Part shown: positions 1 through 64,000 of the stretch, piece after piece
Position numbering within the stretch: position 1 is the stretch's first letter
How the letters are laid out: each line of letters starts with the position of its first letter
Assembly (NCBI RefSeq): GCF_000522985.1
Contig: NZ_CP007128.1
Span: 4,386,220 to 4,450,219, forward strand
Source: Gemmatirosa kalamazoonensis
Lineage (GTDB): Bacteria; Gemmatimonadota; Gemmatimonadetes; Gemmatimonadales; Gemmatimonadaceae
Length of the DNA: 64,000 nucleotides
Direction: 5' to 3'
Notes under the pieces: model-generated
Database searches by the model: none
What the model was told of the DNA's origin: nothing
What the model saw: the letters and a program-made list of their open reading frames with translations, nothing else
Program-made: the position numbers and the translations under genes

Positions 1-287
1 TCCGCCACGTCGGGCGTCGGCGCGCCCTTCCTGCCGACCTGCCACTGTGCCACCTGCACGAGCACGCGACGCGCCTCGCCGCTCGTGACGCGCACCGTGA
101 TCTGCGCCTGGCCCGGGATGACCCCCGGCATGCGCACCGCGACGCGCACGCCGTACGGTCCCGCGGGGCCGTCGTAGAACGCGTCGTTCGTCCCCACGTG
201 CGCCGAGAGCGACAGCGCCGCGCCCGCGATCGCGGCGGCGCGTGCCGCGCGTCGGAGGGCGGTGCCTAACGCGGCGCGCACGCTCAT
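1..287 (-). CDS. Secreted protein of unknown function (partial, C-terminus outside window)
   Basis: The reading frame starts with ATG at 287 and runs off the left edge, leaving about 95 residues. Residues 1-30 are Arg/Ala-rich followed by a hydrophobic Ala/Leu stretch, like a signal peptide. The rest (VRVAVRMPGVIPGQAQITVRV and onward) has the alternating pattern of a beta-sandwich, somewhat like YtkA/FixH-type extracytoplasmic domains, but I do not recognise the family. Its ATG overlaps the TGA of the upstream membrane-protein gene (ATGA), so the two are probably translationally coupled and work together. Codon 6-8 region carries the CGTTAGGC word (264-271). Confidence 0.6.
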   Translation of the reverse strand, partial: MSVRAALGTALRRAARAAAIAGAALSLSAHVGTNDAFYDGPAGPYGVRVAVRMPGVIPGQAQITVRVTSGEARRVLVQVAQWQVGRKGAPTPDVA

Positions 288-1495
288 CGGCGCACCCGGC
301 GCATCCAGTCGCCGAACGCGAGGCCGAGCCGCGACGTGACGATCGCGATGCCGACGGCCCACGCCATGCCCCGCCAGAACTCCGCGCCCGGCGCGTCCGC
401 GTCGAAGAACAGCCCGCGGTACCAGCGCGACGTCGGCGGCAGATTGTAGTTGTAGTTGCCGCCGGCGAAGAACCAGTTGTGCGACGCCGGCGACATGAGG
501 AACGCGCCGAACCACCAGTACACCGCGAGCAGCGACGCGATGAACGCGGTGCCCAGCACCGCCGCGAGCAGCCACCGGTTGGCCTCACGGGCGCGCTGGT
601 ACGCGAGGTCGAACAGGACCGCCGGCACGACGAGCAGCAGCGGGAAGCCCATCGGCACGAAGTGCGTGATCGGCTGGAAGATCGGGCCGAGCTTCGGCGT
701 CGCCGGGAACAGCGGCAGGGTCCACGTCATCGCCGCGAAGATCGCGGTGTACACGAGCGCCGTCGCCGTCGCGGGCCAGCGCACGCGGAGCGACGGCAGC
801 GCCGCGCACAGCACGAACGGCAGCGGGTACGCGGCCGCGCGGTAGAAGTGCGCGCCGTGCGAGAAGCCCGGGTGCATGTCCTGCCACACGCCGATGAACA
901 CGATCGTGAGCACGACGCCTAACGCGTACGCGTAGATGGCGCGGAACAAGCCCGCGCGCGCCGCCATCGCCGCGCCGCCGTCGCCCGACTCGGCGCGGTT
1001 CTGCGCGGTGAGCGCGGTGATCGCGGCGCCGAACACCACGCCGAGGATGCCGGCGATCAGCACGCTGTGCGGAGGGCTCAGTACCTGCACGTCGAGCCCG
1101 TACGCGTTGTGCCACCAGTCGTCGAACGGCGCGGAGGTCAGCATCGCACCGGCGCCCCAGATCGCGACCCACGCGCCGAGCGGCCCGCGCATCCCCCAGA
1201 TGCGCACCGAGCGCGCGCGCTGCGCCTCCGAGCCGGCGAACGTCGTGTGCAGCACGAGGAACCCGTTCGCGCCGCCGGCCACCAGCCCGCCGACGTAGAT
1301 GCCCATGTGCGCCGGCGTCCAGAACGTGTCGCGGCCGATCGACATGTGCCACGAGATGTCCCAGATGATGCCGACGACGATGCTGGTGGCGGCGAACAGC
1401 GTCGCGACGAGCGGCCACGGAACGACGGCCGCGGCGCTCTGCTCATGGGCACGCGAGAGAGGCGCCGCCGCGGCGGGGATCGCGCGGGCTTCCAT
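284..1495 (-). CDS. Polytopic membrane protein of unknown function, about 10 TM segments
   Basis: A 403-residue protein starting at ATG 1495 (MEARAIPAA). This start is chosen because the cytoplasmic leader is short and the hairpin at 1538-1614 lies upstream. About ten hydrophobic segments span the protein, the first near residues 25-45 (IVVGIIWDISWHM). Several His/Trp/Asp-rich loops stand out: DISWHMSIGRDTFWTPAHMG, DDWWHNAYG, DMHPGFSHGAHFY and SHNWFF. Such clustered histidines facing one side of a membrane protein often bind metal or haem, but I cannot assign a family. It overlaps the following secreted-protein gene by ATGA, suggesting a two-component membrane/periplasm module. Confidence 0.65.
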   Translation of the reverse strand: MEARAIPAAAAPLSRAHEQSAAAVVPWPLVATLFAATSIVVGIIWDISWHMSIGRDTFWTPAHMGIYVGGLVAGGANGFLVLHTTFAGSEAQRARSVRIWGMRGPLGAWVAIWGAGAMLTSAPFDDWWHNAYGLDVQVLSPPHSVLIAGILGVVFGAAITALTAQNRAESGDGGAAMAARAGLFRAIYAYALGVVLTIVFIGVWQDMHPGFSHGAHFYRAAAYPLPFVLCAALPSLRVRWPATATALVYTAIFAAMTWTLPLFPATPKLGPIFQPITHFVPMGFPLLLVVPAVLFDLAYQRAREANRWLLAAVLGTAFIASLLAVYWWFGAFLMSPASHNWFFAGGNYNYNLPPTSRWYRGLFFDADAPGAEFWRGMAWAVGIAIVTSRLGLAFGDWMRRVRR

Positions 1496-1537
1496 AGGGG
1501 CGGGGTCGAGGGGAGGAAAGCCGACCCGCAGATAATA

Positions 1538-1614
1538 GGGCAGGAGGGCAGGAGGGCGAGAGGGCAGGAGAGCTTCGGACTCTCCTGCCCTCCCGCCCTC
1601 CTGCCCTCCTGCCC
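1538..1614. repeat. Tandem-unit inverted repeat (hairpin), GGGCAGGA units
   Basis: Two 35-nt arms (1538-1572 and 1580-1614) pair along their whole length with one mismatch. Each arm is built from four near copies of the 8-mer GGGCAGGA. The loop is CTTCGGA, which can fold as a C(UUCG)G tetraloop with one bulged A. It lies between the stop of the PfpI-like gene (1621) and the start of the membrane-protein gene (1495), both on the - strand, so it may end or attenuate transcription. There is no clear T-tract. Confidence 0.8.
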
Positions 1615-1620
1615 TCGCCG

Positions 1621-2355
1621 TCAGGCGGGCGGTGCAGCCTCGTCGCGCGGGCGGCTGCGACGCTCGTTCATCGCCCCCGCCGACGCGGGCACCTGGAACG
1701 ACGTCGGATCGCTCGCCGGGAACGTCTGCTCGATCGCGCGGTCGACGAGCGACTCCTCCACCGCGCTCGACATCAGCGACACCAGCTTCTCGCAGAACGC
1801 GGGCAGATCGGCCGGCTTGCGGCTCGTGACCAGCTTCTGGTCGACGACGACCTCGCGATCCACCCACTCGCCGCCCGCGTTGCGGATGTCGGTCTGCAGG
1901 CTCGGCCACGACGTCAGCGTGCGGCCACGCACCACGTTGGCCTCGACGAGCAGCCACGGGCCGTGGCAGATCGACGCCACCGGCTTGTCGTGCTCCACGA
2001 AGTCGCGCACGAGCTTCACGGCCGCCGGATCCGCGCGCAGCCGGTCCGGGTTCGCGACGCCGCCCGGGATCACGAGCCCCTGATAGTCGGCGATCTTCAC
2101 CTCGTCGACCGAGCGGTCCACCGGGAACGTGTCCGCCTTGTCGTCGTGGTTCATCGCCTGGATCGACTCGCACGCCAGCGAGACGAGATGCACTTCGGCA
2201 CCCGCCGCGCGCAGCGCCTCCATCGGCTGCACCAGCTCCACCTGCTCCACGCCGTCGGTCGCCAGCACCGCGACGCGGCGGCCCCTCAGCGGATTCTCGT
2301 TCGTGCTCGCGGCCGCGCGGTCGGCGAGCATCGGCTTCTCCGGTGCGTTAGGCAT
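1621..2355 (-). CDS. DJ-1/PfpI family protein (type 1 glutamine amidotransferase-like)
   Basis: A 244-residue protein. Residues about 27-195 form the DJ-1/PfpI alpha/beta fold, beginning RRVAVLATDGVEQVEL. The nucleophile elbow is SICHGPW, with Cys near residue 120, and GLVIPGGVANPD lies upstream. Relatives are general stress proteins, proposed deglycases or glyoxalase III-like enzymes; substrate cannot be told from sequence. Unusually, the family domain is followed by a tail of about 45 residues containing EQTFPASDPTSF, which matches the short (E)xxFPASDP motif seen in small stress proteins of many bacteria. The start ATG-CCT-AAC places a CGTTAGGC word (complement) at codons 1-3. The stop is followed by the large hairpin at 1538-1614. 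Confidence 0.85.
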   Translation of the reverse strand: MPNAPEKPMLADRAAASTNENPLRGRRVAVLATDGVEQVELVQPMEALRAAGAEVHLVSLACESIQAMNHDDKADTFPVDRSVDEVKIADYQGLVIPGGVANPDRLRADPAAVKLVRDFVEHDKPVASICHGPWLLVEANVVRGRTLTSWPSLQTDIRNAGGEWVDREVVVDQKLVTSRKPADLPAFCEKLVSLMSSAVEESLVDRAIEQTFPASDPTSFQVPASAGAMNERRSRPRDEAAPPA

Positions 2356-2388
2356 CGCTCGTGACGGTCGGGGTTGCGGGATCCCACC

Positions 2389-2730
2389 TCACTCCGGGCG
2401 CTCGGCGTCGTCCGCGTCGCGCGTGCCCTCCTCCGCCCGGCCGCCCTGCCGACCGGACGCCGAGTGCGCGCCGCCGTGCAGCCCGCCCTCGCGGTGATGC
2501 TCGCCGCGCGCCTCCTCCGCGTCGCGCTCGTTGCGCGCGCGCAGCTCGGCCAGCGCGGGGTTCACGCCGCCCTGCGGGATCAGGTTGTCGCTCTGCTTCG
2601 CCGGGTCGGACGACTCGACGTAGTGCTCCTTGTGCTCGGGGATGAACTCCTGCTGCCGACGGTCCTTGTAGTCGGTCGCGCCGGCCTCGCCGGGATCGAT
2701 CGCGTACTGGTCGGGACGCTTGCCACCCAT
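2389..2730 (-). CDS. Small hydrophilic protein of unknown function
   Basis: A 113-residue, very polar protein rich in Glu, Arg, Gly and Asp with no hydrophobic segment; it is probably cytosolic and poorly structured in its second half (EEARGEHHREGG and onward). The N-terminal part, MGGKRPDQYAIDPGEAGATD, looks conserved in style with small stress-type proteins. The start is supported by a strong Shine-Dalgarno AGGAGG five bases before ATG 2730. It sits 33 bp upstream of the PfpI-like gene on the same strand, so the two may share a transcript and a stress role. I do not recognise the family. Confidence 0.65.
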   Translation of the reverse strand: MGGKRPDQYAIDPGEAGATDYKDRRQQEFIPEHKEHYVESSDPAKQSDNLIPQGGVNPALAELRARNERDAEEARGEHHREGGLHGGAHSASGRQGGRAEEGTRDADDAERPE

Positions 2731-2811
2731 GTGCTCCTCCTGTCGTGGGTCCGGGGCGGTCGAAGGTCATTAACCGTGCCGGGCGGCCCGCCTCTCGCAC
2801 GGTTCTGCCGT

Positions 2812-3300
2812 ATGGCGAACCCGACCGAGAAGTACGACGCGTATGCCCGGACCATTCTCGAGCTGCCCGGCGTCCCCGACGGACGCATCGACCTCCGCCG
2901 TCCGCTGGACGACGCCGCACGGGCGGCGCTCGCGGCGGTCGGACTCGATCGACCGTTCGCGGTGCTGACGGCCGAGAACCCGCACGGCGACAACGAGGAG
3001 GACGCGCCGTCGCGCGACGCGGAGCGTGACCGCGAGGCCGTGAACGACGCGCAGCTCGCGACGCTCGTGGACGCGTTAGGCGCGGCGCACACGCCGTTCG
3101 TGCGCGTGGACGGCACCGCGCCGGACGGCAGCTATCGCGAGCGGTGCGTCGCCGTGATGCTGCCGCGCGACGAGAGCGTGGCGCTCGCCCGCCGCTTCGG
3201 TCAGCTCGCCCTGTTCTGGTTCGACGGGCAGGGGTTCTCGCTCCTGCCTGCGGAAGCGGGGGAGCCCCCTCGGCGGCTTCCGTTCGACGGCGATCGTTGA
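2812..3300 (+). CDS. DUF3293 domain protein
   Basis: A 162-residue soluble protein starting MANPTEKYDAYARTI. The stretch FAVLTAENPHGDNEE followed by the ATLVDALGAAHTPFVRVDG region and a C-terminal GQLALFWFDGQGFSLL fits the DUF3293 pattern (a hydrophobic strand ending in T/A-x-NP-x-G, then helices, then a strand with F-W/Y-D). No function is established for the family. I chose the ATG at 2812 rather than earlier in-frame starts because upstream sequence translates into Arg-rich noise and overlaps the divergent small gene. The codons Ala-Leu-Gly at 3073-3081 use TTA for Leu within a CGTTAGGC word. Confidence 0.75.
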   Translation: MANPTEKYDAYARTILELPGVPDGRIDLRRPLDDAARAALAAVGLDRPFAVLTAENPHGDNEEDAPSRDAERDREAVNDAQLATLVDALGAAHTPFVRVDGTAPDGSYRERCVAVMLPRDESVALARRFGQLALFWFDGQGFSLLPAEAGEPPRRLPFDGDR

Positions 3301-3409
3301 GGCGCGGACGCCCGGAACCGTCGCGCGCTCGCTACAGCCGAGCCCGGGAGCGGGTCGGGGGCGGAAGTCAATCCTACAGCCCCGGACCGGGAGGGGGCAT
3401 ATTTGGGCC

Positions 3410-4486
3410 GTGCCCATCGTTCCCCTCCACGGCCACCACGGCGTGCGCGAGCGCCTGCTGGGCGCGCTCCAGCGTGACGCCCTGCCGGCGAGCCTTCTGC
3501 TCACCGGAGCGCGCGGCATCGGCAAGCAGCGCCTCGCGCTCTGGCTCGCCCAGGCCGCGCTGTGCGAGCGGCGGGCGGAGGCCCCGTGCGGCGCCTGCCG
3601 GAGCTGCCGGTTCGCCAGGGAGCTGACGCACCCGGACCTGCACTGGTTCTTCCCGCGACCGCGGCTGAAGGACTCCGACCCGTCGGTGGGCGAGGTCCAG
3701 GCGGACTACGCCGACGCGACCGCCGACCGGGTGAAGGCCCGCGGCCTCTACGCCCCCCCGTCGGGCGCCGAAGGGATTTACGTCGCCGCCGTGCGGGCGC
3801 TCGTGCAGCTCGCGTCGGTCTCGCCGGCCATCGGGCGGCGGAAGGTGTTCGTGGTCGGCGACGCCGAGCGGATGGTGCCCCAGGAAGGGTCCGACGCGGC
3901 GGCGAACGCGTTCCTGAAGCTGCTCGAGGAGCCCCCCGCCGACACCGTGATCGTTCTCACGTCGAGCGAGCCGGGGGCGCTGCTCCCGACGATCCGATCG
4001 CGGGTCGTCTGCGTGCGCGTCGCGCCGCTCACCGACACGGAGATGCGCGCGTTCGCCGACGACGAGGTGGTCGCCGGAGCCATCGGCAAGGTATCCGCGG
4101 ACCGGTTGGAGGCCGCCGGCGGGGCCCCAGGAGCGCTCGTGGCGGGGGCCGAGCAGGACGGCCCCCGCCACGAGGCGCGGCGGCTGCTGGAGACCGTCAC
4201 CGCCGGCACCCGCGCCGACCGGATGCGGTTCGCGTTCTCCCGCGGTGCCGCGGGGGCACGGGGCGCGTTCAGCGACATGCTCGACGAGCTCACCGTGGCG
4301 CTCCACGACCTCGCCCGCGAGGCGAGCGGACGCCCCGGCGAGCCCGCCCCGGACCCCGCCACCGCGCTCGGCGCCAGCCGGGCCGTGGCGGCGGTGGAGC
4401 AGGCCAAGGTGCGCGCGGAGGGGAACGTCAGCCCGCAGCTCGTCACCGCGTGGCTGCTCGGCGAGCTCACCGGAGCGCTGCGATGA
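3410..4486 (+). CDS. holB: DNA polymerase III subunit delta' (HolB)
   Basis: A 358-residue AAA+ clamp-loader subunit beginning with GTG 3410 ([11 protein letters not shown]). It shows a P-loop-like GARGIGKQ near residue 31, a zinc-binding Cys cluster ([15 protein letters not shown], about residues 48-62), and the SRC-type motif LPTIRSRV near residue 195 that contacts neighbouring clamp-loader subunits. The segment [13 protein letters not shown] is typical of delta'/DnaX. It loads the beta clamp at the replication fork together with the delta and tau/gamma subunits. Its TGA overlaps the ATG of moaC (ATGA at 4483-4486), so the two are translated from one mRNA although their roles are unrelated. 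Confidence 0.9.
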
Positions 4487-4980
4487 CCCGACGACCCGCG
4501 GAGGGGCGCGCGCTGTCGCACGTCGACGCGTCCGGGGCGGCGCGCATGGTGGACGTGTCCGCGAAGGCGGAGACCGCGCGCACCGCGCGCGCCGCCGGCG
4601 CGATCCGCATGTCGGGCGACGCGCTCGCGCTCGTCCGCGAGAACCGGGTCGCGAAGGGGGACGTCCTGAGCGTCGCCCGCATCGCCGGGATCATGGCCGC
4701 GAAGCGCACGTCGGAGCTCGTTCCGCTCTGCCATCCGCTGCCGCTGTCCTCCGTGGTGGTCGATCTCCAGCTCGACGAGGCCTTGCCCGGCGTCCGCGTG
4801 GAGGCCACAGTAGCGACGACCGCCCGCACCGGCGTGGAGATGGAGGCCCTGACGGCGGTGAGCGTGGCGCTTCTGACGGTCTACGACATGGTCAAGGCCG
4901 TAGATCGGGGCATGGAGATCGGCCCGGTGATGCTGCTGGAGAAGGCCGGCGGCGCCGGTGGACCGTGGAGCCGAGCATGA
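4483..4980 (+). CDS. moaC: Cyclic pyranopterin monophosphate synthase MoaC
   Basis: A 165-residue protein of normal MoaC length. It shows the family signature [12 protein letters not shown] near residue 83 and the helix [25 protein letters not shown] near residue 125, which carries active-site residues. MoaC converts the MoaA product to cyclic pyranopterin monophosphate in molybdenum cofactor synthesis and acts as a hexamer in the cytosol. The first residues ([30 protein letters not shown]) fit the usual N-terminus LTH-D-xxGxAxMVDVxxK. It is coupled to holB by ATGA; no other Moco gene is present in this window. Confidence 0.93.
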
Positions 4981-5035
4981 GCGCCTGCCAATGGCCGAGC
5001 CCGGCACAGACGTTGCTCCTAGTCGAGAACCGTCC

Positions 5036-5797
5036 ATGACTCACACGACCAGCACGCCGTACGCTCGTCGCGGCGAACAGGCACGGAAGCGCCGTCGGAA
5101 CCGCCGCCTGCTCCTCGCGAGCGGTCTCACGGCCACGGTGATGGTCTCGGCCCGGCATCCGGAGCCGAAGCTCGCCACGGCCGCCCCGGTGAAGCCGCTC
5201 GCCTCGCTCGTGCGCGGCCACCGGCTGGCTGCCCCGGAGCCGGCGTCCGAGCGGCTGTACGCGCCGTCGCCGGCCCTGCTCCGCGCGCCGGTCGCCGTCC
5301 GTGGCCTCGCCGCGGTGGCGGACAGCATCGGCACGGCGCAGCGGCTGCGCCGGTGGCACCGCGTCTACCGCCTCGCGGGGCACTACGGCGTGGCGCCCGA
5401 CCTGGCCGTCGCGATCCACGACATCGCGCTCGCCGAGGGGATCGAGCCCGACCTCGGCTTCCGGCTCGTGCGCGCGGAGAGCGAGTTCAACGAGCGGGCG
5501 ACGAGCCCGGTCGGGGCGGTCGGCCTCACGCAGGTGATGCCGGCGACCGCGCGCTTCTTCGTGACCGGCAAGCTGACGCGCCGCCGCCTGTACGACCGGC
5601 ACCTGAACCTGCACGTCGGCTTCCGGTACCTGCGCGGCCTCATTCGCGAGTACAAGAGCCTGCGCCTCGCGCTGCTCGTCTACAACCGCGGCCCCGCCGC
5701 GGTGGACCGCGCGCTGAAGAACGGCGACGACCCGGCGAACGGCTACGAGGAAGTCGTCGCGAAGGGCTACGAGGGCCGCGGCGTCGTCGGGCGTTAG
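5036..5797 (+). CDS. Lytic transglycosylase (SLT/GH23 family), exported
   Basis: A 253-residue protein. The chosen ATG at 5036 gives an Arg-rich N-terminus followed by a short hydrophobic segment (LLLASGLTATVMVSA), a plausible signal anchor; an in-frame ATG at 4991 would add 15 residues. The SLT domain occupies the C-terminal half: RAESEFNERATSPVGAVGLTQ (split here as RAESEFN, then GAVGLTQVMPATA) holds the catalytic Glu, and YNRGPAAVDRAL is the later YN-G motif. It cleaves murein with formation of 1,6-anhydro ends. Its TAG stop (5795-5797) overlaps, base for base, the TAA of the convergent lytic transglycosylase gene within a CGTTAGGC word. Confidence 0.85.
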   Translation: MTHTTSTPYARRGEQARKRRRNRRLLLASGLTATVMVSARHPEPKLATAAPVKPLASLVRGHRLAAPEPASERLYAPSPALLRAPVAVRGLAAVADSIGTAQRLRRWHRVYRLAGHYGVAPDLAVAIHDIALAEGIEPDLGFRLVRAESEFNERATSPVGAVGLTQVMPATARFFVTGKLTRRRLYDRHLNLHVGFRYLRGLIREYKSLRLALLVYNRGPAAVDRALKNGDDPANGYEEVVAKGYEGRGVVGR

Positions 5798-7587
5798 GCC
5801 TTTCCGGCTTTCGACGTCGACGACTTCGACGAGTTCGACTTCGACGGGTTCGACTTCGACGCCTTCGACGGCGACCCCTTCGACGGCGACGCCTTCGACG
5901 GCGTCGCCTTCTTCCCCGTCGCGTTAGGCTCCTTCGCCTTCGCCGTCTTCGCCGCCTTGGTGGCCACGGCACGCGCGCGGTCGGTGCTCTTGCGCGGCGA
6001 TGCGGCCGATGCGTCATCCGTGGAGTCGCGCTTCTTCCCGGACGCCGCGTGCGCCGCGTGCGCCACGTGGGCCACGGTGTCGCGCGTGGCGGGCGCCGCG
6101 GGCATCGGCAGGCCGGCGATCGGGGCGTCGTCGTAGCTCGGCACGTCGCGCGAGAAGTCGAGCACCGCGCGCGTCGGGACGCGCACCGGCTGCCCCGACA
6201 CGAGGCGCCCCTTCCACTTGCCGTGCGTGACCACGTCGAGCCCGGGGTTGTAGCGGCGCAGCAGCGCCGCGGCCGGCACGCCGGCGCGGTCGCTCAGCGC
6301 GTCGAACGACTCGCGCTTCTTCGTCGTGAGTCGGCGGAACGCACGGCGCTCGCTCGCCGGCAGCTCATCGAGCGCGCGCGCCGTCGCCGCCGCCCGGCCG
6401 ACCGGCACGCGCACGACCGTCGACGCGCCGGGAGGCGTGAGTCCACGCAGCAGGTGCGGGTTCAGCTCCAGCAGCTGCGCGCGCGACACGTCGGCCGCCG
6501 ACGCCACGGCGGCGAGCGGCGTGAGCGCCGGGACGCGTACGCTGTCGTAGGCGTACGCCGGGAGCGACCGCACGGTGATGCCGTAGCGCGCGGGCTCCTT
6601 CGCCACGAGCGTCGCCGCGATCAGCTGCGGCACGTAGTTCTTCGTCTCGGAGCGCAGATAGCCGGCCGACGACAGCGCGAAGAACCGCGCGTCGGCCGAC
6701 GACCTCGCCTCCGCGGGCGCCGGCGCGATCGGTGCGCTGTCGTCGGGGGCCTGCAGCACCGCGGTCGAAGCCTCCGCCGCGTCGGCCGTGTCGTTAGGCA
6801 TCTCGGCGATGATGGCCTGCGACATCGAGTCGAGACGCGCGGCGCTCACGCGCAGGCTGTCGTCCATCGCGAGCTGGGCGAGACCCTTCGCGACGCGCGT
6901 CTCGCCGCCGTTGTATGCCGCCGCCGCGAGGAACGGGGAGCCGAAGTGCGAACGCAGCCAGCGAAGGTTGCGCGCCGCGGCATCGGTCGAGCGCACGGGG
7001 TCGCGCCGCTCGTCCACCCACCAGTCCACGCGCAGCCCGACGTCGCGCGCGGTGCCGAGCATGAACTGCCACATGCCCACCGCCTGCACCCGCGACGTCG
7101 CCTGCGGGTCGTAGCCGCTCTCGATCAGCGCGAGGTAGCGCATGTCCTCGGGCACGCCGGCCGCGCGCAGCTTCGCGCGGATCATCGTCTCGTAGCGCGT
7201 GCCGCGCTCGAGCTGTGCGGTGAAGTCCTCTCGGTCGCGACCGGAGAACAGCGATACGTAGCGCCGCACGCGCTCGTCGCTCTCGAAGTCGTGCACCGGG
7301 AGGTCGAACGTCACGCCAGGCGCGTGCACGTGCGACGGCACCACGGAGTCCGTCGCTGCCTTGTTGCGCGCGGCGCGAGCGGGGCGTGCGGCGCGCTTCG
7401 CGTCGCTCGTCGGCGGCGTCGCGCCCGCGAACGTCTCCCCCGCGTCCGCCTGGCGGACGGTCGGCGCCGGCGTGGGCGCGGTCACCGGATGCGGCGCGGT
7501 CGCGCAGGCGGTCGTCGCGGCGAGCAACGCGCCGAGCAGGGGCGCGGGACGGCGACGAGTGACGAGCGCGGCGCGGAGCGGGGCCAC
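5794..7587 (-). CDS. MltD-like lytic transglycosylase with LysM-type repeats
   Basis: A 597-residue lipoprotein-like protein: a Cys-containing leader (LLAATTACATAP) is consistent with lipobox processing near residue 28. The SLT domain lies about residues 125-260, with LIESGYDPQATS containing the catalytic Glu, then AVGMWQFMLGTA and AAAYNGGE. Two LysM-like segments follow (DVSRAQLLELNPHLL and GVPAAALLRRYNPGLD), each ending in an RVPVG or RVPT strand, for glycan binding. The last 60 residues are a basic Ser/Lys/Pro repeat (KASPSKGSPSKAS style). It faces and overlaps the SLT gene at 5036-5797. It probably acts in the periplasm on septal or wall murein. Confidence 0.87.
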   Translation of the reverse strand: MAPLRAALVTRRRPAPLLGALLAATTACATAPHPVTAPTPAPTVRQADAGETFAGATPPTSDAKRAARPARAARNKAATDSVVPSHVHAPGVTFDLPVHDFESDERVRRYVSLFSGRDREDFTAQLERGTRYETMIRAKLRAAGVPEDMRYLALIESGYDPQATSRVQAVGMWQFMLGTARDVGLRVDWWVDERRDPVRSTDAAARNLRWLRSHFGSPFLAAAAYNGGETRVAKGLAQLAMDDSLRVSAARLDSMSQAIIAEMPNDTADAAEASTAVLQAPDDSAPIAPAPAEARSSADARFFALSSAGYLRSETKNYVPQLIAATLVAKEPARYGITVRSLPAYAYDSVRVPALTPLAAVASAADVSRAQLLELNPHLLRGLTPPGASTVVRVPVGRAAATARALDELPASERRAFRRLTTKKRESFDALSDRAGVPAAALLRRYNPGLDVVTHGKWKGRLVSGQPVRVPTRAVLDFSRDVPSYDDAPIAGLPMPAAPATRDTVAHVAHAAHAASGKKRDSTDDASAASPRKSTDRARAVATKAAKTAKAKEPNATGKKATPSKASPSKGSPSKASKSNPSKSNSSKSSTSKAGKA

Positions 7588-7816
7588 GGCGGGGGAGCTG
7601 CGGGTGGGAGGCGACGCGCCGGCGGGGAGGGCGCGCCTTGCGAGGACCGTTCGGCCGCGACGGACGCGGCGGTCGTGCGCACGGAGGAGGGACGATCGGG
7701 GCGCCGTGTGCCGCGGGCGCCGCGAAGGAACCTAACGCGCCTCGTGTCGCTTGCCAGCGGGTGAACGCCGCGACCGTGCGCCGCGGATCACACGCGGCGC
7801 CAACGGCACGCGGTCG

Positions 7817-8275
7817 TCACGAACCGGAGCGGAGGTTGCGGACGCGGTTCGTCGCGTTCAGCACCGCAACGACGGCCGCTCGGGCGAGGTTCTCCTCGTT
7901 GCACGCGGCGCCGAGCAGCCGCGCCGGCCCGGGCTCGCCGGTGATGCCGATGAGCACCAGCGTCACCGTCTGGTCGAACGCGCGGACGGTCTTCGCGCCG
8001 GCGACGTAGAACGGTGGAGCGGCGGGCATCGCGGCGCGCAGCGCCTTCACCGCCGCCTCCGCGGCGATGCGCACGTCGCCGGTGGCGCTCGACGCGTCCT
8101 CGTGCGACGCGACGACCGGACGGCCTTCGGGGCTCTCCAGGTGCACCTCGACGCGGTAGCGCACGGAGGGGCCGAGCCGCGCGCGCACGTCGACGAGTCG
8201 GACGCGCGGCGGCTCGCTCCCGGCCGTTTCGGTGGGGAGCGCCAGGAGGTGGTGAGCGGAGTCGGTTGCGGACAT
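7817..8275 (-). CDS. Conserved-looking protein of unknown function
   Basis: A 152-residue soluble protein starting at ATG 8275 (MSATDSAHHLLALP). It reads as an alternating strand-helix fold: VRLVDVRARLGPSVRYRVEVHLESPEG, then a helix RIAAEAAVKALRAAM, then TVTLVLIGITGEPG, and ends NATNRVRNLRSGS. There is no signal peptide or membrane segment. I do not recognise a family. It is transcribed divergently from the serine hydrolase gene across a 210-bp gap (8276-8485), which should hold both promoters, though I see no convincing -35/-10 pair. About 229 bp upstream of the MltD-like gene start shows no further feature beyond an imperfect ACCTAACG word near 7731. Confidence 0.55.
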   Translation of the reverse strand: MSATDSAHHLLALPTETAGSEPPRVRLVDVRARLGPSVRYRVEVHLESPEGRPVVASHEDASSATGDVRIAAEAAVKALRAAMPAAPPFYVAGAKTVRAFDQTVTLVLIGITGEPGPARLLGAACNEENLARAAVVAVLNATNRVRNLRSGS

Positions 8276-8485
8276 AGGCGAGACGGGTGCGGGGCCACGT
8301 CGCGAGCCGCCGAGCCGGACGTGCCCAGTGCACGTTGCCCGGCAGGGGGACGGCCGAGTGACATCCGGGGTCACAGTGCGACCGCGCTTATGGATGAGGC
8401 CGTGACACGCGCCACATCGCGTCGTGTTTCTGGCCGCCGGATGTCGGGCATTGCGCGGGTCCCCGCGGACGAGCCAATTCCCGTC

Positions 8486-9430
8486 ATGCGACCCCTGACA
8501 GTCTCGGTCACTGCACTGCTCCTCTGCACTGTGACTTCGGTCACGCCACGGGCCGGGGCGGCCGAGCCGATCGATTCGCTGCGGGCGCGGGTGGAGCGGC
8601 GGGTGGCCGAGCTGCGCGGGACGGCGCCCGACGCGTTCGTCGCCGTGGCCTGGCGCGATCTCGGGACCGGCGAGCGGCTCGACCTGCACGGCGACTCGGT
8701 GTTCCACGCGGCGAGCACGATGAAGGTGCCGGTGATGATCGAGCTGATGCGGCGGAGCGATCGCGGCGCGCTCGCGCTCGACCAGGAGATCCTGCTCGTG
8801 AACCGCTTCGCGTCGATCGTGGACGGCTCCCCGTACGCGCTCGACACGGGCGACGACTCGGACAGCGCGACGTACGCGCTGGTCGGGCGCCGCGTCGCGG
8901 TGCGGGAGCTGATCCGGCGGATGATCGTGCGGTCGAGCAACCTCGCGACGAACGCGCTCATCGCCCTCGCCGACCCTGCGCAGGTGACGGCGACCGCCGC
9001 TTCGCTCGGCGCCGTTCGCACGCGCGTGCGGCGCGGCGTCGAGGACCAGAAGGCGTTCGACAAGGGACTCAACAACGTGACGACGGCGAGCGACCTCGCG
9101 GCGCTGCTCGAGGCGATCGAGCGCGGGCGCGCGGCGTCGGCCGGCGCCTGCGCGGAGATGCGGCGCGTGCTGCTCGGCCAGGAGCTCGACGCCGGGTCGA
9201 TTCCCGCAGGGGTGCCGCCGGGCACGCGGGTCGCCCACAAGAGCGGGCAGATCACCGGCGTGCTCCACGACGCGGCGATCGTCTATCCGCGGGGCCGGCC
9301 ACCGTACGTGCTCGTCGTGCTCACGCGCGGCATCCCCGACGAGAAGCTCGCCGCGGCCGCGATCGCCGACGTGTCGCGGCTGGTGTACGCGTACGCGGCG
9401 CCGAACGAGGCGACGACGTCACGTCGTTAG
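8486..9430 (+). CDS. Class A beta-lactamase-like serine hydrolase, exported
   Basis: A 314-residue protein with an N-terminal signal peptide (MRPLTVSVTALLLCTVTSV, cleavage after RAGAA). The serine-hydrolase motifs are present in order: HAASTMKVPV (SxxK nucleophile), RSSNLATN (SxN), and HKSGQITG (the KTG triad as KSG). The usual omega-loop ExxLN is not obvious; the equivalent region reads GVEDQKAFDKGLNN, a pattern found in the broader beta-lactamase2 family (PF13354) rather than true TEM-like enzymes. It therefore may be a beta-lactamase or another penicilloyl-serine hydrolase. The stop TAG 9428-9430 lies in a CGTTAGGC word and overlaps the end of the convergent GGDEF gene by 12 bp. Confidence 0.82.
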   Translation: MRPLTVSVTALLLCTVTSVTPRAGAAEPIDSLRARVERRVAELRGTAPDAFVAVAWRDLGTGERLDLHGDSVFHAASTMKVPVMIELMRRSDRGALALDQEILLVNRFASIVDGSPYALDTGDDSDSATYALVGRRVAVRELIRRMIVRSSNLATNALIALADPAQVTATAASLGAVRTRVRRGVEDQKAFDKGLNNVTTASDLAALLEAIERGRAASAGACAEMRRVLLGQELDAGSIPAGVPPGTRVAHKSGQITGVLHDAAIVYPRGRPPYVLVVLTRGIPDEKLAAAAIADVSRLVYAYAAPNEATTSRR

Positions 9431-10787
9431 GCGGGCCTTCCGGCGGCACTTCTCCTCGTACAGCGCGGCGTCCGCGTTGGCGAGCAGGTCCTCCAGCGTG
9501 GGCGGCGCCGAGCCGTCGGCGCGCCGCGCGTGCGACTCGCTCGCCACGCCGACGCTGAGGCTCAGCACGTACGACTGGCCGTGCGCGGCGTTCGCCGCGG
9601 CGAGCCGCTGCTCGATGCGAGCGGTCACGGCGCGGGCGATCGCCGCCGCGTCCATCCCCCACGCCGTGCACCGCGAACGCGACGAACTCGTCGCCGCCCA
9701 GCCGTCCGATGACGTCCGACTCGCGGAACGTGGCGCGCAGCACGTCGGCGACGGTGCGCAGCGCGACGTCGCCCTCGGCGTGGCCGTGGCCGTCGTTGAT
9801 GCGCTTGAAGTCGTCCATGTCCATGTAGAAGACGAGCACCGGCGCGCCGCGCTCGCGCGCGCGGTCGAGCGCCTGCCCGGCGACGGTGAGGAACCCGCGC
9901 CGGTTGTACAGCGTCGTCAGCTCGTCGACCAAGGACAGCGAGCGCAGCGCGGCCTCGGCCTGCTTGCGGTCGGTGATGTCGCGCATGACCGACGAGTAGT
10001 ACGTCGGCCGGCCGTCGGCGCCGAAGTGCGCGATGAGCACCTGCTCCACCGGCACGTCGCGGCCGTCGCGCTTGCGGAGCACGGTCTCGCCGCGCCACGT
10101 GCCCTCGCGCGCCGCGATGCGCGTCGCCTCCTCCAGCGCGCCGCCGGGCATCAGCTGCGGCTGGACGTCGGCCATCGAGAGGTCGTACGCGCCGTCGGCC
10201 GAGCGCTGCGGCGGAAGGCCGAGCATCGCGCGGCCGGCGCCGTTCAGGTACTGCAGGCGGCCATCGATGTCGCTCACCGTGACGACGTCCGGCGTCTCCT
10301 CGAGGATCGCCGCGAGCCGCGCGCGCGCCGACTCCGCGCGGCGCCTGTCGCTGATGTCGCGCGTGAACAGCGCGAGCCCGCCGGGGATCGGCACGGCGCG
10401 GACGTGCAGCCACTGCTCCTCCCCCGCCTCGGTATACACGCACCGCTCGTCGTCGAACGACACGCGGCCCTCGGCGACGGCGACGTACGTGTCGTGGAGG
10501 TCGAGGCGCACCTGCACCGGGAAGCATTCGCGGAGCCGCGTGCCGATCACCGCCGCGCGCGGTCGGCCGGCGAGCCGCTCGGCGGCCGCGTTCATGTCGA
10601 TGACCGCGAAGTCCACGACCCGCCGCCCGTCGCGCAGCGAGCGCAGGAACACCCACGCCTCCGGGATCGCGTCGAGCGCCGCTCGCTGGTACCGCTCGGT
10701 GGCGAGCGCCAGCTCGCCCGTCGGTGAATCGGCGGGACGGGGTGCGAGGGCGACCGGCGCGTCCAACGGCGCCGTGGCGTCTGCCAT
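9419..10787 (-). CDS. PAS-PAS-GGDEF diguanylate cyclase, apparently frameshifted
   Basis: From ATG 10787 the protein reads through two PAS domains (about residues 35-150 and 160-285, ending DISDRRRAE and DITDRKQAE) into a GGDEF domain with MDMDDFKRINDGHGHAEGD and an intact RLGGDEF active-site motif. The frame is then lost at a run of five G (9656-9660 on the + strand as C5): the remainder of the GGDEF fold (MDAAAIARAVTARIEQR, then LSLSVGVA, then LLANADAALYEEK) continues in another frame to a TGA at 9419. Removing one G restores a single protein of about 455 residues. This is either a sequencing error in a homopolymer or a real inactivating or phase-variable frameshift. If intact it would make cyclic di-GMP; no membrane segment is seen. 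Confidence 0.8.
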
Positions 10788-10929
10788 GTCGGGGGGATGG
10801 GGCGGAGGCGGGAGCGCGACCGACGTACCGTCGCGCCGGCAACTCGTGGAGCGGCCGCCTCCTATGACGAGCCGGTCATGGTGACGTCACCGCGCTCGCG
10901 GCCGGGCCGCCGGCAGGAATGGCGAGCGA

Positions 10930-11002
10930 TGCGCGGGGTGGGACTCGAACCCACGACCTTGCGGTTAAAAGCCGCTTGCTCTACCGACTGAGCTACCCGC
11001 GC
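10930..11002 (-). tRNA. tRNA-Lys (TTT anticodon)
   Basis: A 73-nt cloverleaf reads on the - strand from 11002: acceptor GCGCGGG paired with CCCGCGC, D arm GCTC-AGTCGGTA-GAGC, anticodon arm AGCGG-CTTTTAA-CCGC with anticodon TTT, T arm GTGGG-TTCGAGT-CCCAC, and discriminator A at 10930. The 3' CCA is not encoded. No integrase or duplicated tRNA end is nearby. The 142 bp before it (10788-10929) and 149 bp after it (11003-11151) show no other feature. Confidence 0.95.
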
Positions 11003-11151
11003 CATCCCGACCCAGGGCGCCGGGGAATCTAACCGGTGTCCCCCGGCGCGGCGCGGACGTTGCGGCGTTTAACTGTGTCAGTGGCGGCGTGGTCCCCCGC
11101 GACCGGCCGTGCCCACCGACCTCATTCTCCGCATCCGGAGGGCAGCTCGGT

Positions 11152-11466
11152 ATGGAAACCTGGAGCGACAGCGCGTCCACCGAGTCCGGCGCGGGCCGAC
11201 GATCGGCCGGCGATCGGCTGCATGCCGCACTGGACGCCGTGCTCCAGGCCTTGGGCACCCCTGCCGCCCCGCTCGACATCCTGCGGCGCGTGGTCGTGCG
11301 CTACGGAGCGCTCGCCCACGAGCAGGCGGTCCAGCTCGAGGACATGCTCGCGGCGCTCACCCGCGGGGTGCGCGGGGTCCTCGCCTCGCACCCCACGACC
11401 GCCGAAGCCGAGCTGCTGGCGTTCGTACAATGGTGGGCCGTTCACGGCTACCATCGCGCGGACTGA
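11152..11466 (+). CDS. Small protein of unknown function
   Basis: A 104-residue, mostly helical soluble protein starting METWSDSAST. The body (LHAALDAVLQALGTPAAPLDILRRVVVRYG, split: LHAALDAVLQAL and LDILRRVVVRYGALAHEQA) is amphipathic, and it ends FVQWWAVHGYHRAD. A GGAGG about a dozen bases upstream of the ATG supports the start. It stops three bases before the stop of the convergent FAD-binding gene, so no terminator separates them. I do not recognise a family. Confidence 0.55.
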   Translation: METWSDSASTESGAGRRSAGDRLHAALDAVLQALGTPAAPLDILRRVVVRYGALAHEQAVQLEDMLAALTRGVRGVLASHPTTAEAELLAFVQWWAVHGYHRAD

Positions 11467-11469
11467 TCC

Positions 11470-12882
11470 TCAGACCGCCTCGAGCTCCCGCTCCTCCAGC
11501 GACGACAGGATGCTCGACGCCGCACGCTCGGCGTGCACGCGGAGCTCGGGGACGGCGGTCGCCTCCCAGTAGCGCGCCTTCAGCAGCGGCCCGACGTGGT
11601 GCAGCACCCGCGACGGCACGCCGTGCCGGTCGAGCAGCGCGCCGTCGTCCGCCGTCTCGACGCCGAGGCCGAGCGTGTCGGGCATGAGCAGACCGCGGTC
11701 GCGCAGCGAGGCGATGAGCGGCTCTGCGAGGCGCCGCACGTCGGCGTCGGGGCCGGTGCAGTTCAGCACCCGTGCCACGCGCACGAGCTCGGGGCTCGAC
11801 GCGCCGCGCCGCTGCAGCGTGACCGTGACGCCGTCCTCGTCGGCGGCGTAGCGCAGGACCCGTCCGGCGACGACGGCGAGCCGACCAGCAGCGGCGTGCC
11901 CGCGCAGCGCGGCGTCCAGCTCCGGCGCGGTACGGTGGCGGTGGACGTCCCAGTAGACGCGCAGGTGCCGGAGGAAGCGGGCCCGCTCGCGCACGCCGAG
12001 CCGCGCCCAGAGCTGCGGCGTTATCGGACGGAGCGACCCGATCACCTCGCGCCAGTCGACGCCGGCGGCGGCCAACCGGGCGACGTGGGCGCGGACCGCC
12101 TTGAGGTAGGCGAGCGCCGTCGGCGGTCCGGTCAGGATGTCGGGCGGCCGATGATCCGACGCAGGTGGCACGCTCGGCGACCGGTGCGGCAGGGGAAGCA
12201 GGCCGCGGCGCGCGACGGCGAGCATGCGGCCGGCGCCGCGCGCCTGGAGGTCGAGCGCGATGTCGAGCATCGTGAGGCCCGTGCCGATCAGCAGCACCGG
12301 CTCGCCCGGCTGCACGACGTCCAGCGCGCCGGCGCTCCACGGATCGCGGACGTAGCGCGGGCTCCGGTAGAACTCCGGCGTGTGCACCGGCGGATCGGCG
12401 GGCGCGAAGTTGCCGAGCGCGAGGACCACCCGATCGGCGCGCACGACCTGGCCGTCGGCGAGCCGGAGGCGGGCCGAGGCGCCGTCGTCGCAGAGGTCCA
12501 GCGACACGACCTCGTCGACCACGCGCTCGAGCGTCGCGCCGTCCACCGCGCTCGACTCGGCGGACGAGAGCACGTGCTCCAGGTACTCGCCGTAGAGGCG
12601 GCGCGGGACGAACGTGCCGCCGGCCACGCCGGGAAGCCGCCGCTGCGCGAAGCGGAGGAAGTCGTCCTCGTCGTCGACGAACGCGCTCATGCGGCCCGCC
12701 GGCACGTTCAGGACGTGGGCCTCGGTGCGCGTGCCGTACGCGACGCCGCGTCCCATCGGGCCCGAGCGGTTCACGAGGAGCACACGGAGGGGGCCCGCCG
12801 CGCGGCGCAGCAGGTGCGCCGCGACGAGCGTACCGCTGAAGCCAGCGCCGACGACGGCTACGGTGTAACGAGGCTCGGTCAT
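11470..12882 (-). CDS. FAD/NAD(P)-binding oxidoreductase-like protein
   Basis: A 470-residue protein from ATG 12882. Residues 7-20 (YTVAVVGAGFSGTLVA) form an FAD-binding Rossmann GxGxxG; GPMGRGVAYGT follows; a second nucleotide fold appears near residue 200 (VLLIGTGLTMLDIALDL). RVLNCTGPDAD is the usual late strand of these flavoproteins. The layout matches the FAD_NAD_binding family (PF13454) of hydroxyacylglutathione-hydrolase-like or HpnW-type uncharacterised flavoproteins. Reaction unknown. It is transcribed divergently from treZ across about 120 bp, but nothing ties it functionally to glucan metabolism. Confidence 0.8.
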   Translation of the reverse strand: MTEPRYTVAVVGAGFSGTLVAAHLLRRAAGPLRVLLVNRSGPMGRGVAYGTRTEAHVLNVPAGRMSAFVDDEDDFLRFAQRRLPGVAGGTFVPRRLYGEYLEHVLSSAESSAVDGATLERVVDEVVSLDLCDDGASARLRLADGQVVRADRVVLALGNFAPADPPVHTPEFYRSPRYVRDPWSAGALDVVQPGEPVLLIGTGLTMLDIALDLQARGAGRMLAVARRGLLPLPHRSPSVPPASDHRPPDILTGPPTALAYLKAVRAHVARLAAAGVDWREVIGSLRPITPQLWARLGVRERARFLRHLRVYWDVHRHRTAPELDAALRGHAAAGRLAVVAGRVLRYAADEDGVTVTLQRRGASSPELVRVARVLNCTGPDADVRRLAEPLIASLRDRGLLMPDTLGLGVETADDGALLDRHGVPSRVLHHVGPLLKARYWEATAVPELRVHAERAASSILSSLEERELEAV

Positions 12883-13004
12883 CCCCAATGATGGGGTCGC
12901 CAGTGGAATCTGGCCACCCGTGGGTGGTACCGATCGTGCGCTTCCGCGGCGCGATGATCCCGGTGCTTCCTCCCGATTCGTCCGCCCGGCCGCGCGGCGC
13001 TCCG

Positions 13005-14927
13005 ATGCTCGTTCCCGAGTGGCGTCGGCTTCCCGTGGGGGCTGAGATGGCGCCGGACGGCGGCGTGCACTTCCGGGTGTGGGCGCCGCGGTGCGAGCGG
13101 CTCGAGCTCGTCCTGGAGTCGTCGAACGGCGCCGCGCCGCGCTCGGTGGCGCTGGCGCGCGAGGCAGGCGGCCACTGGTCGGGGCTCGTCGAGGACGCCG
13201 GCGCGGGCACGCTGTACCGCTACCGCATCGACGGGGAGGGCCCGTTCCCGGACCCGGTGTCGCGCTTCCAGCCGGAGGGGCCACACGGGCCGAGCGAGGT
13301 CGTGGATCCCGGAGCGTTCCGGTGGACCGACGCGGCGTGGCGCGGCGTGCCGCGCGACCGGCACGTGCTCTACGAGCTGCACGTCGGCGCGTTCACGCGC
13401 GACGGCACGTGGGCCGCCGCGGCGGAGCGGCTGCCCGGGCTCGCGGAGCTCGGCGTGACGACGCTCGAGGTGATGCCGGTGGCGGAGTTCCCGGGAACGT
13501 TCGGGTGGGGCTACGACGGCGTCGGGCTGTATGCGCCGACCCGGCTGTACGGCCACCCCGACGACTTCCGCGCGTTCGTGGACCGGGCGCACGCGGCCGG
13601 CATCGCGGTGATCCTCGACGTCGTGTACAACCACGTCGGCCCCGACGGCAACTACCTCGAGAAGTTCTCGCCGTGGTACTTCAGCGAGACGCACGGCACG
13701 GACTGGGGCGCGGGGTTCAACTTCGACGGGCCGCACTGCGAGCCGGTGCGCGAGTTCGTGCTGTCGAACGTCGAGTACTGGATGACCGAGTTCCACCTCG
13801 ACGGGCTGCGCCTGGATGCGACGCAGGCGATCGTCGACGACTCGACGCCGCACATCCTCGTCGAGATCGGCGAGCGCGCACGCGCGGCGGCGATCGGCCG
13901 CGAGACGCTCGTGGTGAACGAGAACGAGCCGCAGCGGGTGCAGCTCGTGCGCCCCGTCGACGCCGGCGGGTGCGGGCTGGACATGATCTGGAACGACGAC
14001 TGGCACCACAGCGCGCTCGTCGCGTTAGGCGGCCGCGACGAGGCGTACTACACCGACTATCGCGGCACGGCGCAGGAGCTCGTGTCGGCGGCGAAGTACG
14101 GCTTCCTGTTCCAGGGACAGTGGTACCGGTGGCAGCGGCAGCGGCGCGGCACGCCGACGTTCGGCGTCGAGCCGTGGCGGTTCGTGCACTTCCTGCAGAA
14201 CCACGACCAGGTCGCGAACTCGGGGCGCGGCGAGCGCGTGCACCGGCTCACGAGCGCGGCGCGGCTGCGCGCGCTCACGGCGCTGCTGCTGTTAGGCCCG
14301 CAGACGCCGATGCTGTTCATGGGCCAGGAGTTCGCGTCGTCGGCGCCGTTCCTGTTCTTCGCCGATCACGGTGCGGATCTCGCGCGCAAGGTGGCCGTGG
14401 GGCGGCGCGCCGAGCTCGCGCAGTTCGTGAACCTGTCGCTCGACGAGATGGAGCGCGAGCTCGCGCGCCCCGACGCGCGGGAGACGTTCGAGCGGTGCGT
14501 GCTCGACGACGCGGAGCGCGAGCGGCACGCGCCGTGGTGGCGGCTGCACCGCGACCTGCTGCGGCTGCGGCGCGACGATCCGTGGATCGCGACGCCGGGC
14601 GTACGGCTCGACGGCGCGGTGCTCGCGGAGCACGCGTTCGTGCTGCGCTACTTCGCGGCCGACGGCGCCGACCGACTGATCGCGGTGAACCTCGGCCGCA
14701 CGCTGCACCTCGATCCCGCGCCGGAGCCGCTGCTCGCGCCGCCCGAGGGCCGGCGGTGGCGCATCGCGTGGTCGAGCGAGGACCCGCGCTACGGCGGGCT
14801 CGGCACGCCGCCGCTCGATGCACCGGAGGCGCCGACGTCGCCGCCGCAGAAGCCGACGGTGCGCTGGCACACGGAGAACTGGCGCCTGACGGCGGAGTGC
14901 GCGGTGGTGCTCGCGCCCGAAGGCTGA
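13005..14927 (+). CDS. treZ: Malto-oligosyltrehalose trehalohydrolase (TreZ)
   Basis: A 640-residue GH13 enzyme. I chose ATG 13005 because MLVPEWRRLPVGAEMAPDGG begins the CBM48-like N-terminal domain as other TreZ proteins do; earlier in-frame ATGs (12888, 12954) add unrelated sequence. The TIM-barrel motifs are clear: DVVYNHVGPDGNY, DGLRLDATQAI (nucleophile Asp), LVVNENEPQR (acid Glu) and FLQNHDQVAN (transition-state Asp), and a C-terminal beta domain follows. TreZ releases trehalose from the maltooligosyl-trehalose that TreY makes. It is 6 bp upstream of the debranching enzyme gene, while its partner treY lies on the opposite strand at 19454-22288. Confidence 0.93.
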   Translation: MLVPEWRRLPVGAEMAPDGGVHFRVWAPRCERLELVLESSNGAAPRSVALAREAGGHWSGLVEDAGAGTLYRYRIDGEGPFPDPVSRFQPEGPHGPSEVVDPGAFRWTDAAWRGVPRDRHVLYELHVGAFTRDGTWAAAAERLPGLAELGVTTLEVMPVAEFPGTFGWGYDGVGLYAPTRLYGHPDDFRAFVDRAHAAGIAVILDVVYNHVGPDGNYLEKFSPWYFSETHGTDWGAGFNFDGPHCEPVREFVLSNVEYWMTEFHLDGLRLDATQAIVDDSTPHILVEIGERARAAAIGRETLVVNENEPQRVQLVRPVDAGGCGLDMIWNDDWHHSALVALGGRDEAYYTDYRGTAQELVSAAKYGFLFQGQWYRWQRQRRGTPTFGVEPWRFVHFLQNHDQVANSGRGERVHRLTSAARLRALTALLLLGPQTPMLFMGQEFASSAPFLFFADHGADLARKVAVGRRAELAQFVNLSLDEMERELARPDARETFERCVLDDAERERHAPWWRLHRDLLRLRRDDPWIATPGVRLDGAVLAEHAFVLRYFAADGADRLIAVNLGRTLHLDPAPEPLLAPPEGRRWRIAWSSEDPRYGGLGTPPLDAPEAPTSPPQKPTVRWHTENWRLTAECAVVLAPEG

Positions 14928-14933
14928 CCCGAC

Positions 14934-17084
14934 ATGGCGACACCGCACACGCGACCCATCATGCAGGAACGACTGATCGACCGCGTCACGCGCCGGCCCG
15001 CGTTCGACCCCGGCGCCGCCGACATCGAGCCGCTGCTCACGCGCGAGTGGCTCGTGACGAACGGGCTGGGAGGCTACGCGTCGGCGACCGTCGCCGGGGT
15101 GGTCACGCGCCGCTACCACGGCCTGCTCGTGTCCGCGCTGCCGAACCCGTTCGGCCGCATCGTGATGCTGAACCATCTCGTGGAGGAGCTCACGCTCCCC
15201 GACGGCACGCGCGCAGCGTTAGGCGGCGAGGAGTACGCGGCCGGCAAGCTGGAGGCGTCCGGTGCCCAGTACCTCGTCGACTTCCAGCTCGAGGCGGGGC
15301 TGCCGGTGTGGCGCTACCGGCTCGGCGGCTGCACGATCGAGCGGCGCGTCTTCATGCCGTACCGCCAGAACACGGTGTTCATCACCTACCGGCTCGTGGA
15401 GGGCGACTGCACGGTGCGCCTGTCGCTGCGCCCCGCCCTGCACTTCCGCGGTTACGAGGATCCGGTGACGACGCCGCACGAGGCGCGGTACCAGCTCTCG
15501 GCAGCCGACGGGCACTACACGGTGACGAGCGAGGGAAGCACGCTGCCGCCGCTGCGCTTCCGGGTCGTCGGCGGCGCGGCCGCGTCGACGGTGGAGCCGG
15601 TGCGGATGAACGAGCTGCTGTACCGCGTGGAGGAAGCGCGCGGCTACGCATACACCGGCGCGCTCTGGTCGCCGGGATGCTTCTCGATGGAGATCGCGCC
15701 CGGCGCGACCGCGGCGCTCGTCGCGTCCGCGGAGCCGCTCGACGTGATCGACGCGCTGTCGCCCGACGAGGCGCTGCAGCTCGAGCTCGAGCGGCGGCGG
15801 CGACTGCTCGCCCGCGTGCCGGATTCGCTGCGCGACGCGGTGGGCGGAGAGCTCGTGCTCGCGGCCGATCAGTTCCTCATCCAACCCGCAGGGCGGCTGC
15901 GCGACCGCGTGCGCGCCCAGGCGGTGGGCGACGAGGTGCGCACCGTGATCGCGGGCTACCACTGGTTCACGGACTGGGGGCGCGACACGATGATCAGCCT
16001 CGAGGGCCTCACGCTCTCGACGCGCCGGTACCGCGAGTCGGGGTTCATCCTGCGCACGTTCGCGCAGTACGTGCGCGACGGTCTGATCCCGAACATGTTC
16101 CCCGACGGCGCGAACGACGGCCTGTATCACACGGCCGACGCCACGCTGTGGTTCTTCCACGCGCTCGACCGATACGTCGCGCTCACCGGCGACCGCGCGA
16201 CGCTGCGGCAGCTCCTGCCGACGATGACCGACATCGCCGACCACCACCTGCGCGGCACGCACTACGGCATCCGTGTCGACCCCGCGGACGGGCTGCTGCA
16301 CGAGGGGCAGGAGGGTTATCAGCTCACGTGGATGGACGCGAAGATGGGCGACTGGGTGGTGACGCCCCGCCGCGGCAAACCGGTCGAGATCAACGCGCTC
16401 TGGTACAACGCGCTGTGCATCCTGGAGGAGTGGGTGCGCACGGAGCGCGGCGAATCGGCGGCCGAGCCGTACGCGCGGGCGGCGGAGCGGGCGCGCACGT
16501 CGTTCAACGCGCGCTTCTGGTACGAGCGCGGCGGGTATCTGTACGACGTCGTCGACGGGCCCGACGGCGACAGCACCGAGCTGCGACCGAACCAGATCCT
16601 CGCCGTGTCGCTGCCGCACGCGGTGCTCGACGCATCGCGATGGGAGGCGGTCGTGAGCACGGTGGAGCGCGAGCTGCTCACGCCGTACGGTCTGCGCTCG
16701 CTCGCGCGCGGCGACAAGGACTACAAGCCGCGCTACTTCGGCGACCTGCGCGCGCGCGACGGCGCGTACCACCAGGGGACGGTGTGGGGCTGGCTGATCG
16801 GCCCGTGGGTGGACGCGTGGCTGAAGCTGCATCCCGACGAGCCGTCGGATGCGCGCCGCTTCCTCACCGCGCTGGTCGACCATCTCGACGAGTTCGGGGT
16901 CGGCTCCGTGGCGGAGATCTTCGACGCCGAGGCGCCGTACACGCCGCGCGGGTGCATCGCGCAGGCGTGGAGCGTGGCGGAGCTGCTGCGCTGCTGGCAG
17001 CGGACCGCGCCGACGGGAACGGACGTGCAGCGCCGCGGCGACCGCGCGGCGGCGTTCACCGAGGGCGTGGGAGGAACGCGCTGA
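14934..17084 (+). CDS. Glycogen debranching enzyme, amylo-alpha-1,6-glucosidase type (GH133)
   Basis: A 716-residue protein. The N-terminal part (LLTREWLVTNGLGGYASATVAG, split: REWLVTNGLGGYAS) is the GDE_N beta-sandwich domain; the C-terminal half is an (alpha/alpha)6 GDE_C domain with IAGYHWFTDWGRDTMISLEG, HEGQEGYQLTWMDAKMGDW, EINALWYNAL and the late GAYHQGTVWGWLIGPW. These acidic motifs include the catalytic carboxylates. It hydrolyses alpha-1,6 branch stubs of glycogen, complementing GlgX in the operon on the other strand. It follows treZ by 6 bp and its TGA overlaps the ATG of the next small gene (TGATG). An alternative start at ATG 14961 would remove nine residues. Confidence 0.9.
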   Translation: MATPHTRPIMQERLIDRVTRRPAFDPGAADIEPLLTREWLVTNGLGGYASATVAGVVTRRYHGLLVSALPNPFGRIVMLNHLVEELTLPDGTRAALGGEEYAAGKLEASGAQYLVDFQLEAGLPVWRYRLGGCTIERRVFMPYRQNTVFITYRLVEGDCTVRLSLRPALHFRGYEDPVTTPHEARYQLSAADGHYTVTSEGSTLPPLRFRVVGGAAASTVEPVRMNELLYRVEEARGYAYTGALWSPGCFSMEIAPGATAALVASAEPLDVIDALSPDEALQLELERRRRLLARVPDSLRDAVGGELVLAADQFLIQPAGRLRDRVRAQAVGDEVRTVIAGYHWFTDWGRDTMISLEGLTLSTRRYRESGFILRTFAQYVRDGLIPNMFPDGANDGLYHTADATLWFFHALDRYVALTGDRATLRQLLPTMTDIADHHLRGTHYGIRVDPADGLLHEGQEGYQLTWMDAKMGDWVVTPRRGKPVEINALWYNALCILEEWVRTERGESAAEPYARAAERARTSFNARFWYERGGYLYDVVDGPDGDSTELRPNQILAVSLPHAVLDASRWEAVVSTVERELLTPYGLRSLARGDKDYKPRYFGDLRARDGAYHQGTVWGWLIGPWVDAWLKLHPDEPSDARRFLTALVDHLDEFGVGSVAEIFDAEAPYTPRGCIAQAWSVAELLRCWQRTAPTGTDVQRRGDRAAAFTEGVGGTR

Positions 17085-17479
17085 TGCCGCGCACCGGACG
17101 GCCGCGCGGCGGCACCGACGCGACGCCCGCGCCACGCCGGCGCGCCGCACTGCACCTCGTGGCGCCGGAGCGCGGGCGCGAGCGCGTGCCCGCGTTCGCC
17201 CCGCCGTCGCCGCGCCGCGGGCGCCACTCGCGGTTCGTCATGCGCCCGAAGGCGCTGCTCACCGGCGCCGCCGCGGTGGCCGATGCGCTCGCGTCGCGCG
17301 CCGAGCCGGCGATTCCGTTAGGCGGCCCGTCCGCCCAGGAGCGCGCCCGCCGCCTGCGCGCCGCCTACGACGCGAGCGTGCACGACGACGGGCAACGGAC
17401 GCTGCTGCGCGAGATCATGGACCACTTCCGCGCCTGGTGTCGCGCGCATGCCCTCGGCGATCCGTTCGTGAACACGTAG
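17084..17479 (+). CDS. Small basic protein of unknown function
   Basis: A 131-residue protein whose ATG overlaps the TGA of the debranching enzyme (TGATG) and is preceded by GGAGG at a good distance, so it is very probably translated. The first half is Arg/Pro-rich and low in structure; the second half (ERARRLRAAYDASVHDDGQR, then LLREIMDHFRAWCRAH) is helical and soluble. No known domain. Being the last gene of the treZ-debranching operon suggests an accessory role in glucan metabolism. It is followed by an inverted repeat at 17484-17536 shared with the convergent glgP. Confidence 0.6.
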   Translation: MPRTGRPRGGTDATPAPRRRAALHLVAPERGRERVPAFAPPSPRRGRHSRFVMRPKALLTGAAAVADALASRAEPAIPLGGPSAQERARRLRAAYDASVHDDGQRTLLREIMDHFRAWCRAHALGDPFVNT

Positions 17480-17483
17480 CGGC

Positions 17484-17536
17484 GTGGCTGCGTGGCTGCG
17501 TACGCACGGCACGCAGCGACGCAGCCACGCAGCCAC
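17484..17536. repeat. Tandem-unit inverted repeat (hairpin), GTGGCTGC units, between convergent genes
   Basis: Perfect 18-nt arms at 17484-17501 and 17519-17536, each two copies of the 8-mer GTGGCTGC, flank a 17-nt loop. It fills the gap between the convergent small-protein gene and glgP and probably acts as a two-way terminator. The same unit builds the hairpin at 55703-55759. Confidence 0.8.
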
Positions 17537-19263
17537 TACCGCGACGCCGTCAGCAGCGCCGGCGAGGAGCCTCCGGGCGCGTACGCGTTCTGGATGTACT
17601 GCGACACCATGCGCTGCGTGTTGAAGAACGATCCGTTGATGGCGATCGCGTTGCGCATGACCTCCGCGTAGCGGTACGGCAGCCCGTAGTAGAGCGGCAG
17701 CACGACGCGCTCGAGCTGGTAGTACAGCTCCGGGATGTCCTGCGACGGGTCCTGGGGCAGCTTCGCATCGGGCCCGATCGCCCAGCCAGTCGTCCCCTCC
17801 AGGCACCCCTCGATCCACCAGCCGTCGAGGACCGAGAGGCTCGGCACGCCGTTGAGCGCCGCTTTCATGCCGCTCGTGCCCGACGCCTCGAGCGGCTTCA
17901 TCGGGTTGTTCAGCCACACGTCGGAGCCCGACGTCAGCAGGTGCCCGAGCTGCATCTCGTAGTTCTCCACGTACACCACGCGGAGCGCGTCGCCGAGCGC
18001 GTGCGCCGCCTCGTGGACGCGGCGGATGAGGAACTTCCCCGCCTCGTCGCGCGGATGCGCCTTGCCGCCGAACACGATCTGCACCGGGCCCACGTGCCTA
18101 ACGATCGAGCGGAGCCGGTCGAGATCGGAGAAGATCAGGTCCGCGCGCTTGTACGGCGTGGACCGGCGCGCGAAGCCGATCGTGAACACCTTCGGGTCGA
18201 GCGTCTGGCCGGTGCGCCGCGCGACCTCGTCGAGCATCGCCTGCTTCGCGGCGGCGTGCGCCTCGCGGATGTCGTCGAGCGGGATCGTGAGCGCGTAGCG
18301 CAGGTACTGGTTGTCGCGCCGCCACTGCGGGATGTGGCGATCGAACAGGTCGCGGAACGGTGCCGACGTCCACGTCGTCGCGTGCACGCCGTTCGTGATG
18401 GCGCCGATCGGGAACTCGGGGAACATCTCCTGCGACACCTCCTGGTGCCGCAGCGCCACGCCGTTGATGAAGCGCGAGCAGCGGAGCGCGAGGCGCGTCA
18501 TGTTCAGCTCCTCACCCTCCCACAGCCCGGCCGAGTCCAGCAGCGCCGCGCGCTCGCCGAGCACCTCGCGCACGAGCGCCATCGGGAAGCGATCGTGTCC
18601 GGCGGGCACCGGCGTGTGCGTCGTGAAGATGCAGCGCCGCTCCACCGCCTCGACGTCGTCGACGCCGACCTCGGACACGCTGGCGCCGCGCTCGGCCAGC
18701 CGGCGGTCGAGCAGCCAGAGGCAGAGCAGCGCGGCGTGTCCCTCGTTGATGTGGTACTGCCCGTCGTGGTCCAGCGCGGCGAGCAGCGCGGCGCCACCCA
18801 TCCCGAGCACGACCTCCTGACAAAGGCGGTAGCGGTTGTCGCCGCCGTACAGCGTGTCGGTGAGCGACCGGTCGTAGTCCGAGTTCTCCGGCAGGTCGGT
18901 GTCGAGCAGGTACACCGGCACGACGTGGTCGCTCACGCCGCGGATGTCGTAGCGCCACGCGCGCACGCGCACCGGACGCCCCTCGACCTCCACCGTCACC
19001 GCGTGCGGCACCGGCGGCAGACGCGTCTCGGGATTCCAGTTCCAGGCGCTCTCCGTCTGCACGCCGTCGGCGTCGAGATGCTGGCGGAAGTAGCCCTTGC
19101 GATGCGCGAGCGTCACGCCGACGATCGGCGCGCCAAGGTCCGCTGCGGAGCGCAGCGTGTCGCCGGCGAGGACACCGAGGCCCCCGCTGTACGTGGGGAT
19201 CGCCTCTTCGAGGCAGATCTCCATGGAGAAGTAGGCGACGGCCGGGATCGAGCCCGTTGCCAT
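17536..19263 (-). CDS. glgP: Alpha-glucan phosphorylase (GlgP, short form)
   Basis: A 575-residue GT35 phosphorylase, shorter than the about 800-residue glycogen phosphorylases and of the type often labelled alpha-glucan family phosphorylase. It starts IPAVAYFSMEICLEEAIPTYSGGLGVLAGD (split: YFSMEICLEEAIPTYSGGLG), has INEGHAALL, YVENYEMQL, and the pyridoxal-phosphate lysine in EASGTSGMKAALNG followed by SVLDGWWIEG. It releases glucose-1-phosphate from alpha-1,4-glucan ends. It lies downstream of treY on the same strand, separated by 190 bp and a hairpin, so it may have its own promoter in 19264-19441. Confidence 0.92.
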   Translation of the reverse strand: MATGSIPAVAYFSMEICLEEAIPTYSGGLGVLAGDTLRSAADLGAPIVGVTLAHRKGYFRQHLDADGVQTESAWNWNPETRLPPVPHAVTVEVEGRPVRVRAWRYDIRGVSDHVVPVYLLDTDLPENSDYDRSLTDTLYGGDNRYRLCQEVVLGMGGAALLAALDHDGQYHINEGHAALLCLWLLDRRLAERGASVSEVGVDDVEAVERRCIFTTHTPVPAGHDRFPMALVREVLGERAALLDSAGLWEGEELNMTRLALRCSRFINGVALRHQEVSQEMFPEFPIGAITNGVHATTWTSAPFRDLFDRHIPQWRRDNQYLRYALTIPLDDIREAHAAAKQAMLDEVARRTGQTLDPKVFTIGFARRSTPYKRADLIFSDLDRLRSIVRHVGPVQIVFGGKAHPRDEAGKFLIRRVHEAAHALGDALRVVYVENYEMQLGHLLTSGSDVWLNNPMKPLEASGTSGMKAALNGVPSLSVLDGWWIEGCLEGTTGWAIGPDAKLPQDPSQDIPELYYQLERVVLPLYYGLPYRYAEVMRNAIAINGSFFNTQRMVSQYIQNAYAPGGSSPALLTASR

Positions 19264-19441
19264 ACGGTCCTCGAGATTCAGAAGGTCGAGCGGGCGCGAG
19301 GAACGGCGGCGCTCCGCGAAAGGAGGGGGCTCAACAGGCCCTCAATTAGGGGTGTACCGCCGCGCGCGGCAAGCGTTCCCCGGTCACCCCCAAGGACGAG
19401 CGACCGCGCGATGCGTTGCAACGACGCCACAGTCGCGCCTC

Positions 19442-19472
19442 GGCGTGCCTCGCTCACCATGCGAGGCACGCC
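19442..19472 (-). terminator. Perfect hairpin containing the treY stop codon
   Basis: A perfect 12-bp GC-rich stem (19442-19453 with 19461-19472) and a 7-nt loop that holds the TGA stop of treY. It is well placed to end or slow transcription of the seven-gene operon before glgP. There is no downstream T-tract, so the termination role is inferred. The rest of the 190-bp gap up to glgP's start shows no other feature. Confidence 0.6.
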
Positions 19473-22288
19473 ACGGGAAGAACGCCGAGCGCGACGCCCA
19501 CCCCCAGCCGCGCGCCATCCGGGGTATGCACCGTACCGGTGAAGCGGTCGAGCACGCGGCGACCGCCGGCGGACTCCGGAAGCAGAAGCGTGGTGTCCCC
19601 CCAGACAGCCGATCCCACCGGGATCGCGCCATCGCGCCGCAGGCCGAGCGGGAGGCGCGGCGCGACGACGACGAGGCCCCGCCCTTCCCCCTCGCGCGCG
19701 AATGCCACGACGTGGCGCGCCGCGGCGCCGATCACCTCGATCGGCCGGTACGCGCCGGCCGCGAACAGCGCCGGCTCCTCGCGCCGCAGTCGCAGCATCG
19801 TGCGCAGCACATGGAGCTTGAGCCGCCCGTCACCGGGCCCGTCGAGCAGTCGCGCGGCTGCCGCGTCGGGCGCCGACCAGTCCTCGGCGTCCAGCGCGTC
19901 GAGCAGCTCGGCGCGGCGCGCGAAGTCCACCGGGCGTCGGTTGTCGGGATCGACGAGCGCGAGCGCCCACAGCTCGCCGCCCTGATAGGTGTCGGGCGTG
20001 CCGGGGCTCGCCGTCTGGATCACGGTGCGCGCGAGCGACGTCCACCAGCCGGCGCGCGCGATCCACTCCACGAGCCGACCGAGCTCCTCGCGGAACGCGT
20101 CGCCCGCCTGGCCCTCGACGAGCGCGGCGACGAACGCGTCGAGCCCCTGCTCGTACTGCGCGTCCGCGTCGGTCCACGACGTCTGCGCCTTCGCCTCGCG
20201 CGCCGCCTTCCGCATGTACGTCGTGACGCGCTCCTTCAGCGACGCGCGCTCGGCGTCGTCGGCCGGGCCGCCTAACGGCCACACGCCGACCAGCGTCTGA
20301 TACAGCAGGTACTCGGCGTTCGCGTCGGGCGCGCCGCGGCGGTTGACGAGACGGTGCAGCGGCGCATGCCGACGCCGCCACCGCGCGACGAGCCGCGTCC
20401 ACTCGGGCGCGATCTCGCTCAGCGCGTCGAGACGCGCGCGGACGTCGGCGCTGCGCTTCGTGTCGTGGGTCTCGACGGCGAGCAGCTGCCGCGGCCACGC
20501 CATGAGACGCTCGACGTTGCCCGCATGCAGGCGGCCGACCGCATCGGCGAGCGGCCGCGACGGCTCGCCGCCGACCTCGCACAGCGACGCGAGCGGGAAC
20601 CAGCGATAGAGCGCCGTGTCCTCGACGCCCTTCGCCGTCGCCGGGCCGCTCGTCTGCTGGAACCGGAGCACGAACTCCGCCGCCGCGCGGCGCGCGCGCT
20701 CCGAGACGTCGGGCTTGCCCGACCACTCCCCGCGCAGCACGTCGGCGACGAACTGCAGCGCGAAGCGGTCCGCGGCGCCGTGGCCGAACGCGCGCGCGAG
20801 CGTCTCGCCGATCCACCGGAAGTCCTCGGGCGACGCGTCCAGCGTGCCGTCGTCGCCGACGCGCAGGTACGTGCGATACACCGGCAGACCGACGATCGTC
20901 TGCACGACCGCCTCCTGCAGCGCGGCGCGCGGCAGCCGCGGCGCTACGCCGCGCGCCGCCCGCTCCAGGTGCCTAACGAGGCGGCGCACGTCGGTGTCGA
21001 ACGCGTGACGCAGCACGTGCTCCTTGCCGCGCGCCGCGACATCGTGGAACCCGCCGCGGTCGGTGCGAAGCCGCAGCAGCTTGCGGTACGCCGCCTCCAG
21101 CGCCGCCGCGCCGTCCGGATCGACGAACACCGACTCGAGGTCGTTCAGATACTCGTAGCCCGTGGTGCCGTCGGTGGTCCACGCGGGCGGCAGGTGCTCG
21201 TCGGGCGAGAGGATCTTCTCGACGAGGATCGGCAGCGCCTCGCCGGGACGCCGCTCGTCGACCGCGCCGCGCAGCCGCTCGAGATAGCCCCGCGGATCCC
21301 GCAGCCCGTCCACGTGATCGACACGCAGTCCGTCGACGAGCCCCTCGGCCACGCGGTCGAGGATCCACTGGTGCGTGACGGCGAACACCGCGGGGTCTTC
21401 GGCGCGCACCGCAGCCAGCTCGCCGATGTCGAAGAAGCGGCGATAGTTGATCTCGCGCGGACCACGTCGCCAGTGCACGGCGCGCCAGTTCTGGAGCTGG
21501 AGCAGCGCCTCCACGCGATACCGTCCCGCCTCGCCGTCCGCGAACTGCGCCAGCACGTGGTCGACGTACGCGCGCAGCTCCGCGGAGCCGCGCACCGCGT
21601 CGGCGAGCGACTGCGCGGCGCGCGACGCGCTCGCCTCGTCGAGCGACGCGCCGCCTTCGGGGAACAGCGCGTCGCGCAGCGCGACGACCTGGTTGCGGCC
21701 CTTGGGCGACAGCTCCTGCGTGTGCTCGAACGCGAACACGCGGTGCACGGTACGCGGATCGACGGGCCACTCGTGCTCGAAGTACACGAACCGGAACTCG
21801 TCGTCGCGCCAGTCGAGCTTCAGCTCCCGGCGATCGAGGACCGCCGCGAGATCGTCGCCGAGCACCGGCAGCACGAGCAGGCCCTCGCGACCGGGCACGC
21901 TCCAGTCGACGTCGAACACGCCGGCGAAGCGCGAGTCGCGCCCCCAGCGCAGCACGTCCATCCAGAACGGATTCGCCGGGCCGACGCCCATGTGGTTCGG
22001 CACGATGTCGACGAGCACACCGAGCCCCTCGGCGTGCGCGGCATCGCACAGCGCGCGGAACGCCGCGTCGCCGCCGAGCTCCGGGTTCGCGGCGCGCGGG
22101 TCCGCGACGTCGTAGCCGTGCCGGCTCCCCGGCCGCGCGGCGGTGACGGGCGACAGATACAGGTGCGACGCGCCGAGCCGCGCGACGTAGGGCACGATCG
22201 CGCGCGCGTCGTCGAAGCCGAAGCCCGCGTGGAGCTGCAGCCGGTACGTCGCCGTGAGCGGCGGCGCCCCGTTAGGCACCGCCGTCAC
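19454..22288 (-). CDS. treY: Malto-oligosyltrehalose synthase (TreY)
   Basis: A 944-residue GH13 enzyme starting with GTG 22288, which overlaps the malQ stop (GTGA). The N-terminus LTATYRLQLHAGFGFDDAR is the classic TreY opening, followed by YLSPVTAARPGSRHGYDV, VDIVPNHMGV, GLRVDHVDGL (nucleophile Asp), ILVEKILSPDE (acid Glu), TAKGVEDTALYR and ETHDTKRSADVR. It turns the reducing-end alpha-1,4 bond of maltodextrins into an alpha,alpha-1,1 bond; TreZ then frees trehalose. It is the last gene of the glgE-to-treY operon, and a hairpin spans its stop. Codon 3-5 region carries a CGTTAGGC word. Confidence 0.94.
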   Translation of the reverse strand: MTAVPNGAPPLTATYRLQLHAGFGFDDARAIVPYVARLGASHLYLSPVTAARPGSRHGYDVADPRAANPELGGDAAFRALCDAAHAEGLGVLVDIVPNHMGVGPANPFWMDVLRWGRDSRFAGVFDVDWSVPGREGLLVLPVLGDDLAAVLDRRELKLDWRDDEFRFVYFEHEWPVDPRTVHRVFAFEHTQELSPKGRNQVVALRDALFPEGGASLDEASASRAAQSLADAVRGSAELRAYVDHVLAQFADGEAGRYRVEALLQLQNWRAVHWRRGPREINYRRFFDIGELAAVRAEDPAVFAVTHQWILDRVAEGLVDGLRVDHVDGLRDPRGYLERLRGAVDERRPGEALPILVEKILSPDEHLPPAWTTDGTTGYEYLNDLESVFVDPDGAAALEAAYRKLLRLRTDRGGFHDVAARGKEHVLRHAFDTDVRRLVRHLERAARGVAPRLPRAALQEAVVQTIVGLPVYRTYLRVGDDGTLDASPEDFRWIGETLARAFGHGAADRFALQFVADVLRGEWSGKPDVSERARRAAAEFVLRFQQTSGPATAKGVEDTALYRWFPLASLCEVGGEPSRPLADAVGRLHAGNVERLMAWPRQLLAVETHDTKRSADVRARLDALSEIAPEWTRLVARWRRRHAPLHRLVNRRGAPDANAEYLLYQTLVGVWPLGGPADDAERASLKERVTTYMRKAAREAKAQTSWTDADAQYEQGLDAFVAALVEGQAGDAFREELGRLVEWIARAGWWTSLARTVIQTASPGTPDTYQGGELWALALVDPDNRRPVDFARRAELLDALDAEDWSAPDAAAARLLDGPGDGRLKLHVLRTMLRLRREEPALFAAGAYRPIEVIGAAARHVVAFAREGEGRGLVVVAPRLPLGLRRDGAIPVGSAVWGDTTLLLPESAGGRRVLDRFTGTVHTPDGARLGVGVALGVLPVACLAW

Positions 22289-24429
22289 GGCACCCACGCG
22301 CGGTCGGCGCCGAGCGCGCGGCGCGCCGGCGCATCGGTGGCGAGCTGCTCGAGCGAGAGCGAGAGCCTCCGGCGCCAGCACGGGTACTTGTCCTGCCCCA
22401 CGCCCGGCATGTTCACCGGCTCCGTCTCGCCCACGAGGTCGTCGAGCGACAGGCCGACGAGCCACGACGGCGAGCGACGGAGCAGCGCGTGCACCGCGGC
22501 GCGCACGTCGATCTCGGAGACCGCGTCCGGATCGCGGTTCGCCTCGTCGTCGTCGAGCAGTCCCTCGTCGACGAGCAGCGCGAGCAGCGCCGCGCGGTCG
22601 CACGCGCGCTCGCGCAGCGCGTCGTCGTGCGCGGCCTCGTCCCGCAGCAAGCCGACCTCGCGGCGGAGCGCCACGTCGCGGCCGTGCCACCATCCGGCGA
22701 GCGGCGCGAGGTCGTGCGTGTTGGCGGTCGCGAGCGCGCCGCGCGGATAGCGCCGCGGCGGACGGAAGCGCCCGCCCTCCTCGCGCTCGAAGTAGAGCAC
22801 CTTCGACGACAGCACGCCCCACCGCGCGAGCGTCGGCGGCACCTCGGGCGGCACGGTGCCGAGGTCCTCCCCGACGACGAGCGCGCCCGCCCGCGTCGCC
22901 TCGAGCGCGAGGACGCCGAGCAGATCGTCCGTCGGGAAGCGCACGTACGCGCCCTCGGCGCCGCTCATCCCCTCGGGGATCCAGAACTGCCGGAACAGGC
23001 CGAGCACGTGATCGAGGCGCAGGGCGCCGCTGTGGCGCATCGCGTTGCGCAGCAGCGCGGCCCAGTAGCGGTAGCCGTCGGCGCGCATCGCGGCGGGATG
23101 CAGCGGCGGCAGCCCCCAGTTCTGTCCCTCCGGGCCTAACGGATCCGGCGGCGCGCCGACGCTCACGCCCGTGACGAACAGCTCCGGCTGCGCCCACACG
23201 TCGCTGCCCGCGGGCGACGTGCCGATCGCGAGATCCTGATAGAGCCCGATCGGCATCCCCGCGACGCGCCCGCGCCGCGCCGCCTCGGCGAGCTGTCGAT
23301 CGAGCTCGAACTGCAGCCAGCGGTGCAGATCGACGCGCTCCTCGTGCTCGCGCGCGAACGCCTCCACCGCGCCGGAGCGCGCGTCGCGGAACTCGTCGGG
23401 CCACTCGCGCCACCACCCGGCGCCGCCGGCGCGGAAGTGCTCGTCGAGCGCACGAAACCGCGCGAAGCTCTCCAGTGCCTGCCCCTCGCGCTCCACCCAC
23501 GCGGCGTAGTCGGCGCGGCGCTTCGTGCGGCGGCGCGCGCGGAAGACGCGGTGCAGCGTCTCGAGCGCGGGCATCTTGAGCGCCATGACGGCGTCGTAGT
23601 CCACGAGGTCCGCGTCACGCAGCCGGCGCAGCTCGGGCCCGTGCGCCGTCTCGTCGAGCCCCGCGCTCGCGAACTCCGGCACCGCTTCCACGTCGAGGTA
23701 CAACGGGTTGCGATAGAGCCGGCTCACGGGGCTGTACGGGCTGACGTCGCCTTCGGCGTTGCGCAGCGCGTGCAGCGGATTCACGCCGACGAACGCGGCG
23801 CCCGTTCCCGCCGCGTACTCCAACAGCGTCGCGAGGTCGGAGAGATCGCCGACGCCCCAGTTCCGCGCGCTGCGCACGGTGTAGAGGTTCGCGGTCACGC
23901 CGAATACGCGCTGCGCGCGCAGCAGCGACGCCGGGTCGGGACAGCGCGGTGGCACCACGATGAGCCGCTGCTCGCCGGCGAGCGTCGCGCCGTCGACGCG
24001 CGCGGTGGCGCGCACGGTGTGGTAGCCGAGCCGCGCCTCGTCCGGCGGCGCGAGAACCACCGCGAGCGATCCATCGTGCTCGACGCGTGTGCGCCCCTCT
24101 TCGACGCGCGCGCCGCCACCCTCGTACGTGATCTCCACGCGCCACTCGGCCTCGCGGCCGCCGTGGCCGCCGAGCGTCAGCTCGACGACCTCGCCTTCGT
24201 CGGCGCGCGCCACGCGCACCCGCGCGAGCAGACGCGTGCGGCGCTCGTGCGCGAGCTCGTCGAGCAGCGCGCGCGCCGCGTCGTCGTCCGGCGCGTCGTG
24301 GCCGAGCGCCGCGAGCAGCGCGCGCCGCGATTCGTCGCCCGTCGTGTGCCGCTCGCCCGTCTGATCCACGTACTCCGGCAGGATGCCGACCGCGTCGGCG
24401 AGCCGCGCGAGCGGCGATGCATCCGTCAT
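22285..24429 (-). CDS. malQ: 4-alpha-glucanotransferase (MalQ, GH77)
   Basis: A 714-residue amylomaltase. After an N-terminal beta domain of about 150 residues come the GH77 motifs: VRSARNWGVGDLSDL, YSPVSRLYRNPLYLDVEAV (split: SPYSPVSRLYRNPLYLD), LRLDHVLGLFRQFWIP with the nucleophile Asp, VVGEDLGTVPPEV with the acid Glu, and TANTHDLAPLAGWW. It transfers maltosyl and longer units between alpha-1,4 chains, recycling the short oligosaccharides left by debranching. Both ends overlap neighbours (ATGA with glgB, GTGA with treY), so translation is coupled through the operon. Confidence 0.93.
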   Translation of the reverse strand: MTDASPLARLADAVGILPEYVDQTGERHTTGDESRRALLAALGHDAPDDDAARALLDELAHERRTRLLARVRVARADEGEVVELTLGGHGGREAEWRVEITYEGGGARVEEGRTRVEHDGSLAVVLAPPDEARLGYHTVRATARVDGATLAGEQRLIVVPPRCPDPASLLRAQRVFGVTANLYTVRSARNWGVGDLSDLATLLEYAAGTGAAFVGVNPLHALRNAEGDVSPYSPVSRLYRNPLYLDVEAVPEFASAGLDETAHGPELRRLRDADLVDYDAVMALKMPALETLHRVFRARRRTKRRADYAAWVEREGQALESFARFRALDEHFRAGGAGWWREWPDEFRDARSGAVEAFAREHEERVDLHRWLQFELDRQLAEAARRGRVAGMPIGLYQDLAIGTSPAGSDVWAQPELFVTGVSVGAPPDPLGPEGQNWGLPPLHPAAMRADGYRYWAALLRNAMRHSGALRLDHVLGLFRQFWIPEGMSGAEGAYVRFPTDDLLGVLALEATRAGALVVGEDLGTVPPEVPPTLARWGVLSSKVLYFEREEGGRFRPPRRYPRGALATANTHDLAPLAGWWHGRDVALRREVGLLRDEAAHDDALRERACDRAALLALLVDEGLLDDDEANRDPDAVSEIDVRAAVHALLRRSPSWLVGLSLDDLVGETEPVNMPGVGQDKYPCWRRRLSLSLEQLATDAPARRALGADRAWVP

Positions 24430-26818
24430 CCGTGCGCCGGGCCCCCCGCTTCCTGACCCGCCTCCCCCTCGGTGCGCACGGCGAGCGCGGGTTCCGCGTC
24501 ATCGGTCGTCGGCGCGGCGGGCGGCGCATCTTCCGGCAGCAGCACGAGCGCGCCTAACGGCGGCAGCGTGAGCTCCACGCTGTGCTCGTGCCCGTGGAAC
24601 GGCACCGCCTGCACCTCGAGGCGATCGCGCTGCCCGTAGCCGCTGCCGCCGAACCGCGCGTCGTCGGACGAGAGCGCGAGCCGGTATGCGTGCGTCCCCG
24701 GCACGCCGATCCGATATCGCTCGCGCGGCACCGGCGTGAGGTTGAGCACGATCACCGCGTGCGCCGGCCCGTCGCAGCGGATGTACGACACGACGGAGTT
24801 CTGCCGGTCGCCGACGTCGATCCACTTGAAGCCGGTCCAGTCCGCGTCGCGTCGCCAGAACAGCGCGTTGTCGCGGTACAGCGCGCCCAACGCCTCCATG
24901 AAGCGATAGAACGACTGCCGCATCGGGTCGCCGAGCAGGTGCCAGTCGAGGCTCTGGTCGTGGTTCCACTCGCCGCCCGGCGCGAGCTCGGTGCCCATGA
25001 ACAGCAGCTTCTTCCCCGGCCGCGTGAACTGGTACGCGAGCAGGAGGCGCAGGTTCGCGAACTTCTGCCACGGATCGCCCGGCATCTTCTGCAGCAGCGA
25101 TCCCTTGAGGTGCACCACCTCGTCGTGCGACAGCGGCATGATGAATCGCTCGCTGTACTCGTACATCATCGCGAACGTCAGCTGGTCCTGATGGTACGAG
25201 CGGTACACCGGGTCGACCGAGAAGTACTTCAGGGTGTCGTGCATCCACCCCATGTTCCACTTGAACGTGAAGCCGAGCCCTCCCTCGCCGACCGGCTTCG
25301 TCACCCCGGGCCACGCCGTGGACTCCTCGGCGATCGTCATGCACCCCGGGTGCTCGGTGCGCACCGCGTGGTTCACCGCGCGCAGGAAGTCGATCGCGTC
25401 GAGGTTCTCGCGGCCGCCGTAGCGGTTGCGGAGCCACTGGCCCGGCGAGCGGCTGTAGTCGAGGTACAGCATCGACGCGACGGCGTCCACGCGCAGGCCG
25501 TCGATGTGGAACTCGTCGAGCCAGAACAGCGCGTTCGCCAGCAGGTAGTTTCGGACCTCGAGGCGGCCGTAGTTGAAGATCAGCGTGCCCCAGTCCGGAT
25601 GCTCGCCGAGCCGCGGATCCTCGTGCTCGTACAGCGCGGTGCCGTCGAAGCGGCGCAGCGCGTAGTCGTCCTTCGGGAAGTGCGCCGGCACCCAGTCGAG
25701 GATGACGCCGATTCCCGCCTGGTGCAGCGTGTCGACGAGGTAGCGGAACTCGTCGGGCGTGCCGTAGCGCGACGTCGGCGCGAAGAAGCCCGTGACCTGA
25801 TAGCCCCACGAGCCGTAGAACGGGTGCTCGCCGACCGGCAGGAACTCGACGTGCGTGAAGCCGAGCTTCTTCACGTGCTCGGCGAGCTTCGGCGCGATCT
25901 CTCGATACGAGAGCGGACGGCAGCCGTCCTCCGGCACGCGCGCCCACGAGCCGAGGTGCACCTCATAGATCGACATCGGCTCGTGCACCGGATCGCGCGC
26001 GGCGCGCGCCTTCAGCCACCCGTCGTCGCCCCACGTGTAGCGACCCTCGGGCACGACGATGGACGCGGTGGCGGGCGCCTGCTCCATCATCTGCGCGAAC
26101 GGATCCGTCTTGAGACGCGGAGTGCCCTCGCGCGTGAGCAGCTCGTACTTGTACAGCGTCCCCGGGCCGAGCTCCGGCACGAACAGCTCCCACACGCCCG
26201 ACGCGCCGAGTCGCCGCATCGGGTAGACGCGGCCATCCCAGTTGTTGAACGGGCCGACCACGCTCACGCGCCGGGCGTTCGGCGCCCACACCGCGAACGC
26301 GACCCCCGGGACGCCGTCGACCTCACGGTGGTGCGCGCCGAACTTCTCCCACAGCCGGCGGTGCGTGCCCTCGTTGAACAGGTGCACGTCGACGTCGCCC
26401 AACGTCGGGAGGAAGCGGTACGGATCGTCGTGCTCCCACGTGCCGCCGCCGTGGAAGTGCAGGCGCAGCCGGTAGCGGAACGGCAGCGTCTCGCCGGGGA
26501 GGAAGATGCCGAACAGCCCGCGCGCCTGCATCGGCATGTCGACCGCGGATCCGTTAGGCAGCACGCACTCGGCGCGCGTCGCGTCGGGGTGCCATGCGCG
26601 GATCGTGATCCCCGCGAGCCGGTCCACGACGCCGGGATGCGCGCCGAGCAGCGCGTGCGGCTCCGCCAGCTCTCCGGCGTGCAGCCGCGCGATCTCCATC
26701 GCGGTCGGCGGCGGCGCGGGCATCCCGACGGGTGCGGCGGCGTCGGGCACGGTCGCCGTCGACGACGGCGGGGTGTTCACGCCGGCTCCCCCCCCACGGC
26801 GGCCGCGTCGCTCGGCGC

Positions 26819-26822
<4 letters not shown>
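24426..26822 (-). CDS. glgB: 1,4-alpha-glucan branching enzyme (GlgB)
   Basis: A 798-residue GH13_9 enzyme; ATG 26822 overlaps the glgX stop (ATGA). Two N-terminal CBM48-type domains (AEPHALLGAHPG and VPGVAFAVWAPNARRVSVVG) precede the barrel. Catalytic motifs: DGLRVDAVASMLYLDYSR with the nucleophile Asp, MTIAEESTAWPGVT with the acid Glu, and FIMPLSHDEVVHLKGSL. It adds alpha-1,6 branches to linear glucan made by GlgE. The first 40 residues are Pro/Gly-rich and the last 30 are Ala/Glu-rich, both likely flexible extensions. Confidence 0.94.
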
Positions 26823-29172
<2,350 letters not shown>

Positions 29173-29173
<1 letters not shown>

Positions 29174-30621
29174 CAGGTCCTGTCGGTCGTATGCGTTAGG
29201 CGCGCGATGCCAGCGAGCGGGATGAGCACCCACGTCGGCCGGTTGCGCAGCTCGTAGTGTAGCTCGTAGAAGGCCTTCTCCAGCTCGAACACGGTGAGCA
29301 GCGCGTCGGCGCTCGCGCGCGCGCGCGGAAGGTAACCGCCCGTGCCGGGCCCGAAGTAGCCGGCGAGGAACGCCGTGCGCGCCTCGTGCTCCCACGCCGC
29401 CGCGCGCGCCGCCACGTCCGCGTCGTGCGGACGCTCGATCGCCGCGGTGGCCGCCGCGTACGCGAACGAGCGCAGCATACCCGCGACGTCGCGCAGCGGG
29501 GAGTGCCGTGCGCGCCGCTCCTCGAGCGGCTTCGCGGGCTCGCCCTCGAAGTCGATGACGTAGAATGTGCCGTCGTCCGCGCGCAGCACCTGGCCGAGGT
29601 GGTAGTCGCCGTGGTGGCGGGTGGCGCAGCCCGCGTCGTCGCCGGCGCGCTCCGCCGCGGCGCGCGCCACGCCGGCGAGCCGCTCGCTCCCCTCCGCCGA
29701 CACACGACGCGCCGCGGCGAGCGCCGGCGGCGGCAGCCCGTCGAGCGCGCCCTCGGCGAGTCGCTCGCGCAGCAGCGCGACGCCGACGTCGATGGAGCGC
29801 GCCGCGGCGTCGGCCCACCGGCGCGCGGTGTCGCGGTCGGCACGCACCGGCGCGAAGTCGGGGTCCGCGTCGTCGGACGCGAGCGCGTCGTGCAGCGCGC
29901 GCGTCGTCGCGCCGAGCCGCCGCGCCTCCTCGCCGCGATCGTCGTCGGTGCCGTCGTGCGCCGCGGCGCGCGCGAGCGTCACCGCGTGTGCCCACGCGTC
30001 CGCTGCCCCGCCGACGAACCGCTGCGCCATCCCGGCGACGCTCGAGCCCTCGGCGTCCTCGATCGTCAGCGTGCCGAGGAGCGGCGGCGTGTGCGCGAAG
30101 CGCTTCCGCGTGAGGAAGCGCGTCACCTCCACGTCGGGCTGCGCGCCCGCCGCGAGCCGGCGGAACAGCTTCACGATCACCTTGCCGTCGTAGACGATCG
30201 ACGTGTTGCTCTGCTCCGCCGACCCGACGCGCGACGACGACAGCGCCTCGAGCACCGCCGCGGCCTCCGCCTCGGGCTCGGCGACGAGCGCCGCACCCTG
30301 GCCGTCGACTCGATCACCGCGCGCGACGAGGCGCGCGAGCGTCAGGCGCAGCGCCTCGTCGCGCAGCGCGTCGGTCGGCGCGCGGTCGGGAGATTCCAGC
30401 CACGCGTTAGGCAGCCAGAGCTGGTATCGCACGTCCTCGCCGGCGACGCGCGCGCGCACCACGCAGCACGCCGCGTCGTCGAGCGGCACGACGGCCTCCA
30501 CGCGCACTCCTTCCGGCCGTTCGCCGCGCGCGCCCGACCACCGCTGCTCGGTGATGTACGCGCCCAGGCGCGCGGCGGCCTCGGACCCGAGCGACGGCGG
30601 CGCCGCCGGCCGCCCGGTCAC
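29173..30621 (-). CDS. mak: Maltokinase (Mak/Pep2-like)
   Basis: A 482-residue aminoglycoside-phosphotransferase-fold kinase, starting with GTG 30621 that overlaps the treS stop (GTGA). [20 protein letters not shown] carries the ATP-binding Lys, [12 protein letters not shown] is the catalytic loop with Asp, and [13 protein letters not shown] is the metal-binding DFE. The N-terminal 100 residues form the maltokinase cap ([13 protein letters not shown]). It phosphorylates maltose from TreS to maltose-1-phosphate, the donor used by GlgE. In some bacteria this domain is fused to TreS; here it is separate but directly coupled. Confidence 0.92.
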
Positions 30622-32282
30622 CGCGGCTCCCCTCCGCCCGCGGACCCGTCGAGCCGGAACCAGTAGTAGCCGTACGGCCCGAACGTGAGGAAGTACGGCA
30701 GCTCGCCGATCGGCGGGAACGGCCGGTCGGCCCACATCTCGATCGGCGTGCACCCCGCGAAGCGCGACAGGTCGAGCTGCGCCGGCTCCGCCGAGCGCGC
30801 GAGGTTGCACGCGACGAGGATCGTGTCGCCCTCGTGCTCGCGCAGGAACGCCAGCACCTTGCGATTGTCGGGATGCAGGAACTCGATGCGCCCGCGGCCG
30901 AACGCGCGCGACTTCTGACGCACCGAGATGAGCCGGCGCATCCACCGCAGCAGCGACGTGTTCGTGCGCTCCTGCGCCATCACGTTCACGCCCTGGTAGC
31001 CGTACGGCGGGTCGACGACGAGGGGACTGAAGAGCGCGGCCTGGTCGGCCTCGGAGAAGCCGGAGTTCCACGAGCCGTTCCACTGCATCGGCGTGCGCAC
31101 GCCGTTGCGGTCGCCGAGAAAGATGTTGTCCCCCATGCCGATCTCGTCGCCGTAATACAGGATCGGCGTGCCGGGCATCGACATCAAGAGGATGTTCATC
31201 AGCTCGATGCGCCGCCGGCCGTTGTCCATGAGCGGCGCGAGCCGGCGCCGGATCCCCACGTTGATGCGCATGCGGGGATCCTTCGCGTACTCGCTGTACA
31301 TGTAGTCGCGCTCCTCGTCGGTCACCATCTCGAGCGTCAGCTCGTCGTGGTTGCGGAGGAAGATCGCCCACTGACAGTCCGGCGGGATGTCGGGCGTGCG
31401 CGCCATGATCTCGACGATCGGCGTCCGGTTCTCCTGGGCGACCGCCATGTACATGCGCGGCATCACCGGGAAGTGGAACGCCATGTGGCACTCGTCGCTG
31501 TCGCCGAAGTACGGCCGCACGTCGGGCGGCCACTGGTTCGCCTCGGCCAGGAAGATGCGCCCGCGGTACTCGTCGTCGACGACGGCGCGCAGTCGCTTCA
31601 ACACCTCGTGCGTCTCCGGCAGGTTCTCGCAGTTCGTGCCGTCGCGCTCGACGAGATACGGGATCGCGTCGAGCCGCAGCCCGTCGACGCCCATGTCGAG
31701 CCAGAAGCGCATCGCGTCGACGACCGCGTCGAACACCGCCGGGTTGTCGAAGTTGAGATCCGGCTGGTGCGAGAAGAACCGGTGCCAGAAGAACTGCTGC
31801 GCGACCGGATCCCACGTCCAGTTCGACGTCTCCGTGTCGGTGAAGATGATGCGCGTCTCGGCGTACTTGTTCGGATCGTCGCTCCACACGTACCAGTCGC
31901 GCTCCGGGCTTCCCTTCGGCGCCTGACGCGCGCGCTGGAACCACGGGTGCTGGTCCGACGTGTGGTTGATGACGAGCTCCGTGATCACGCGAATGCCGCG
32001 CGCGTGCGCCGCGTCGAGGAACGCGCGGAAGTCGTCGAGCGTGCCGTACGTCGGGTTGATCGCCTTGTAGTCCGCGATGTCGTAGCCGTCGTCGCGCAGC
32101 GGCGACGGATAGAACGGCAGCAGCCACACGCAGTCGACGCCGAGCGACTGGATGTAATCCAGCTTGTCCATCAGCCCGCGGAAGTCGCCGTAGCCGTCGG
32201 CGTTGCTGTCGCGGTACGCCTTCACGTGCAGCTGATAGATGATCGCGTCCTTGTACCAGAGCGGATCGTACGCCGCCGTCAT
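30618..32282 (-). CDS. treS: Trehalose synthase / maltose alpha-D-glucosyltransferase (TreS)
   Basis: A 554-residue GH13_16 enzyme of standard unfused TreS length. It starts [23 protein letters not shown] (split: [18 protein letters not shown]), then [32 protein letters not shown] with the nucleophile at Asp205, [10 protein letters not shown] (acid Glu) and [13 protein letters not shown]. It interconverts trehalose and maltose, feeding the maltokinase downstream. Its ATG overlaps the glgE stop and its TGA overlaps the mak start. Confidence 0.95.
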
Positions 32283-34300
32283 GGCCAGCCCTCCCGGTCA
32301 CGACGGGACAGCGGCACCACGCGCAGCAGGTGTCCAGGTTGCAGCGCCGGGTCGAGACGCACGTAGTTGCGCACGCCGCGCCACGTGTAGCGCGCCCCGG
32401 TCAACAGGTCGTGCACCTGGTACGGCTCGTCGGGTCCGATGCCCATCGCGTCGACGGGCACGTGCACCAGCCCGTGCTGCGCGTGGTGCGGGTCGAGGTT
32501 CACGACGCCGAGGATGTCGGCCGACCCGCCGACGCCCGCGCGACGATAGAACAGGATCTCCGGCGTCTCCGCGAAATGGAACGTGAGGTTGTCCTGCCGC
32601 TGCAGCGCGCGCTCGGCGCGGCGGATCGTGTTGAGGCGGCGGATGTCCTCGTCCAGGTTGCCCCGAGCGGTGTAGTCGCGCGGGCGCAGCTCGTACTTCT
32701 CGCTGTTCAGGTACTCCTCGCTCCCCGGCCTGACGGGGACGTTCTCCGACAGCTCGTAGCCGCTGTAGATGCCGTACAGAGGGCTCAGCGTCGCGGCGAG
32801 CAGCAGGCGCAGGCGGAACGCGGGACGCCCGCCGTGTACGAGGAACTCGTGCAGGATGTCCGGCGTGTTCGCGAAGAAGTTGCCGCGGTGGTACTGCGTC
32901 ACCTCGGGCGCGAGGAACTCGTCGAGCCACTGCTCGATCTCCCACTTCGCGTTCTTCCACGTGAAGTAGCCGTACGACTGCGAGAAGCCGAGCTTCGCGA
33001 GGTGGAGCAGCTTCTTCGGCCGCGTGAACGCCTCGGAGAGGAACAGCACGTCGGGATGCCGCGACTGCACCTCGCGGATCGCCCACTCCCAGAACGCGAA
33101 CGGCTTCGTGTGCGGGTTGTCGACGCGGAACGTCTTCACGCCGCGGTCCACCCAGAACAGCAGCACGTCGCGGCACGCGTTCCACAGGTTCTCCCGATCG
33201 TCGCACCAGAAGTTGATCGGGTAGATGTCCTGATACTTCTTCGGCGGATTCTCCGCGTACGCGATCGTGCCGTCCGGGCGGATGTGGAACCAGTCGGGGT
33301 GCTCCTTCACCCACGGATGGTCGGGGGCGCACTGCAGCGCGTAGTCGAGCGCGATCTCGAGCCCCAGCTCGTTCGCCCGCCTAACGAATCGCTCGAAGTC
33401 GGCGACCGTGCCGAGCTCCGGATGCACGGCGTCGTGTCCCCCCTCCGCGCCGCCGATCGCCCACGGGCTGCCGACGTCGCCCGGCTCGGGATCGAGCGTG
33501 TTGTTCTTCCCCTTCCGGAACGTGCGGCCGATCGGATGGATCGGCGGCAGGTACACGACGTCGAATCCCAGCTCGGCCACGCGCGGCAGCAACCGCTCCG
33601 CGTCGGCGAAGGTGCCGTGTCGGCCGTCGGGCGCGGCCGAGCGCGGGAACAGCTCGTACCACGCCGCGAAGCCCGCGCGCTCGCGATCGACCCACAGCGG
33701 CAGCTCGCGATCGTAGGTCGCGAGGTCGTCCGGCGGGTGATGCGCCTCCATGAGCGCGAGCAGCTCGGGGGCGAGCGCCGCCTGGACCTTCGTCCGCTGC
33801 GCGTTCGCGTCGTCGGCGAGCAGCGTCGCGTACGCGTCGAGCTTCCGACGCGAGTCGCCGGCACGCGTCGCCTTCACCGCCGCGCGTACCATCTCCACGG
33901 CCTCGAGCAGCTCGACGGCGACGTCCTGCCCGGCGTTCACCTTCTTCTCGAGCTTGCCCCGCCAGGTGCCGAACGCGTCGGTCCACCCCTCGACGGTGAA
34001 CGTCCAGCGGCCGATCGCGTCGAGCTCGAACGCGCCGTGCCATCGGTCCGCGTTCTTGTCCCACGCGAGCGGCGTGTAGCGCCAGTCGGTGTCGCGGGGT
34101 CCGCGGTAGCGGACACGGGCACGCAGGAGGTCGTGCCCGTCCTTGAAGATGTCCGCGCCGACCTCCAGCAGCTCCCCGACGATGCGCTTCGGGGCGAACC
34201 GCCCGTCGTCCACGACGGGGGTGACGTGCTCGATGGCGAGGTGGGGCAGCGCGCCGCCGCCCCTCGGCGGCCGGAGGCGGGGTTCTTTCCGGTCGTGCAT
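32279..34300 (-). CDS. glgE: Alpha-1,4-glucan:maltose-1-phosphate maltosyltransferase (GlgE)
   Basis: A 673-residue GH13_3 enzyme, first gene of the seven-gene operon. Domains: N-terminal beta-sandwich ([20 protein letters not shown]), a helical insert, the barrel, and a C-terminal beta domain. Key motifs are [28 protein letters not shown] with Asp394 and FLSEAFTRP with Glu423; counted from this start, both positions equal those I recall for the Streptomyces coelicolor nucleophile and acid/base. It extends alpha-1,4-glucan by maltosyl units from maltose-1-phosphate. The promoter should lie in the 34301-34521 gap, which is mostly filled by an inverted repeat. Confidence 0.95.
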
Positions 34301-34379
34301 GTCGTGGTGGGCGGGTGGTGTGGCGGCCTCTCCGCTTCAAGAGGCGGGCCATTACCTGCTCACCGACGGCGGCGGTGAC

Positions 34380-34516
34380 ACGGCGGCGCTGAACGGCGGC
34401 GGCGGAGCATCGGCGCTGAAACGGTAACACCCCCTGCGGCCCGAGAGCCGAGGGGGTGTCACCTTTTCAGAGCCGCCGTTTCAGCGCCGCCGTTTCAGCG
34501 CCGCTCGTTCAGTGCC
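34380..34516. repeat. Compound inverted repeat with CCGTTTCAGCGC-type tandem units
   Basis: The core stem pairs 34423-34435 with 34451-34463 (13 bp, one mismatch; GGTAACACCCCCT type). Outside it, several near copies of a 12-nt unit (GCGCTGAAACGG to the left, CCGTTTCAGCGC to the right) extend the pairing. It sits between the OmpA-like gene stop (34522) and the glgE start (34300), both on the - strand. A TTTT follows the right core arm on the + strand. Confidence 0.7.
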
Positions 34517-34521
34517 GGCGT

Positions 34522-35181
34522 TCAGGGATTCTGCGCCGCCATCGCCGTCACGCTCCCGACGTCGCTCGCCTCGACCACGAACACCACTCGGCGGTTCAGC
34601 TCGGCGCCCGGCGCATCCTTCGCGGCGCCCGGCCGCACCTGCCGCGACTCGCCGTAGCCGATCGACGCGAGCAGGCCGTCGTTCAGCCCCTGCTGCACGA
34701 GATAGTCGCGCACGGCATCGGCGCGGCGCTTCGAGAGCTGCAGGTTGTAGCGCGGCGTGCCGGCCGGATCGGCGAAGCCCTCGACGGTGATCTTCGCGCC
34801 CGGATAGTACTTCTGGGCGACCTTCGCGAAGCGCTCGAGCGCCGCGTGGTCCTGATCGCGCACCATCGCGTCGTCGAAGCCGAAGTGCACCGGCATGTCG
34901 AACTTCACCTGATCTTCCATCGCGGTGATGCGCGCGCCGAACTCGGTGCGCAGCGCCGTCAAGTCGCTCCGCAGCGACTCGAGGTTCGTACGCAGCGTCG
35001 CGACATCCGTGCGCACACCGGCGATGTCACGAGCGCTCGAGCTGTCGCCCGCGATGCGGGCCATGCGCTCCTGCTCGGCAGCGGTGTTGACGCTGCGGTT
35101 GACGTAACCCTTCGTGGCGCAGCCGCTGCTCGCGACCACCGCGAACGATGCGACCGCGGCCAGCTTCATGTTGCGCATCAT
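34522..35181 (-). CDS. OmpA-family peptidoglycan-associated lipoprotein
   Basis: A 219-residue protein. The leader MKLAAVASFAVVASSGC ends in a lipobox Cys near residue 21, so it should be a lipoprotein. Residues about 35-90 are a heptad-like coiled coil (VRTDVATLRTNLESLRSDL). The C-terminal OmpA domain (about 95-210) has ITVEGFADPAGTPRYNLQLSKRRADAV (split: VEGFADPAGTPRYN and LSKRRADAVRDYLV) and LNRRVVFVVE, which bind peptidoglycan diaminopimelate. An in-frame ATG five codons in is an equally possible start. It is a monocistronic envelope anchor with no clear partner nearby. Confidence 0.9.
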   Translation of the reverse strand: MMRNMKLAAVASFAVVASSGCATKGYVNRSVNTAAEQERMARIAGDSSSARDIAGVRTDVATLRTNLESLRSDLTALRTEFGARITAMEDQVKFDMPVHFGFDDAMVRDQDHAALERFAKVAQKYYPGAKITVEGFADPAGTPRYNLQLSKRRADAVRDYLVQQGLNDGLLASIGYGESRQVRPGAAKDAPGAELNRRVVFVVEASDVGSVTAMAAQNP

Positions 35182-35322
35182 AGCCTACGCTCCGAGTAGT
35201 GTTTTGAAACGGGTCGGCCTCGGCCGGCTCGAATGCAACGTACGCCGCATACCGACGTTCGAGGCGTGACCGGAGTCACGGGTGAGCGCAAATGGCGATA
35301 CTGGCACGACTTCGCGCGCTGC

Positions 35323-36153
35323 TCACGGCGCGGGCTTGGCGAGCCATTCGCCCCCGTCCACGACGAAGATCGCGCCGGTGATCCAGTCGCCGGCGGGCGA
35401 CGCGAGGAACGCGACCATGTTCGCTACGTCACGTGGCGTGCCCCAGCGCCGCAGCGGGATCATCTTTTTCGCCCACGTCGCCATCGCCTGATCCGCTGCG
35501 GCGAACACGTCCGGAATGCCGCTCTCTGCCGGTGGCGTGAACGCCTTGCGCACGCCTTCGGTGGGGATCGGACCGGGCGCGACCGCGTTCACGCGGATGC
35601 CGTGCGGCGCCCACTCCACGGCGAGCGTGCGCGTGAGCGCGTCGATCCCCGCCTTCGCTGCCGTCGCGTGCGCCATCTGCGGCCAGCCGCGGTAGTGCAG
35701 CGTCATCGACACGTTCACCACGCGCCCCCCGCCCTGCGCCTTCATCACCGGCATCACGGCCTGCGTGCAGAAGAACGTGCCGTACAGATCGATCTCCACC
35801 ACGGAGCGCCACGCGTTAGGCGTCAGCGACTCCGACGGCGCGTAGAAGTTGCCCGCCGCGTTGTTCACGAGCAGGTCGATGCGCCCGTGCTCGGCGCGCA
35901 CCTCCTCCACCATCGCGCGCACGCGCTCGGGATCGCGCACGTCGACCTCGACCGCCGACGCCTTCCCACCGCCGCCGCGCAGCAGCTCCACCGTCGGATC
36001 GAGATGCTGCCGGCGCCGGCTCGCGATGACGACGTGCGCGCCTAACGACGCCAGCAGCTCGGAGATGCCGAAGCCGATGCCCGTGCCGCCACCCGTGACG
36101 AGCGCGACCTGGCCGTCGAGCAACCCTTCGCGGAACACCGAGGTATCGGGCAT
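35323..36153 (-). CDS. Short-chain dehydrogenase, 2,4-dienoyl-CoA reductase-like
   Basis: A 276-residue SDR. The cofactor motif is VTGGGTGIGFG near residue 20, followed by IASRR for NADP preference and LLVNNAAGNFYAPSE, whose AAGNF is typical of 2,4-dienoyl-CoA reductases. At the catalytic position the usual YxxxK is absent: the segment reads QMAHATAAKAGIDALTR, with the Lys kept and the Tyr position changed, as in the DECR subgroup. WAPHGIRVNAVAPGPI follows. It probably reduces dienoyl-CoA during unsaturated fatty acid breakdown. No other beta-oxidation gene is nearby. Confidence 0.85.
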   Translation of the reverse strand: MPDTSVFREGLLDGQVALVTGGGTGIGFGISELLASLGAHVVIASRRRQHLDPTVELLRGGGGKASAVEVDVRDPERVRAMVEEVRAEHGRIDLLVNNAAGNFYAPSESLTPNAWRSVVEIDLYGTFFCTQAVMPVMKAQGGGRVVNVSMTLHYRGWPQMAHATAAKAGIDALTRTLAVEWAPHGIRVNAVAPGPIPTEGVRKAFTPPAESGIPDVFAAADQAMATWAKKMIPLRRWGTPRDVANMVAFLASPAGDWITGAIFVVDGGEWLAKPAP

Positions 36154-36232
36154 CGATCGTCAGGCGTCACTGGTGTCGTGAGGTCTCATGCGGAGGCGCG
36201 GAGAACGCGGAGAACTTCCCTTGCCGTGTGAT

Positions 36233-36376
36233 TGAACCGCAGAGGACGCAGAGGGCCGCAGAGAGCATCAACAGCAAAGACCCGGGGATGAAAGGATCCC
36301 AGGATCCCTGAGGATCCTTTCATCCCCAGATCTTTTGCTGTTCGAAGAGGCGGCCCTCTGCGGCCCTCTGCGGTTC
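36233..36376. repeat. Nested inverted repeat, GCAGAGGGCC units
   Basis: A nested structure with arms starting GAACCGCAGAGG and ending CCTCTGCGGTTC, made of near copies of GCAGAGGGCC, then a middle pair (CAACAGCAAAGA against TCTTTTGCTGTTC), and a 16-bp perfect core (36284-36299 with 36312-36327). It fills the gap between the SDR gene start and the S9 peptidase stop on the - strand. The outer unit matches the one in the hairpin at 48915-49159. Confidence 0.8.
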
Positions 36377-36392
36377 GAACGCCGAGAGAAGT

Positions 36393-38453
36393 TCACCGCT
36401 GCGCCGCACCGACCACCGGCCGCGCGCCGGCATCCGGCGCGAGCCACCGGTCGAACCACGACACGTACCGCTGCAGGATGTCCACGCGGTGGCTCGGCGC
36501 GGACGGCGAGTGGTGCATGCCGGGGTAGACGACCAGCTGCGTCGGTACGCCGAGCGTGCGCAGCGCCTGGTACATCTGCTCGCCGCCGACGACGGGGACG
36601 TTGAAGTCCTTGTCGCCGCCCATGAACAGCGTCGGCGTCTTGATCCGGTTCGCGTTGAAGAACGGGTACGAGAGCTTGAGCCACAGGTCGCGCTTCTCCC
36701 ACGGCGCGCCGAGCTCCTGCTCGTACTGCGTGACGTACATGTCGGAGCCGTACATCGAGAGCTGCAGCGCGCTCCCGGCCCCGCTCACCGCCGCCTTGAA
36801 GCGCGGCGTCGTCGCGATCGTGTAGTCGGTCAGGATGCCGCCGTAGCTCCACCCGCCGACGCCGAGCCGGTTCGGGTCCGCGATGCCGCGCGTCACCGCC
36901 GCGTCCACCGCGCCGAGCAGGTCGATCACCTCCTTGTGGCCCCAGTCGGCGAAGATCGCCTTCTGGTACGCCGCGCCGCGCCCGTTGCTGCCGCGATAGT
37001 TCACCGAGAGCACCGCGAAGCCGCGGGCCGCGAACAGCTCGCGCTGCAGGTTGAACGCGAGCTCGTCCTGCCCGTTAGGCCCGCCGTGGATGAAGAGCAC
37101 GAGCGGCAGCTTCGAGTCCGGCGCCGCGCCGGCAGGGCGCACGAGCACCGCGTGCACGTCGGTTCCGTCCGGGCTGCGCGACGCGAACTCCTCGGTGGTG
37201 CCGAGCTGCAGCGCCGCGAACAGCGAGTCGTTCTGGTGCGACAGCTGCCGCAGCGTGCCGCGCTCGGCCGCGAAGATCTCCGGCGCGCGGTCGGGTGTCG
37301 CGCTCAGCACCGCCATGACGCCGTCCGCGGCGCCGCCCGGCGCGCTGAACGCGCTCGTCACGCGCTTGCCGGTGAGCACACGCTCCACCGCGCCGTCGGC
37401 GAGGCGCACGCGGGCCACCTGCTGCGTGCGGTCGTCCACCACGACGACCCACACCGACCGGCCGTCGGCCGCGAACGCCGGCGAGCGCACCGGCCGGTCG
37501 ATCGTCGTCGGCACGAGGCGCGCCGGCGCGCTGCCGTCCGCGGGCACGGTGGCCAGCCGGTTCTGGTTGTACGCCGAGTACTTCGCCGAGTCGCCGCGCA
37601 GGAACACGATCGTCGTGCCGTCGGGGCTCCACGCCGGCCGGCCGGAGTCGTCGCCGTCGAAGTCCGTTAGGCGCCGCGGCGTCGCGCCGGCGCGCGCCTC
37701 CACGACGTACAGGTCGTCGCCGCCGGGATGCCGCGGCTCGGGCAGCGTCGTGCGCACGAACGCGATCCGCGTCCCGTCGGGCGACCAGCTCGGCGTGCCG
37801 TCGTCGTCGAGCCCGCGCGTGAGCGTGTCCAGCTTGCGCGTGTCGATCGTGAACACGGCGATGTGGCTGCGCGACGAGCCGAGGTAGCCGCCGCCGTCGC
37901 TCTTGAACGCGTAGCGATCGAGCACGATCGGCTTCGGCGTCTTGCGCTCCGAGGTATCGCGCCGCGCGAGCGAGTCGGTCTCGTCCTCCACGACGAGCGC
38001 GAGGCGCTTGCCGTCCGGCGACCACATCACGTCGGAGACGCCGCCCTTGATCTGCGTCACGCGCTGCGCCTCGCCGCCTCGCCGGTCGAGCAGCCACACC
38101 TGGCCGCCCTTCCCCTCCTGGCGGCCGGAGACGAACGCGAGCCACCGGTTGTCCGGGCTCCACCGCGGCGAGCTCTCCGACTCGTTCGACCAGGTGAGTC
38201 GCACCGACTGCGACCCGTCCCAGCTCGTCATCCACACGTCGCTGTCGTTGCGGTCGCGCGCGGAGTCGGGCGAGGTCACCGTGTACGCCACCCACGCGCC
38301 GTCGGGCGAGCGCTGCGGGTCGGAGACGGTCTTCAGCCGGTAGTAGTCGGCCGGGGTGATCGCCCGACGAGGCGTCGCGCCCTGTGCGTGGCCGACGAGG
38401 GGGGACGCGGAGACGAGGGCCGCGAGCACCGCGGCAGGAAGGCGTCGAGGCAT
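36393..38453 (-). CDS. S9 family prolyl oligopeptidase/acylaminoacyl peptidase, exported
   Basis: A 686-residue protein with a signal peptide (MPRRLPAAVLAALVSASPLV, cleaved near HAQG). Residues about 40-400 are a beta-propeller with repeated WSPDG blades (SPRWSPDNRW, VMWSPDGKRL, PSWSPDGTRI, PAWSPDGTTI). The alpha/beta hydrolase domain follows: LVLFIHGGPNGQ (oxyanion), GGWSYGGILT with the nucleophile Ser, GDKDFNVP with Asp, and GMHHSP with His. It cleaves peptides in the periplasm or outside. Upstream is the S8 subtilase gene on the same strand, separated by a terminator hairpin. Confidence 0.92.
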   Translation of the reverse strand: MPRRLPAAVLAALVSASPLVGHAQGATPRRAITPADYYRLKTVSDPQRSPDGAWVAYTVTSPDSARDRNDSDVWMTSWDGSQSVRLTWSNESESSPRWSPDNRWLAFVSGRQEGKGGQVWLLDRRGGEAQRVTQIKGGVSDVMWSPDGKRLALVVEDETDSLARRDTSERKTPKPIVLDRYAFKSDGGGYLGSSRSHIAVFTIDTRKLDTLTRGLDDDGTPSWSPDGTRIAFVRTTLPEPRHPGGDDLYVVEARAGATPRRLTDFDGDDSGRPAWSPDGTTIVFLRGDSAKYSAYNQNRLATVPADGSAPARLVPTTIDRPVRSPAFAADGRSVWVVVVDDRTQQVARVRLADGAVERVLTGKRVTSAFSAPGGAADGVMAVLSATPDRAPEIFAAERGTLRQLSHQNDSLFAALQLGTTEEFASRSPDGTDVHAVLVRPAGAAPDSKLPLVLFIHGGPNGQDELAFNLQRELFAARGFAVLSVNYRGSNGRGAAYQKAIFADWGHKEVIDLLGAVDAAVTRGIADPNRLGVGGWSYGGILTDYTIATTPRFKAAVSGAGSALQLSMYGSDMYVTQYEQELGAPWEKRDLWLKLSYPFFNANRIKTPTLFMGGDKDFNVPVVGGEQMYQALRTLGVPTQLVVYPGMHHSPSAPSHRVDILQRYVSWFDRWLAPDAGARPVVGAAQR

Positions 38454-38559
38454 GCGGAGACGGCGAAGGCGGGAGGTGGGGAACGACGCCGCGTAAGCTG
38501 CGTTCCGGCCGCGCGCCACGCCACTGCGCGGACGCCCGCCGTGACGGGCGCGGAACGCG

Positions 38560-38596
38560 GCGGGCCCCGGATCCCGCGAGGGAATCCGGGGCCCGC
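38560..38596 (-). terminator. Strong hairpin after the S8 subtilase gene
   Basis: A GC-rich stem of 16 bp (GCGGGCCCCGGAT-CCC against GGGAATCCGGGGCCCGC, one bulged base) with a GCGA loop. It begins 24 bp past the subtilase stop (38621) in its direction of transcription. A smaller hairpin lies at 38533-38548. A CGTTAGGC word (38604-38611) sits between the stop and the stem. No T-tract is seen. Confidence 0.6.
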
Positions 38597-38620
38597 CCGA
38601 CATGCCTAACGGCTCGACGC

Positions 38621-40414
38621 TCAGGGGATCGGGACCTGCTTGCTGACCGTGCCCGTGAGACCGTTCGCGTCCTTCACGGTGAGCGTCACCGTGTACGTGC
38701 CCGTCGCCGCCCACGTGTTCTTCGTCGTCGCGGCCGTCTTCGTCTCGGTGCGGCCGTTGCCCCAGTTCCACGTGTACGACGCGATCGCGGCGCCGGCCGT
38801 GCTCGTGCTCGCGTCGAACGCGCACTGGTGCGGGTAGAGCATCCCCGTGCAGTTCCACGTGAAGCTCGCCACCGGCGCCGTGGAGCTCGGGGGCGGCGGC
38901 GCCGGCGCGACCACCGTGATCGAGCGCGTCGCGGTCGCCGAGGCGCCCTTCGAGTCGGTCGCCTTCAGCGTGATGGTGTGCGTGCCGGCGGAGAGCGTCG
39001 TCGTGCTGAACGACGTGCCCGTGCCGATCTGCCCGTTGATGGAGCTCGTCCACACGAGCGACGCACCGGAGAGCGCGCCGTCCTCCGGATCCGTGCCGGT
39101 GCCGGTGAACGTCACGCTCGTGCCCTGCGTCACGCTCGCGCCGGCCGCCGGCGCGGTGATCGTCGCCGTGGGCGCCGCGTTCGCCGACACCACGGCGCCG
39201 AGGAACCCGACGTAAAGCAGCTTGTTCGGCGTGCCGGCGCCGAGCGTCGTGATCTTGTTCGGCGTCGCGTTCGTCGTGAGCGCCGACGACACCTGCGCGG
39301 GCGTCGCCGTCGGGTACTTCGACAGGTACAGCGCCGCGGCGCCCGCCACGTGCGGCGAGGCCATCGAGGTGCCGCTCATCGCCGCGGTGGCGGTGGTGCT
39401 CGTGTAGTAGTCCGACGTGATCGACACGCCCGGCGCGTTCAGGTCGACGCACGTGCCGTAGTTCGAGAAGCTCGCGAACCCGTCGAGCTTGTTCGTCGCG
39501 CCGACGGTGATCGCCGCGGGCACGTGCGCCGGCGACTCCGTGCACGCGTCGGCCGCCGAGTTGCCCGCCGCGACGACGACGGTGATGCCGGCGCTCGTGA
39601 GGCTCGTGACCGCGTTGTCGAGCGCCGTCGAGATGCCGCCGCCGAGGCTCATGTTCACGACCATCGGACGGGTGGGGTTCGCCTGCTTCTGCTTCACCAC
39701 CCAGTCGAGGCCCGCGATCACGCCCGACGACGAGCCGGAGCCGGTGCAGTCCAGCACCCGCACGCCGACGAGCGACACCGCCTTCGCCACGCCGTACTTC
39801 GTGCCGCCAACGGTCCCGGCGACGTGCGTGCCGTGGCCGTTGCAGTCGGCCGCCGTGCCGCCGCTCGTCACCGCGTCGTAGCCGGCCTTCGCGCGCCCGC
39901 CGAAGTCGGTGTGCGCGTAGTTGATCCCCGTGTCGACGATGTACACCGTGACGCCGGTGCCGTCGGTCGCGTACGCGTACGAGGTGGTGAGCGGCAACGC
40001 CGCCTGGTCGATGCGGTCGAGCCCCCACGTGGCGCCCGCCTGCACGCCGCTCGCGTCGATGCCCACCGCCATGTCGGGCACGACCGCGAGCACGTTCCGG
40101 TCGCGGCCGATCTGCACCGCCGACGAGTCGTCGACGTCGACGACGAAGCCCTCGAACACGTCGGTGAACACGCTGCCGAGCCGCCCGTGTTGCGACGCCG
40201 CGATGCTCGCCGCGGCCGCCGCCACGTTCGGCACCGCGCCGCGCTGCAGGATCACGATGTACCGCCCCGGGATCGCCTGGCCGCGCGCGGCCACGCTGAG
40301 CGAGGGGACGGCAGGCGTCAGCGCGCGGTCCGTCGTAACCGTGGGCGCGGTAGGATCGCCCTGACAGGCGGCGAGCACGAGCGCGCCGAGGACAGGCGTG
40401 AGGAATCGCTTCAT
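38621..40414 (-). CDS. S8 subtilisin-like serine protease, lipoprotein, with C-terminal PKD-type domains
   Basis: A 597-residue protein. The leader ends LVLAACQGD, a lipobox. A propeptide inhibitor (I9-like, GRYIVILQRGAV) precedes the S8 domain: YIVDTGINYAHTDF (Asp), GHGTHVAGTV (His), AAGNSAADA (oxyanion Asn) and MSGTSMASPHVAGAA (Ser). After about residue 395 come two Ig/PKD-like repeats (TATITAPAAGASVTQGTSV and PVASFTWNCTG). It should act outside the cell on protein substrates. It is a close paralog in layout of the protease at 41877-43121; both begin the mature enzyme with WGLDRIDQ. Confidence 0.93.
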   Translation of the reverse strand: MKRFLTPVLGALVLAACQGDPTAPTVTTDRALTPAVPSLSVAARGQAIPGRYIVILQRGAVPNVAAAAASIAASQHGRLGSVFTDVFEGFVVDVDDSSAVQIGRDRNVLAVVPDMAVGIDASGVQAGATWGLDRIDQAALPLTTSYAYATDGTGVTVYIVDTGINYAHTDFGGRAKAGYDAVTSGGTAADCNGHGTHVAGTVGGTKYGVAKAVSLVGVRVLDCTGSGSSSGVIAGLDWVVKQKQANPTRPMVVNMSLGGGISTALDNAVTSLTSAGITVVVAAGNSAADACTESPAHVPAAITVGATNKLDGFASFSNYGTCVDLNAPGVSITSDYYTSTTATAAMSGTSMASPHVAGAAALYLSKYPTATPAQVSSALTTNATPNKITTLGAGTPNKLLYVGFLGAVVSANAAPTATITAPAAGASVTQGTSVTFTGTGTDPEDGALSGASLVWTSSINGQIGTGTSFSTTTLSAGTHTITLKATDSKGASATATRSITVVAPAPPPPSSTAPVASFTWNCTGMLYPHQCAFDASTSTAGAAIASYTWNWGNGRTETKTAATTKNTWAATGTYTVTLTVKDANGLTGTVSKQVPIP

Positions 40415-40608
40415 GGGCGGGCGGGGGCCACGTGGCCGTGGACTGGGAGGGAGGCCTTCCGGCCGAACGGTGGAGTCACGTCGGCGGAGAGGTCGTGCGC
40501 GGTGCGGCGGGACGTGCGGTCGTGCGGGGGAGAGCGCGCGGGCGCGCGGCTCGGTCTAAGACAAGCGGGAGCCCTGCAATTTTCCCGTGACCGCCATCAC
40601 GGCGAGCC

Positions 40609-41361
40609 CTACTCTGTGCCGGTCGGATCCTCGAGATCCAGCTCCACCTGCGGCGCGACGAGGAACGATCGCCGGTGGTGTGGCGTCATGCCTAACGCCG
40701 TGAGCCCCGCCCGGTGCGCCGCCGTCGCGTAGCCGGCGTTCCGCTCCCACGCGTAGCCGGGCCGTCTGCGGGCGAGCGCCGTCATCAGCCGGTCGCGCGT
40801 CACCTTCGCCACGATCGACGCGCACGCGATGGCGTGCACCTTCGCGTCGCCCCCCACCACGGCGGTGTGCTCCACGCCGAGCGTGCGGATCGGCTTCCCG
40901 TCGAGGATGACGTGGTGCGGCGCGCTGCCCAGCAGCCGCTCCAGCCGCGCGAGCGCGCGCCGCATCGCGAGCACCGTCGCGTGGTAGATGTTCAGCCGGT
41001 CGATCTCGCGCGCCGACGCGGCCCCGACGGCCACGGCGAGCGCGTGGCGTCGAATGAGGCGCTCCAGCCGCTCCCGCTCCGCCGCGGTGAGCCGCTTGGA
41101 GTCGTCGACGCCGGCGATCGCGCGCGCGTCGGGCGGCATCACGACCGCGCACGCCACCACCGGGCCGGCGAGCGGCCCCCGCCCCACCTCGTCGATCCCG
41201 GCGATCAGCGGCCCGCGCGAGGCGCGGATCGCGCGCTCGAGATCGCTCCAACGCGAACGGCGCGCCCTGCGTGGTGCGGGGCGCGCCGTGGGTTGCGCGG
41301 GCGTCTCGGCCGGCGGCTCGGCGGGTGGCTCGCTCGGCGGGACCGAGGGAGCGTCCGACAC
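40609..41361 (-). CDS. rnhB: Ribonuclease HII
   Basis: A 250-residue protein. After a 40-residue Pro/Ala/Glu-rich N-terminal extension comes the RNase HII core: GIDEVGRGPLAGPVVACAVV with the first Asp-Glu pair, VDDSKRLTAAERE, VILDGKPI (Asp), and ASIVAKVTRDRLM (Asp). It removes ribonucleotides from DNA-RNA hybrids. It follows rplS by 8 bp on the same strand, the usual order. Past its stop a 6-bp hairpin (40585-40602) may be a weak terminator in the 194-bp gap before the S8 protease gene, which otherwise shows nothing. Confidence 0.93.
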   Translation of the reverse strand: MSDAPSVPPSEPPAEPPAETPAQPTARPAPRRARRSRWSDLERAIRASRGPLIAGIDEVGRGPLAGPVVACAVVMPPDARAIAGVDDSKRLTAAERERLERLIRRHALAVAVGAASAREIDRLNIYHATVLAMRRALARLERLLGSAPHHVILDGKPIRTLGVEHTAVVGGDAKVHAIACASIVAKVTRDRLMTALARRRPGYAWERNAGYATAAHRAGLTALGMTPHHRRSFLVAPQVELDLEDPTGTE

Positions 41362-41369
41362 GGCCGGGA

Positions 41370-41750
41370 TCAGGCCTTCGCGGCGCCCGCCGGAGCGGCC
41401 TTCGGGGCCGCCTTGCGCTCCTTGATGCGCGCCGCCTTGCCGGTGACGTTGCGCAGGTAGTACAGCTTCGCGCGGCGCACGAGGCCACGGCGCACCACCA
41501 CCACGTCGCCGAGCATCGGGCTGTGCACCGGGAAGATGCGCTCCACGCCGACGCCGTTCGAGATCTTGCGGACGGTGAACGTCTCGCTCACCCCGCTGCC
41601 GCGACGGGCGATGCAGACCCCCTCGAACGCCTGGAGACGCTCCTTGTCGCCCTCCTTCACGCGGACGTTGACGCGAAGCGTGTCACCGGCGCGGAACGGG
41701 GGGATGTCGCTGCGGAGCCACTCCTTCTGGGTTTCGATGAACGGGTGCAT
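41370..41750 (-). CDS. rplS: 50S ribosomal protein L19
   Basis: A 126-residue L19, with the typical [20 protein letters not shown] start and the [41 protein letters not shown] and RRAKLYYLR motifs. The tail is Lys/Ala-rich. L19 sits at the 30S-50S interface. In most bacteria rplS directly follows trmD; here an S8 protease gene (41877-43121) intervenes, and a 126-bp gap upstream (41751-41876) may supply a separate promoter, although I cannot pick a confident one. Confidence 0.96.
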
Positions 41751-41876
41751 ATGACACGCTCGGGGCTGGAGGAAACGCCCGATCAGGATTCTGGGTCGGA
41801 CAAGAGGTTTGTCGGGAGAATCGCAACCTAGCCAACCGGATGGGGTTACGCTAGCCGTCCCGGACGCTCCGACGCC

Positions 41877-43121
41877 CTACCAGCGCTCCACGCGCGGCTT
41901 CCCGAAGCCGCCCGGCGCGATCGGCAGCGGCGCCGACGACCCGCCGAACAGGAACTGCACGCTGAGCAGCCGGTTCGCGGTCCCGGCGGGCACGGCGCCG
42001 AGCGCGCCCTGCACCGCGTGCCCCACGAGCGCCGCGCTGACCTCGGCCGGCGACGCCGCGGGGTGCGCCGAGAGATAGAGCGCCGCCGCGCCCGCCACGA
42101 ACGGCGCCGCCGACGAGGTCCCGCTCATCACGCGGGTCGCCGAGTCGTCCGCCGCCCACGCCGACAGGATCTCGGTGCCCGGCGCGACGAGCGCCACGCA
42201 GCTGCCGCGGTTCGAGAACGCCGCGTAGCCGTCGGACCGGTCGCTCGCGGCGACCGTGAGCACGCCGGTCACCCGCGCCGGCGACGTCGCGCACGCGTCG
42301 GTGCCCGCGTTGCCGGCCGCCGCGACCACCGTGACGCCGGCATCGAGCGCGCCCCGCACCGCCTGGTCGAACGCGGTGCTCGCGGCGGTGCCCTCGAGGC
42401 TCATGTTCACCACCATCGGCGTCGACGGGTGCGCGCGCTTCTGCTCCACCACCCAGCCGAGCGCCGCGATCGCCTGCGACATGGTGCCGCGCATCGCGCA
42501 GTCGAGCACCCGCAGCGACACCACCTGCACTCCCTTCGCGACGCCGTAGCCGCGACCGGCGACGACGCCCGCGTCGTGCGTGCCGTGGCCGTTGCAGTCC
42601 TCGCCGGCCCCCGCCACGCCGCCGCTCACGAAGTCGGCGCCGGCACTCGCCCGCCCGCCGAACTGTTCGTGCGTCAGCCGTATGCCGGTGTCGAGCACGT
42701 AGACGACGACGCCCTCGCCGCCGGCGCGGTACACGTAGGTGCCGGCCAGCGGCAGCGCCGACTGGTCGATCCGGTCGAGCCCCCACGGCGCGTCGAGCTG
42801 CAGGCCGGCGCCCCGGATCTCCTGGTCGGGCTCCACACCCTCGACGTCGGCGTCGGCGACGAGCGCCCGCACCTCGTCGGCCGACAGCGCGGCGGCGAAT
42901 CCGTGCAGTCGGCCCGCGGCCAGCGCGCGCACGCTGCCGTGTCGCGCCGTGGCGACGTGCGCGTTCACCACACGTTCGGCGCCGCCCGCATCACGCAGCC
43001 GCACCACCCACCGGGCGCCGGAGGCGACCGGCGGCGCCGCGCTCGGCGCGATGGGGTCCTGGCATGCCGCGAGGCCGAGCGCGGCCGCGGCGACGAGGGA
43101 GCGAGGGAGCGGCGACGACAT
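41877..43121 (-). CDS. S8 subtilisin-like serine protease, lipoprotein, inserted between trmD and rplS
   Basis: A 414-residue protein. The leader ends LGLAACQDP (lipobox). A short propeptide precedes the catalytic domain: YVLDTGIRLTHEQF (Asp), GHGTHDAGVV (His), AAAGNAGTDA (Asn) and MSGTSSAAPFVAGAA (Ser). It has no PKD repeats, unlike the paralog at 38621-40414, and ends soon after the catalytic fold. All four catalytic residues are present, so it should be active outside the cytoplasm. Its place inside the ffh-rpsP-rimM-trmD-rplS-rnhB block is unusual. It starts 36 bp after the trmD stop. Confidence 0.93.
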   Translation of the reverse strand: MSSPLPRSLVAAAALGLAACQDPIAPSAAPPVASGARWVVRLRDAGGAERVVNAHVATARHGSVRALAAGRLHGFAAALSADEVRALVADADVEGVEPDQEIRGAGLQLDAPWGLDRIDQSALPLAGTYVYRAGGEGVVVYVLDTGIRLTHEQFGGRASAGADFVSGGVAGAGEDCNGHGTHDAGVVAGRGYGVAKGVQVVSLRVLDCAMRGTMSQAIAALGWVVEQKRAHPSTPMVVNMSLEGTAASTAFDQAVRGALDAGVTVVAAAGNAGTDACATSPARVTGVLTVAASDRSDGYAAFSNRGSCVALVAPGTEILSAWAADDSATRVMSGTSSAAPFVAGAAALYLSAHPAASPAEVSAALVGHAVQGALGAVPAGTANRLLSVQFLFGGSSAPLPIAPGGFGKPRVERW

Positions 43122-43157
43122 GTCGACGAGTATCGGCCGCTCGCCCGAACTCCTGAC

Positions 43158-43871
43158 TCACGATCGCGACCGCTTCCGCTTCGGCTTCTCTGGCTTCACG
43201 GGCTCCGGCAGCCCGTCGCGCCGCGCGGTGAGGCGCAGCCCCTCCCACTCGCGCCACTCGGCGATCTTCTTGTGGTCGCCGGAGAGCAGGACCTCGGGCA
43301 CCGCGTGGCCGCGGTACTCCGGCGGCCGCGTGTAGCTCGGCGCCGAGAGCCCGCGGCCGTAGAACGAGTCGCCGTACGCGCTGTCGTGATCCGACATCGC
43401 GCCGGGAAGCAGCCGCACGACCGCGTCGACGATGGCGAGCGCCGCCGGCTCGCCGCCGCTGAGCACGAAGTCGCCGAGCGACAGCTCCTCGGTCGCGAGA
43501 TGGTCGGCGACGCGCTGGTCGACGTCCTTGTAGTGGCCGCAGAGCAGCGTGAGCTCCGCTCCCTCGCTGAAGCGGATCGCGTCGGCCTGCGTGAACCGGC
43601 GGCCGCGCGGCGACAGCAACACGATCGGCGCGGTGGCGCCTAACGCTTCCACCGCCTCGAAGAACGGCGCCGGCTTCATGACCATCCCCGGGCCGCCGCC
43701 GTACGGGTAGTCGTCGACGGAGCGGTGGCGATCGTGGGTGTGGTCGCGCAGGTCGACGAGGCGGTACGTGACGCTCCCCGCGGCGGCGGCGCGCGCCGGG
43801 ATGCTCAGTCCCAGCGGTCCCTCGAAGAACGCCGGGAAGATCGTGACGATGTTGACCTGGAGCGGGCTCAC
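43158..43871 (-). CDS. trmD: tRNA (guanine-N1-)-methyltransferase TrmD
   Basis: A 237-residue SPOUT methyltransferase starting with GTG 43871, which overlaps the rimM stop (GTGA). Motifs: VNIVTIFPAFFEG, VDDYPYGGGPGMVMKPAP, IVLLSPRGRRFTQ, LLCGHYKDVDQRV and the trefoil-knot segment LSLGDFVLSGGEPAAL. It methylates G37 of tRNAs in the cytosol to prevent frameshifting. The C-terminal 15 residues are a Lys/Arg-rich tail. It belongs to the ribosomal/SRP block with rimM, rpsP and ffh. Confidence 0.96.
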   Translation of the reverse strand: MSPLQVNIVTIFPAFFEGPLGLSIPARAAAAGSVTYRLVDLRDHTHDRHRSVDDYPYGGGPGMVMKPAPFFEAVEALGATAPIVLLSPRGRRFTQADAIRFSEGAELTLLCGHYKDVDQRVADHLATEELSLGDFVLSGGEPAALAIVDAVVRLLPGAMSDHDSAYGDSFYGRGLSAPSYTRPPEYRGHAVPEVLLSGDHKKIAEWREWEGLRLTARRDGLPEPVKPEKPKRKRSRS

Positions 43872-44422
43872 TCCAGCAGTCCGTCCGGCGGTGTCACGAC
43901 GACGGCCCTGCGGGTGAGGTCCACCTCGGCGACGACCTCGGGTCGGTAGAGCAAGAGCACCGTGCCCTTCGCCGGCGCCGCACGCTTCACGTCGAAGGCG
44001 AGCCCCTGCGGCAGCTCGAACAGGTCGACCACCTCGCCGACGTGCGTGCCGTCGGCCAGCTCGACGCGCAGGCCGAGCAGGTCGTGGTAGTGCACCTCGT
44101 CGTCGGCCGGCGGCGGGAGCTCCGACTCCGGCACGAGGAGCGTGCGGTCGCGCCAGAGATCGGCCTCGTTGCGGTCGTCGATCGACGAGAGGCTCATGAT
44201 CCACCCGCCCTTGAACGGCGTCGCGCTGCGGACGGTGAGCTCGCGCGGCGTGCGGAGCGGCCGGCCGTCCGGGGTGCCGCCGAGCAATCGACGTCCAACG
44301 GCGAGCACCGTCTCGGGCGTGGTGGTCAGCGCCTCGACGACGACGTCGCCGCGCACGCCGTGCGCCTTGCGAACGCGGCCGACGACCACCAGGTCGCCGG
44401 CCGCGTCACGTGCTTCTGCCAT
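43868..44422 (-). CDS. rimM: 16S rRNA processing protein RimM
   Basis: A 184-residue protein with an N-terminal RimM barrel (VVVGRVRKAHGVRGDVVVEAL) and a C-terminal PRC-barrel (YHDLLGLRVELADGTHVGEVVDLFE, split: LLGLRVELADGTHVGEV). It assists 30S head assembly by binding S19. It starts 8 bp after rpsP and its TGA overlaps the trmD GTG, the standard order for this block. Confidence 0.95.
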   Translation of the reverse strand: MAEARDAAGDLVVVGRVRKAHGVRGDVVVEALTTTPETVLAVGRRLLGGTPDGRPLRTPRELTVRSATPFKGGWIMSLSSIDDRNEADLWRDRTLLVPESELPPPADDEVHYHDLLGLRVELADGTHVGEVVDLFELPQGLAFDVKRAAPAKGTVLLLYRPEVVAEVDLTRRAVVVTPPDGLLE

Positions 44423-44429
44423 GGCCGCG

Positions 44430-44750
44430 TTACTCGGCGGCGGGCGTCTCGGGGAGCGCGACGGCCGAGTTCTGCAGCTTGCGCGCGAGACGCGCCTCGT
44501 GGCGCTGCTTCAGCACACCGGCGCGGCGGAGCAGCGAGCGCACCGTGTCGCTCGGCTGGGCGCCGACGTCGAGCCAGTAGTTCACGCGCTCGACGTTGAC
44601 GTTGACGCGCTGGGCGTCGCTCGATCGGGGCGCGTACTGCCCGACGATCTCGATGAACTTGCCGTCGCGCGGGCTCTTGCTGTCGGCGACGACGATGCGG
44701 TACGTCGGGGCCTTCTTGCGGCCGACGCGGCGGAGACGGATACGAACCAT
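44430..44750 (-). CDS. rpsP: 30S ribosomal protein S16
   Basis: A 106-residue S16, with MVRIRLRRVGRKKAPTYRIV at the N-terminus, KFIEIVGQYAPR and the later YWLDVGAQPSDTVRSLL. The C-terminal 20 residues extend slightly past the common length. A GAGGAG Shine-Dalgarno precedes ATG 44750, and the spacer between them contains the word CGTTAGGC (44753-44760). Confidence 0.96.
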   Translation of the reverse strand: MVRIRLRRVGRKKAPTYRIVVADSKSPRDGKFIEIVGQYAPRSSDAQRVNVNVERVNYWLDVGAQPSDTVRSLLRRAGVLKQRHEARLARKLQNSAVALPETPAAE

Positions 44751-44836
44751 GTGCCTAACGCTCCTCGATCGAGTGAGTTGTCCTGCTCCCGGGCTCCTCG
44801 CGCGGTCCGGCGTCTCCGGCGCGCACCCGGTACTTC

Positions 44837-44895
44837 AGCGTGGAGCGTGGAGCGTGGAGAATGCAGTCGACGCTCTACGCTCCACGCTCCACGCT
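44837..44895. repeat. Tandem-unit inverted repeat (hairpin), AGCGTGG units, overlapping the ffh stop
   Basis: Arms 44837-44859 and 44873-44895 (23 nt, one mismatch) are three copies of the 7-8 nt unit GCGTGGA. The loop is 13 nt. The structure starts at the ffh stop codon and lies between ffh and rpsP, so it could reduce read-through or protect the ffh mRNA end while letting ribosomal genes be set at another level. Confidence 0.8.
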
Positions 44896-46249
44896 ATCTC
44901 CTGAACGGCGATCCCCCGCCGCCCATGCCGGGCATCCCGGGGAAGCCGGGCATGCGCCCGCCCCCGGTCATCATCTTCATCATCTTCTGCATCTGCTTGA
45001 ACTGGTCGAGCAGCTGGTTCACCTCGGTGACCGTCCGCCCCGACCCCTTCGCGATGCGCAGGCGTCGCGACCCGTTCATGAGATCCGGCTTCTTGCGCTC
45101 GGCCGGCGTCATGGAGAGCACGATCGCCTCGATGTGCTTCATGCGCTTCGGGTCGATCTTCGCCTGCTTCAGCATGGACGCGTTCACGCCCGGCAGGAGC
45201 TTCAGCAGCCCTTCGAGGGGGCCGAGCTTCTGCATCTGCTTCAGCGTGGTGAGGAAGTCCTCGAAGTCCATCCCCTCCTTGCGGACCTTCTTCTCGAGGC
45301 GCTTCGCCTCCGCCTCGTCGAACGTCGACTGCGCCTTCTCGACGAGCGTGAGGATGTCGCCCTGCTGGAGGATGCGCCCGGCCATGCGGTCGGGGTGGAA
45401 GTCCTCCAGCGCGTCGAGCTTCTCGCCGACGCCGATGTACTTGATCGGCTTCTTCGTGATCCCGTAGATCGACAGCGCGGCGCCGCCGCGAGCGTCGCCG
45501 TCCATCTTCGTGAGGATCACGCCGGTGACGTTCAGCGCCTCGTCGAAGCCCTGCGCGATGCGCACGGCCTCCTGTCCCGTCATGCCGTCGGCGACGAACA
45601 GGATCTCGGTCGGCTGCACGGCGGCCTTGAGGCGCTTGAGCTCGTCCATGAGCTCCGCGTCGATCTGCAGCCGGCCGGCGGTGTCGACGATGACGACGCG
45701 GTCACGCGCGCGCTTCGCCTGCTCGATGCCGTCGCGCGCGATGCGGACGACGTCCTTCGTCGAGCGGTCGGCGTAGACGGGGATGTCGAGCTGCTGGCCG
45801 AGCGTCTCGAGCTGGTCGATGGCGGCGGGGCGGTAGACGTCCGCGGCGATGAGCCGGGTCTGGCGCCCTTCGGCCTTCAGCTTGCGCGCGAGCTTCCCCG
45901 CCGTGGTAGTCTTCCCGGAGCCCTGCAGCCCGACCATCATGACGACCGTCGGCGGGATGGTGCTCAGCTTGAGCCCTTCCTGCCGCTCGCCGAGCATGGC
46001 GGTGAGCTCGTCGTAGACGACCTTGACGAGCTGCTGGGCCGGATTGACGCCGCGCAGCTGCGTGACGCCGATCGCCTTCTGCTCCACCCGCTCGAGGAAC
46101 TGCCGGGTGAGCTGGAAGTTGACGTCGGCCTCGAGGAGGACGCGCCGGACCTCGCGCAGCCCTTCCTTGATGTCGGCCTCGGTGAGGACGCCACGGCCGC
46201 GGAGGCGCGCGAACGTCGCCTCGAGTTTTTCGGTGAGCTCGTCGAACAT
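44894..46249 (-). CDS. ffh: Signal recognition particle protein Ffh
   Basis: A 451-residue SRP54 GTPase. N domain (MFDELTEKLEATFARLRGRG) is followed by the G domain with GLQGSGKTTTAGKLA (P-loop), DVYRPAAIDQL, VDTAGRLQID and LTKMDGDARGGAALS; the Met-rich M domain (MKHIEAIVLSMTP, then QMQKMMKMMTGGG) binds the signal sequence and 4.5S RNA. An AGAAGG lies just before the ATG. It is divergent from lon across 151 bp, which should contain both promoters. Confidence 0.96.
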   Translation of the reverse strand: MFDELTEKLEATFARLRGRGVLTEADIKEGLREVRRVLLEADVNFQLTRQFLERVEQKAIGVTQLRGVNPAQQLVKVVYDELTAMLGERQEGLKLSTIPPTVVMMVGLQGSGKTTTAGKLARKLKAEGRQTRLIAADVYRPAAIDQLETLGQQLDIPVYADRSTKDVVRIARDGIEQAKRARDRVVIVDTAGRLQIDAELMDELKRLKAAVQPTEILFVADGMTGQEAVRIAQGFDEALNVTGVILTKMDGDARGGAALSIYGITKKPIKYIGVGEKLDALEDFHPDRMAGRILQQGDILTLVEKAQSTFDEAEAKRLEKKVRKEGMDFEDFLTTLKQMQKLGPLEGLLKLLPGVNASMLKQAKIDPKRMKHIEAIVLSMTPAERKKPDLMNGSRRLRIAKGSGRTVTEVNQLLDQFKQMQKMMKMMTGGGRMPGFPGMPGMGGGGSPFRR

Positions 46250-46400
46250 AGCCTTCTAAAGTACCGCAGGATAAGATCTTGAGCAACCGGCCCGGGTGCC
46301 CTGCCAACGGCGGGCGCTCGGGTATCAGGTCTGCATCGTCCTCCCGGCCCGACCCGACGCCGGGCCGATGGCTCCCGTACTCCCCAGCCCGACACGTCGA

Positions 46401-48896
46401 ATGGCCAGGTCCCAGCGCAAGGACGAGATCCTCGCCTCCGAGGTCCCCCCGGTCCTCCCGCTCATGGCGCTGCGCTCCACCATCGTGTACCCGCTGGGGA
46501 CGATCGCGGTGCAGATGGGGGCGCCCGAGAATCTCGCGCTGCTGCGCGCGAACGAGGAGCCCGGCGTCATCGTCGCCCTCGTCGTCGCCTCGGGCGACCA
46601 CGAGGATCCGATGGAGGTCGCGAAGTTCGTCGGCCGAGTCGGCGTGGCGGCCCGCGTGCACGAGCGCATCAACCTCCCCGGCGACACCGTCCAGATCACG
46701 CTCCAGGGGCTGCGGCGGATCACCGTCGACGGCATCGAGCAGTCGGACCCGTTCGCCATCGCGCGCGTCTCGCCGGCGAAGGACATCCCGGTCGATCCGA
46801 CCGAGCTCGACGAGCTCGTGTCGCGCGTGGTGCAGGCGGCGGAGTCGCTCGCCAACATGGTCGACCGCATCCCCGACGAGGTGCCGGCGATCCTGAAGAT
46901 GAACGTCTCCGATCCGGGGCGGTTCGCCGACCTCGCGGCGACGAACATGAACTTCCGGATCGCCGACAAGGACGAGGTCCTGCAGCGCCTCGACGTCGGC
47001 CAGCGGCTGCGCTTCATCCTCTCGCGGCTCGAGCGCGAGGTCGCGCGCGCGCGCGTGATGGAGGACGTGAAGAAGCAGACCGAGATCAAGATCGAGCAGC
47101 ACCAGCGCGAGTTCTATCTGCGTCAGCAGCTGCGGGCGATCCAGGCGGAGCTCGGCGAGACCGATCCGGGCGAGAAGGAGGCGGTGGACATCATCCGCCG
47201 CATCGACGAGGCGAACCTGCCGGAGAAGGTGACGCAGGAAGCGAAGCGCGAGATCGAGCGGCTCCGCATGCTCTCGCCGGCGTCGAGCGAGTACCAGGTG
47301 ATCCGCACGTACCTCGACTGGATCCTCGCCTTGCCGTGGCACAAGCGCTCCGGCGACAAGGAGATCGATCTCAAGAAGGTCGAGGAGGCGCTCGGCGAGC
47401 GGCACTACGGGCTCGACGAGGCGAAGGACCGCATCGTGGAGTACCTCGCCGTGCAGAAGCTGAAGGGGGGCGACCCGAACGGGCCGATCCTCTGCTTCGC
47501 CGGCCCGCCGGGCACGGGCAAGACGTCGCTCGGCGAGGTGATCGCGAAGGCGATCGGGCGCGACTTCTACCGCATCTCGGTGGGCGGCGTGCGCGACGAG
47601 GCGGAGATCCGCGGCCACCGGCGCACGTACGTCGGCTCGATGCCGGGGCTCCTCATCCAGGCGCTGCGGCGCGTGGGGGTGAAGGACCCGGTGTTCCTCA
47701 TCGACGAGATCGACAAGATGTCCGGCGGTGGGCCGAGCGGCGATCCCACGGCGGCGATGCTGGAGGTGCTCGACCCGTCGCAGAACTCGTCGTTCGTCGA
47801 CCACTACCTGAACCTGCCGTTCGACCTCTCGTCGGTGCTGTTCATCTGCACGGCGAACAACATCTTCGACATCCCCGGCCCGTTGCGCGACCGCATGGAG
47901 GTCATCCGCATCGCCGGGTACACGATCGAGGAGAAGGTCGAGATCGCGTGGCGCTATCTCATCCCGCGGCTGCTCGACGAGCACGGGCTGTCCGACAACG
48001 ACATCGTGTTCACCGACGAGGTGCTGTCGTTCGTGTCGAGCCGCTACTCGCGCGAGGCGGGGCTCCGCAACTTCGGGCGCAACCTCGCGACGCTCATGCG
48101 CAAGCGCGCGCGCCGGAAGGCCGACGGCGAGGAAGGCGCCTGGGTGCTCGACCTCACGAACGTCGAGGAGGTGCTGGGCCCTCCGCGCTACGCGATGGAG
48201 GAGGCGGAGAAGGAGCCGGAGGTCGGCGCGGTGACGGGGCTCGCGTGGACGTCGACGGGCGGCGATCTCATGGTGATCGAGGCGCTGCGCATGCCGGGGA
48301 ATGGCCGCCTAACGGTCACCGGTCAGCTCGGCGACGTGATGCGCGAGAGCGTGGACGCGGCGCACTCGTTCGTGCGCTCGCGCGCGCGCCAGATCGGCAT
48401 CGACGAGCGGGAGTTCAAGGACTCCGACATCCACATCCACTTCCCCGCCGGCGCGATCCCGAAGGACGGGCCGTCGGCCGGCATCGCGATCACGCTCGCG
48501 ATCGCGAGCGTGCTGTCGCGCCGGCCGATCCGCCGCGACCTCGCGATGACCGGCGAGGTGACGCTGCGCGGCAAGGTGCTGGAGATCGGCGGCGTGAAGG
48601 AGAAGGTGCTCGCCGCGTACCGCGCGGGGCTGCGCGAGGTGATCCTGCCGAAGGGCAACGAGAAGGATCTGCGCGACGTGCCGAAGGAGGTGCGCGAGAA
48701 CATGACGTTCACGTTCGCCGGCACGATGGACGAGGTGCTGCGGCTCGCGCTGCTCGACGCGCCGGTGCCGCGCGCGGACCAGGCGCCGGAGGGGGACGAG
48801 CACTCGGCGCCGATCTCCGACGCGGCGGACCTGGAAGTCGGCGCGAACCGACGCACGCCGGGGGCGAGATCGGACGTCGCGGTGGCGGACCGTTAG
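46401..48896 (+). CDS. lon: ATP-dependent protease Lon
   Basis: An 831-residue LonA. I chose ATG 46401 because MARSQRKDEILASEVPPVLPL fits the LonA N-terminus. Residues to about 310 form the substrate-binding N-domain; then AAA+ with FAGPPGTGKTSLGE (Walker A) and PVFLIDEIDKM (Walker B); and the protease domain with the catalytic Ser692 in KDGPSAG and Lys in the GGVKEK motif (733/735). The last 40 residues are an acidic, likely flexible extension. It degrades misfolded and regulatory proteins in the cytosol. The stop is within a CGTTAGGC word, and the largest hairpin of the window follows. Confidence 0.96.
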   Translation: MARSQRKDEILASEVPPVLPLMALRSTIVYPLGTIAVQMGAPENLALLRANEEPGVIVALVVASGDHEDPMEVAKFVGRVGVAARVHERINLPGDTVQITLQGLRRITVDGIEQSDPFAIARVSPAKDIPVDPTELDELVSRVVQAAESLANMVDRIPDEVPAILKMNVSDPGRFADLAATNMNFRIADKDEVLQRLDVGQRLRFILSRLEREVARARVMEDVKKQTEIKIEQHQREFYLRQQLRAIQAELGETDPGEKEAVDIIRRIDEANLPEKVTQEAKREIERLRMLSPASSEYQVIRTYLDWILALPWHKRSGDKEIDLKKVEEALGERHYGLDEAKDRIVEYLAVQKLKGGDPNGPILCFAGPPGTGKTSLGEVIAKAIGRDFYRISVGGVRDEAEIRGHRRTYVGSMPGLLIQALRRVGVKDPVFLIDEIDKMSGGGPSGDPTAAMLEVLDPSQNSSFVDHYLNLPFDLSSVLFICTANNIFDIPGPLRDRMEVIRIAGYTIEEKVEIAWRYLIPRLLDEHGLSDNDIVFTDEVLSFVSSRYSREAGLRNFGRNLATLMRKRARRKADGEEGAWVLDLTNVEEVLGPPRYAMEEAEKEPEVGAVTGLAWTSTGGDLMVIEALRMPGNGRLTVTGQLGDVMRESVDAAHSFVRSRARQIGIDEREFKDSDIHIHFPAGAIPKDGPSAGIAITLAIASVLSRRPIRRDLAMTGEVTLRGKVLEIGGVKEKVLAAYRAGLREVILPKGNEKDLRDVPKEVRENMTFTFAGTMDEVLRLALLDAPVPRADQAPEGDEHSAPISDAADLEVGANRRTPGARSDVAVADR

Positions 48897-48914
48897 GCGA
48901 GGCCGTTGCACGCG

Positions 48915-49159
48915 GAGACGCGGAGCACCTCGATTGCCTGTGAGTGAACCGCAGAGGGCCGCAGAGGGCCGCAGAGGACCCCCTCTTTGGCTTTGTATTC
49001 AACCACAGAGGACACGGAGGACACAGAGGACACCAACTTCTTGAAAAGGTTCTCCTCTGTGTCCTCCGTGTCCTCTGTGGTTCAAAGAGCAGTCGCCGTT
49101 CTCTGCGGCCCTCTGCGGCCCTCTGCGGTTCAATTCCGACAGGCAGTTCTCCGCGTCTC
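48915..49159. repeat. Triple-nested perfect inverted repeat between lon and the DUF445 gene
   Basis: Three nested stems: outer 11 bp (48915-48925 with 49149-49159, GAGACGCGGAG), middle 32 bp perfect (48945-48976 with 49101-49132, units GCAGAGGGCC), inner 30 bp perfect (49001-49030 with 49053-49082, units CACAGAGGA). Each stem is itself a tandem repeat with a different unit. It fills the gap between convergent genes and could stop transcription both ways, yet it is far larger than a usual terminator. Translations across it give only repetitive, spurious peptides. Confidence 0.9.
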
Positions 49160-49174
49160 GGCGCGACCTCGGCG

Positions 49175-50476
49175 TCAGAGCAGCCGCTGGATCGTGTACA
49201 GCAGCAGCCCGACCAGCCCGCCGACGACGGTGCCGTTGATGCGGATGTACTGCAGGTCCTTGCCGATCTGGATCTCGATGCGGCGCGACGTCGCGGCGGG
49301 ATCCCAGCCGGCGACGGTGGTCTCGATGAGCTGCGCGACCTCCGAGCGATACTGCTCCACCGCGAACAGCACCGCGTCGGTGATCCAGCCGTCGACCTTC
49401 GCCATCAGCTCGGGGTCGCCGAGGATCGCGTTGCCCAACGACACGAGGCCGCGCTCGACCGCGAGCAGCGTGCTCGTCCCCTCCCCCTCCTCGGCGTAGC
49501 GCGCGAGCTTCGACTTCACGTCGCTCCAGATCGACGCGGCGTACTCGCGCACGGCGGGGTGCGTGAGCACCTCCTCCTTGATCGCCTCGGTGCGCGCGAT
49601 GGTGTCGGGCGACGTGCGCAGCTTCTCGGCGAAGCGGCGCACGGCCTCGTCGAACCGCGCGCGCACCGTGTGATTCGGGTTCGCGGCGATCTCCACGAGC
49701 GTGCGCTCGAGCGCGGCGACGACCTTCTCGTGGATCCGATCCTCCACCGCGCCGGGCATCCACCACGGTGCCTCGGCGGCGATGCGGTCGCGGATCATCC
49801 CCTCGTTCTCGCCCACGAAGCGAACGGCGAGGCGGAGCGCGTCGTCGAACAGCTCCTGGTGGCGGCCGTCGGCCGTCAGCAGCTCGACGCCGCGTCCGAG
49901 GATCGGCGCGACCTGCACCTTCTGCGCGCGGCTCACCAGGCTGCGCTCGATGAAGTCCTGCACGTCCTCGTCGCGCAGCACCTGCGCGGCGCCGTGCAGG
50001 CTCGCCGCGACCTGGCGCCCCATGGTGCGCGCATGCGCCGGGTCGGACAGCCACGTCGCGACGCGGGCGCCGACGCGCGCCGAGGCGAGCTTCGCGGCGA
50101 CGACCTCGCGCGCGAGGAAGTTGCGCTGCACGAACGTGCCCAGGCTCCGTCCGATGCGGTCCTTGCGCGCCGGCACGATCGCCGTGTGCGGGATCTTCAG
50201 GCCTAACGGATGCCGGAACAGCGCCGTCACCGCGAACCAGTCGGCCACGCCGCCCACCATCGACGCTTCGGCCGCGGCGCGCACGTAGCCGAGCCACGGA
50301 TAGCGCGGCTCGAGCCACCGTGCCACGACGAACAGCACCGCCGCGACGCCCAGCATGCCGGTCGCGCGCCGCTGCATCACGACGAGCTGCCGCTGCTTCT
50401 CGGCCTCGTCCGCGATCGGCGGCGGCACGGTGGGATCGTGCTCCGGCCGCAGGATGACGCCGGTGCCGTCCGTCAC
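49175..50476 (-). CDS. DUF445 family membrane-associated protein
   Basis: A 433-residue protein starting with GTG 50476, overlapping the upstream gene's stop (GTGA). Near residue 42 a TM segment (GMLGVAAVLFVVARW) is followed by the DUF445 hallmark AAAEASMVGGVADWFAVTALFRHPLGLKIPHTAI (split: ASMVGGVADWFAVTALFRHP and LGLKIPHTAIVP). A long helical stretch follows, and a last hydrophobic segment (NGTVVGGLVGLLLYTIQ) ends the protein. Function is unknown; the family relates to YheB/YjiN-type proteins. It is the last gene of the operon that contains pilD and the Clp-like ATPase. Confidence 0.88.
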   Translation of the reverse strand: MTDGTGVILRPEHDPTVPPPIADEAEKQRQLVVMQRRATGMLGVAAVLFVVARWLEPRYPWLGYVRAAAEASMVGGVADWFAVTALFRHPLGLKIPHTAIVPARKDRIGRSLGTFVQRNFLAREVVAAKLASARVGARVATWLSDPAHARTMGRQVAASLHGAAQVLRDEDVQDFIERSLVSRAQKVQVAPILGRGVELLTADGRHQELFDDALRLAVRFVGENEGMIRDRIAAEAPWWMPGAVEDRIHEKVVAALERTLVEIAANPNHTVRARFDEAVRRFAEKLRTSPDTIARTEAIKEEVLTHPAVREYAASIWSDVKSKLARYAEEGEGTSTLLAVERGLVSLGNAILGDPELMAKVDGWITDAVLFAVEQYRSEVAQLIETTVAGWDPAATSRRIEIQIGKDLQYIRINGTVVGGLVGLLLYTIQRLL

Positions 50477-51732
50477 TCGTGTAACGTCACCTTCGTGAGG
50501 TCGACCGCGGGGGTCGCGCCGGGCGGCGCGTCGACGTACAGCACGGCGGGCCGACCCTGCACGTCCGTGGCGCGCAGCAGGACGGTGCGTCCGCCGCCGC
50601 CGGTGTACTGGCGACCGCCGGCCGGCGCCGCGGGGCCGAGCTTCGCGTCGGGGTAGTGCTTCGGAAGCGTCTGGCCGAGCGCGTCGAAGAACTCCGCCGC
50701 GTCCTGCGCCGAGTCCCACACCGTGACCCACACGAACGCGTCGCCCTGCGGCGTGCGCACGATGTCGTAGCGATCGCCGTCCCATCCCTGCGCGGCGCGC
50801 GCGGCGAGATCGAGGTCCTCGGTGTGATGATAGAGCAGCAGCCGGATCTCGAACTCGCCCAACGTGCCCGTATAGGCGACGCTGCCCGGGGTCGGCGTCG
50901 GCAGCGTGATGGTCGTCGGCGCGTCGGGCTTGCCGCCGTCCTTGCCGAAGTACGCGTCGGCGTGCAGCACCTGCTCGGTCGACGTCGGGAGCCGCTTCAG
51001 CAGCGAATCACCGCCGCCGCGGTCGACGAAGCGGCGCGCGAACTCGGCGCCGCTGAGATACGGGAACAGCAGCGTCTCGCGCACGACGAACGGCGCCTCG
51101 GAGAGCACCGGCGTGCGCTCCATGTTCTCGCGGATCTCGCCGCGCACGCGATCCCACGCGCCCGGTGCCTGCAAGGCGACGCCGCTCGACGCGAACTGCG
51201 CGTAGCTCGCGAGCCCTTCGAGCGCCGCGTGCGCCGCGGCCGAGCGATCGTTCTCGCCCGTGACGCGCTCGATGGAGTCGAGGTTCGCGTGCTGGTCCTG
51301 CAGCGCGTGCACCAGCTCGTGCCGCAGCGTGACCTCGGCGGACGCGCTGTCCGCGCCGTCGACGATGTAGAGCGTCTTCGACTTCGGATCGTAGTAGCCG
51401 ACGATCTGGCGCTCGAGGATGCGCGCGAGGAGCTGCCGCAGGTTGACGCTGTCGGGCACGAGGCCGAGGCGCTTGTACGCCGCTTCTTCGGCGGCGACGT
51501 CACGGCGCGCGAGCGAGTCGTCGAGCGTCTGCTGCACGAACGCCCGCACCTGGTCGGCCGAGCGCACCTCGACCTTCGGCGGCGACACGAAGCGCAGCCC
51601 CGTGGCGTGCTCGATCTGCGGCGCGAGCGCGACCGCGCGCTCCACGTACGAGCGGTGGTCGGAGGTCGTACGCTGGCAGGCGGCCGCCGCGATCGCCCCC
51701 GCCGCGACGACGAGGCGATGCGATCGCGTCAT
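50473..51732 (-). CDS. Lipoprotein with HExxH metallopeptidase-like motif
   Basis: A 419-residue protein. The leader MTRSHRLVVAAGAIAAAAC ends in a lipobox Cys. Near residue 140 is VTLRHELVHALQDQHANLDS, an HExxH zinc motif as in gluzincin-type peptidases; a conserved Glu downstream (AALEGLASYAQF) could be the third ligand. YYDPKSKTLYIVDG just before it resembles the substrate strand of minimal metallopeptidases. The rest is beta-rich and unassigned. Its ATG (51732) overlaps the Clp-like gene's TGA (ATGA), so I prefer it over the GTG two codons upstream. Peptidase activity is inferred only. Confidence 0.8.
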   Translation of the reverse strand: MTRSHRLVVAAGAIAAAACQRTTSDHRSYVERAVALAPQIEHATGLRFVSPPKVEVRSADQVRAFVQQTLDDSLARRDVAAEEAAYKRLGLVPDSVNLRQLLARILERQIVGYYDPKSKTLYIVDGADSASAEVTLRHELVHALQDQHANLDSIERVTGENDRSAAAHAALEGLASYAQFASSGVALQAPGAWDRVRGEIRENMERTPVLSEAPFVVRETLLFPYLSGAEFARRFVDRGGGDSLLKRLPTSTEQVLHADAYFGKDGGKPDAPTTITLPTPTPGSVAYTGTLGEFEIRLLLYHHTEDLDLAARAAQGWDGDRYDIVRTPQGDAFVWVTVWDSAQDAAEFFDALGQTLPKHYPDAKLGPAAPAGGRQYTGGGGRTVLLRATDVQGRPAVLYVDAPPGATPAVDLTKVTLHE

Positions 51733-53000
51733 GGCCACTTCACCGTCCGGCCCACGGTGCGCGACACGATCCGCGCGACGTCTACGCCGCGCACCACGGC
51801 GCCCTCGGCGACGAGCAGCGGCGCGAGCTCCGCCTCGATCTCGCCGAGGCGCGGCGCGGGCGGCGGCAGCGGGCCGTCGGCGTTAGGCGCGGGACGCGGC
51901 GCCGGGCGCGGCGCGGCGCGCGGCGGCGTCTTCGGGATCGGCTGCGGCGGCGGCGCGTCGCCGAAGAACGACTCCAGCTCCTGGCCGAAGCGCTCGATGT
52001 ACGCCATGCCCTGCTGCGCGTAGCGATTGAGCTTGTCGGACCCGGTCTCTTCGGATGCGTCGTCGGGCGCGTCGACGCCGGCTTCCTCGGCCGGCTTGCC
52101 GGCGCGGCGGGCCTCGGCGCGCCGCTGCCGCGCGCGCTCGGCGCGCTCGTCCTCGGCGGCGGCGCGCTCGGCGATCAGCGCGCGGCGCTCCTTCAGCAGC
52201 GCCTCGGTGCGCGGCGAGTGCGCGGCCTTCGCCTGCAGGTGCGCGCACGTCTCGTCGAGCGCGTCGATGCAGCGGTCGGGGCGCATGCGCTCCACCATCC
52301 ACTCGTCGGTGAGCTGGAGCGCCGCCTGCAGCGCGTCGTCGGTGATGACGACGCCGTGGTGCCGCTCGAGGACGGCGCGGCGCGCGCGGAGGATCTCCAT
52401 CGTCTCCGGCGGCGAGAGCTCGCGGATGTCGACGCGCTGGAAGCGTCGCTCGAGCGCGGGATCGGTCATGATCCACCGCTCGTACTCGTCCGACGTCGTG
52501 GCGCCGATGACGCGGAAGTCGCCGCGGGTGAGCGCGGGCTTCAGCATGTTGCCGGCGTCCATCGCCGCGCCCTGCGCGGTGCCCTGCCCGACGAGGTTGT
52601 GCAGCTCGTCGATGAACAGGATGACGTCGGGGGCCGCGGTGACCTCGGCGACGATCGCCTGGACGCGCTCCTCGTACTGGCCGCGGTACATCGTGCCGCC
52701 GAGCAGCGCCATGTGGTCGAGCGCGAGGACGCGGGCGCCGCGGAGTGCGAGCGGGAGGCGCCCTTCCGCCGCGCGCTGGGCGAGCCCCTCCACGATGGCC
52801 GTCTTGCCGACGCCGGCCGGCCCGGTGAGCACCGGGTTGTTCTTGCCGTGCCGCAGCAGCACGTCGATCACGCGGTCGATCTCGGGGTCGCGGCAGCGGA
52901 TCGGGTCGAGTCGGCCGGCGCGCGCGGCCGACGTCAGGTCGCGCGTGAACTTCGTGAGCGCGGTCTCGGTGGATGGGCGCAAGATGTCGCCGAGCGTCAC
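51729..53000 (-). CDS. ClpA/ClpB-like AAA+ ATPase with only the first ATPase ring
   Basis: A 423-residue protein starting with GTG 53000 (GTGA overlap with pilD). It begins at LTKFTRDLTSAARAGRLDPI, the usual entry into the ClpA/B D1 ring, with LTGPAGVGKTAIVEG (Walker A), VILFIDELHNLVG (Walker B), VIGATTSDEYERW (sensor 1) and DPALERRFQ (Arg finger). A helical Glu/Arg-rich middle follows. The C-terminus RIVSRTVGRTVKWP looks like the D1-D2 linker (VVSxxTGIPV) and then stops. Thus neither the N-domain nor the D2 ring is present. It may be a dedicated one-ring ATPase rather than a degraded ClpB, because the frame and motifs are intact. Confidence 0.88.
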   Translation of the reverse strand: MTLGDILRPSTETALTKFTRDLTSAARAGRLDPIRCRDPEIDRVIDVLLRHGKNNPVLTGPAGVGKTAIVEGLAQRAAEGRLPLALRGARVLALDHMALLGGTMYRGQYEERVQAIVAEVTAAPDVILFIDELHNLVGQGTAQGAAMDAGNMLKPALTRGDFRVIGATTSDEYERWIMTDPALERRFQRVDIRELSPPETMEILRARRAVLERHHGVVITDDALQAALQLTDEWMVERMRPDRCIDALDETCAHLQAKAAHSPRTEALLKERRALIAERAAAEDERAERARQRRAEARRAGKPAEEAGVDAPDDASEETGSDKLNRYAQQGMAYIERFGQELESFFGDAPPPQPIPKTPPRAAPRPAPRPAPNADGPLPPPAPRLGEIEAELAPLLVAEGAVVRGVDVARIVSRTVGRTVKWP

Positions 53001-53878
53001 GGTTGCAGGATTCGCGTCATGTACCAGGCGATGAGGCGGTCGCCCCAGAGGAGTGTGAACAGCGCGGCGGGCGCGAGGAAGACCCCGAAAGGAATCTCCG
53101 TGATGTCGCGGGCGCCATCGAGCTCCTCGGTGGTACCCCCGGACGGCGCCGTCGATGCACCGCCGCGGGCGCGCAAGAGCCTCGCCGGCACCACGACGAG
53201 CGCCGCGACGACGGCCCCGATGAACGCGGCGACGAGCACGGTGAGCCCAGCGCGCCCGGCGCCGAGCGCGGCGCCGATGCCGGCCATCATCGTGATGTCC
53301 CCCTCGCCCATCGCCTCGCGGCCGAAGGCCCGCTCGCCGAGCCAGCGCAGGATCGCGATCGCGCCGGCGCCGGTGCACGCGCCCACGATGGCGTCGTACG
53401 GCCCGGCGAAGTGCGAGGATTCGGCGACGCTCGGCGCGAACCAGACCGCGAACGCGACGAGCAGCTGCCAGGCGAGCAGGAACAGCGTGAAGCCGTCCGG
53501 GATGACGTAGTGCTTCGCGTCGGTGGCGGAGATGCCGAACAGCACGGTGCCGAACACGGCGACCCGGAGCGCCTCGATGCTCGGACCGAACGTGGCGACG
53601 GCCGCCACCCAGCCGAGGGCGACGAGCAGCTCGACGGCCGGGTAGGCGGCCGAGATCGGAAGGCCGCAGCCGGCGCATTTCCCGCGCAGGACGAGCCAGC
53701 TCACGATCGGGACGTTCTCGAACCACCGGACGCCGCGGCCGCACTTCGGGCAGCGCGACGGCGGCCGCACGACGGACAGGCCCTCGGGCCACCGGACGAT
53801 GCAGACGTTCAGGAACGAGCCGATGACCGCGCCGATGAGGAACGCGAGGACGAGGGCGGCGGGCTGAGGGATGGGCAT
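52997..53878 (-). CDS. pilD: Prepilin peptidase (type IV leader peptidase, A24)
   Basis: A 293-residue polytopic membrane protein. MPIPQPAALVLAFLIGAVIGSFLNVCIVR (split: LAFLIGAVIGSFLNVCIVR) opens as in PilD; two CxxC pairs (RCPKCGRG, KCAGCGLP) form the cytoplasmic zinc domain; the catalytic aspartates are in SATDAKHYVIPDG and GEGDITMMAGIGAALG. It cleaves and N-methylates type IV pilins and pseudopilins. No pilin gene is in this window. The ATG 53878 lies 76 bp past the methyltransferase stop; the next gene overlaps by GTGA. Confidence 0.93.
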   Translation of the reverse strand: MPIPQPAALVLAFLIGAVIGSFLNVCIVRWPEGLSVVRPPSRCPKCGRGVRWFENVPIVSWLVLRGKCAGCGLPISAAYPAVELLVALGWVAAVATFGPSIEALRVAVFGTVLFGISATDAKHYVIPDGFTLFLLAWQLLVAFAVWFAPSVAESSHFAGPYDAIVGACTGAGAIAILRWLGERAFGREAMGEGDITMMAGIGAALGAGRAGLTVLVAAFIGAVVAALVVVPARLLRARGGASTAPSGGTTEELDGARDITEIPFGVFLAPAALFTLLWGDRLIAWYMTRILQP

Positions 53879-53954
53879 CACGGGAACTGCGGGCTGAGGG
53901 CGGGATCGAGCGCTGCGCTCAGGATGACGAGCGGCGGACCCGCGAGGCCACGAG

Positions 53955-54740
53955 TCACCCGCGGAGCGCCTCCGGCCGCAGCTCGTAGAGCAGGATCCCT
54001 GCAGCAACCGCCGCGTTCAGCGACTCGACACCGGGCGCGATGGGGATCGCCGCCAGCCGGCTCGCCCGCGCCCGGGCTCGCTGCGACAGCCCCGCGCCTT
54101 CGTTGCCGACCGCCAGGACGAGCCGCGCCGGCCGCTCGGCGGCGAGCCGCGAGACCGGCTGCCCCGCCCCGTCGGCGCCCCACAGCTCGGCCCCCGTGCC
54201 GGCCATCGCCTCGTCCAGCTCCTCCCACGCGGCGTGGGCCACCGGCTGGTGGAACAGCGCGCCCATCGCGCTCCGCACGACCTTGGCACCCCACAGGTCG
54301 ACCGTCCCGGTGACGGCGATCACACCCGCGGCATCGAACGCCGCCGCGCTCCGCAGCATGGTGCCGGCGTTGCCCGGGTCCTGCACCGCATCGAGCAGGA
54401 GGACGCAGCCGCCGTCGCCGAGGTGCGCGAGAACGTCGCTGGCGGTGGTGCGCGGCTGCTCGGCCACGGCGAGCACGCCCTGAGGCGAGTCGGTGTCGGC
54501 GGCGGAGGCGAAGTCGGTGTCGGAGACGTCGAGCAGCGGCACGCCGCGGACCTCGAGCGCGTGCCGGAGCGACGCGCCGCGCTCGGTCGCGTCGAGCGCC
54601 GGAGCGGCCAGCGCGCCGCGCACCGGCACGGCACTCGCCAATAGCTCCTCGACGGCGCGCACGCCCTCGGCGACGAACAGGCCGTGTCGCTCGCGGGCGC
54701 GGCGGCGGCGGAGGTCGCGGGCCAGACTCAGCAGACGCAC
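53955..54740 (-). CDS. TrmH/SpoU family RNA 2'-O-methyltransferase
   Basis: A 261-residue SPOUT methyltransferase. The N-terminal substrate-binding part starts RRRRARERHGLFVAEGVRAVEELL (split: ERHGLFVAEGVRAVEELL). The knot motifs are LLDAVQDPGNAGTMLRSAAAFDA (motif 1, catalytic Asn-Arg), LVLAVGNEGAGLSQ (motif 2) and IPIAPGVESLNAAVAAGILLYE (motif 3). It methylates a ribose in rRNA or tRNA; the exact target is not visible. It is divergent from the M48 peptidase gene across 127 bp. Confidence 0.9.
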   Translation of the reverse strand: MRLLSLARDLRRRRARERHGLFVAEGVRAVEELLASAVPVRGALAAPALDATERGASLRHALEVRGVPLLDVSDTDFASAADTDSPQGVLAVAEQPRTTASDVLAHLGDGGCVLLLDAVQDPGNAGTMLRSAAAFDAAGVIAVTGTVDLWGAKVVRSAMGALFHQPVAHAAWEELDEAMAGTGAELWGADGAGQPVSRLAAERPARLVLAVGNEGAGLSQRARARASRLAAIPIAPGVESLNAAVAAGILLYELRPEALRG

Positions 54741-54867
54741 GCGGCTACCTCCGCCCTTCGGAATGGACCTTGCCCCCGTTCGGCGGGTCGTAATAGTGGC
54801 AGAAGGGCTCCATTGCCGTCACAGGCAGACACGTGAACTCAAGCGCTCGCGGAGCATCGGAGTCGTC

Positions 54868-55695
54868 ATGAGACATTCTATCGTCCGCCGCACGATCGCC
54901 GGAGCCGCGCTGGCGCTGGCCGGCACGGCGTGCGGCGTCTCGCAGCAGCAGGAAGTCGAGATGGGCGCGCAGTACTCGGCGCAGATCAACCAGCAGCTGC
55001 CGATCATCACCGACGCGCTGGTGAACCAGTACATCAACACGCTCGGGATGGAGCTGGCGCGCGTCGCGGACACGCGCGGCCTCGAGTGGCACTTCTACGT
55101 CGTGAACAGCCCCGAGGTCAATGCGTTCGCGGTTCCCGGCGGCTATGTGTACGTGAACCGCGGGCTGATCGAGCGCGCGTCCAAGATGGACCAGGTGGCC
55201 GGGGTGCTCGGTCACGAGATCGGCCACGTGACGCATCGGCACTCGGTGAAGCAGATGGAGCAGCAGAACGGCGCGCAGATCGGCGTGACGGTGGCGTGCG
55301 TGCTCCAGCCGGCGGTGTGCAACAGCGGTCTCGGATCGACGGCGATCAACGTCGTGGGCACGGCGGTGTTCGCGAAGTTCAGCCGCAACGACGAGGCGGA
55401 AGCGGACCAGGCGGGGATCGAGTACACGACGAAGGCGGGCATCGACCCGCGCGGCATCCCCGAGATGTTCCAGATCCTGCTCGACGAGCGGCAGACGGCG
55501 CCGAGCAAGGTGGAGGCGTGGTTCGCGACGCACCCGCTGGAGGAGGACCGCATCCGCGACACCGAGGCGACGATCTCGAAGTACAACGTGGCGCAGCTGA
55601 ACCAGCTGACCAAGGACACGCAGAACTTCCACACGTTCCAGCAGCGGCTCCGGTCGCTGCCGCAGGCGCCGCAGTCGCGAACGGGCGGGAACTGA
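54868..55695 (+). CDS. M48 family zinc metalloprotease, lipoprotein (BepA/LoiP-like)
   Basis: A 275-residue protein. The leader RRTIAGAALALAGTACGVS gives a lipobox Cys near residue 22. The M48 domain has NSPEVNAFAVPGGYVYVNRGL, then GVLGHEIGHVTHRHSVKQ (HExxH) and the third ligand Glu in RNDEAEADQAGIEYT. FATHPLEEDRI near the end is also typical. Such enzymes degrade misassembled outer-membrane proteins. The ATG 54868 has GGAG upstream. It is followed by a tandem-unit hairpin. Confidence 0.92.
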   Translation: MRHSIVRRTIAGAALALAGTACGVSQQQEVEMGAQYSAQINQQLPIITDALVNQYINTLGMELARVADTRGLEWHFYVVNSPEVNAFAVPGGYVYVNRGLIERASKMDQVAGVLGHEIGHVTHRHSVKQMEQQNGAQIGVTVACVLQPAVCNSGLGSTAINVVGTAVFAKFSRNDEAEADQAGIEYTTKAGIDPRGIPEMFQILLDERQTAPSKVEAWFATHPLEEDRIRDTEATISKYNVAQLNQLTKDTQNFHTFQQRLRSLPQAPQSRTGGN

Positions 55696-55702
55696 CCTGG
55701 CA

Positions 55703-55759
55703 GCGTGGCTGCGTGGCTGGGTCACCGCCATCACGCAGCCACGCAGCCACGCAGCCACG
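55703..55759. repeat. Tandem-unit inverted repeat (hairpin), GTGGCTGC units, between convergent genes
   Basis: Perfect 17-nt arms (55703-55719 and 55736-55752), each two copies of GTGGCTGC or its complement, with a third copy extending the right side to 55759. Loop 16 nt. It lies between the stops of the M48 gene and punA. The unit is the same as in the hairpin at 17484-17536, 38 kb away. Confidence 0.8.
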
Positions 55760-55763
55760 TAGC

Positions 55764-56597
55764 TCACAGTCGTTCCACGAACTCCCGCACGAGCGCGCGG
55801 AATTGCGCTCCCACACGCGTCCCGACCTCCAGCACCTCCGCGTGACTGAGCGGGTGCTGTCCGATGCCGCAGGCGAGGTTGGTGATGCAGCTCACGCCGG
55901 CGACGCGCATGCCTAACGCCTTGGCGACGATGACCTCCGGGACGGTGGACATCCCGACGGCGTCGGCGCCGAGGCGCTCGAGCATCCGGACCTCCGCCGG
56001 CGTCTCGTAGCTCGGCCCGAGGAGCCCGAAGTAGACGCCCTCCTGCACCCGCTCGCCGATCGCGCGCGCCGCATCGCGGAGCACCGCGCGCAGCGACGGG
56101 TCGTACGCCTCCGACATGTCCGGGAAGCGCACGTCGCCGTCGTGCAGCGCGCCGACGAGCGGATTGCGGAACATGAGGTTGACGTGGTCGGCGATGATCA
56201 TGAGATCGCCCGGCGCGAAGGTGCGCCGCACGCCGCCGGCCGCGTTGCTCACGAACAGCGTGCGCACGCCGAGCGCGTGGAGCACGCGCACCGGGAAGCC
56301 GGCGAGCGCCGCGGCGTGTCCCTCGTACATGTGGAACCGGCCGGCGAGCGCGATCACGTCCTTGCCGCCGAGTCGACCGGCGAGCAGCGCGCCCGCGTGC
56401 CCCGCGACCGTCGCCGTCGGGAATCCCGGCACGTCGCCGAACGAGATGCGGCGCGCGTCCTCGAGATCGTCCACGAGCCCGCCGAGCCCCGAGCCGAGCA
56501 CGATGCCGCACGCCGGCGCGGAGACGTCGAGCCGCGCGCGGACGACGCGCGCCGCGTGATCCGCCTCGTGGGGGCCCAACCCGGAGTCGGCGCTCAT
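55764..56597 (-). CDS. punA: Purine nucleoside phosphorylase (trimeric type)
   Basis: A 277-residue protein. Motifs of the trimeric PNP family: GIVLGSGLGGLVDD, VAGHAGALLAGRLGG, AGRFHMYEGH, FVSNAAGGVRRTFAPGDLM, VGMSTVPEVIVAK and SCITNLACGI. It splits inosine and guanosine with phosphate to the base and ribose-1-phosphate. Its ATG overlaps the add TGA (ATGA), so it directly receives inosine produced by that enzyme. Last gene of the purine salvage operon. Confidence 0.93.
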   Translation of the reverse strand: MSADSGLGPHEADHAARVVRARLDVSAPACGIVLGSGLGGLVDDLEDARRISFGDVPGFPTATVAGHAGALLAGRLGGKDVIALAGRFHMYEGHAAALAGFPVRVLHALGVRTLFVSNAAGGVRRTFAPGDLMIIADHVNLMFRNPLVGALHDGDVRFPDMSEAYDPSLRAVLRDAARAIGERVQEGVYFGLLGPSYETPAEVRMLERLGADAVGMSTVPEVIVAKALGMRVAGVSCITNLACGIGQHPLSHAEVLEVGTRVGAQFRALVREFVERL

Positions 56598-57712
56598 TGC
56601 GGGCCCTCCAGCAGCGCGGACTCCGCGGTGACGGGGCTCTCGCCCGCCCCGTGGCCGGTGAGCGCCGCGATCTCGCTCTCCACGCGGTGGATGAGCGCGC
56701 GCCGCTCCGGATACGGGAGGAACGAGCTCTGGAAGCCGTTCAGCGCCACGACCGCGAGCTCGTCGAGCGTGAAGCCGAGCCGTCGGACAGCGTGCTCGTA
56801 CTCGTCCACCAGCGTCGTGCCGCTCATCAGCCGGTTGTCCGTGTTCAGCACGACGTTCAAGCCGCGGTCGAAGTACTCGCGGAACGGGTGCGTCTCGTAC
56901 GACGACGTGGCGCGCGTCTGCACGTTCGACGTGAGGCAGCACTCGACGCAGATGCGCCGGTCGTTGATGTAGTCGAACAGCGACGCGTCCTCGATGATGC
57001 GCGTGCCGTGGCCCACGCGGTCGCAGCCGCAGACGTGCACGGCGTCGCGCACGCTCTCGGGGCCGAACCCCTCGCCGGCGTGGCAGGTGCACGCCATGTC
57101 GTTGTCGCGCACGATCTGGAACGCCTCCTTGAAGCGGCGCGCGGGGTTCCCCGCCTCCCCGCCGGCGAGGTCGAAGCCGACGACGCCGTGCTTGCGGTAG
57201 TCGAGCGCGAGGCGCGCCTGCGCGACGGCGAGATCGAGGGGCTGGTTGCGCAGCGCACAGACGATGACGCGCGCCACGACGTCGTGCTCGCGCTCCGCGC
57301 GCGCGAAGCCGCGCAGCACCGCGTCCACCGGCGCGCCGAGGTCGAGGCCACGACGCGTGTTGAGCACCGGCGCGAAGCGCGCCTCGAGATAGCGCACGCC
57401 TTCCGCCGCGGCGTCGGCCGCGAGCTCGTACGCGATGCGCTCGATCGCCGGCTCGGTCTGCATCACCGAGAGCGTGATCTCGAACCGCTCCAGGTAGTCC
57501 TCGAGGTGGCGCGCGTCGTCGACGCGCATGTAGTCGCGCAGCTCGTCGGCGGTGGCGCGCGGCATCGGCACGCCGAGCTCCTCGCCCAGGTCGAGGAGCG
57601 TCTCGGGGCGCACGGAGCCGTCGAGGTGGCAGTGCAGCTCGGCCTTCGGCAGGCGGACGAGCAGCTCGCGGGAAATCGGCGGTCGTGCGCCGCCGTCGTC
57701 GCGTTCGGTCAT
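56594..57712 (-). CDS. add: Adenosine deaminase
   Basis: A 372-residue TIM-barrel deaminase. Zinc ligands in LPKAELHCHLDGSVRPETL (HxH), the acid Glu in CHAGEGFGPESV, DRVGHGTRIIED, and the C-terminal NTDNRLMSGTTLVDEYE with the two Asp. Signature FDLAGGE is present near residue 180. It deaminates adenosine to inosine in the cytosol. It overlaps the small gene upstream (ATGA) and punA downstream (ATGA). Confidence 0.94.
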   Translation of the reverse strand: MTERDDGGARPPISRELLVRLPKAELHCHLDGSVRPETLLDLGEELGVPMPRATADELRDYMRVDDARHLEDYLERFEITLSVMQTEPAIERIAYELAADAAAEGVRYLEARFAPVLNTRRGLDLGAPVDAVLRGFARAEREHDVVARVIVCALRNQPLDLAVAQARLALDYRKHGVVGFDLAGGEAGNPARRFKEAFQIVRDNDMACTCHAGEGFGPESVRDAVHVCGCDRVGHGTRIIEDASLFDYINDRRICVECCLTSNVQTRATSSYETHPFREYFDRGLNVVLNTDNRLMSGTTLVDEYEHAVRRLGFTLDELAVVALNGFQSSFLPYPERRALIHRVESEIAALTGHGAGESPVTAESALLEGPQ

Positions 57713-57939
57713 CGCGCGGTGATGGTGCGGTAGATGGCGCCGGCGAACGTCGGCGCGTCGGCGGCGGTCGGCAGGCCGCGCGAGTCGACGAGCGCGCGCT
57801 CGCCGGCGGCCACCCGCGCCGCCTCGCCCTCGTCGGCCACGCGCAGGGCATCGAGCGCGCTCGCACCGCGCGGCACGTCGACGCCGCGCTCGTTCACGAA
57901 CACGCGCACCGTCGTCGGCTCGCTCTCGGGCGAGCTCAC
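57709..57939 (-). CDS. Small protein with a possible ubiquitin-like (beta-grasp) fold
   Basis: A 76-residue protein starting with GTG 57939. It overlaps both neighbours: GTGA with the 5'-nucleotidase stop and ATGA with add, so it is certainly inside the operon. TVRVFVNERGVDVPRGASALDALRVAD (split: VRVFVNERGVDVPRGASALD) has the strand-turn-strand-helix pattern of ThiS/MoaD-like proteins (V-x-V-NE/G-R-x-x-x-V-P-x-G-x-S/T-x-x-D-x-L). It lacks a terminal Gly-Gly, ending ITAR. Function unknown; the fold is my reading, not established. Confidence 0.65.
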   Translation of the reverse strand: MSSPESEPTTVRVFVNERGVDVPRGASALDALRVADEGEAARVAAGERALVDSRGLPTAADAPTFAGAIYRTITAR

Positions 57940-59523
57940 TGCGACGCTCCCGCGACGCGGAACCGCTCCTCGGACGGCGCGCGCACCGGCTGCGGAAGCG
58001 TGCCGAGGTAGCCGACGAGCGCGTCGAGGTCGACGATGTTCAGCGGCGTGACGGCCGTCGCGCGGCGGGCGAGATCGACGCCGTCCCCGCCGGTGACGAG
58101 GAAGTCGTTCAGGACCATGGTGTACAGTCGGTCGTCGTCGAGGGGGCGGCCGTCGGCCGTCGTCAGGCTCACGAGACGGCTGCCCGCGGGGCGGCTCGGG
58201 TCGAACGTCACGAGCACGCCGCTCGTGTGCATGCGCACGCGCGGGCCGCCGCTCACCAGCTTCTCGAAGTAGCCGCGCAGGTCGCGGCCGCGCACGGTGA
58301 TCTTGTACAGCGTGTTGCCGAACGGCTGGATCTCGAACAGCGATCCATACGTCGCGACGCCGTGCCGCAGATCGGCGCGGATGCCGCCGTTGTTCATGAT
58401 CGCGACGTCGCCCCGTCCGGCCCACCGCTGCGCGTCGGCGAGCAGGTTGCCGAGCGCGTACTGCTCGTCGCTCTCGCGCGGCATGTCGTCGGCCACGTCC
58501 GCGATGCGGCGGTTCACGCGCGACGCGACGGCGGCGACCGCCCGGCGCACCACCGAGTCGATCGCCGGAGGCACCGGTCCCGCGGAGTCGGCGACGACCT
58601 CGCGCACGTCGATCGTGGGTGCGCCGCCCTCGAGCGAGAGATCGACGACGCCGAGCGCGCGGCCGCTCGACCGCGCCTGCACGATCGGGATGCCGTTCAC
58701 GACGGTGTTCACGAGGCTGTGCGTGTGGCCGCTGACGATCGCGTCCACCTTCTCGTGCAGCGCGCGCGCGACGTCGACGATCTCGCCGCGACACGTCGGG
58801 GTGCTCTCGCCCGGCGCCGGTCGGTCGCAGAACGCGCCGCTGTGCGCGACGACGATCACCACGTCCGCTCCGCGCGCGCGCAGCGCGCGCGCATGCGCGT
58901 CGATCACCGGCGCGAGCGAGTCGAAGCGCAGCCCGCGCACGTTCGCGGCGCGCGTCGTGGTCGGCGTCTCCGTCGTCGCGAGCCCCACGACGCCGACACG
59001 CAGCCCGCCGCGCCGCACGATCGTGTCGGCGCGCAGCCACGGCACCGCGCGGCCGTCGGTGAAGCGCACGTTGGCGCCGAGGATCGCGTACGGCGCCTGC
59101 CGGATGCGCGCGCGCAGCGTGTCGACGGTCCAGTCGAACTCGTGGTTGCCCAGCGCGGACGCGGCGAGGTCGAGACGCCGGAACGCCTCCACGATCGGAC
59201 GCCCGTACGCGAGGTTCGACGCGGGCGTGCCCTGGAACTCGTCGCCGCCGTCGAGCAGGATCGAGACGCAGTCGCCGGTGCACTCGCGCGCGCGCGCGCG
59301 CGATCGCGGCGGCGAGCGGGCCGATGCCGCCGCGCGACACGCCCTGCGCGTCCGGACGCGGCTCGAGTGCGCCGTGCAGGTCGTTCGTCGCGAGGATGCG
59401 CAGCCGCGTGGGGCGCGCGGCGGTCGGCGCATCCTTGTGCACCTGCGTCGGCTGCGCCGCCAGCCGGTCCGTGCCGAAGACGACGATGAGGCTCGCGGCG
59501 AGCCGGAGGGCCAATCGATTCAT
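57936..59523 (-). CDS. Exported 5'-nucleotidase/2',3'-cyclic phosphodiesterase family, apparently frameshifted
   Basis: From ATG 59523 (MNRLALRLAASLIVVFGTDR, signal peptide) the frame runs through LRILATNDLHGALEPR, the first metallophosphatase motif, then breaks at a (CG)9 repeat (59285-59302). The remaining protein continues in another frame with LDGGDEFQGTPASNL, LGNHEFDW, VVAHSGAF and VSGHTHSLVN, then a 5'-nucleotidase C-terminal domain (DVAIMNNGGIRADL, FGNTLYKI, NDFLVTGGDGVDL). One more CG unit (or two fewer) would restore one protein of about 529 residues. It would remove phosphate from periplasmic nucleotides, feeding add and punA. The break may be an error or phase variation. Confidence 0.85.
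59285..59302. repeat. (CG)9 dinucleotide repeat at the 5'-nucleotidase frameshift
   Basis: Nine uninterrupted CG units fall in the reading frame of the 5'-nucleotidase near residue 75, exactly where the two frames must be joined. Ten or seven units would be in frame. Confidence 0.9.
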
Positions 59524-59694
59524 CGCCCAAAGGTAGCGAGTTGACGTGCCGGTCGGGGCCGGCGAACCTTCGGCCATGCCGCACCCGCTGCGCCCATGGG
59601 CGACGATACGAGACCGTGACAGATCCGCCGCTTCCCGGCCCCGCTCACCCGGGCGATTCTGCCAGGGGCGATCCCGCGATGGGTCGGCGCGGCG

Positions 59695-60324
59695 ATGACG
59701 AAGCCGCTCATCATCGGGATCGCCGGCGGCACGGGGTCGGGGAAGTCCACGGTCGCGCGGCGCGTCGCCGAGGCGCTCACCGAGGAGACGGTCGCGTTCA
59801 TCGACATGGACGCGTACTACAAGAACTTCGCGCACCTCTCGATGGCGGAGCGGAAGCGCGTGAACTGGGACCACCCCGACGCGTTCGACGTCGACCTGCT
59901 TGTCGACCATCTCGGCCGTCTGTGCGAGGGAGCGCCGATCGAGAAGCCGACGTACGATTTCGTGCAGCACGTGCGCTCGCCGCACGCCGTGGCCGTCGCG
60001 CCGGCGGACGTCGTCGTGATCGACGGCATCCTGCTGTTCGTCGATGCGCGCGTGCGCTCGCTGTGCGACGTGAAGGTGTACGTCGACGCGGACGCCGACG
60101 TGCGCCTAATCCGGCGGCTGCGACGCGACATCGCGCAGCGCGGCCGCCCGTTCGACGAGATCCTCGAGCAGTATCTTTCCACCGTGCGCCCGATGCATCT
60201 CCAGTTCGTCGAGCCGAGCAAGCGCTACGCGGACATCATCGTGCCGCGAGGCGGGCACAACGCCGTCGCGATCGAGATGATCGTCGCGAAGATCCAGCGG
60301 CGGCTCGCCGCGCGCCGGTCGTAG
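59695..60324 (+). CDS. udk: Uridine/cytidine kinase
   Basis: A 209-residue P-loop kinase starting MTKPLIIGIAGGTGSGKSTV with the Walker A motif. FIDMDAYYKNFAHLS, WDHPDAFDVDLLVDHL, KPTYDFVQHVRSPHAV, VVIDGILLFVD (Walker B-like) and RRLRRDIAQRGRPFDEIL are the classic Udk landmarks. It phosphorylates uridine and cytidine for pyrimidine salvage. It is divergent from the 5'-nucleotidase operon over 171 bp (59524-59694; no clear feature) and 31 bp upstream of the response-regulator gene. Confidence 0.94.
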   Translation: MTKPLIIGIAGGTGSGKSTVARRVAEALTEETVAFIDMDAYYKNFAHLSMAERKRVNWDHPDAFDVDLLVDHLGRLCEGAPIEKPTYDFVQHVRSPHAVAVAPADVVVIDGILLFVDARVRSLCDVKVYVDADADVRLIRRLRRDIAQRGRPFDEILEQYLSTVRPMHLQFVEPSKRYADIIVPRGGHNAVAIEMIVAKIQRRLAARRS

Positions 60325-60355
60325 CGCGCGTGGCGGACGCTCTCGACCCGCGCCC

Positions 60356-61087
60356 GTGACCCACGCGACCGACCGCCCCGCCGGCGACCGCATCCTGGTC
60401 GTGGACGACGAGCCGGACATCGTCGCCCTCGTCGCGTACCACCTCGCGCGCGCGGGATACCGCGTATCGACGGCGTCGACCGGACGCGACGCGATCGAGA
60501 TCGGTCGGCGCGAGCGACCCGCGCTCGTCGTGCTCGACCTCATGCTGCCCGGGCTCTCGGGCTTCGACGTGCTGGAGACGATGCGCGCCGAGGAGTCGAC
60601 GCGCGACGTGGGCGTGCTGCTGCTCACCGCGCGCCGCGAGGAGCCGGATCGCATTCGCGGCCTCGCGCTCGGCGCGGACGACTACCTCACGAAGCCGTTC
60701 AGCCCCCAGGAGCTCGTGCTGCGCGTGGGCGCGATCCTGCGACGCCTCGCTGCCGGGCGCACCGCCGAGACGTCGGCCGATGTGCTACGCATCGGACCGC
60801 TGCGCATCGATCGCGCGGCGATGACGGTGAACGTCGACGAGCATCCCGTGGAGCTCACCGCGACCGAGTACCGCCTGCTGCTCGCGCTCGCCGAGCACCG
60901 CGGACGCGTGCAGGCGCGCAGCCACCTGCTGGAGACGGTGTGGGAGGCCGCCCCCGACATCCAGACGCGCACCGTGGACATGCACGTGCAGCGCCTGCGC
61001 ACGAAGCTCGGCGCCGCGGGTGAGCTGATCGAGACGGTGCGCGGCTTCGGCTATCGGCTGCGGGCGCCGCAGGGGCTGAGCGCGTAG
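60356..61087 (+). CDS. PhoB/OmpR-type response regulator
   Basis: A 243-residue protein starting with GTG 60356. The receiver domain has ILVVDDEPDIVALVAY, Asp61 in LVVLDLMLPG, LLLTAR and the Lys of DDYLTKPF. The C-terminal winged helix (about 145-240) has VELTATEYRLLLAL, SHLLETVW and RTVDMHVQRLRTKLG, which is the PhoB/OmpR DNA-recognition helix. The order regulator-kinase and 7-bp spacing to the next gene are as in phoB-phoR. The controlled signal is not proven by sequence. Confidence 0.92.
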   Translation: MTHATDRPAGDRILVVDDEPDIVALVAYHLARAGYRVSTASTGRDAIEIGRRERPALVVLDLMLPGLSGFDVLETMRAEESTRDVGVLLLTARREEPDRIRGLALGADDYLTKPFSPQELVLRVGAILRRLAAGRTAETSADVLRIGPLRIDRAAMTVNVDEHPVELTATEYRLLLALAEHRGRVQARSHLLETVWEAAPDIQTRTVDMHVQRLRTKLGAAGELIETVRGFGYRLRAPQGLSA

Positions 61088-61094
61088 CGCGCCG

Positions 61095-62498
61095 GTGCGC
61101 CTCACCCGCTTCTTCCTTCTCTCGCTGCTCGGCTGTCTCGCCGCGTTCGTGCTCGTCGCGCTCGCGACCGTCGGCGAGCTCACACGGGCCGCGACGCGCG
61201 GCGCGGTGAGTCCGACGATCGTCACGCGCGTCGAGGTCGCGGCCCAGCGCGGCGTGCTGATCGCCGCGATCGCCGCCATCGTCGCCGCGGTGCTCGTGAC
61301 GTGGCTGTTCCGCCATCGAGTCGCGCGCCCGCTCGCCGCGGTGCGCGACTCGGCCCGTGCGCTCGCCTCGGCGGACGGGTCGGTGCGCTACACCGTGCAC
61401 GGAGACGAGCTCACGGAGCTCGCCCGCGCGCTCGACGGCGTGCGCGCGCGACTCGGCGAGCACGCGCGCGCGCGCACGGTGGAGGCGGACCTGCTCGTCG
61501 CGCTGCGCGAGTCGCTGAGCGAGGGCATCGTCGCGGTGTCGGCGTCGGGCACCGTGGTGTACGTGAACGACGCGGCCCGCCGCCTGCTCGACCTGAAGTC
61601 GCCCGTGCCGTTCTCCGTCGACCATCTGCCGCGCGACCGCGATCTGCGCGAGACGCTGCGCGAAGCGCTCGCCGGACAGGAGGCGGGGCCGGTGGAGCTC
61701 ATTGTCTCGGGTCGGCACCTCGCGCTCGCCGCGCACCCGCTGGCCGATGCCGCGGGCGCGGCGCTCACCGTGTTCGACCTCGGGCCCATGCGCCGGCTGG
61801 AGGCGATCCGGCGCGACTTCGTGGCGAACGTGTCGCACGAGCTGAAGACGCCGCTCACGGTGGTCGGCGGCTTCGCCGAGACGCTCGCCGACGACGACGT
61901 CGCGCCGGCGGATCGGCGCCGCTTCGCCGAGACGATCCGCGTCAACGCGCAGCGCATGCAGCGCATCGTCGACGAGCTGCTCGACCTGTCGCGCATCGAG
62001 AGCGGCGGCTGGCGCCCGATGCCGGAACGGCTCGACGTCGCGACCGCGGCGGAGGAAGCTTCGGTCACCGCGCGCGACGCGGCGGCGGCGAAGCGCGTCG
62101 GCTTCGCCGTGCTCGTCGAGCCGGGCGCCGCGCGCGCGTGGGCCGACGCGACGGCGCTGCGCCAGGTGCTCACGAACCTCGTGGAGAACGCGGTGCGGCA
62201 CACGGCGAGCGGCGCGGTCACCGTGGTCGCGCGGCGCGACGACACGCGACGCGGCGTGTGGATCGGCGTCCGCGACACCGGCTGTGGCATCGAGCCGGAG
62301 CACCTGCCGCGCATCTTCGAGCGGTTCTACCGTGTGGACCCGGCGCGCTCGCGCGAGGCCGGCGGCACCGGGCTCGGTCTGTCGATCGTGAAGCATCTCG
62401 TGGAGGCGCACGGCGGTGAGGTGCGCGCGACGAGCGCGCCGGGCGCGGGCACGACGATCGAGGGATTCTTTCCCGACGCCGCTAACCACGGCACGTAG
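61095..62498 (+). CDS. PhoR-like sensor histidine kinase
   Basis: A 467-residue protein starting with GTG 61095. Two TM segments (FFLLSLLGCLAAFVLVALATV and GVLIAAIAAIVAAVLVTWLF, about 5-25 and 55-75) enclose a short periplasmic loop of about 30 residues. A HAMP segment and a PAS-like domain (ALRESLSEGIVAVSASG) follow, then HisKA with FVANVSHELKTPL (phospho-His near residue 248) and HATPase_c with NLVENAVRHT, GVRDTGCGI and GTGLGLSIVKHLVE. The short sensor loop and PAS domain match PhoR. It should phosphorylate the regulator just upstream. Confidence 0.92.
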   Translation: MRLTRFFLLSLLGCLAAFVLVALATVGELTRAATRGAVSPTIVTRVEVAAQRGVLIAAIAAIVAAVLVTWLFRHRVARPLAAVRDSARALASADGSVRYTVHGDELTELARALDGVRARLGEHARARTVEADLLVALRESLSEGIVAVSASGTVVYVNDAARRLLDLKSPVPFSVDHLPRDRDLRETLREALAGQEAGPVELIVSGRHLALAAHPLADAAGAALTVFDLGPMRRLEAIRRDFVANVSHELKTPLTVVGGFAETLADDDVAPADRRRFAETIRVNAQRMQRIVDELLDLSRIESGGWRPMPERLDVATAAEEASVTARDAAAAKRVGFAVLVEPGAARAWADATALRQVLTNLVENAVRHTASGAVTVVARRDDTRRGVWIGVRDTGCGIEPEHLPRIFERFYRVDPARSREAGGTGLGLSIVKHLVEAHGGEVRATSAPGAGTTIEGFFPDAANHGT

Positions 62499-62630
62499 GC
62501 GGCGTCCACCGGCGCGCGGGTGGCGCACTTCCGCGCGCCCGTGCAGACTCGCGTGGTGACCGTGACGGCGCGCCGCTCGTCGCCCGCAGTCGCCTACACC
62601 GCTCGCCGCTCCCACTCGCTCCCGCCGTCG

Positions 62631-64000
62631 ATGCCCCCGTCGTACCGCGTCGCTCTCGCCTCGATCGCAGCGCTGACGGCGCTCGTCGCCTGCAAGGATA
62701 CGAGCGCCCCGTCCGGCACCACCACGCCCCCGACGAACGGTCCCAAGGTGGCGACGCTTCGCGGCGACATCGCGGCGAACCGGACGCTCTCGGCGGACAC
62801 GGTCTACACGTTGAGCGGCTTCGTGAAGGTGCGCGCCGGCGCGACGCTCACCATTCCCGCCGGCACGCGCATCGTCGGCGACACGCTCGCCGCCGGCAGC
62901 TCGCTGTGGATCACACGCGGCGCGCGCATCGACGCACGCGGCAGCGCGACGAATCCCATCGTGTTCACGTCGCAGCGCGCCGCGGGCTCGCGCGCACCCG
63001 GCGACTGGGGCGGGCTCGTGATCGTCGGCAACGCGCCGACGAGCCGCAACGCGAACGATGCGCTGACCTACGGGCGCGCCGGCACGCCACTCGTTCCCGA
63101 GAGCTACGGCGGCGGGTCGGTGCCTAACGACAACTCCGGCACGCTGCAGTACGTGCGCATCGAGTTCGCCGGCGCGTCGCCGACCGGCGGCGACGAGCAG
63201 ATGGCGGCGCTCACGCTGTACGCGGTGGGACGCGGGACCACGATCGAGTACGTGCAGTCGCTGGAGAGCCTCGGCAGCGCGTTCCAGTGGTACGGCGGCA
63301 CGGTCGACGGCCGCTACCTCGTGTCGTACGAGGCGGGCGACGACCACTTCGCGTGGGCCGAAGGGTACGCGGGACGCGACCAGTTCCTCGTCGGCTACCA
63401 GACGCACCAGCCGACCGCGCGCTCGGCCGACGCCGGACTGCCGTCGACGACGCCGCGCGGCATCCAGGGCTACGGGTGCGACATCTCGAACGACGCGCGC
63501 CCCGGATGCACGAGCTATCTCGCCGCGCCGCTGTCCTCGCCGGTGCTCGCGAACTTCACGCTCGTCGGCCCGGGGACCGGCGTCTACGGCGCGACGGTCG
63601 CCGCGCAGGCGAATGGGATCATGCTGCGCCGCGGCACGGGCGGCACGCTGCTGAACGGCGTTGTCGCGCGATGGCCCGGCGTCGGCCTCACGGTGCGCGA
63701 GGCGCAGACCGACACGCTGCGGCAGCGCGACTCGCTCACGATCGCCGGCGTGCTGCTCACCGACAACGCGGCCGGCAACTACGACGCGCCGGGCTCGATC
63801 GGCTTCGGGCAGCAGGCGACGTTCCCGAACACGATCAGCGCCACCGCGCCGACCGCCACGCTGTTCACCAGCGTGCCGTCGGGCGCCGTCCCCGCAGCAG
63901 CGACGCTCGACTGGACGCCGGCCGGCGGCTCGCCGCTCCGCGCGAACGGCGTCACGTCGTGGACGCCGCGCATCCAGGCGCGCACGACCGGCTTCTTCGG
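62631..64000 (+). CDS. Surface lipoprotein with right-handed beta-helix-like repeats (partial, runs past window end)
   Basis: An open frame from ATG 62631 to the window end, 456 codons without a stop. The leader ALASIAALTALVACKD has a lipobox Cys near residue 21. The body repeats short strands with Gly/Asn turns: ANRTLSADTVYTLSGFVKVRAG, RIDARGSATNPIVFTS, PGDWGGLVIVGNAPTS, SGTLQYVRIEFAG and GTTIEYVQSLESLGSAFQWYGG (each split at 20 residues or less in function, strands only). This is a family of outer-surface beta-helix lipoproteins of unknown role, often seen near outer-membrane receptors. It begins 132 bp after the PhoR-like kinase, so it may be under its control. A CGTTAGGC word lies at 63122-63129. 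Confidence 0.8.
   Translation, partial: MPPSYRVALASIAALTALVACKDTSAPSGTTTPPTNGPKVATLRGDIAANRTLSADTVYTLSGFVKVRAGATLTIPAGTRIVGDTLAAGSSLWITRGARIDARGSATNPIVFTSQRAAGSRAPGDWGGLVIVGNAPTSRNANDALTYGRAGTPLVPESYGGGSVPNDNSGTLQYVRIEFAGASPTGGDEQMAALTLYAVGRGTTIEYVQSLESLGSAFQWYGGTVDGRYLVSYEAGDDHFAWAEGYAGRDQFLVGYQTHQPTARSADAGLPSTTPRGIQGYGCDISNDARPGCTSYLAAPLSSPVLANFTLVGPGTGVYGATVAAQANGIMLRRGTGGTLLNGVVARWPGVGLTVREAQTDTLRQRDSLTIAGVLLTDNAAGNYDAPGSIGFGQQATFPNTISATAPTATLFTSVPSGAVPAAATLDWTPAGGSPLRANGVTSWTPRIQARTTGFF

Follow-up and report, generated by a model that had tools for sequence, protein, structure and literature searches.

The window analysed here is a stretch of 64,000 nucleotides from the genome of Gemmatirosa kalamazoonensis. 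Within it, the gap between the convergent genes for the Lon protease and a DUF445 protein is filled by a nested inverted repeat with outer (O), middle (M), and inner (I) layers. The preliminary description, made from the sequence alone, placed the repeat after lon, which is accurate: lon ends at position 48896 of the forward strand, and the DUF445 gene ends at 49175 on the reverse strand. The features are as follows.

46296–48896, + strand: lon protease gene (open reading frame; Pfam Lon_C, E 3e-88), stop codon 14 bp from the element
48911–48928, + strand: outer layer, left arm, CGCGGAG units (inverted repeat I5, 89%); the outer layer also flanks other copies and occurs alone
48945–48976, + strand: middle layer, left arm, CGCAGAG units, 32 bp perfect, dispersed in the genome
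48977–49000, + strand: left linker between M and I; related linkers recur at this place in other copies
49001–49030, + strand: inner layer, left arm, CAC[AG]GAGGA units, 30 bp perfect, with arm matches genome-wide
49031–49052, + strand: apical loop, which varies from copy to copy
49053–49082, + strand: inner layer, right arm, pairing with 49001–49030
49083–49100, + strand: right linker between I and M; related linkers occur in other copies
49101–49132, + strand: middle layer, right arm, pairing with 48945–48976
49146–49163, + strand: outer layer, right arm, the inverted-repeat partner of 48911–48928
49175–50476, − strand: DUF445 gene (gene call; PF04286, E 6e-112), convergent with lon, stop codon 11 bp from the element
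36197–36373, + strand: second copy in the window, with O and M layers as in the lon copy and a different inner hairpin (GGGGATGAAAGGATCC)

Architecture of the nested repeat

The arms of the middle layer are perfect over 32 bp and those of the inner layer over 30 bp, as had been described; in the inverted-repeat analysis of the window, their extensions to 35 and 33 bp, respectively, each match at 97%. The outer stem had been given as 11 bp, which is the length of its perfect core; the full outer layer spans 18 bp with a match of 89%. Imperfectly paired linkers separate the layers, and therefore the 73 bp of the preliminary description do not form a continuous stem. The tandem units recognized in the two long stems are present, and the outer layer has one as well: CGCGGAG in O, CCGCAGAGGG (10 nt) in M, and CAC[A/G]GAGGA (9 nt) in I. 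All three are variants of the block C[A/G]C[A/G]GAG.

The RNA of positions 48905–49170 is predicted to fold with an energy of −198.2 kcal/mol, far more stably than its shuffled versions (z = −18.7; none of 200 shuffles was equally good). Rfam gave nothing at gathering score, only sub-threshold matches that are mostly generic miRNA hairpins. Open reading frames that cover the site encode the spurious repeat peptides NHRGHGGHRG and TEDTEDTED, of the kind that had been anticipated. A misassembled palindrome, named beforehand as the finding that would overturn the description, is unlikely because the genome of strain KBS708 is a PacBio-only HGAP assembly with 118x coverage of the chromosome (PMC3974934), and because the same layer order is present at many loci with different flanks.

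Copies in the Gemmatirosa genome and their position relative to genes

The genome was surveyed over 1.26 Mb in four stretches (C2:600–1000 kb, C2:2.4–2.8 Mb, C4:640–1040 kb, and the window), with extra loci added. Outside the window, 1.2 Mb of this genome contain 140 perfect inverted repeats of at least 24 nt, to which the window adds two; registers of tandem arms that overlap were scored separately, and third-order Markov controls contained none. The inner arm has 72 forward and 76 reverse matches genome-wide, compared to none for reversed-pattern controls. The retrieved matches share the layered arrangement and lie in different flanks. Throughout the 1.26 Mb the order is O>M>(I or X)<M<O, and a reversal was never seen; one side is often without some of the layers. 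The nested order, which the preliminary description proposed to look for elsewhere, thus recurs dozens of times. Each of the 58 inner hairpins is accompanied by M units on one or both sides, while O and M hairpins also stand alone. The linkers between M and I are related between copies, in both orientations, and therefore at least the M–I part was probably multiplied as a composite.

The survey contains 157 tandem-unit hairpins. Other families with arms of tandem units in this genome are built from GGACTGAAGAA, AGGGCAGG, TCGGGAC, GTGGCTGC, ACAGGAT, and more. In the families I, M, K, and P, the apex is often of the type AACCAAC...GTTGGTT. Hairpins of other families are positioned in the window at 1537–1616, 17484–17536, 44837–44895, and 55703–55759 (AGGGCAGG, GTGGCTGC, AGCGTGG, and GCGTGGCT). 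Nearly all listed copies of the GGACTGAAGAA family (L031–L050, e.g. C2 ~648,171–648,318) have an additional terminal inverted repeat around them, CTCCACGTACG...CGTACGTGGAG, which is absent from the other families. At C2 3.20–3.28 Mb (L381–L384) there are almost no I, M, or K units, and AGGGCAGG units are commoner than elsewhere; the families therefore differ in their chromosomal distribution. At C2 ~619,895–621,208 (L001, L002), about 1.3 kb with IS-like ends splits the right arm of an M–I element.

The perfect arms of the lon copy are not typical. Three units are present in each arm of 44 copies; there, the A/G states of the two arms agree in 69 of 132 unit comparisons, compared to 79 expected, and only seven of the 44 copies have identical arm states. 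In codirectional contexts, G-U pairs are not preferred over A-C on the transcribed strand (12 versus 19). Homogenization of the arms within a copy was rejected since the arms agree less than by chance, and RNA-level selection for pairing since G-U is not favoured over A-C. The conserved feature is the sequence of the blocks, not their pairing. In a family of mostly mismatched copies, the lon copy is at the well-paired end, and its perfect pairing is not actively maintained. The earlier conclusion, that this locus must be young or actively kept because it pairs perfectly, is not supported; the element is a dispersed composite, and most of its copies are mismatched.

The tandem-unit hairpins occupy a niche at the 3′ ends of genes. 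Gaps of at least 60 bp in the 1.26 Mb were defined with our own simple codon-model gene caller. Hairpins are present in 55 of 101 convergent gaps (54%), 76 of 308 codirectional gaps, and 6 of 167 divergent gaps (4%), where part of the length of an occupied gap is due to the element itself and the divergent gaps, longer to begin with, are nevertheless nearly element-free. The difference between convergent and divergent gaps has p = 2e-22. Of the 78 hairpins in codirectional gaps, 61 are nearer to the upstream stop codon. Hairpins are depleted both in genes and in divergent gaps, and the 3′-end enrichment may reflect only the loss of insertions elsewhere. Like intrinsic terminators, the elements place a GC-rich hairpin at gene 3′ ends. 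In the window, no T-run follows the main stem, and the only site detected is a weak minor one.

The context GTTAGGC surrounds 36% of the TAG stop codons (74 of 205 called genes) in the three genome stretches and the window, and by a rough estimate this heptamer is about eight times commoner than base composition predicts.

Distribution in other organisms and evidence of mobility

The preliminary description suggested kinship to CACAGAG-type intergenic repeats of environmental phyla, and the CACAGAG hairpin pattern was indeed matched in at least 117 stretches from more than 15 bacterial phyla and archaea. Carriers include Acidobacteriota, Bacteroidota, Chloroflexota, Planctomycetota, Pseudomonadota, Nitrospirota, Spirochaetes, Chlamydiae, and Calditrichaeota; many are metagenome-assembled genomes in which contamination is possible, and isolates are also among them (Sorangium cellulosum, Lacipirellula, Alcanivorax jadensis, Hymenobacter, and Bacteroides finegoldii). 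The wider relatives have 7-nt blocks at a 9-nt period with a free dinucleotide, lie within TTTTARC ... GYTAAAA ends, and have A-rich and T-rich flanks. Averaged across phyla, the hairpins are T-rich on the 3′ side and A-rich on the 5′ side. Their bias towards gene 3′ ends is milder, with 19 of 71 convergent, 54 of 217 codirectional, and 11 of 78 divergent gaps. Spread by phages was rejected: only 33 stretches were found among 2.9 million viral contigs. A strain-level search of E. coli gave no match, and the CACAGAG heptamer was met in the literature in unrelated papers only.

In Gemmatimonadota, 13 of 395 genomes are carriers; one species has 173 copies and several congeners none. These congeners are about 70% identical and therefore too diverged for empty-site junctions. 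In the Gemmatimonadota genome G292 (L227–L244), several CACAGAG hairpins are positioned inside an unrelated longer inverted repeat (~TGTTCTGGTTCCGAACAGATTGG...CCAATCTGTTCGGAACCAGAACA), which is possibly a second case of nesting.

Such junctions are available in Bacteroides. The arms of a B. finegoldii element (L301) share a 28-nt stretch, ACCACAGAGGACACGGAGGACACAGAGG, with the inner arms of the lon copy on each side. At the gmd–fcl site, three Bacteroides genomes carry the element, five are empty, one of these with flanks 94–98% identical, and one has a CGGAT-type hairpin. Compared with its relatives, B. finegoldii carries the element at this site as the reverse complement, a single case (64 of 66 positions match inverted, compared to 51 of 66 in direct orientation). 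Between the GH78 and GH65 genes, B. finegoldii carries the element and G419, with flanks 97–98% identical, an unrelated hairpin. The 159-bp unit, including its loop, is present elsewhere in G419 with 95% identity, at a locus not orthologous to GH78–GH65. At a third junction in seven other Bacteroides genomes, six have a different hairpin (two of them of one type), and one is short and empty; the hairpins at this junction across Bacteroides are CACAGAG, CGGAT-type, GGTGAAC-type, or a plain hairpin with a T-run. Mobility of the element is well supported by dispersal, patchiness, empty sites, one unit at unrelated loci, in-situ inversion, and slot exchange, the empty sites all being from Bacteroides and not from Gemmatirosa, for which the relatives searched included no genome of the same genus.

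The elements are inverted doublets with conserved arms and a variable loop, dispersed in extragenic space, as are REPs and REPINs. The palindrome foot does not carry a GTAG or CGTC tag; the conserved ends are TTTTARC or TTGAACC before CACAGAG. Neither a mobilizer nor a target-site duplication was detected; mirrored-offset 5-mers occur 10 times compared to 9.0 expected at 115 loci, and there is no clear excess at fixed offsets for lengths of 5–9 nt. The domain of the REP-associated tyrosine transposase RAYT (Y1_Tnp, PF01797) is absent from the Gemmatirosa genome (G000) and from the copy-rich genomes G013, G398, and G407. Across carriers its presence does not track copy number, and congeners that possess it, e.g. 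G258, G317, and G054, have no match to the strict hairpin pattern.

Proposed origin, alternatives, and known systems

We consider it probable that the element is a composite, non-autonomous, REPIN-like mobile hairpin made of nested cassettes, which was amplified, persists at gene 3′ ends, and probably serves there as a replaceable terminator. Simpler hairpin cassettes would nest in one another, with CACRGAG innermost, CGCAGAG around it, and CGCGGAG outermost, and the nested assembly would then have multiplied, at least as the middle–inner composite. Copies would persist just past stop codons, where the hairpin could act as a two-way terminator and form the mRNA 3′ end; at the locus described here it would separate the transcription of lon from that of the DUF445 gene. 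Hairpins of different families can take each other's place in one slot. The location after gene ends and the swapping with other hairpins in relatives make the element probably a mobile stand-in for a terminator. Terminator activity as such we only infer, because the main stem lacks a subsequent T-run and the transcribed strand shows no preferential preservation of pairing. Insertion may occur at the tip of a hairpin or terminator that is already in place, which would explain both the nesting and the colonization of terminators, and the mobilizing enzyme is presumably not a RAYT. A tentative extension of this proposal is that a cross-domain superfamily of interchangeable cassettes homes to hairpin tips, especially those of terminators, by putative non-RAYT machinery that reads tandem CRCRGAG-like 7-mers; serial homing would produce ordered nests and terminator swaps without loss of function.

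The elements might instead be purely selfish mobile hairpins without host function that survive at 3′ ends since insertions in genes and promoters were removed. The depletion in genes and divergent gaps, the lack of selection for paired arms, the patchiness among sister species, and the weak 3′-end bias beyond Gemmatirosa all agree with this. However, slots are refilled by hairpins of different families across species, and the T-rich and A-rich flanks suit a two-way terminator, so that we regard a purely selfish nature as rather unlikely. Classical REPs or REPINs moved by RAYT would share the inverted doublet, variable loop, extragenic location, preference for convergent gaps, and lack of target duplication (PMC3116915, PMC3733652, PMC1525189). 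Nevertheless, the copy-rich genomes, G000 included, lack Y1_Tnp, the congeners that encode it lack strict matches, and the conserved arm units are CRCRGAG blocks without GTAG or CGTC tags; such an origin is improbable.

A local palindrome, created by recent template switching during replication and kept perfect by hairpin-templated correction, would account for the perfect arms of the lon copy, and the in-place inversion in Bacteroides is a possible outcome of template switching at inverted repeats. As an origin it is refuted by the dispersed copies with matching layers; in addition, the arms of other copies agree less than by chance, and 28 nt are identical to Bacteroides arms, which leaves it highly improbable. 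The gap between lon and DUF445 might also encode an sRNA or a structured regulatory RNA, and the very stable fold would speak for this. Similarly little credence is given to it: the sequence has no Rfam match at gathering score, its loops vary, and its base pairs are not maintained. The composite mobile hairpin remains our preferred reading.

Among known systems, REPINs and BIMEs are also short extragenic inverted doublets with a variable spacer and high copy number, often in convergent gaps, and some REP dimers were recorded inside other palindromes (PMC3733652). They differ from the present elements, several copy-rich carriers of which are without RAYT, in that the arms here consist of two to four tandem 7-nt blocks at a spacing of 9–10 nt without the GTAG or CGTC tag, and in that hairpins of several families are nested, always in one order. 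According to the accessible part of one report (PMC4478555), GC clusters of yeast mitochondrial DNA are likewise mobile palindromes that merge with one another, with stand-alone and merged forms at one site; unlike the present elements, they are mitochondrial, about 42 bp long, and have terminal AG/ACT direct repeats, and no tandem arm units are reported in that part. MITEs are also non-autonomous short inverted-repeat elements of about 100–250 bp. In contrast to MITEs of the DDE type, no target-site duplication was seen here, the element forms a hairpin over its full length instead of having ends and a core, and no matching transposase is known.

In the literature searched, no published description of the element architecture or of a mobilizer was found. 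More than half of the convergent junctions of at least 60 bp in this genome contain hairpin elements, and their motif is common to bacteria and archaea. If confirmed, the proposal would mean that mobile DNA can supply and exchange transcription terminators, and it would explain the recurrent spurious repeat peptides in environmental genome annotation. What moves the elements without RAYT can be tested in culturable hosts such as Bacteroides. In the accessible part of a previous study (PMC11237797), 471 repeats were counted in the Gemmatirosa chromosome; most are short and form two classes by length, 90 and 150 bp, and that part does not describe how they are built, which families they form, whether they nest, or where they lie with respect to genes. 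These repeats are probably the present hairpins, because the simple and composite hairpins of the same chromosome have about those lengths.

Follow-up and report, generated by a model that had tools for sequence, protein, structure and literature searches.

Members of the Clp/Hsp100 family are divided, according to a review (PMC5415569), into class I, with the two ATPase domains D1 and D2, and class II, with a single domain of the D2 type. What a D1 ring is able to do alone has been studied through engineered fragments, e.g. ClpB NBD1-M (residues 141-534), which is described as a cooperative ATPase with full activity that, expressed on its own, forms trimers in ATP (PMC4239642). Replacement of either of the paired arginines of NBD1-M with alanine cuts the activity about 1000-fold, and the trans-acting arginines in NBD1 are required for nucleotide-induced oligomerisation (PMC4239642). 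Within a limited search, the titles and abstract openings of open-access papers describe no natural D1-only member of Clp/Hsp100, and those on Gemmatimonadota together with pili or Clp hold nothing on the locus reported here. A natural, long-conserved D1-only protein would be a ready system for studying whether a D1 ring alone can assemble, hydrolyse ATP and move polypeptides.

We report on such a candidate, Clp1, which is encoded in a stretch of 64,000 nucleotides of the Gemmatirosa kalamazoonensis genome (contig NZ_CP007128.1; referred to as the window). The contig comprises 5,311,527 bases and the genome 7,479,215 bases in four contigs. The most notable feature of the locus is the ATPase itself, i.e. 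a stable natural D1-only Clp. Clp1 and its neighbours are listed in Table 1.

Table 1. Clp1 and neighbouring genes in the window (positions are those of the window)
Feature	Position	Strand	Length	Basis and remarks
DUF445 protein	49175..50476	-	433 aa	Pfam; coupled in the window, variable elsewhere
HExxH lipoprotein (putative)	50473..51732	-	419 aa	start overlaps Clp1 stop by 4 nt
Clp1, one-ring D1-type Clp/Hsp100 ATPase	51729..53000	-	423 aa	GTG start; Pfam, profile, model, alignment
PilD, prepilin peptidase (A24_N_bact + Peptidase_A24)	52997..53878	-	293 aa	Pfam
RNA methyltransferase-like gene	53955..54740	-		named by reading the sequence; upstream neighbour of PilD

In Clp1 two domains score over the Pfam cut-off, AAA (residues 57-189) and AAA_lid_9 (residues 198-294), with AAA_16 below its cut-off (E <= 1e-5); Clp_N, AAA_2 and ClpB_D2-small were not called at E <= 1e-5, the latter two being absent from the calls for two other copies as well. 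The same genome also encodes a complete ClpB (L003), a ClpC-like protein (L002) and TssH (L004). All three of these domains were called in ClpB and in the ClpC-like protein, and in TssH AAA_2 and ClpB_D2-small were called and Clp_N was not. ClpB (TIGR03346, 1380.2 bits) and TssH are also over their NCBIfam cut-offs, while the ClpC-like protein, for which the best NCBIfam match is ClpB, below the cut-off, was named from its UVR motif. The top three NCBIfam matches of Clp1 are ClpB, TssH and ClpA, in each case restricted to the D1 part and with 288-313 bits against cut-offs of 885-1232; specifically, the ClpB model (TIGR03346) gave 312.8 bits over profile positions 152-439 of 853 against a cut-off of 1232.1, and Clp1 is not a ClpB by that measure. 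When the PDB was searched with a Clp1 profile, ClpB, ClpC, ClpE, ClpA and Hsp104 were returned, matched on their first ATPase domain; in ClpB (1qvr), D1 reached 346.4 bits, compared to 2.7 bits for D2. Hence, of what defines class I, Clp1 has the D1 part (Walker A/B and the arginine pair) and lacks the D2 part, and it does not belong to class II (ClpX, HslU), being a single domain but of the D1 type. The ClpP-docking loop of ClpA and ClpC sits in D2; with no D2 called, Clp1 lacks this mark of a ClpP-dependent Clp protease.

A strong Clp1 match (E <= 2e-97) is present in 47 of 298 sampled genomes of the phylum, the best canonical Clp reaching 2.4e-80. These belong to three families of one order, f1 (the family of the window; 22/103 genomes), f2 (21/65) and f3 (4/4), and there was none among the 126 sampled genomes of the phylum outside f1, f2 and f3, with at most five candidates scored per genome. 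Three additional Clp1 copies, broken by runs of N or contig ends, are present in G104, G232 and G257, which were first counted as having no Clp1 because the scan of the 298 genomes misses broken genes.

The AlphaFold2 model of Clp1 (pLDDT 85.4) has ClpB NBD1 (4hse) as its best structural match, with Z 31.9 and 3.6 Å over 308 residues. Since residues 13-414 of the model align to residues 151-532 of the 4hse chain, Clp1 ends near the D1-D2 linker, and as the last lid helix (residues 405-416) is present we consider it to be a whole D1. With motif positions placed by alignment to ClpB, K66, T67, D131, E132, T168, R185 and R186 are invariant in 41/41 aligned copies (of the 47 strong matches), and at residue 105, 21 of these copies have Y (as in the window, Y105) and 20 have F. 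We take these to be Walker A (K66/T67), Walker B (D131/E132), sensor 1 (T168), the arginine pair (R185/R186) and pore loop 1 (Y105); W422 is also conserved. The original prediction had described a one-ring ClpA/B-like ATPase that extends from D1 to the D1-D2 linker, with no D2 or N-domain, and had regarded all D1 motifs as intact. Pfam, the profile and the 4hse alignment agree with the former, and the 41 copies bear out the latter.

The 42 complete copies, the window included, vary between 373 and 488 aa (L055, L079, L084 and L091 were dropped before the length and alignment counts, and L044 also from the alignment), and the same C-terminal lid segment is carried throughout the 41-copy alignment. 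Given this similarity in length and the shared lid segment, the domain architecture is not due to chance. Two stretches are variable: the N-terminus, and an insert located where ClpB has its M domain (approximately residues 262-400 in the window copy), which is Pro-rich/helical and in the model partly of low confidence and partly disordered. Could Clp1 be a decaying, functionless fragment of ClpB or ClpC? It does lack both D2 and the N domain, and the gene is often absent, but copies that are 48-61% identical to that of the window keep all motifs, and within f1 its AAA core is more conserved than the operon neighbours (median mean identity 0.746 compared to 0.614 for PilD, 0.597 for the methyltransferase and 0.501 for the HExxH protein). 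Moreover, the HExxH gene in the window starts at the Clp1 stop, which leaves no D2 remnant, and we therefore find decay very improbable. An acceleration of the window's Clp1 was also considered and dropped, as the proteins of its operon rank lowest, or among the lowest three, for mean identity.

The Clp1 sequences differ from canonical D1 at 17 positions, where at least 90% of them and at least 85% of 83 canonical rows carry different letters, with four divergent canonical rows (L176, L004, L117 and L128) excluded. Among these are, with the canonical letter first, I35R, G36C, P62A, E108Q, A139Q, L207R and A252C; because I35R and G36C adjoin the expected adenine pocket, the activity of Clp1 could be altered. 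These nearly fixed differences, and an identity of 43-49% between Clp1 and the two-ring D1 domains of its own genome, bear on the idea that Clp1 is a modulator, which tunes or blocks full-length ClpB or the ClpC-like protein by joining their D1 ring or capping it. The genome encodes both potential targets, and Clp1 has kept the trans-acting arginines, which are needed for nucleotide-induced oligomerisation of ClpB NBD1 (PMC4239642). Yet the two sequence differences argue against such a role, and a mere cap would presumably have no need to keep Walker B and the pore loop; we judge a modulator role to be rather unlikely.

PilD scores over the cut-offs of both domains of A24 prepilin peptidases (A24_N_bact, 110.2 bits; Peptidase_A24, 47.3 bits). 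In the window the stop/start overlaps of PilD/Clp1, Clp1/HExxH and HExxH/DUF445 are 4 nt each, and coupling of the genes by overlaps had thus been correctly predicted; a consensus scan of positions 48800-55000 revealed no promoters. Of the 46 Clp1 loci other than the window, 45 have the methyltransferase gene upstream, 45 have PilD immediately upstream of Clp1 and 42 have HExxH immediately downstream. PilD is missing from one locus and HExxH from four, all five at contig ends, and the order methyltransferase-PilD-Clp1-HExxH is kept at every Clp1 locus as far as the contigs extend. DUF445 was found on the same strand at 10 of the 46 loci, on the opposite strand at eight, and not in the fetched DNA of the remaining 28, some of which was cut short. 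Of the predicted four-gene group, the order PilD-Clp1-HExxH stands (45/46 and 42/46) and DUF445 does not.

Counting the nearest start, which biases the numbers towards coupling, HExxH begins -35 to +10 nt from the Clp1 stop at 43 of 45 loci, with the 4-nt overlap at 25, and Clp1 begins -35 to +10 nt from the PilD stop at 33 of 49 loci, with the 4-nt overlap at eight. The ATMA-type overlap seen on the PilD side in the window is consequently not the rule. Unrelated genes are syntenic as well, i.e. Lon at 19/21, ADA at 17/21 and Ffh at 13/21 f1 loci, so synteny is a weak argument for a functional unit here.

With respect to the HExxH protein, a lipobox-like C19 is nearly invariant and H138, E139, H142 and E172 are invariant among 40 aligned sequences. 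In its model (pLDDT 91) the N-terminal half resembles 3cmn (Z 11.9), with a weak resemblance to clostridial collagenase peptidase domains (Z ~7), and the C-terminal half resembles TM1622 and TiME (Z 9) as well as DcrB/LpqN (Z 7-8). Foldseek searches using the model returned nothing at E <= 0.001, the first match being 3cmn at 2.2e-3, and in the search for solved relatives by sequence the lowest E value was 0.087. The protein as a whole scores 121.5 bits against the Hvo_1808 family surface protein (NF038145), with residues 26-266 as the best stretch, and falls under the curated cut-off of 200, which makes it a distant relative and not a member by that test. It is likely a secreted lipoprotein of the putative gluzincin type.

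To follow PilD and HExxH where Clp1 is absent, we used 74 f1/f2 genomes, mostly at least 95% complete, picked from the 125 with no Clp1 match in the scan of 298 genomes. HExxH is present in 71 and PilD in 73 of the 74, and in 64 the two are adjacent with a gap of at most 320 bases and no room for Clp1. Five genomes have an insert of 3.1-4.5 kb in the Clp1 slot that, judged from the sequence, encodes a sigma factor, DUF4097-like proteins and an anti-sigma-like protein; Pfam called sigma-70, zf-HC2 and two DUF4097 domains in the insert of one of the five. The remainder are the three genomes with a broken Clp1 (G104, G232 and G257) and two that are left unassigned (G113 and G172). The closest sampled genomes, G158, G169 and G244, are among the 64, so that conservation of the gene order among relatives, on which the original prediction depended, holds around Clp1 and not for the closest relatives, where Clp1 itself is lacking. 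PilD and HExxH adjoining one another with no Clp1 between them implies that they do not need it. Furthermore, PilB (TIGR02538) is over the cut-off in 73 of 80 genomes, 32/37 with and 41/43 without Clp1; only the cut-off counts are used, because at E <= 1e-30 the model matches 80/80 genomes and also 8 of 14 control genomes. In the source genome PilB is positioned approximately 400 kb away from PilD.

These data bear directly on the proposal of a single quality-control unit for the envelope or pilus, composed of Clp1, PilD, the HExxH lipoprotein and DUF445. The constancy of the slot, which all 46 fetched loci share to the contig limits, and the tight spacing between Clp1 and HExxH are what one would expect of such a unit. 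The 64 genomes in which PilD and HExxH adjoin without Clp1, the five with another insert, and a PilB frequency that does not follow Clp1 speak against it, as do the variable DUF445 and the synteny of the unrelated Lon, ADA and Ffh. In addition, the lipoprotein is predicted to be exported, i.e. outside the inner membrane, and direct contact with a presumably cytosolic Clp1 ring would therefore be unlikely. Consequently, we consider a quality-control unit quite unlikely; the genomes that have the pair alone do not support the part of the original prediction that made Clp1 a component of an envelope or pilus unit, in so far as Clp1 would be a necessary one, and its functional reading of the operon goes further than the data.

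A more serious contender is that Clp1 has a separate cytosolic one-ring ATPase job and that its operon position is merely inherited synteny. The biochemistry would be the same as in the explanation that we prefer (see below), from which it differs only in denying the operon link. The order of the whole block is kept, including functionally unrelated genes, and PilD and HExxH occur without Clp1, both of which fit well with inherited position. Less easily accommodated are the tight spacing to HExxH (43/45, with the nearest-start bias; looser on the PilD side, 33/49) and that none of the 46 strong orthologues outside the window is found in any other slot. We regard this reading as a real possibility that falls somewhat short of being probable.

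In a tree of D1 sequences, the 13 Clp1 representatives group together as one clade apart from 87 others, where the program warns that the join of Clp1 with the long branch L176 is possibly false. The Clp1 distances track those of its three neighbours, with correlations (r) of 0.92 for 42 loci and 0.80 for 20 f1 loci (L084 dropped), and none of 2000 permutations gave a value as high. On a quick tree of 84 loci with 18 open forks, L085 and L086 left out, the presence of Clp1 changes eight times, and seven of these changes are forced by starred branches; loci cut by contig ends drop out of counts that need the gene they lack. The nearest genomes on the tree (L087, L088 and L089) are without Clp1 and have kept PilD-HExxH-DUF445. 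As suggested by the trees, the simplest account would be that the ancestor shared by the three families already had Clp1 between PilD and HExxH, and that the gene was inherited vertically, with several clean losses. The number of changes would be the same if Clp1 had instead been gained repeatedly in this slot, although the agreement of the distances speaks against gains. That the gene is repeatedly absent means that Clp1 is dispensable.

Beyond the phylum, the contig matches listed for the Clp1 alignment are two-ring proteins. Among the 87 loci that were read (80 contig matches, four from Terriglobia, and L002-L004), none has fewer than 480 codons past the start of the D1 match, except four that run off the contig. 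Among 99 genomes sampled from the phylum to which G300 (L150, Terriglobia) belongs, 55 match Clp1 at E <= 1e-100, the open frames being 700-986 aa long, and 44 have no match at that limit; the best match, L176, is a divergent protein with two rings and, as judged by eye, a TPR-like N-terminus. None of 2062 matching plasmid records covers 80% of the query, and the best 80 matches on viral contigs are, by frame length, 73 two-ring proteins, five cut by contig ends and two short frames, in which D2 is interrupted at Walker A, probably by inteins. A role in anti-phage defence was dropped, the PADLOC matches being weak only.

On the basis of the sequences and the model we favour, with slightly more confidence than doubt, that Clp1 is a working natural D1-only Clp/Hsp100 one-ring remodelling ATPase, which has been inherited vertically and repeatedly lost and is at most an accessory of its operon. 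The predicted protein has a D1 fold that is complete and retains the residues for catalysis, trans action and the pore loop, and it has neither an N domain nor D2. In ATP, Clp1 would by analogy with the engineered ClpB NBD1-M trimers assemble into a single ring, where caution is due in that NBD1-M was seen in that study as trimers and not hexamers (PMC4239642), and that it has the full M domain, which Clp1 lacks. Such a ring would pull polypeptides through the aromatic pore loop, presumably in the cytosol, and would act as a remodeller with no protease (ClpP) partner, and the insert at the M-domain place would be a surface for partners or substrates. Coupling to HExxH, and often to PilD, would tie the level of Clp1 to theirs, so that Clp1 would at most be accessory to these two genes; speculatively, precursors handled with the operon are the first candidate substrates. 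A bolder form, that Clp1 represents the first recognised natural D1-only Clp/Hsp100 class, i.e. a D1-derived, one-ring, protease-independent unfoldase with its own insert instead of the M domain that acts on envelope precursors of its operon, appears rather unlikely to us.

Compared to known systems, Clp1 is closest in extent to the engineered ClpB NBD1-M, since its residues 13-414 align to 151-532 of 4hse and NBD1-M covers 141-534, and both have the same Walker motifs and arginine pair. NBD1-M is an engineered fragment with the full coiled coil of the M domain, whereas Clp1 is natural and has a variable, partly disordered insert in its place. With the class I proteins ClpB, ClpC, ClpA and TssH it shares a D1 that has all motifs, being 46-53% identical to the 80 D1 matches listed for other genomes, but has neither their N domain nor their D2 ring. 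Like ClpX and HslU of class II it has one AAA+ domain per chain; theirs, however, is of the D2 type (PMC5415569) and that of Clp1 of the D1 type. Being single but D1-type, Clp1 is placed outside the two-class scheme for Clp/Hsp100 proteins as laid out in that review (PMC5415569).

In five genomes of f2, one of the three families in which Clp1 (the D1-only Clp/Hsp100 ATPase) was found, the slot between the PilD and HExxH lipoprotein genes is occupied in place of Clp1 by genes for a sigma-70 factor together with an anti-sigma-like zinc-finger protein and DUF4097-like proteins. Pfam was run on the insert of L080, and those of the other four loci (L081, L082, L083 and L085) were judged to be similar by reading. 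At the methyltransferase end, a second metalloprotease-like lipoprotein, named by sequence reading, adjoins the group.

Beyond the DUF445 gene, at the other end, RNA folding of 48985-49190 gave a z of -9.45, and this region includes a long, nearly perfect hairpin built of GGACACRGA-type 9-nt units. A related piece is present elsewhere in the window. The hairpin may be a dispersed repeat or a terminator.

Features noted in the window and in L080 (window positions, except L080)
Feature	Position	Location	Basis
Sigma-70/anti-sigma-like/DUF4097-like insert	L080 3490-6340	PilD-HExxH slot	Pfam
Hairpin	49003-49080	between DUF445 and Lon	
Piece related to hairpin	36237-36254		
M48-like HExxH lipoprotein	54870-55695	directly upstream of methyltransferase, divergently read	sequence reading

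The Clp proteins of two viral contigs (L254 and L278) stop downstream of the D1 match, inside the D2 Walker A motif (as GPTGVGKC...), and the break looks like an inserted intein.

Two cysteines are specific to the Clp1 family, C36 (39 of 42 members) and C252 (all 42; numbering of the window copy, 51729-53000). Both lie near the expected adenine pocket, and nucleotide binding by Clp1 could be under redox effect with these as candidate residues; canonical D1 domains instead carry G and A at the corresponding positions.
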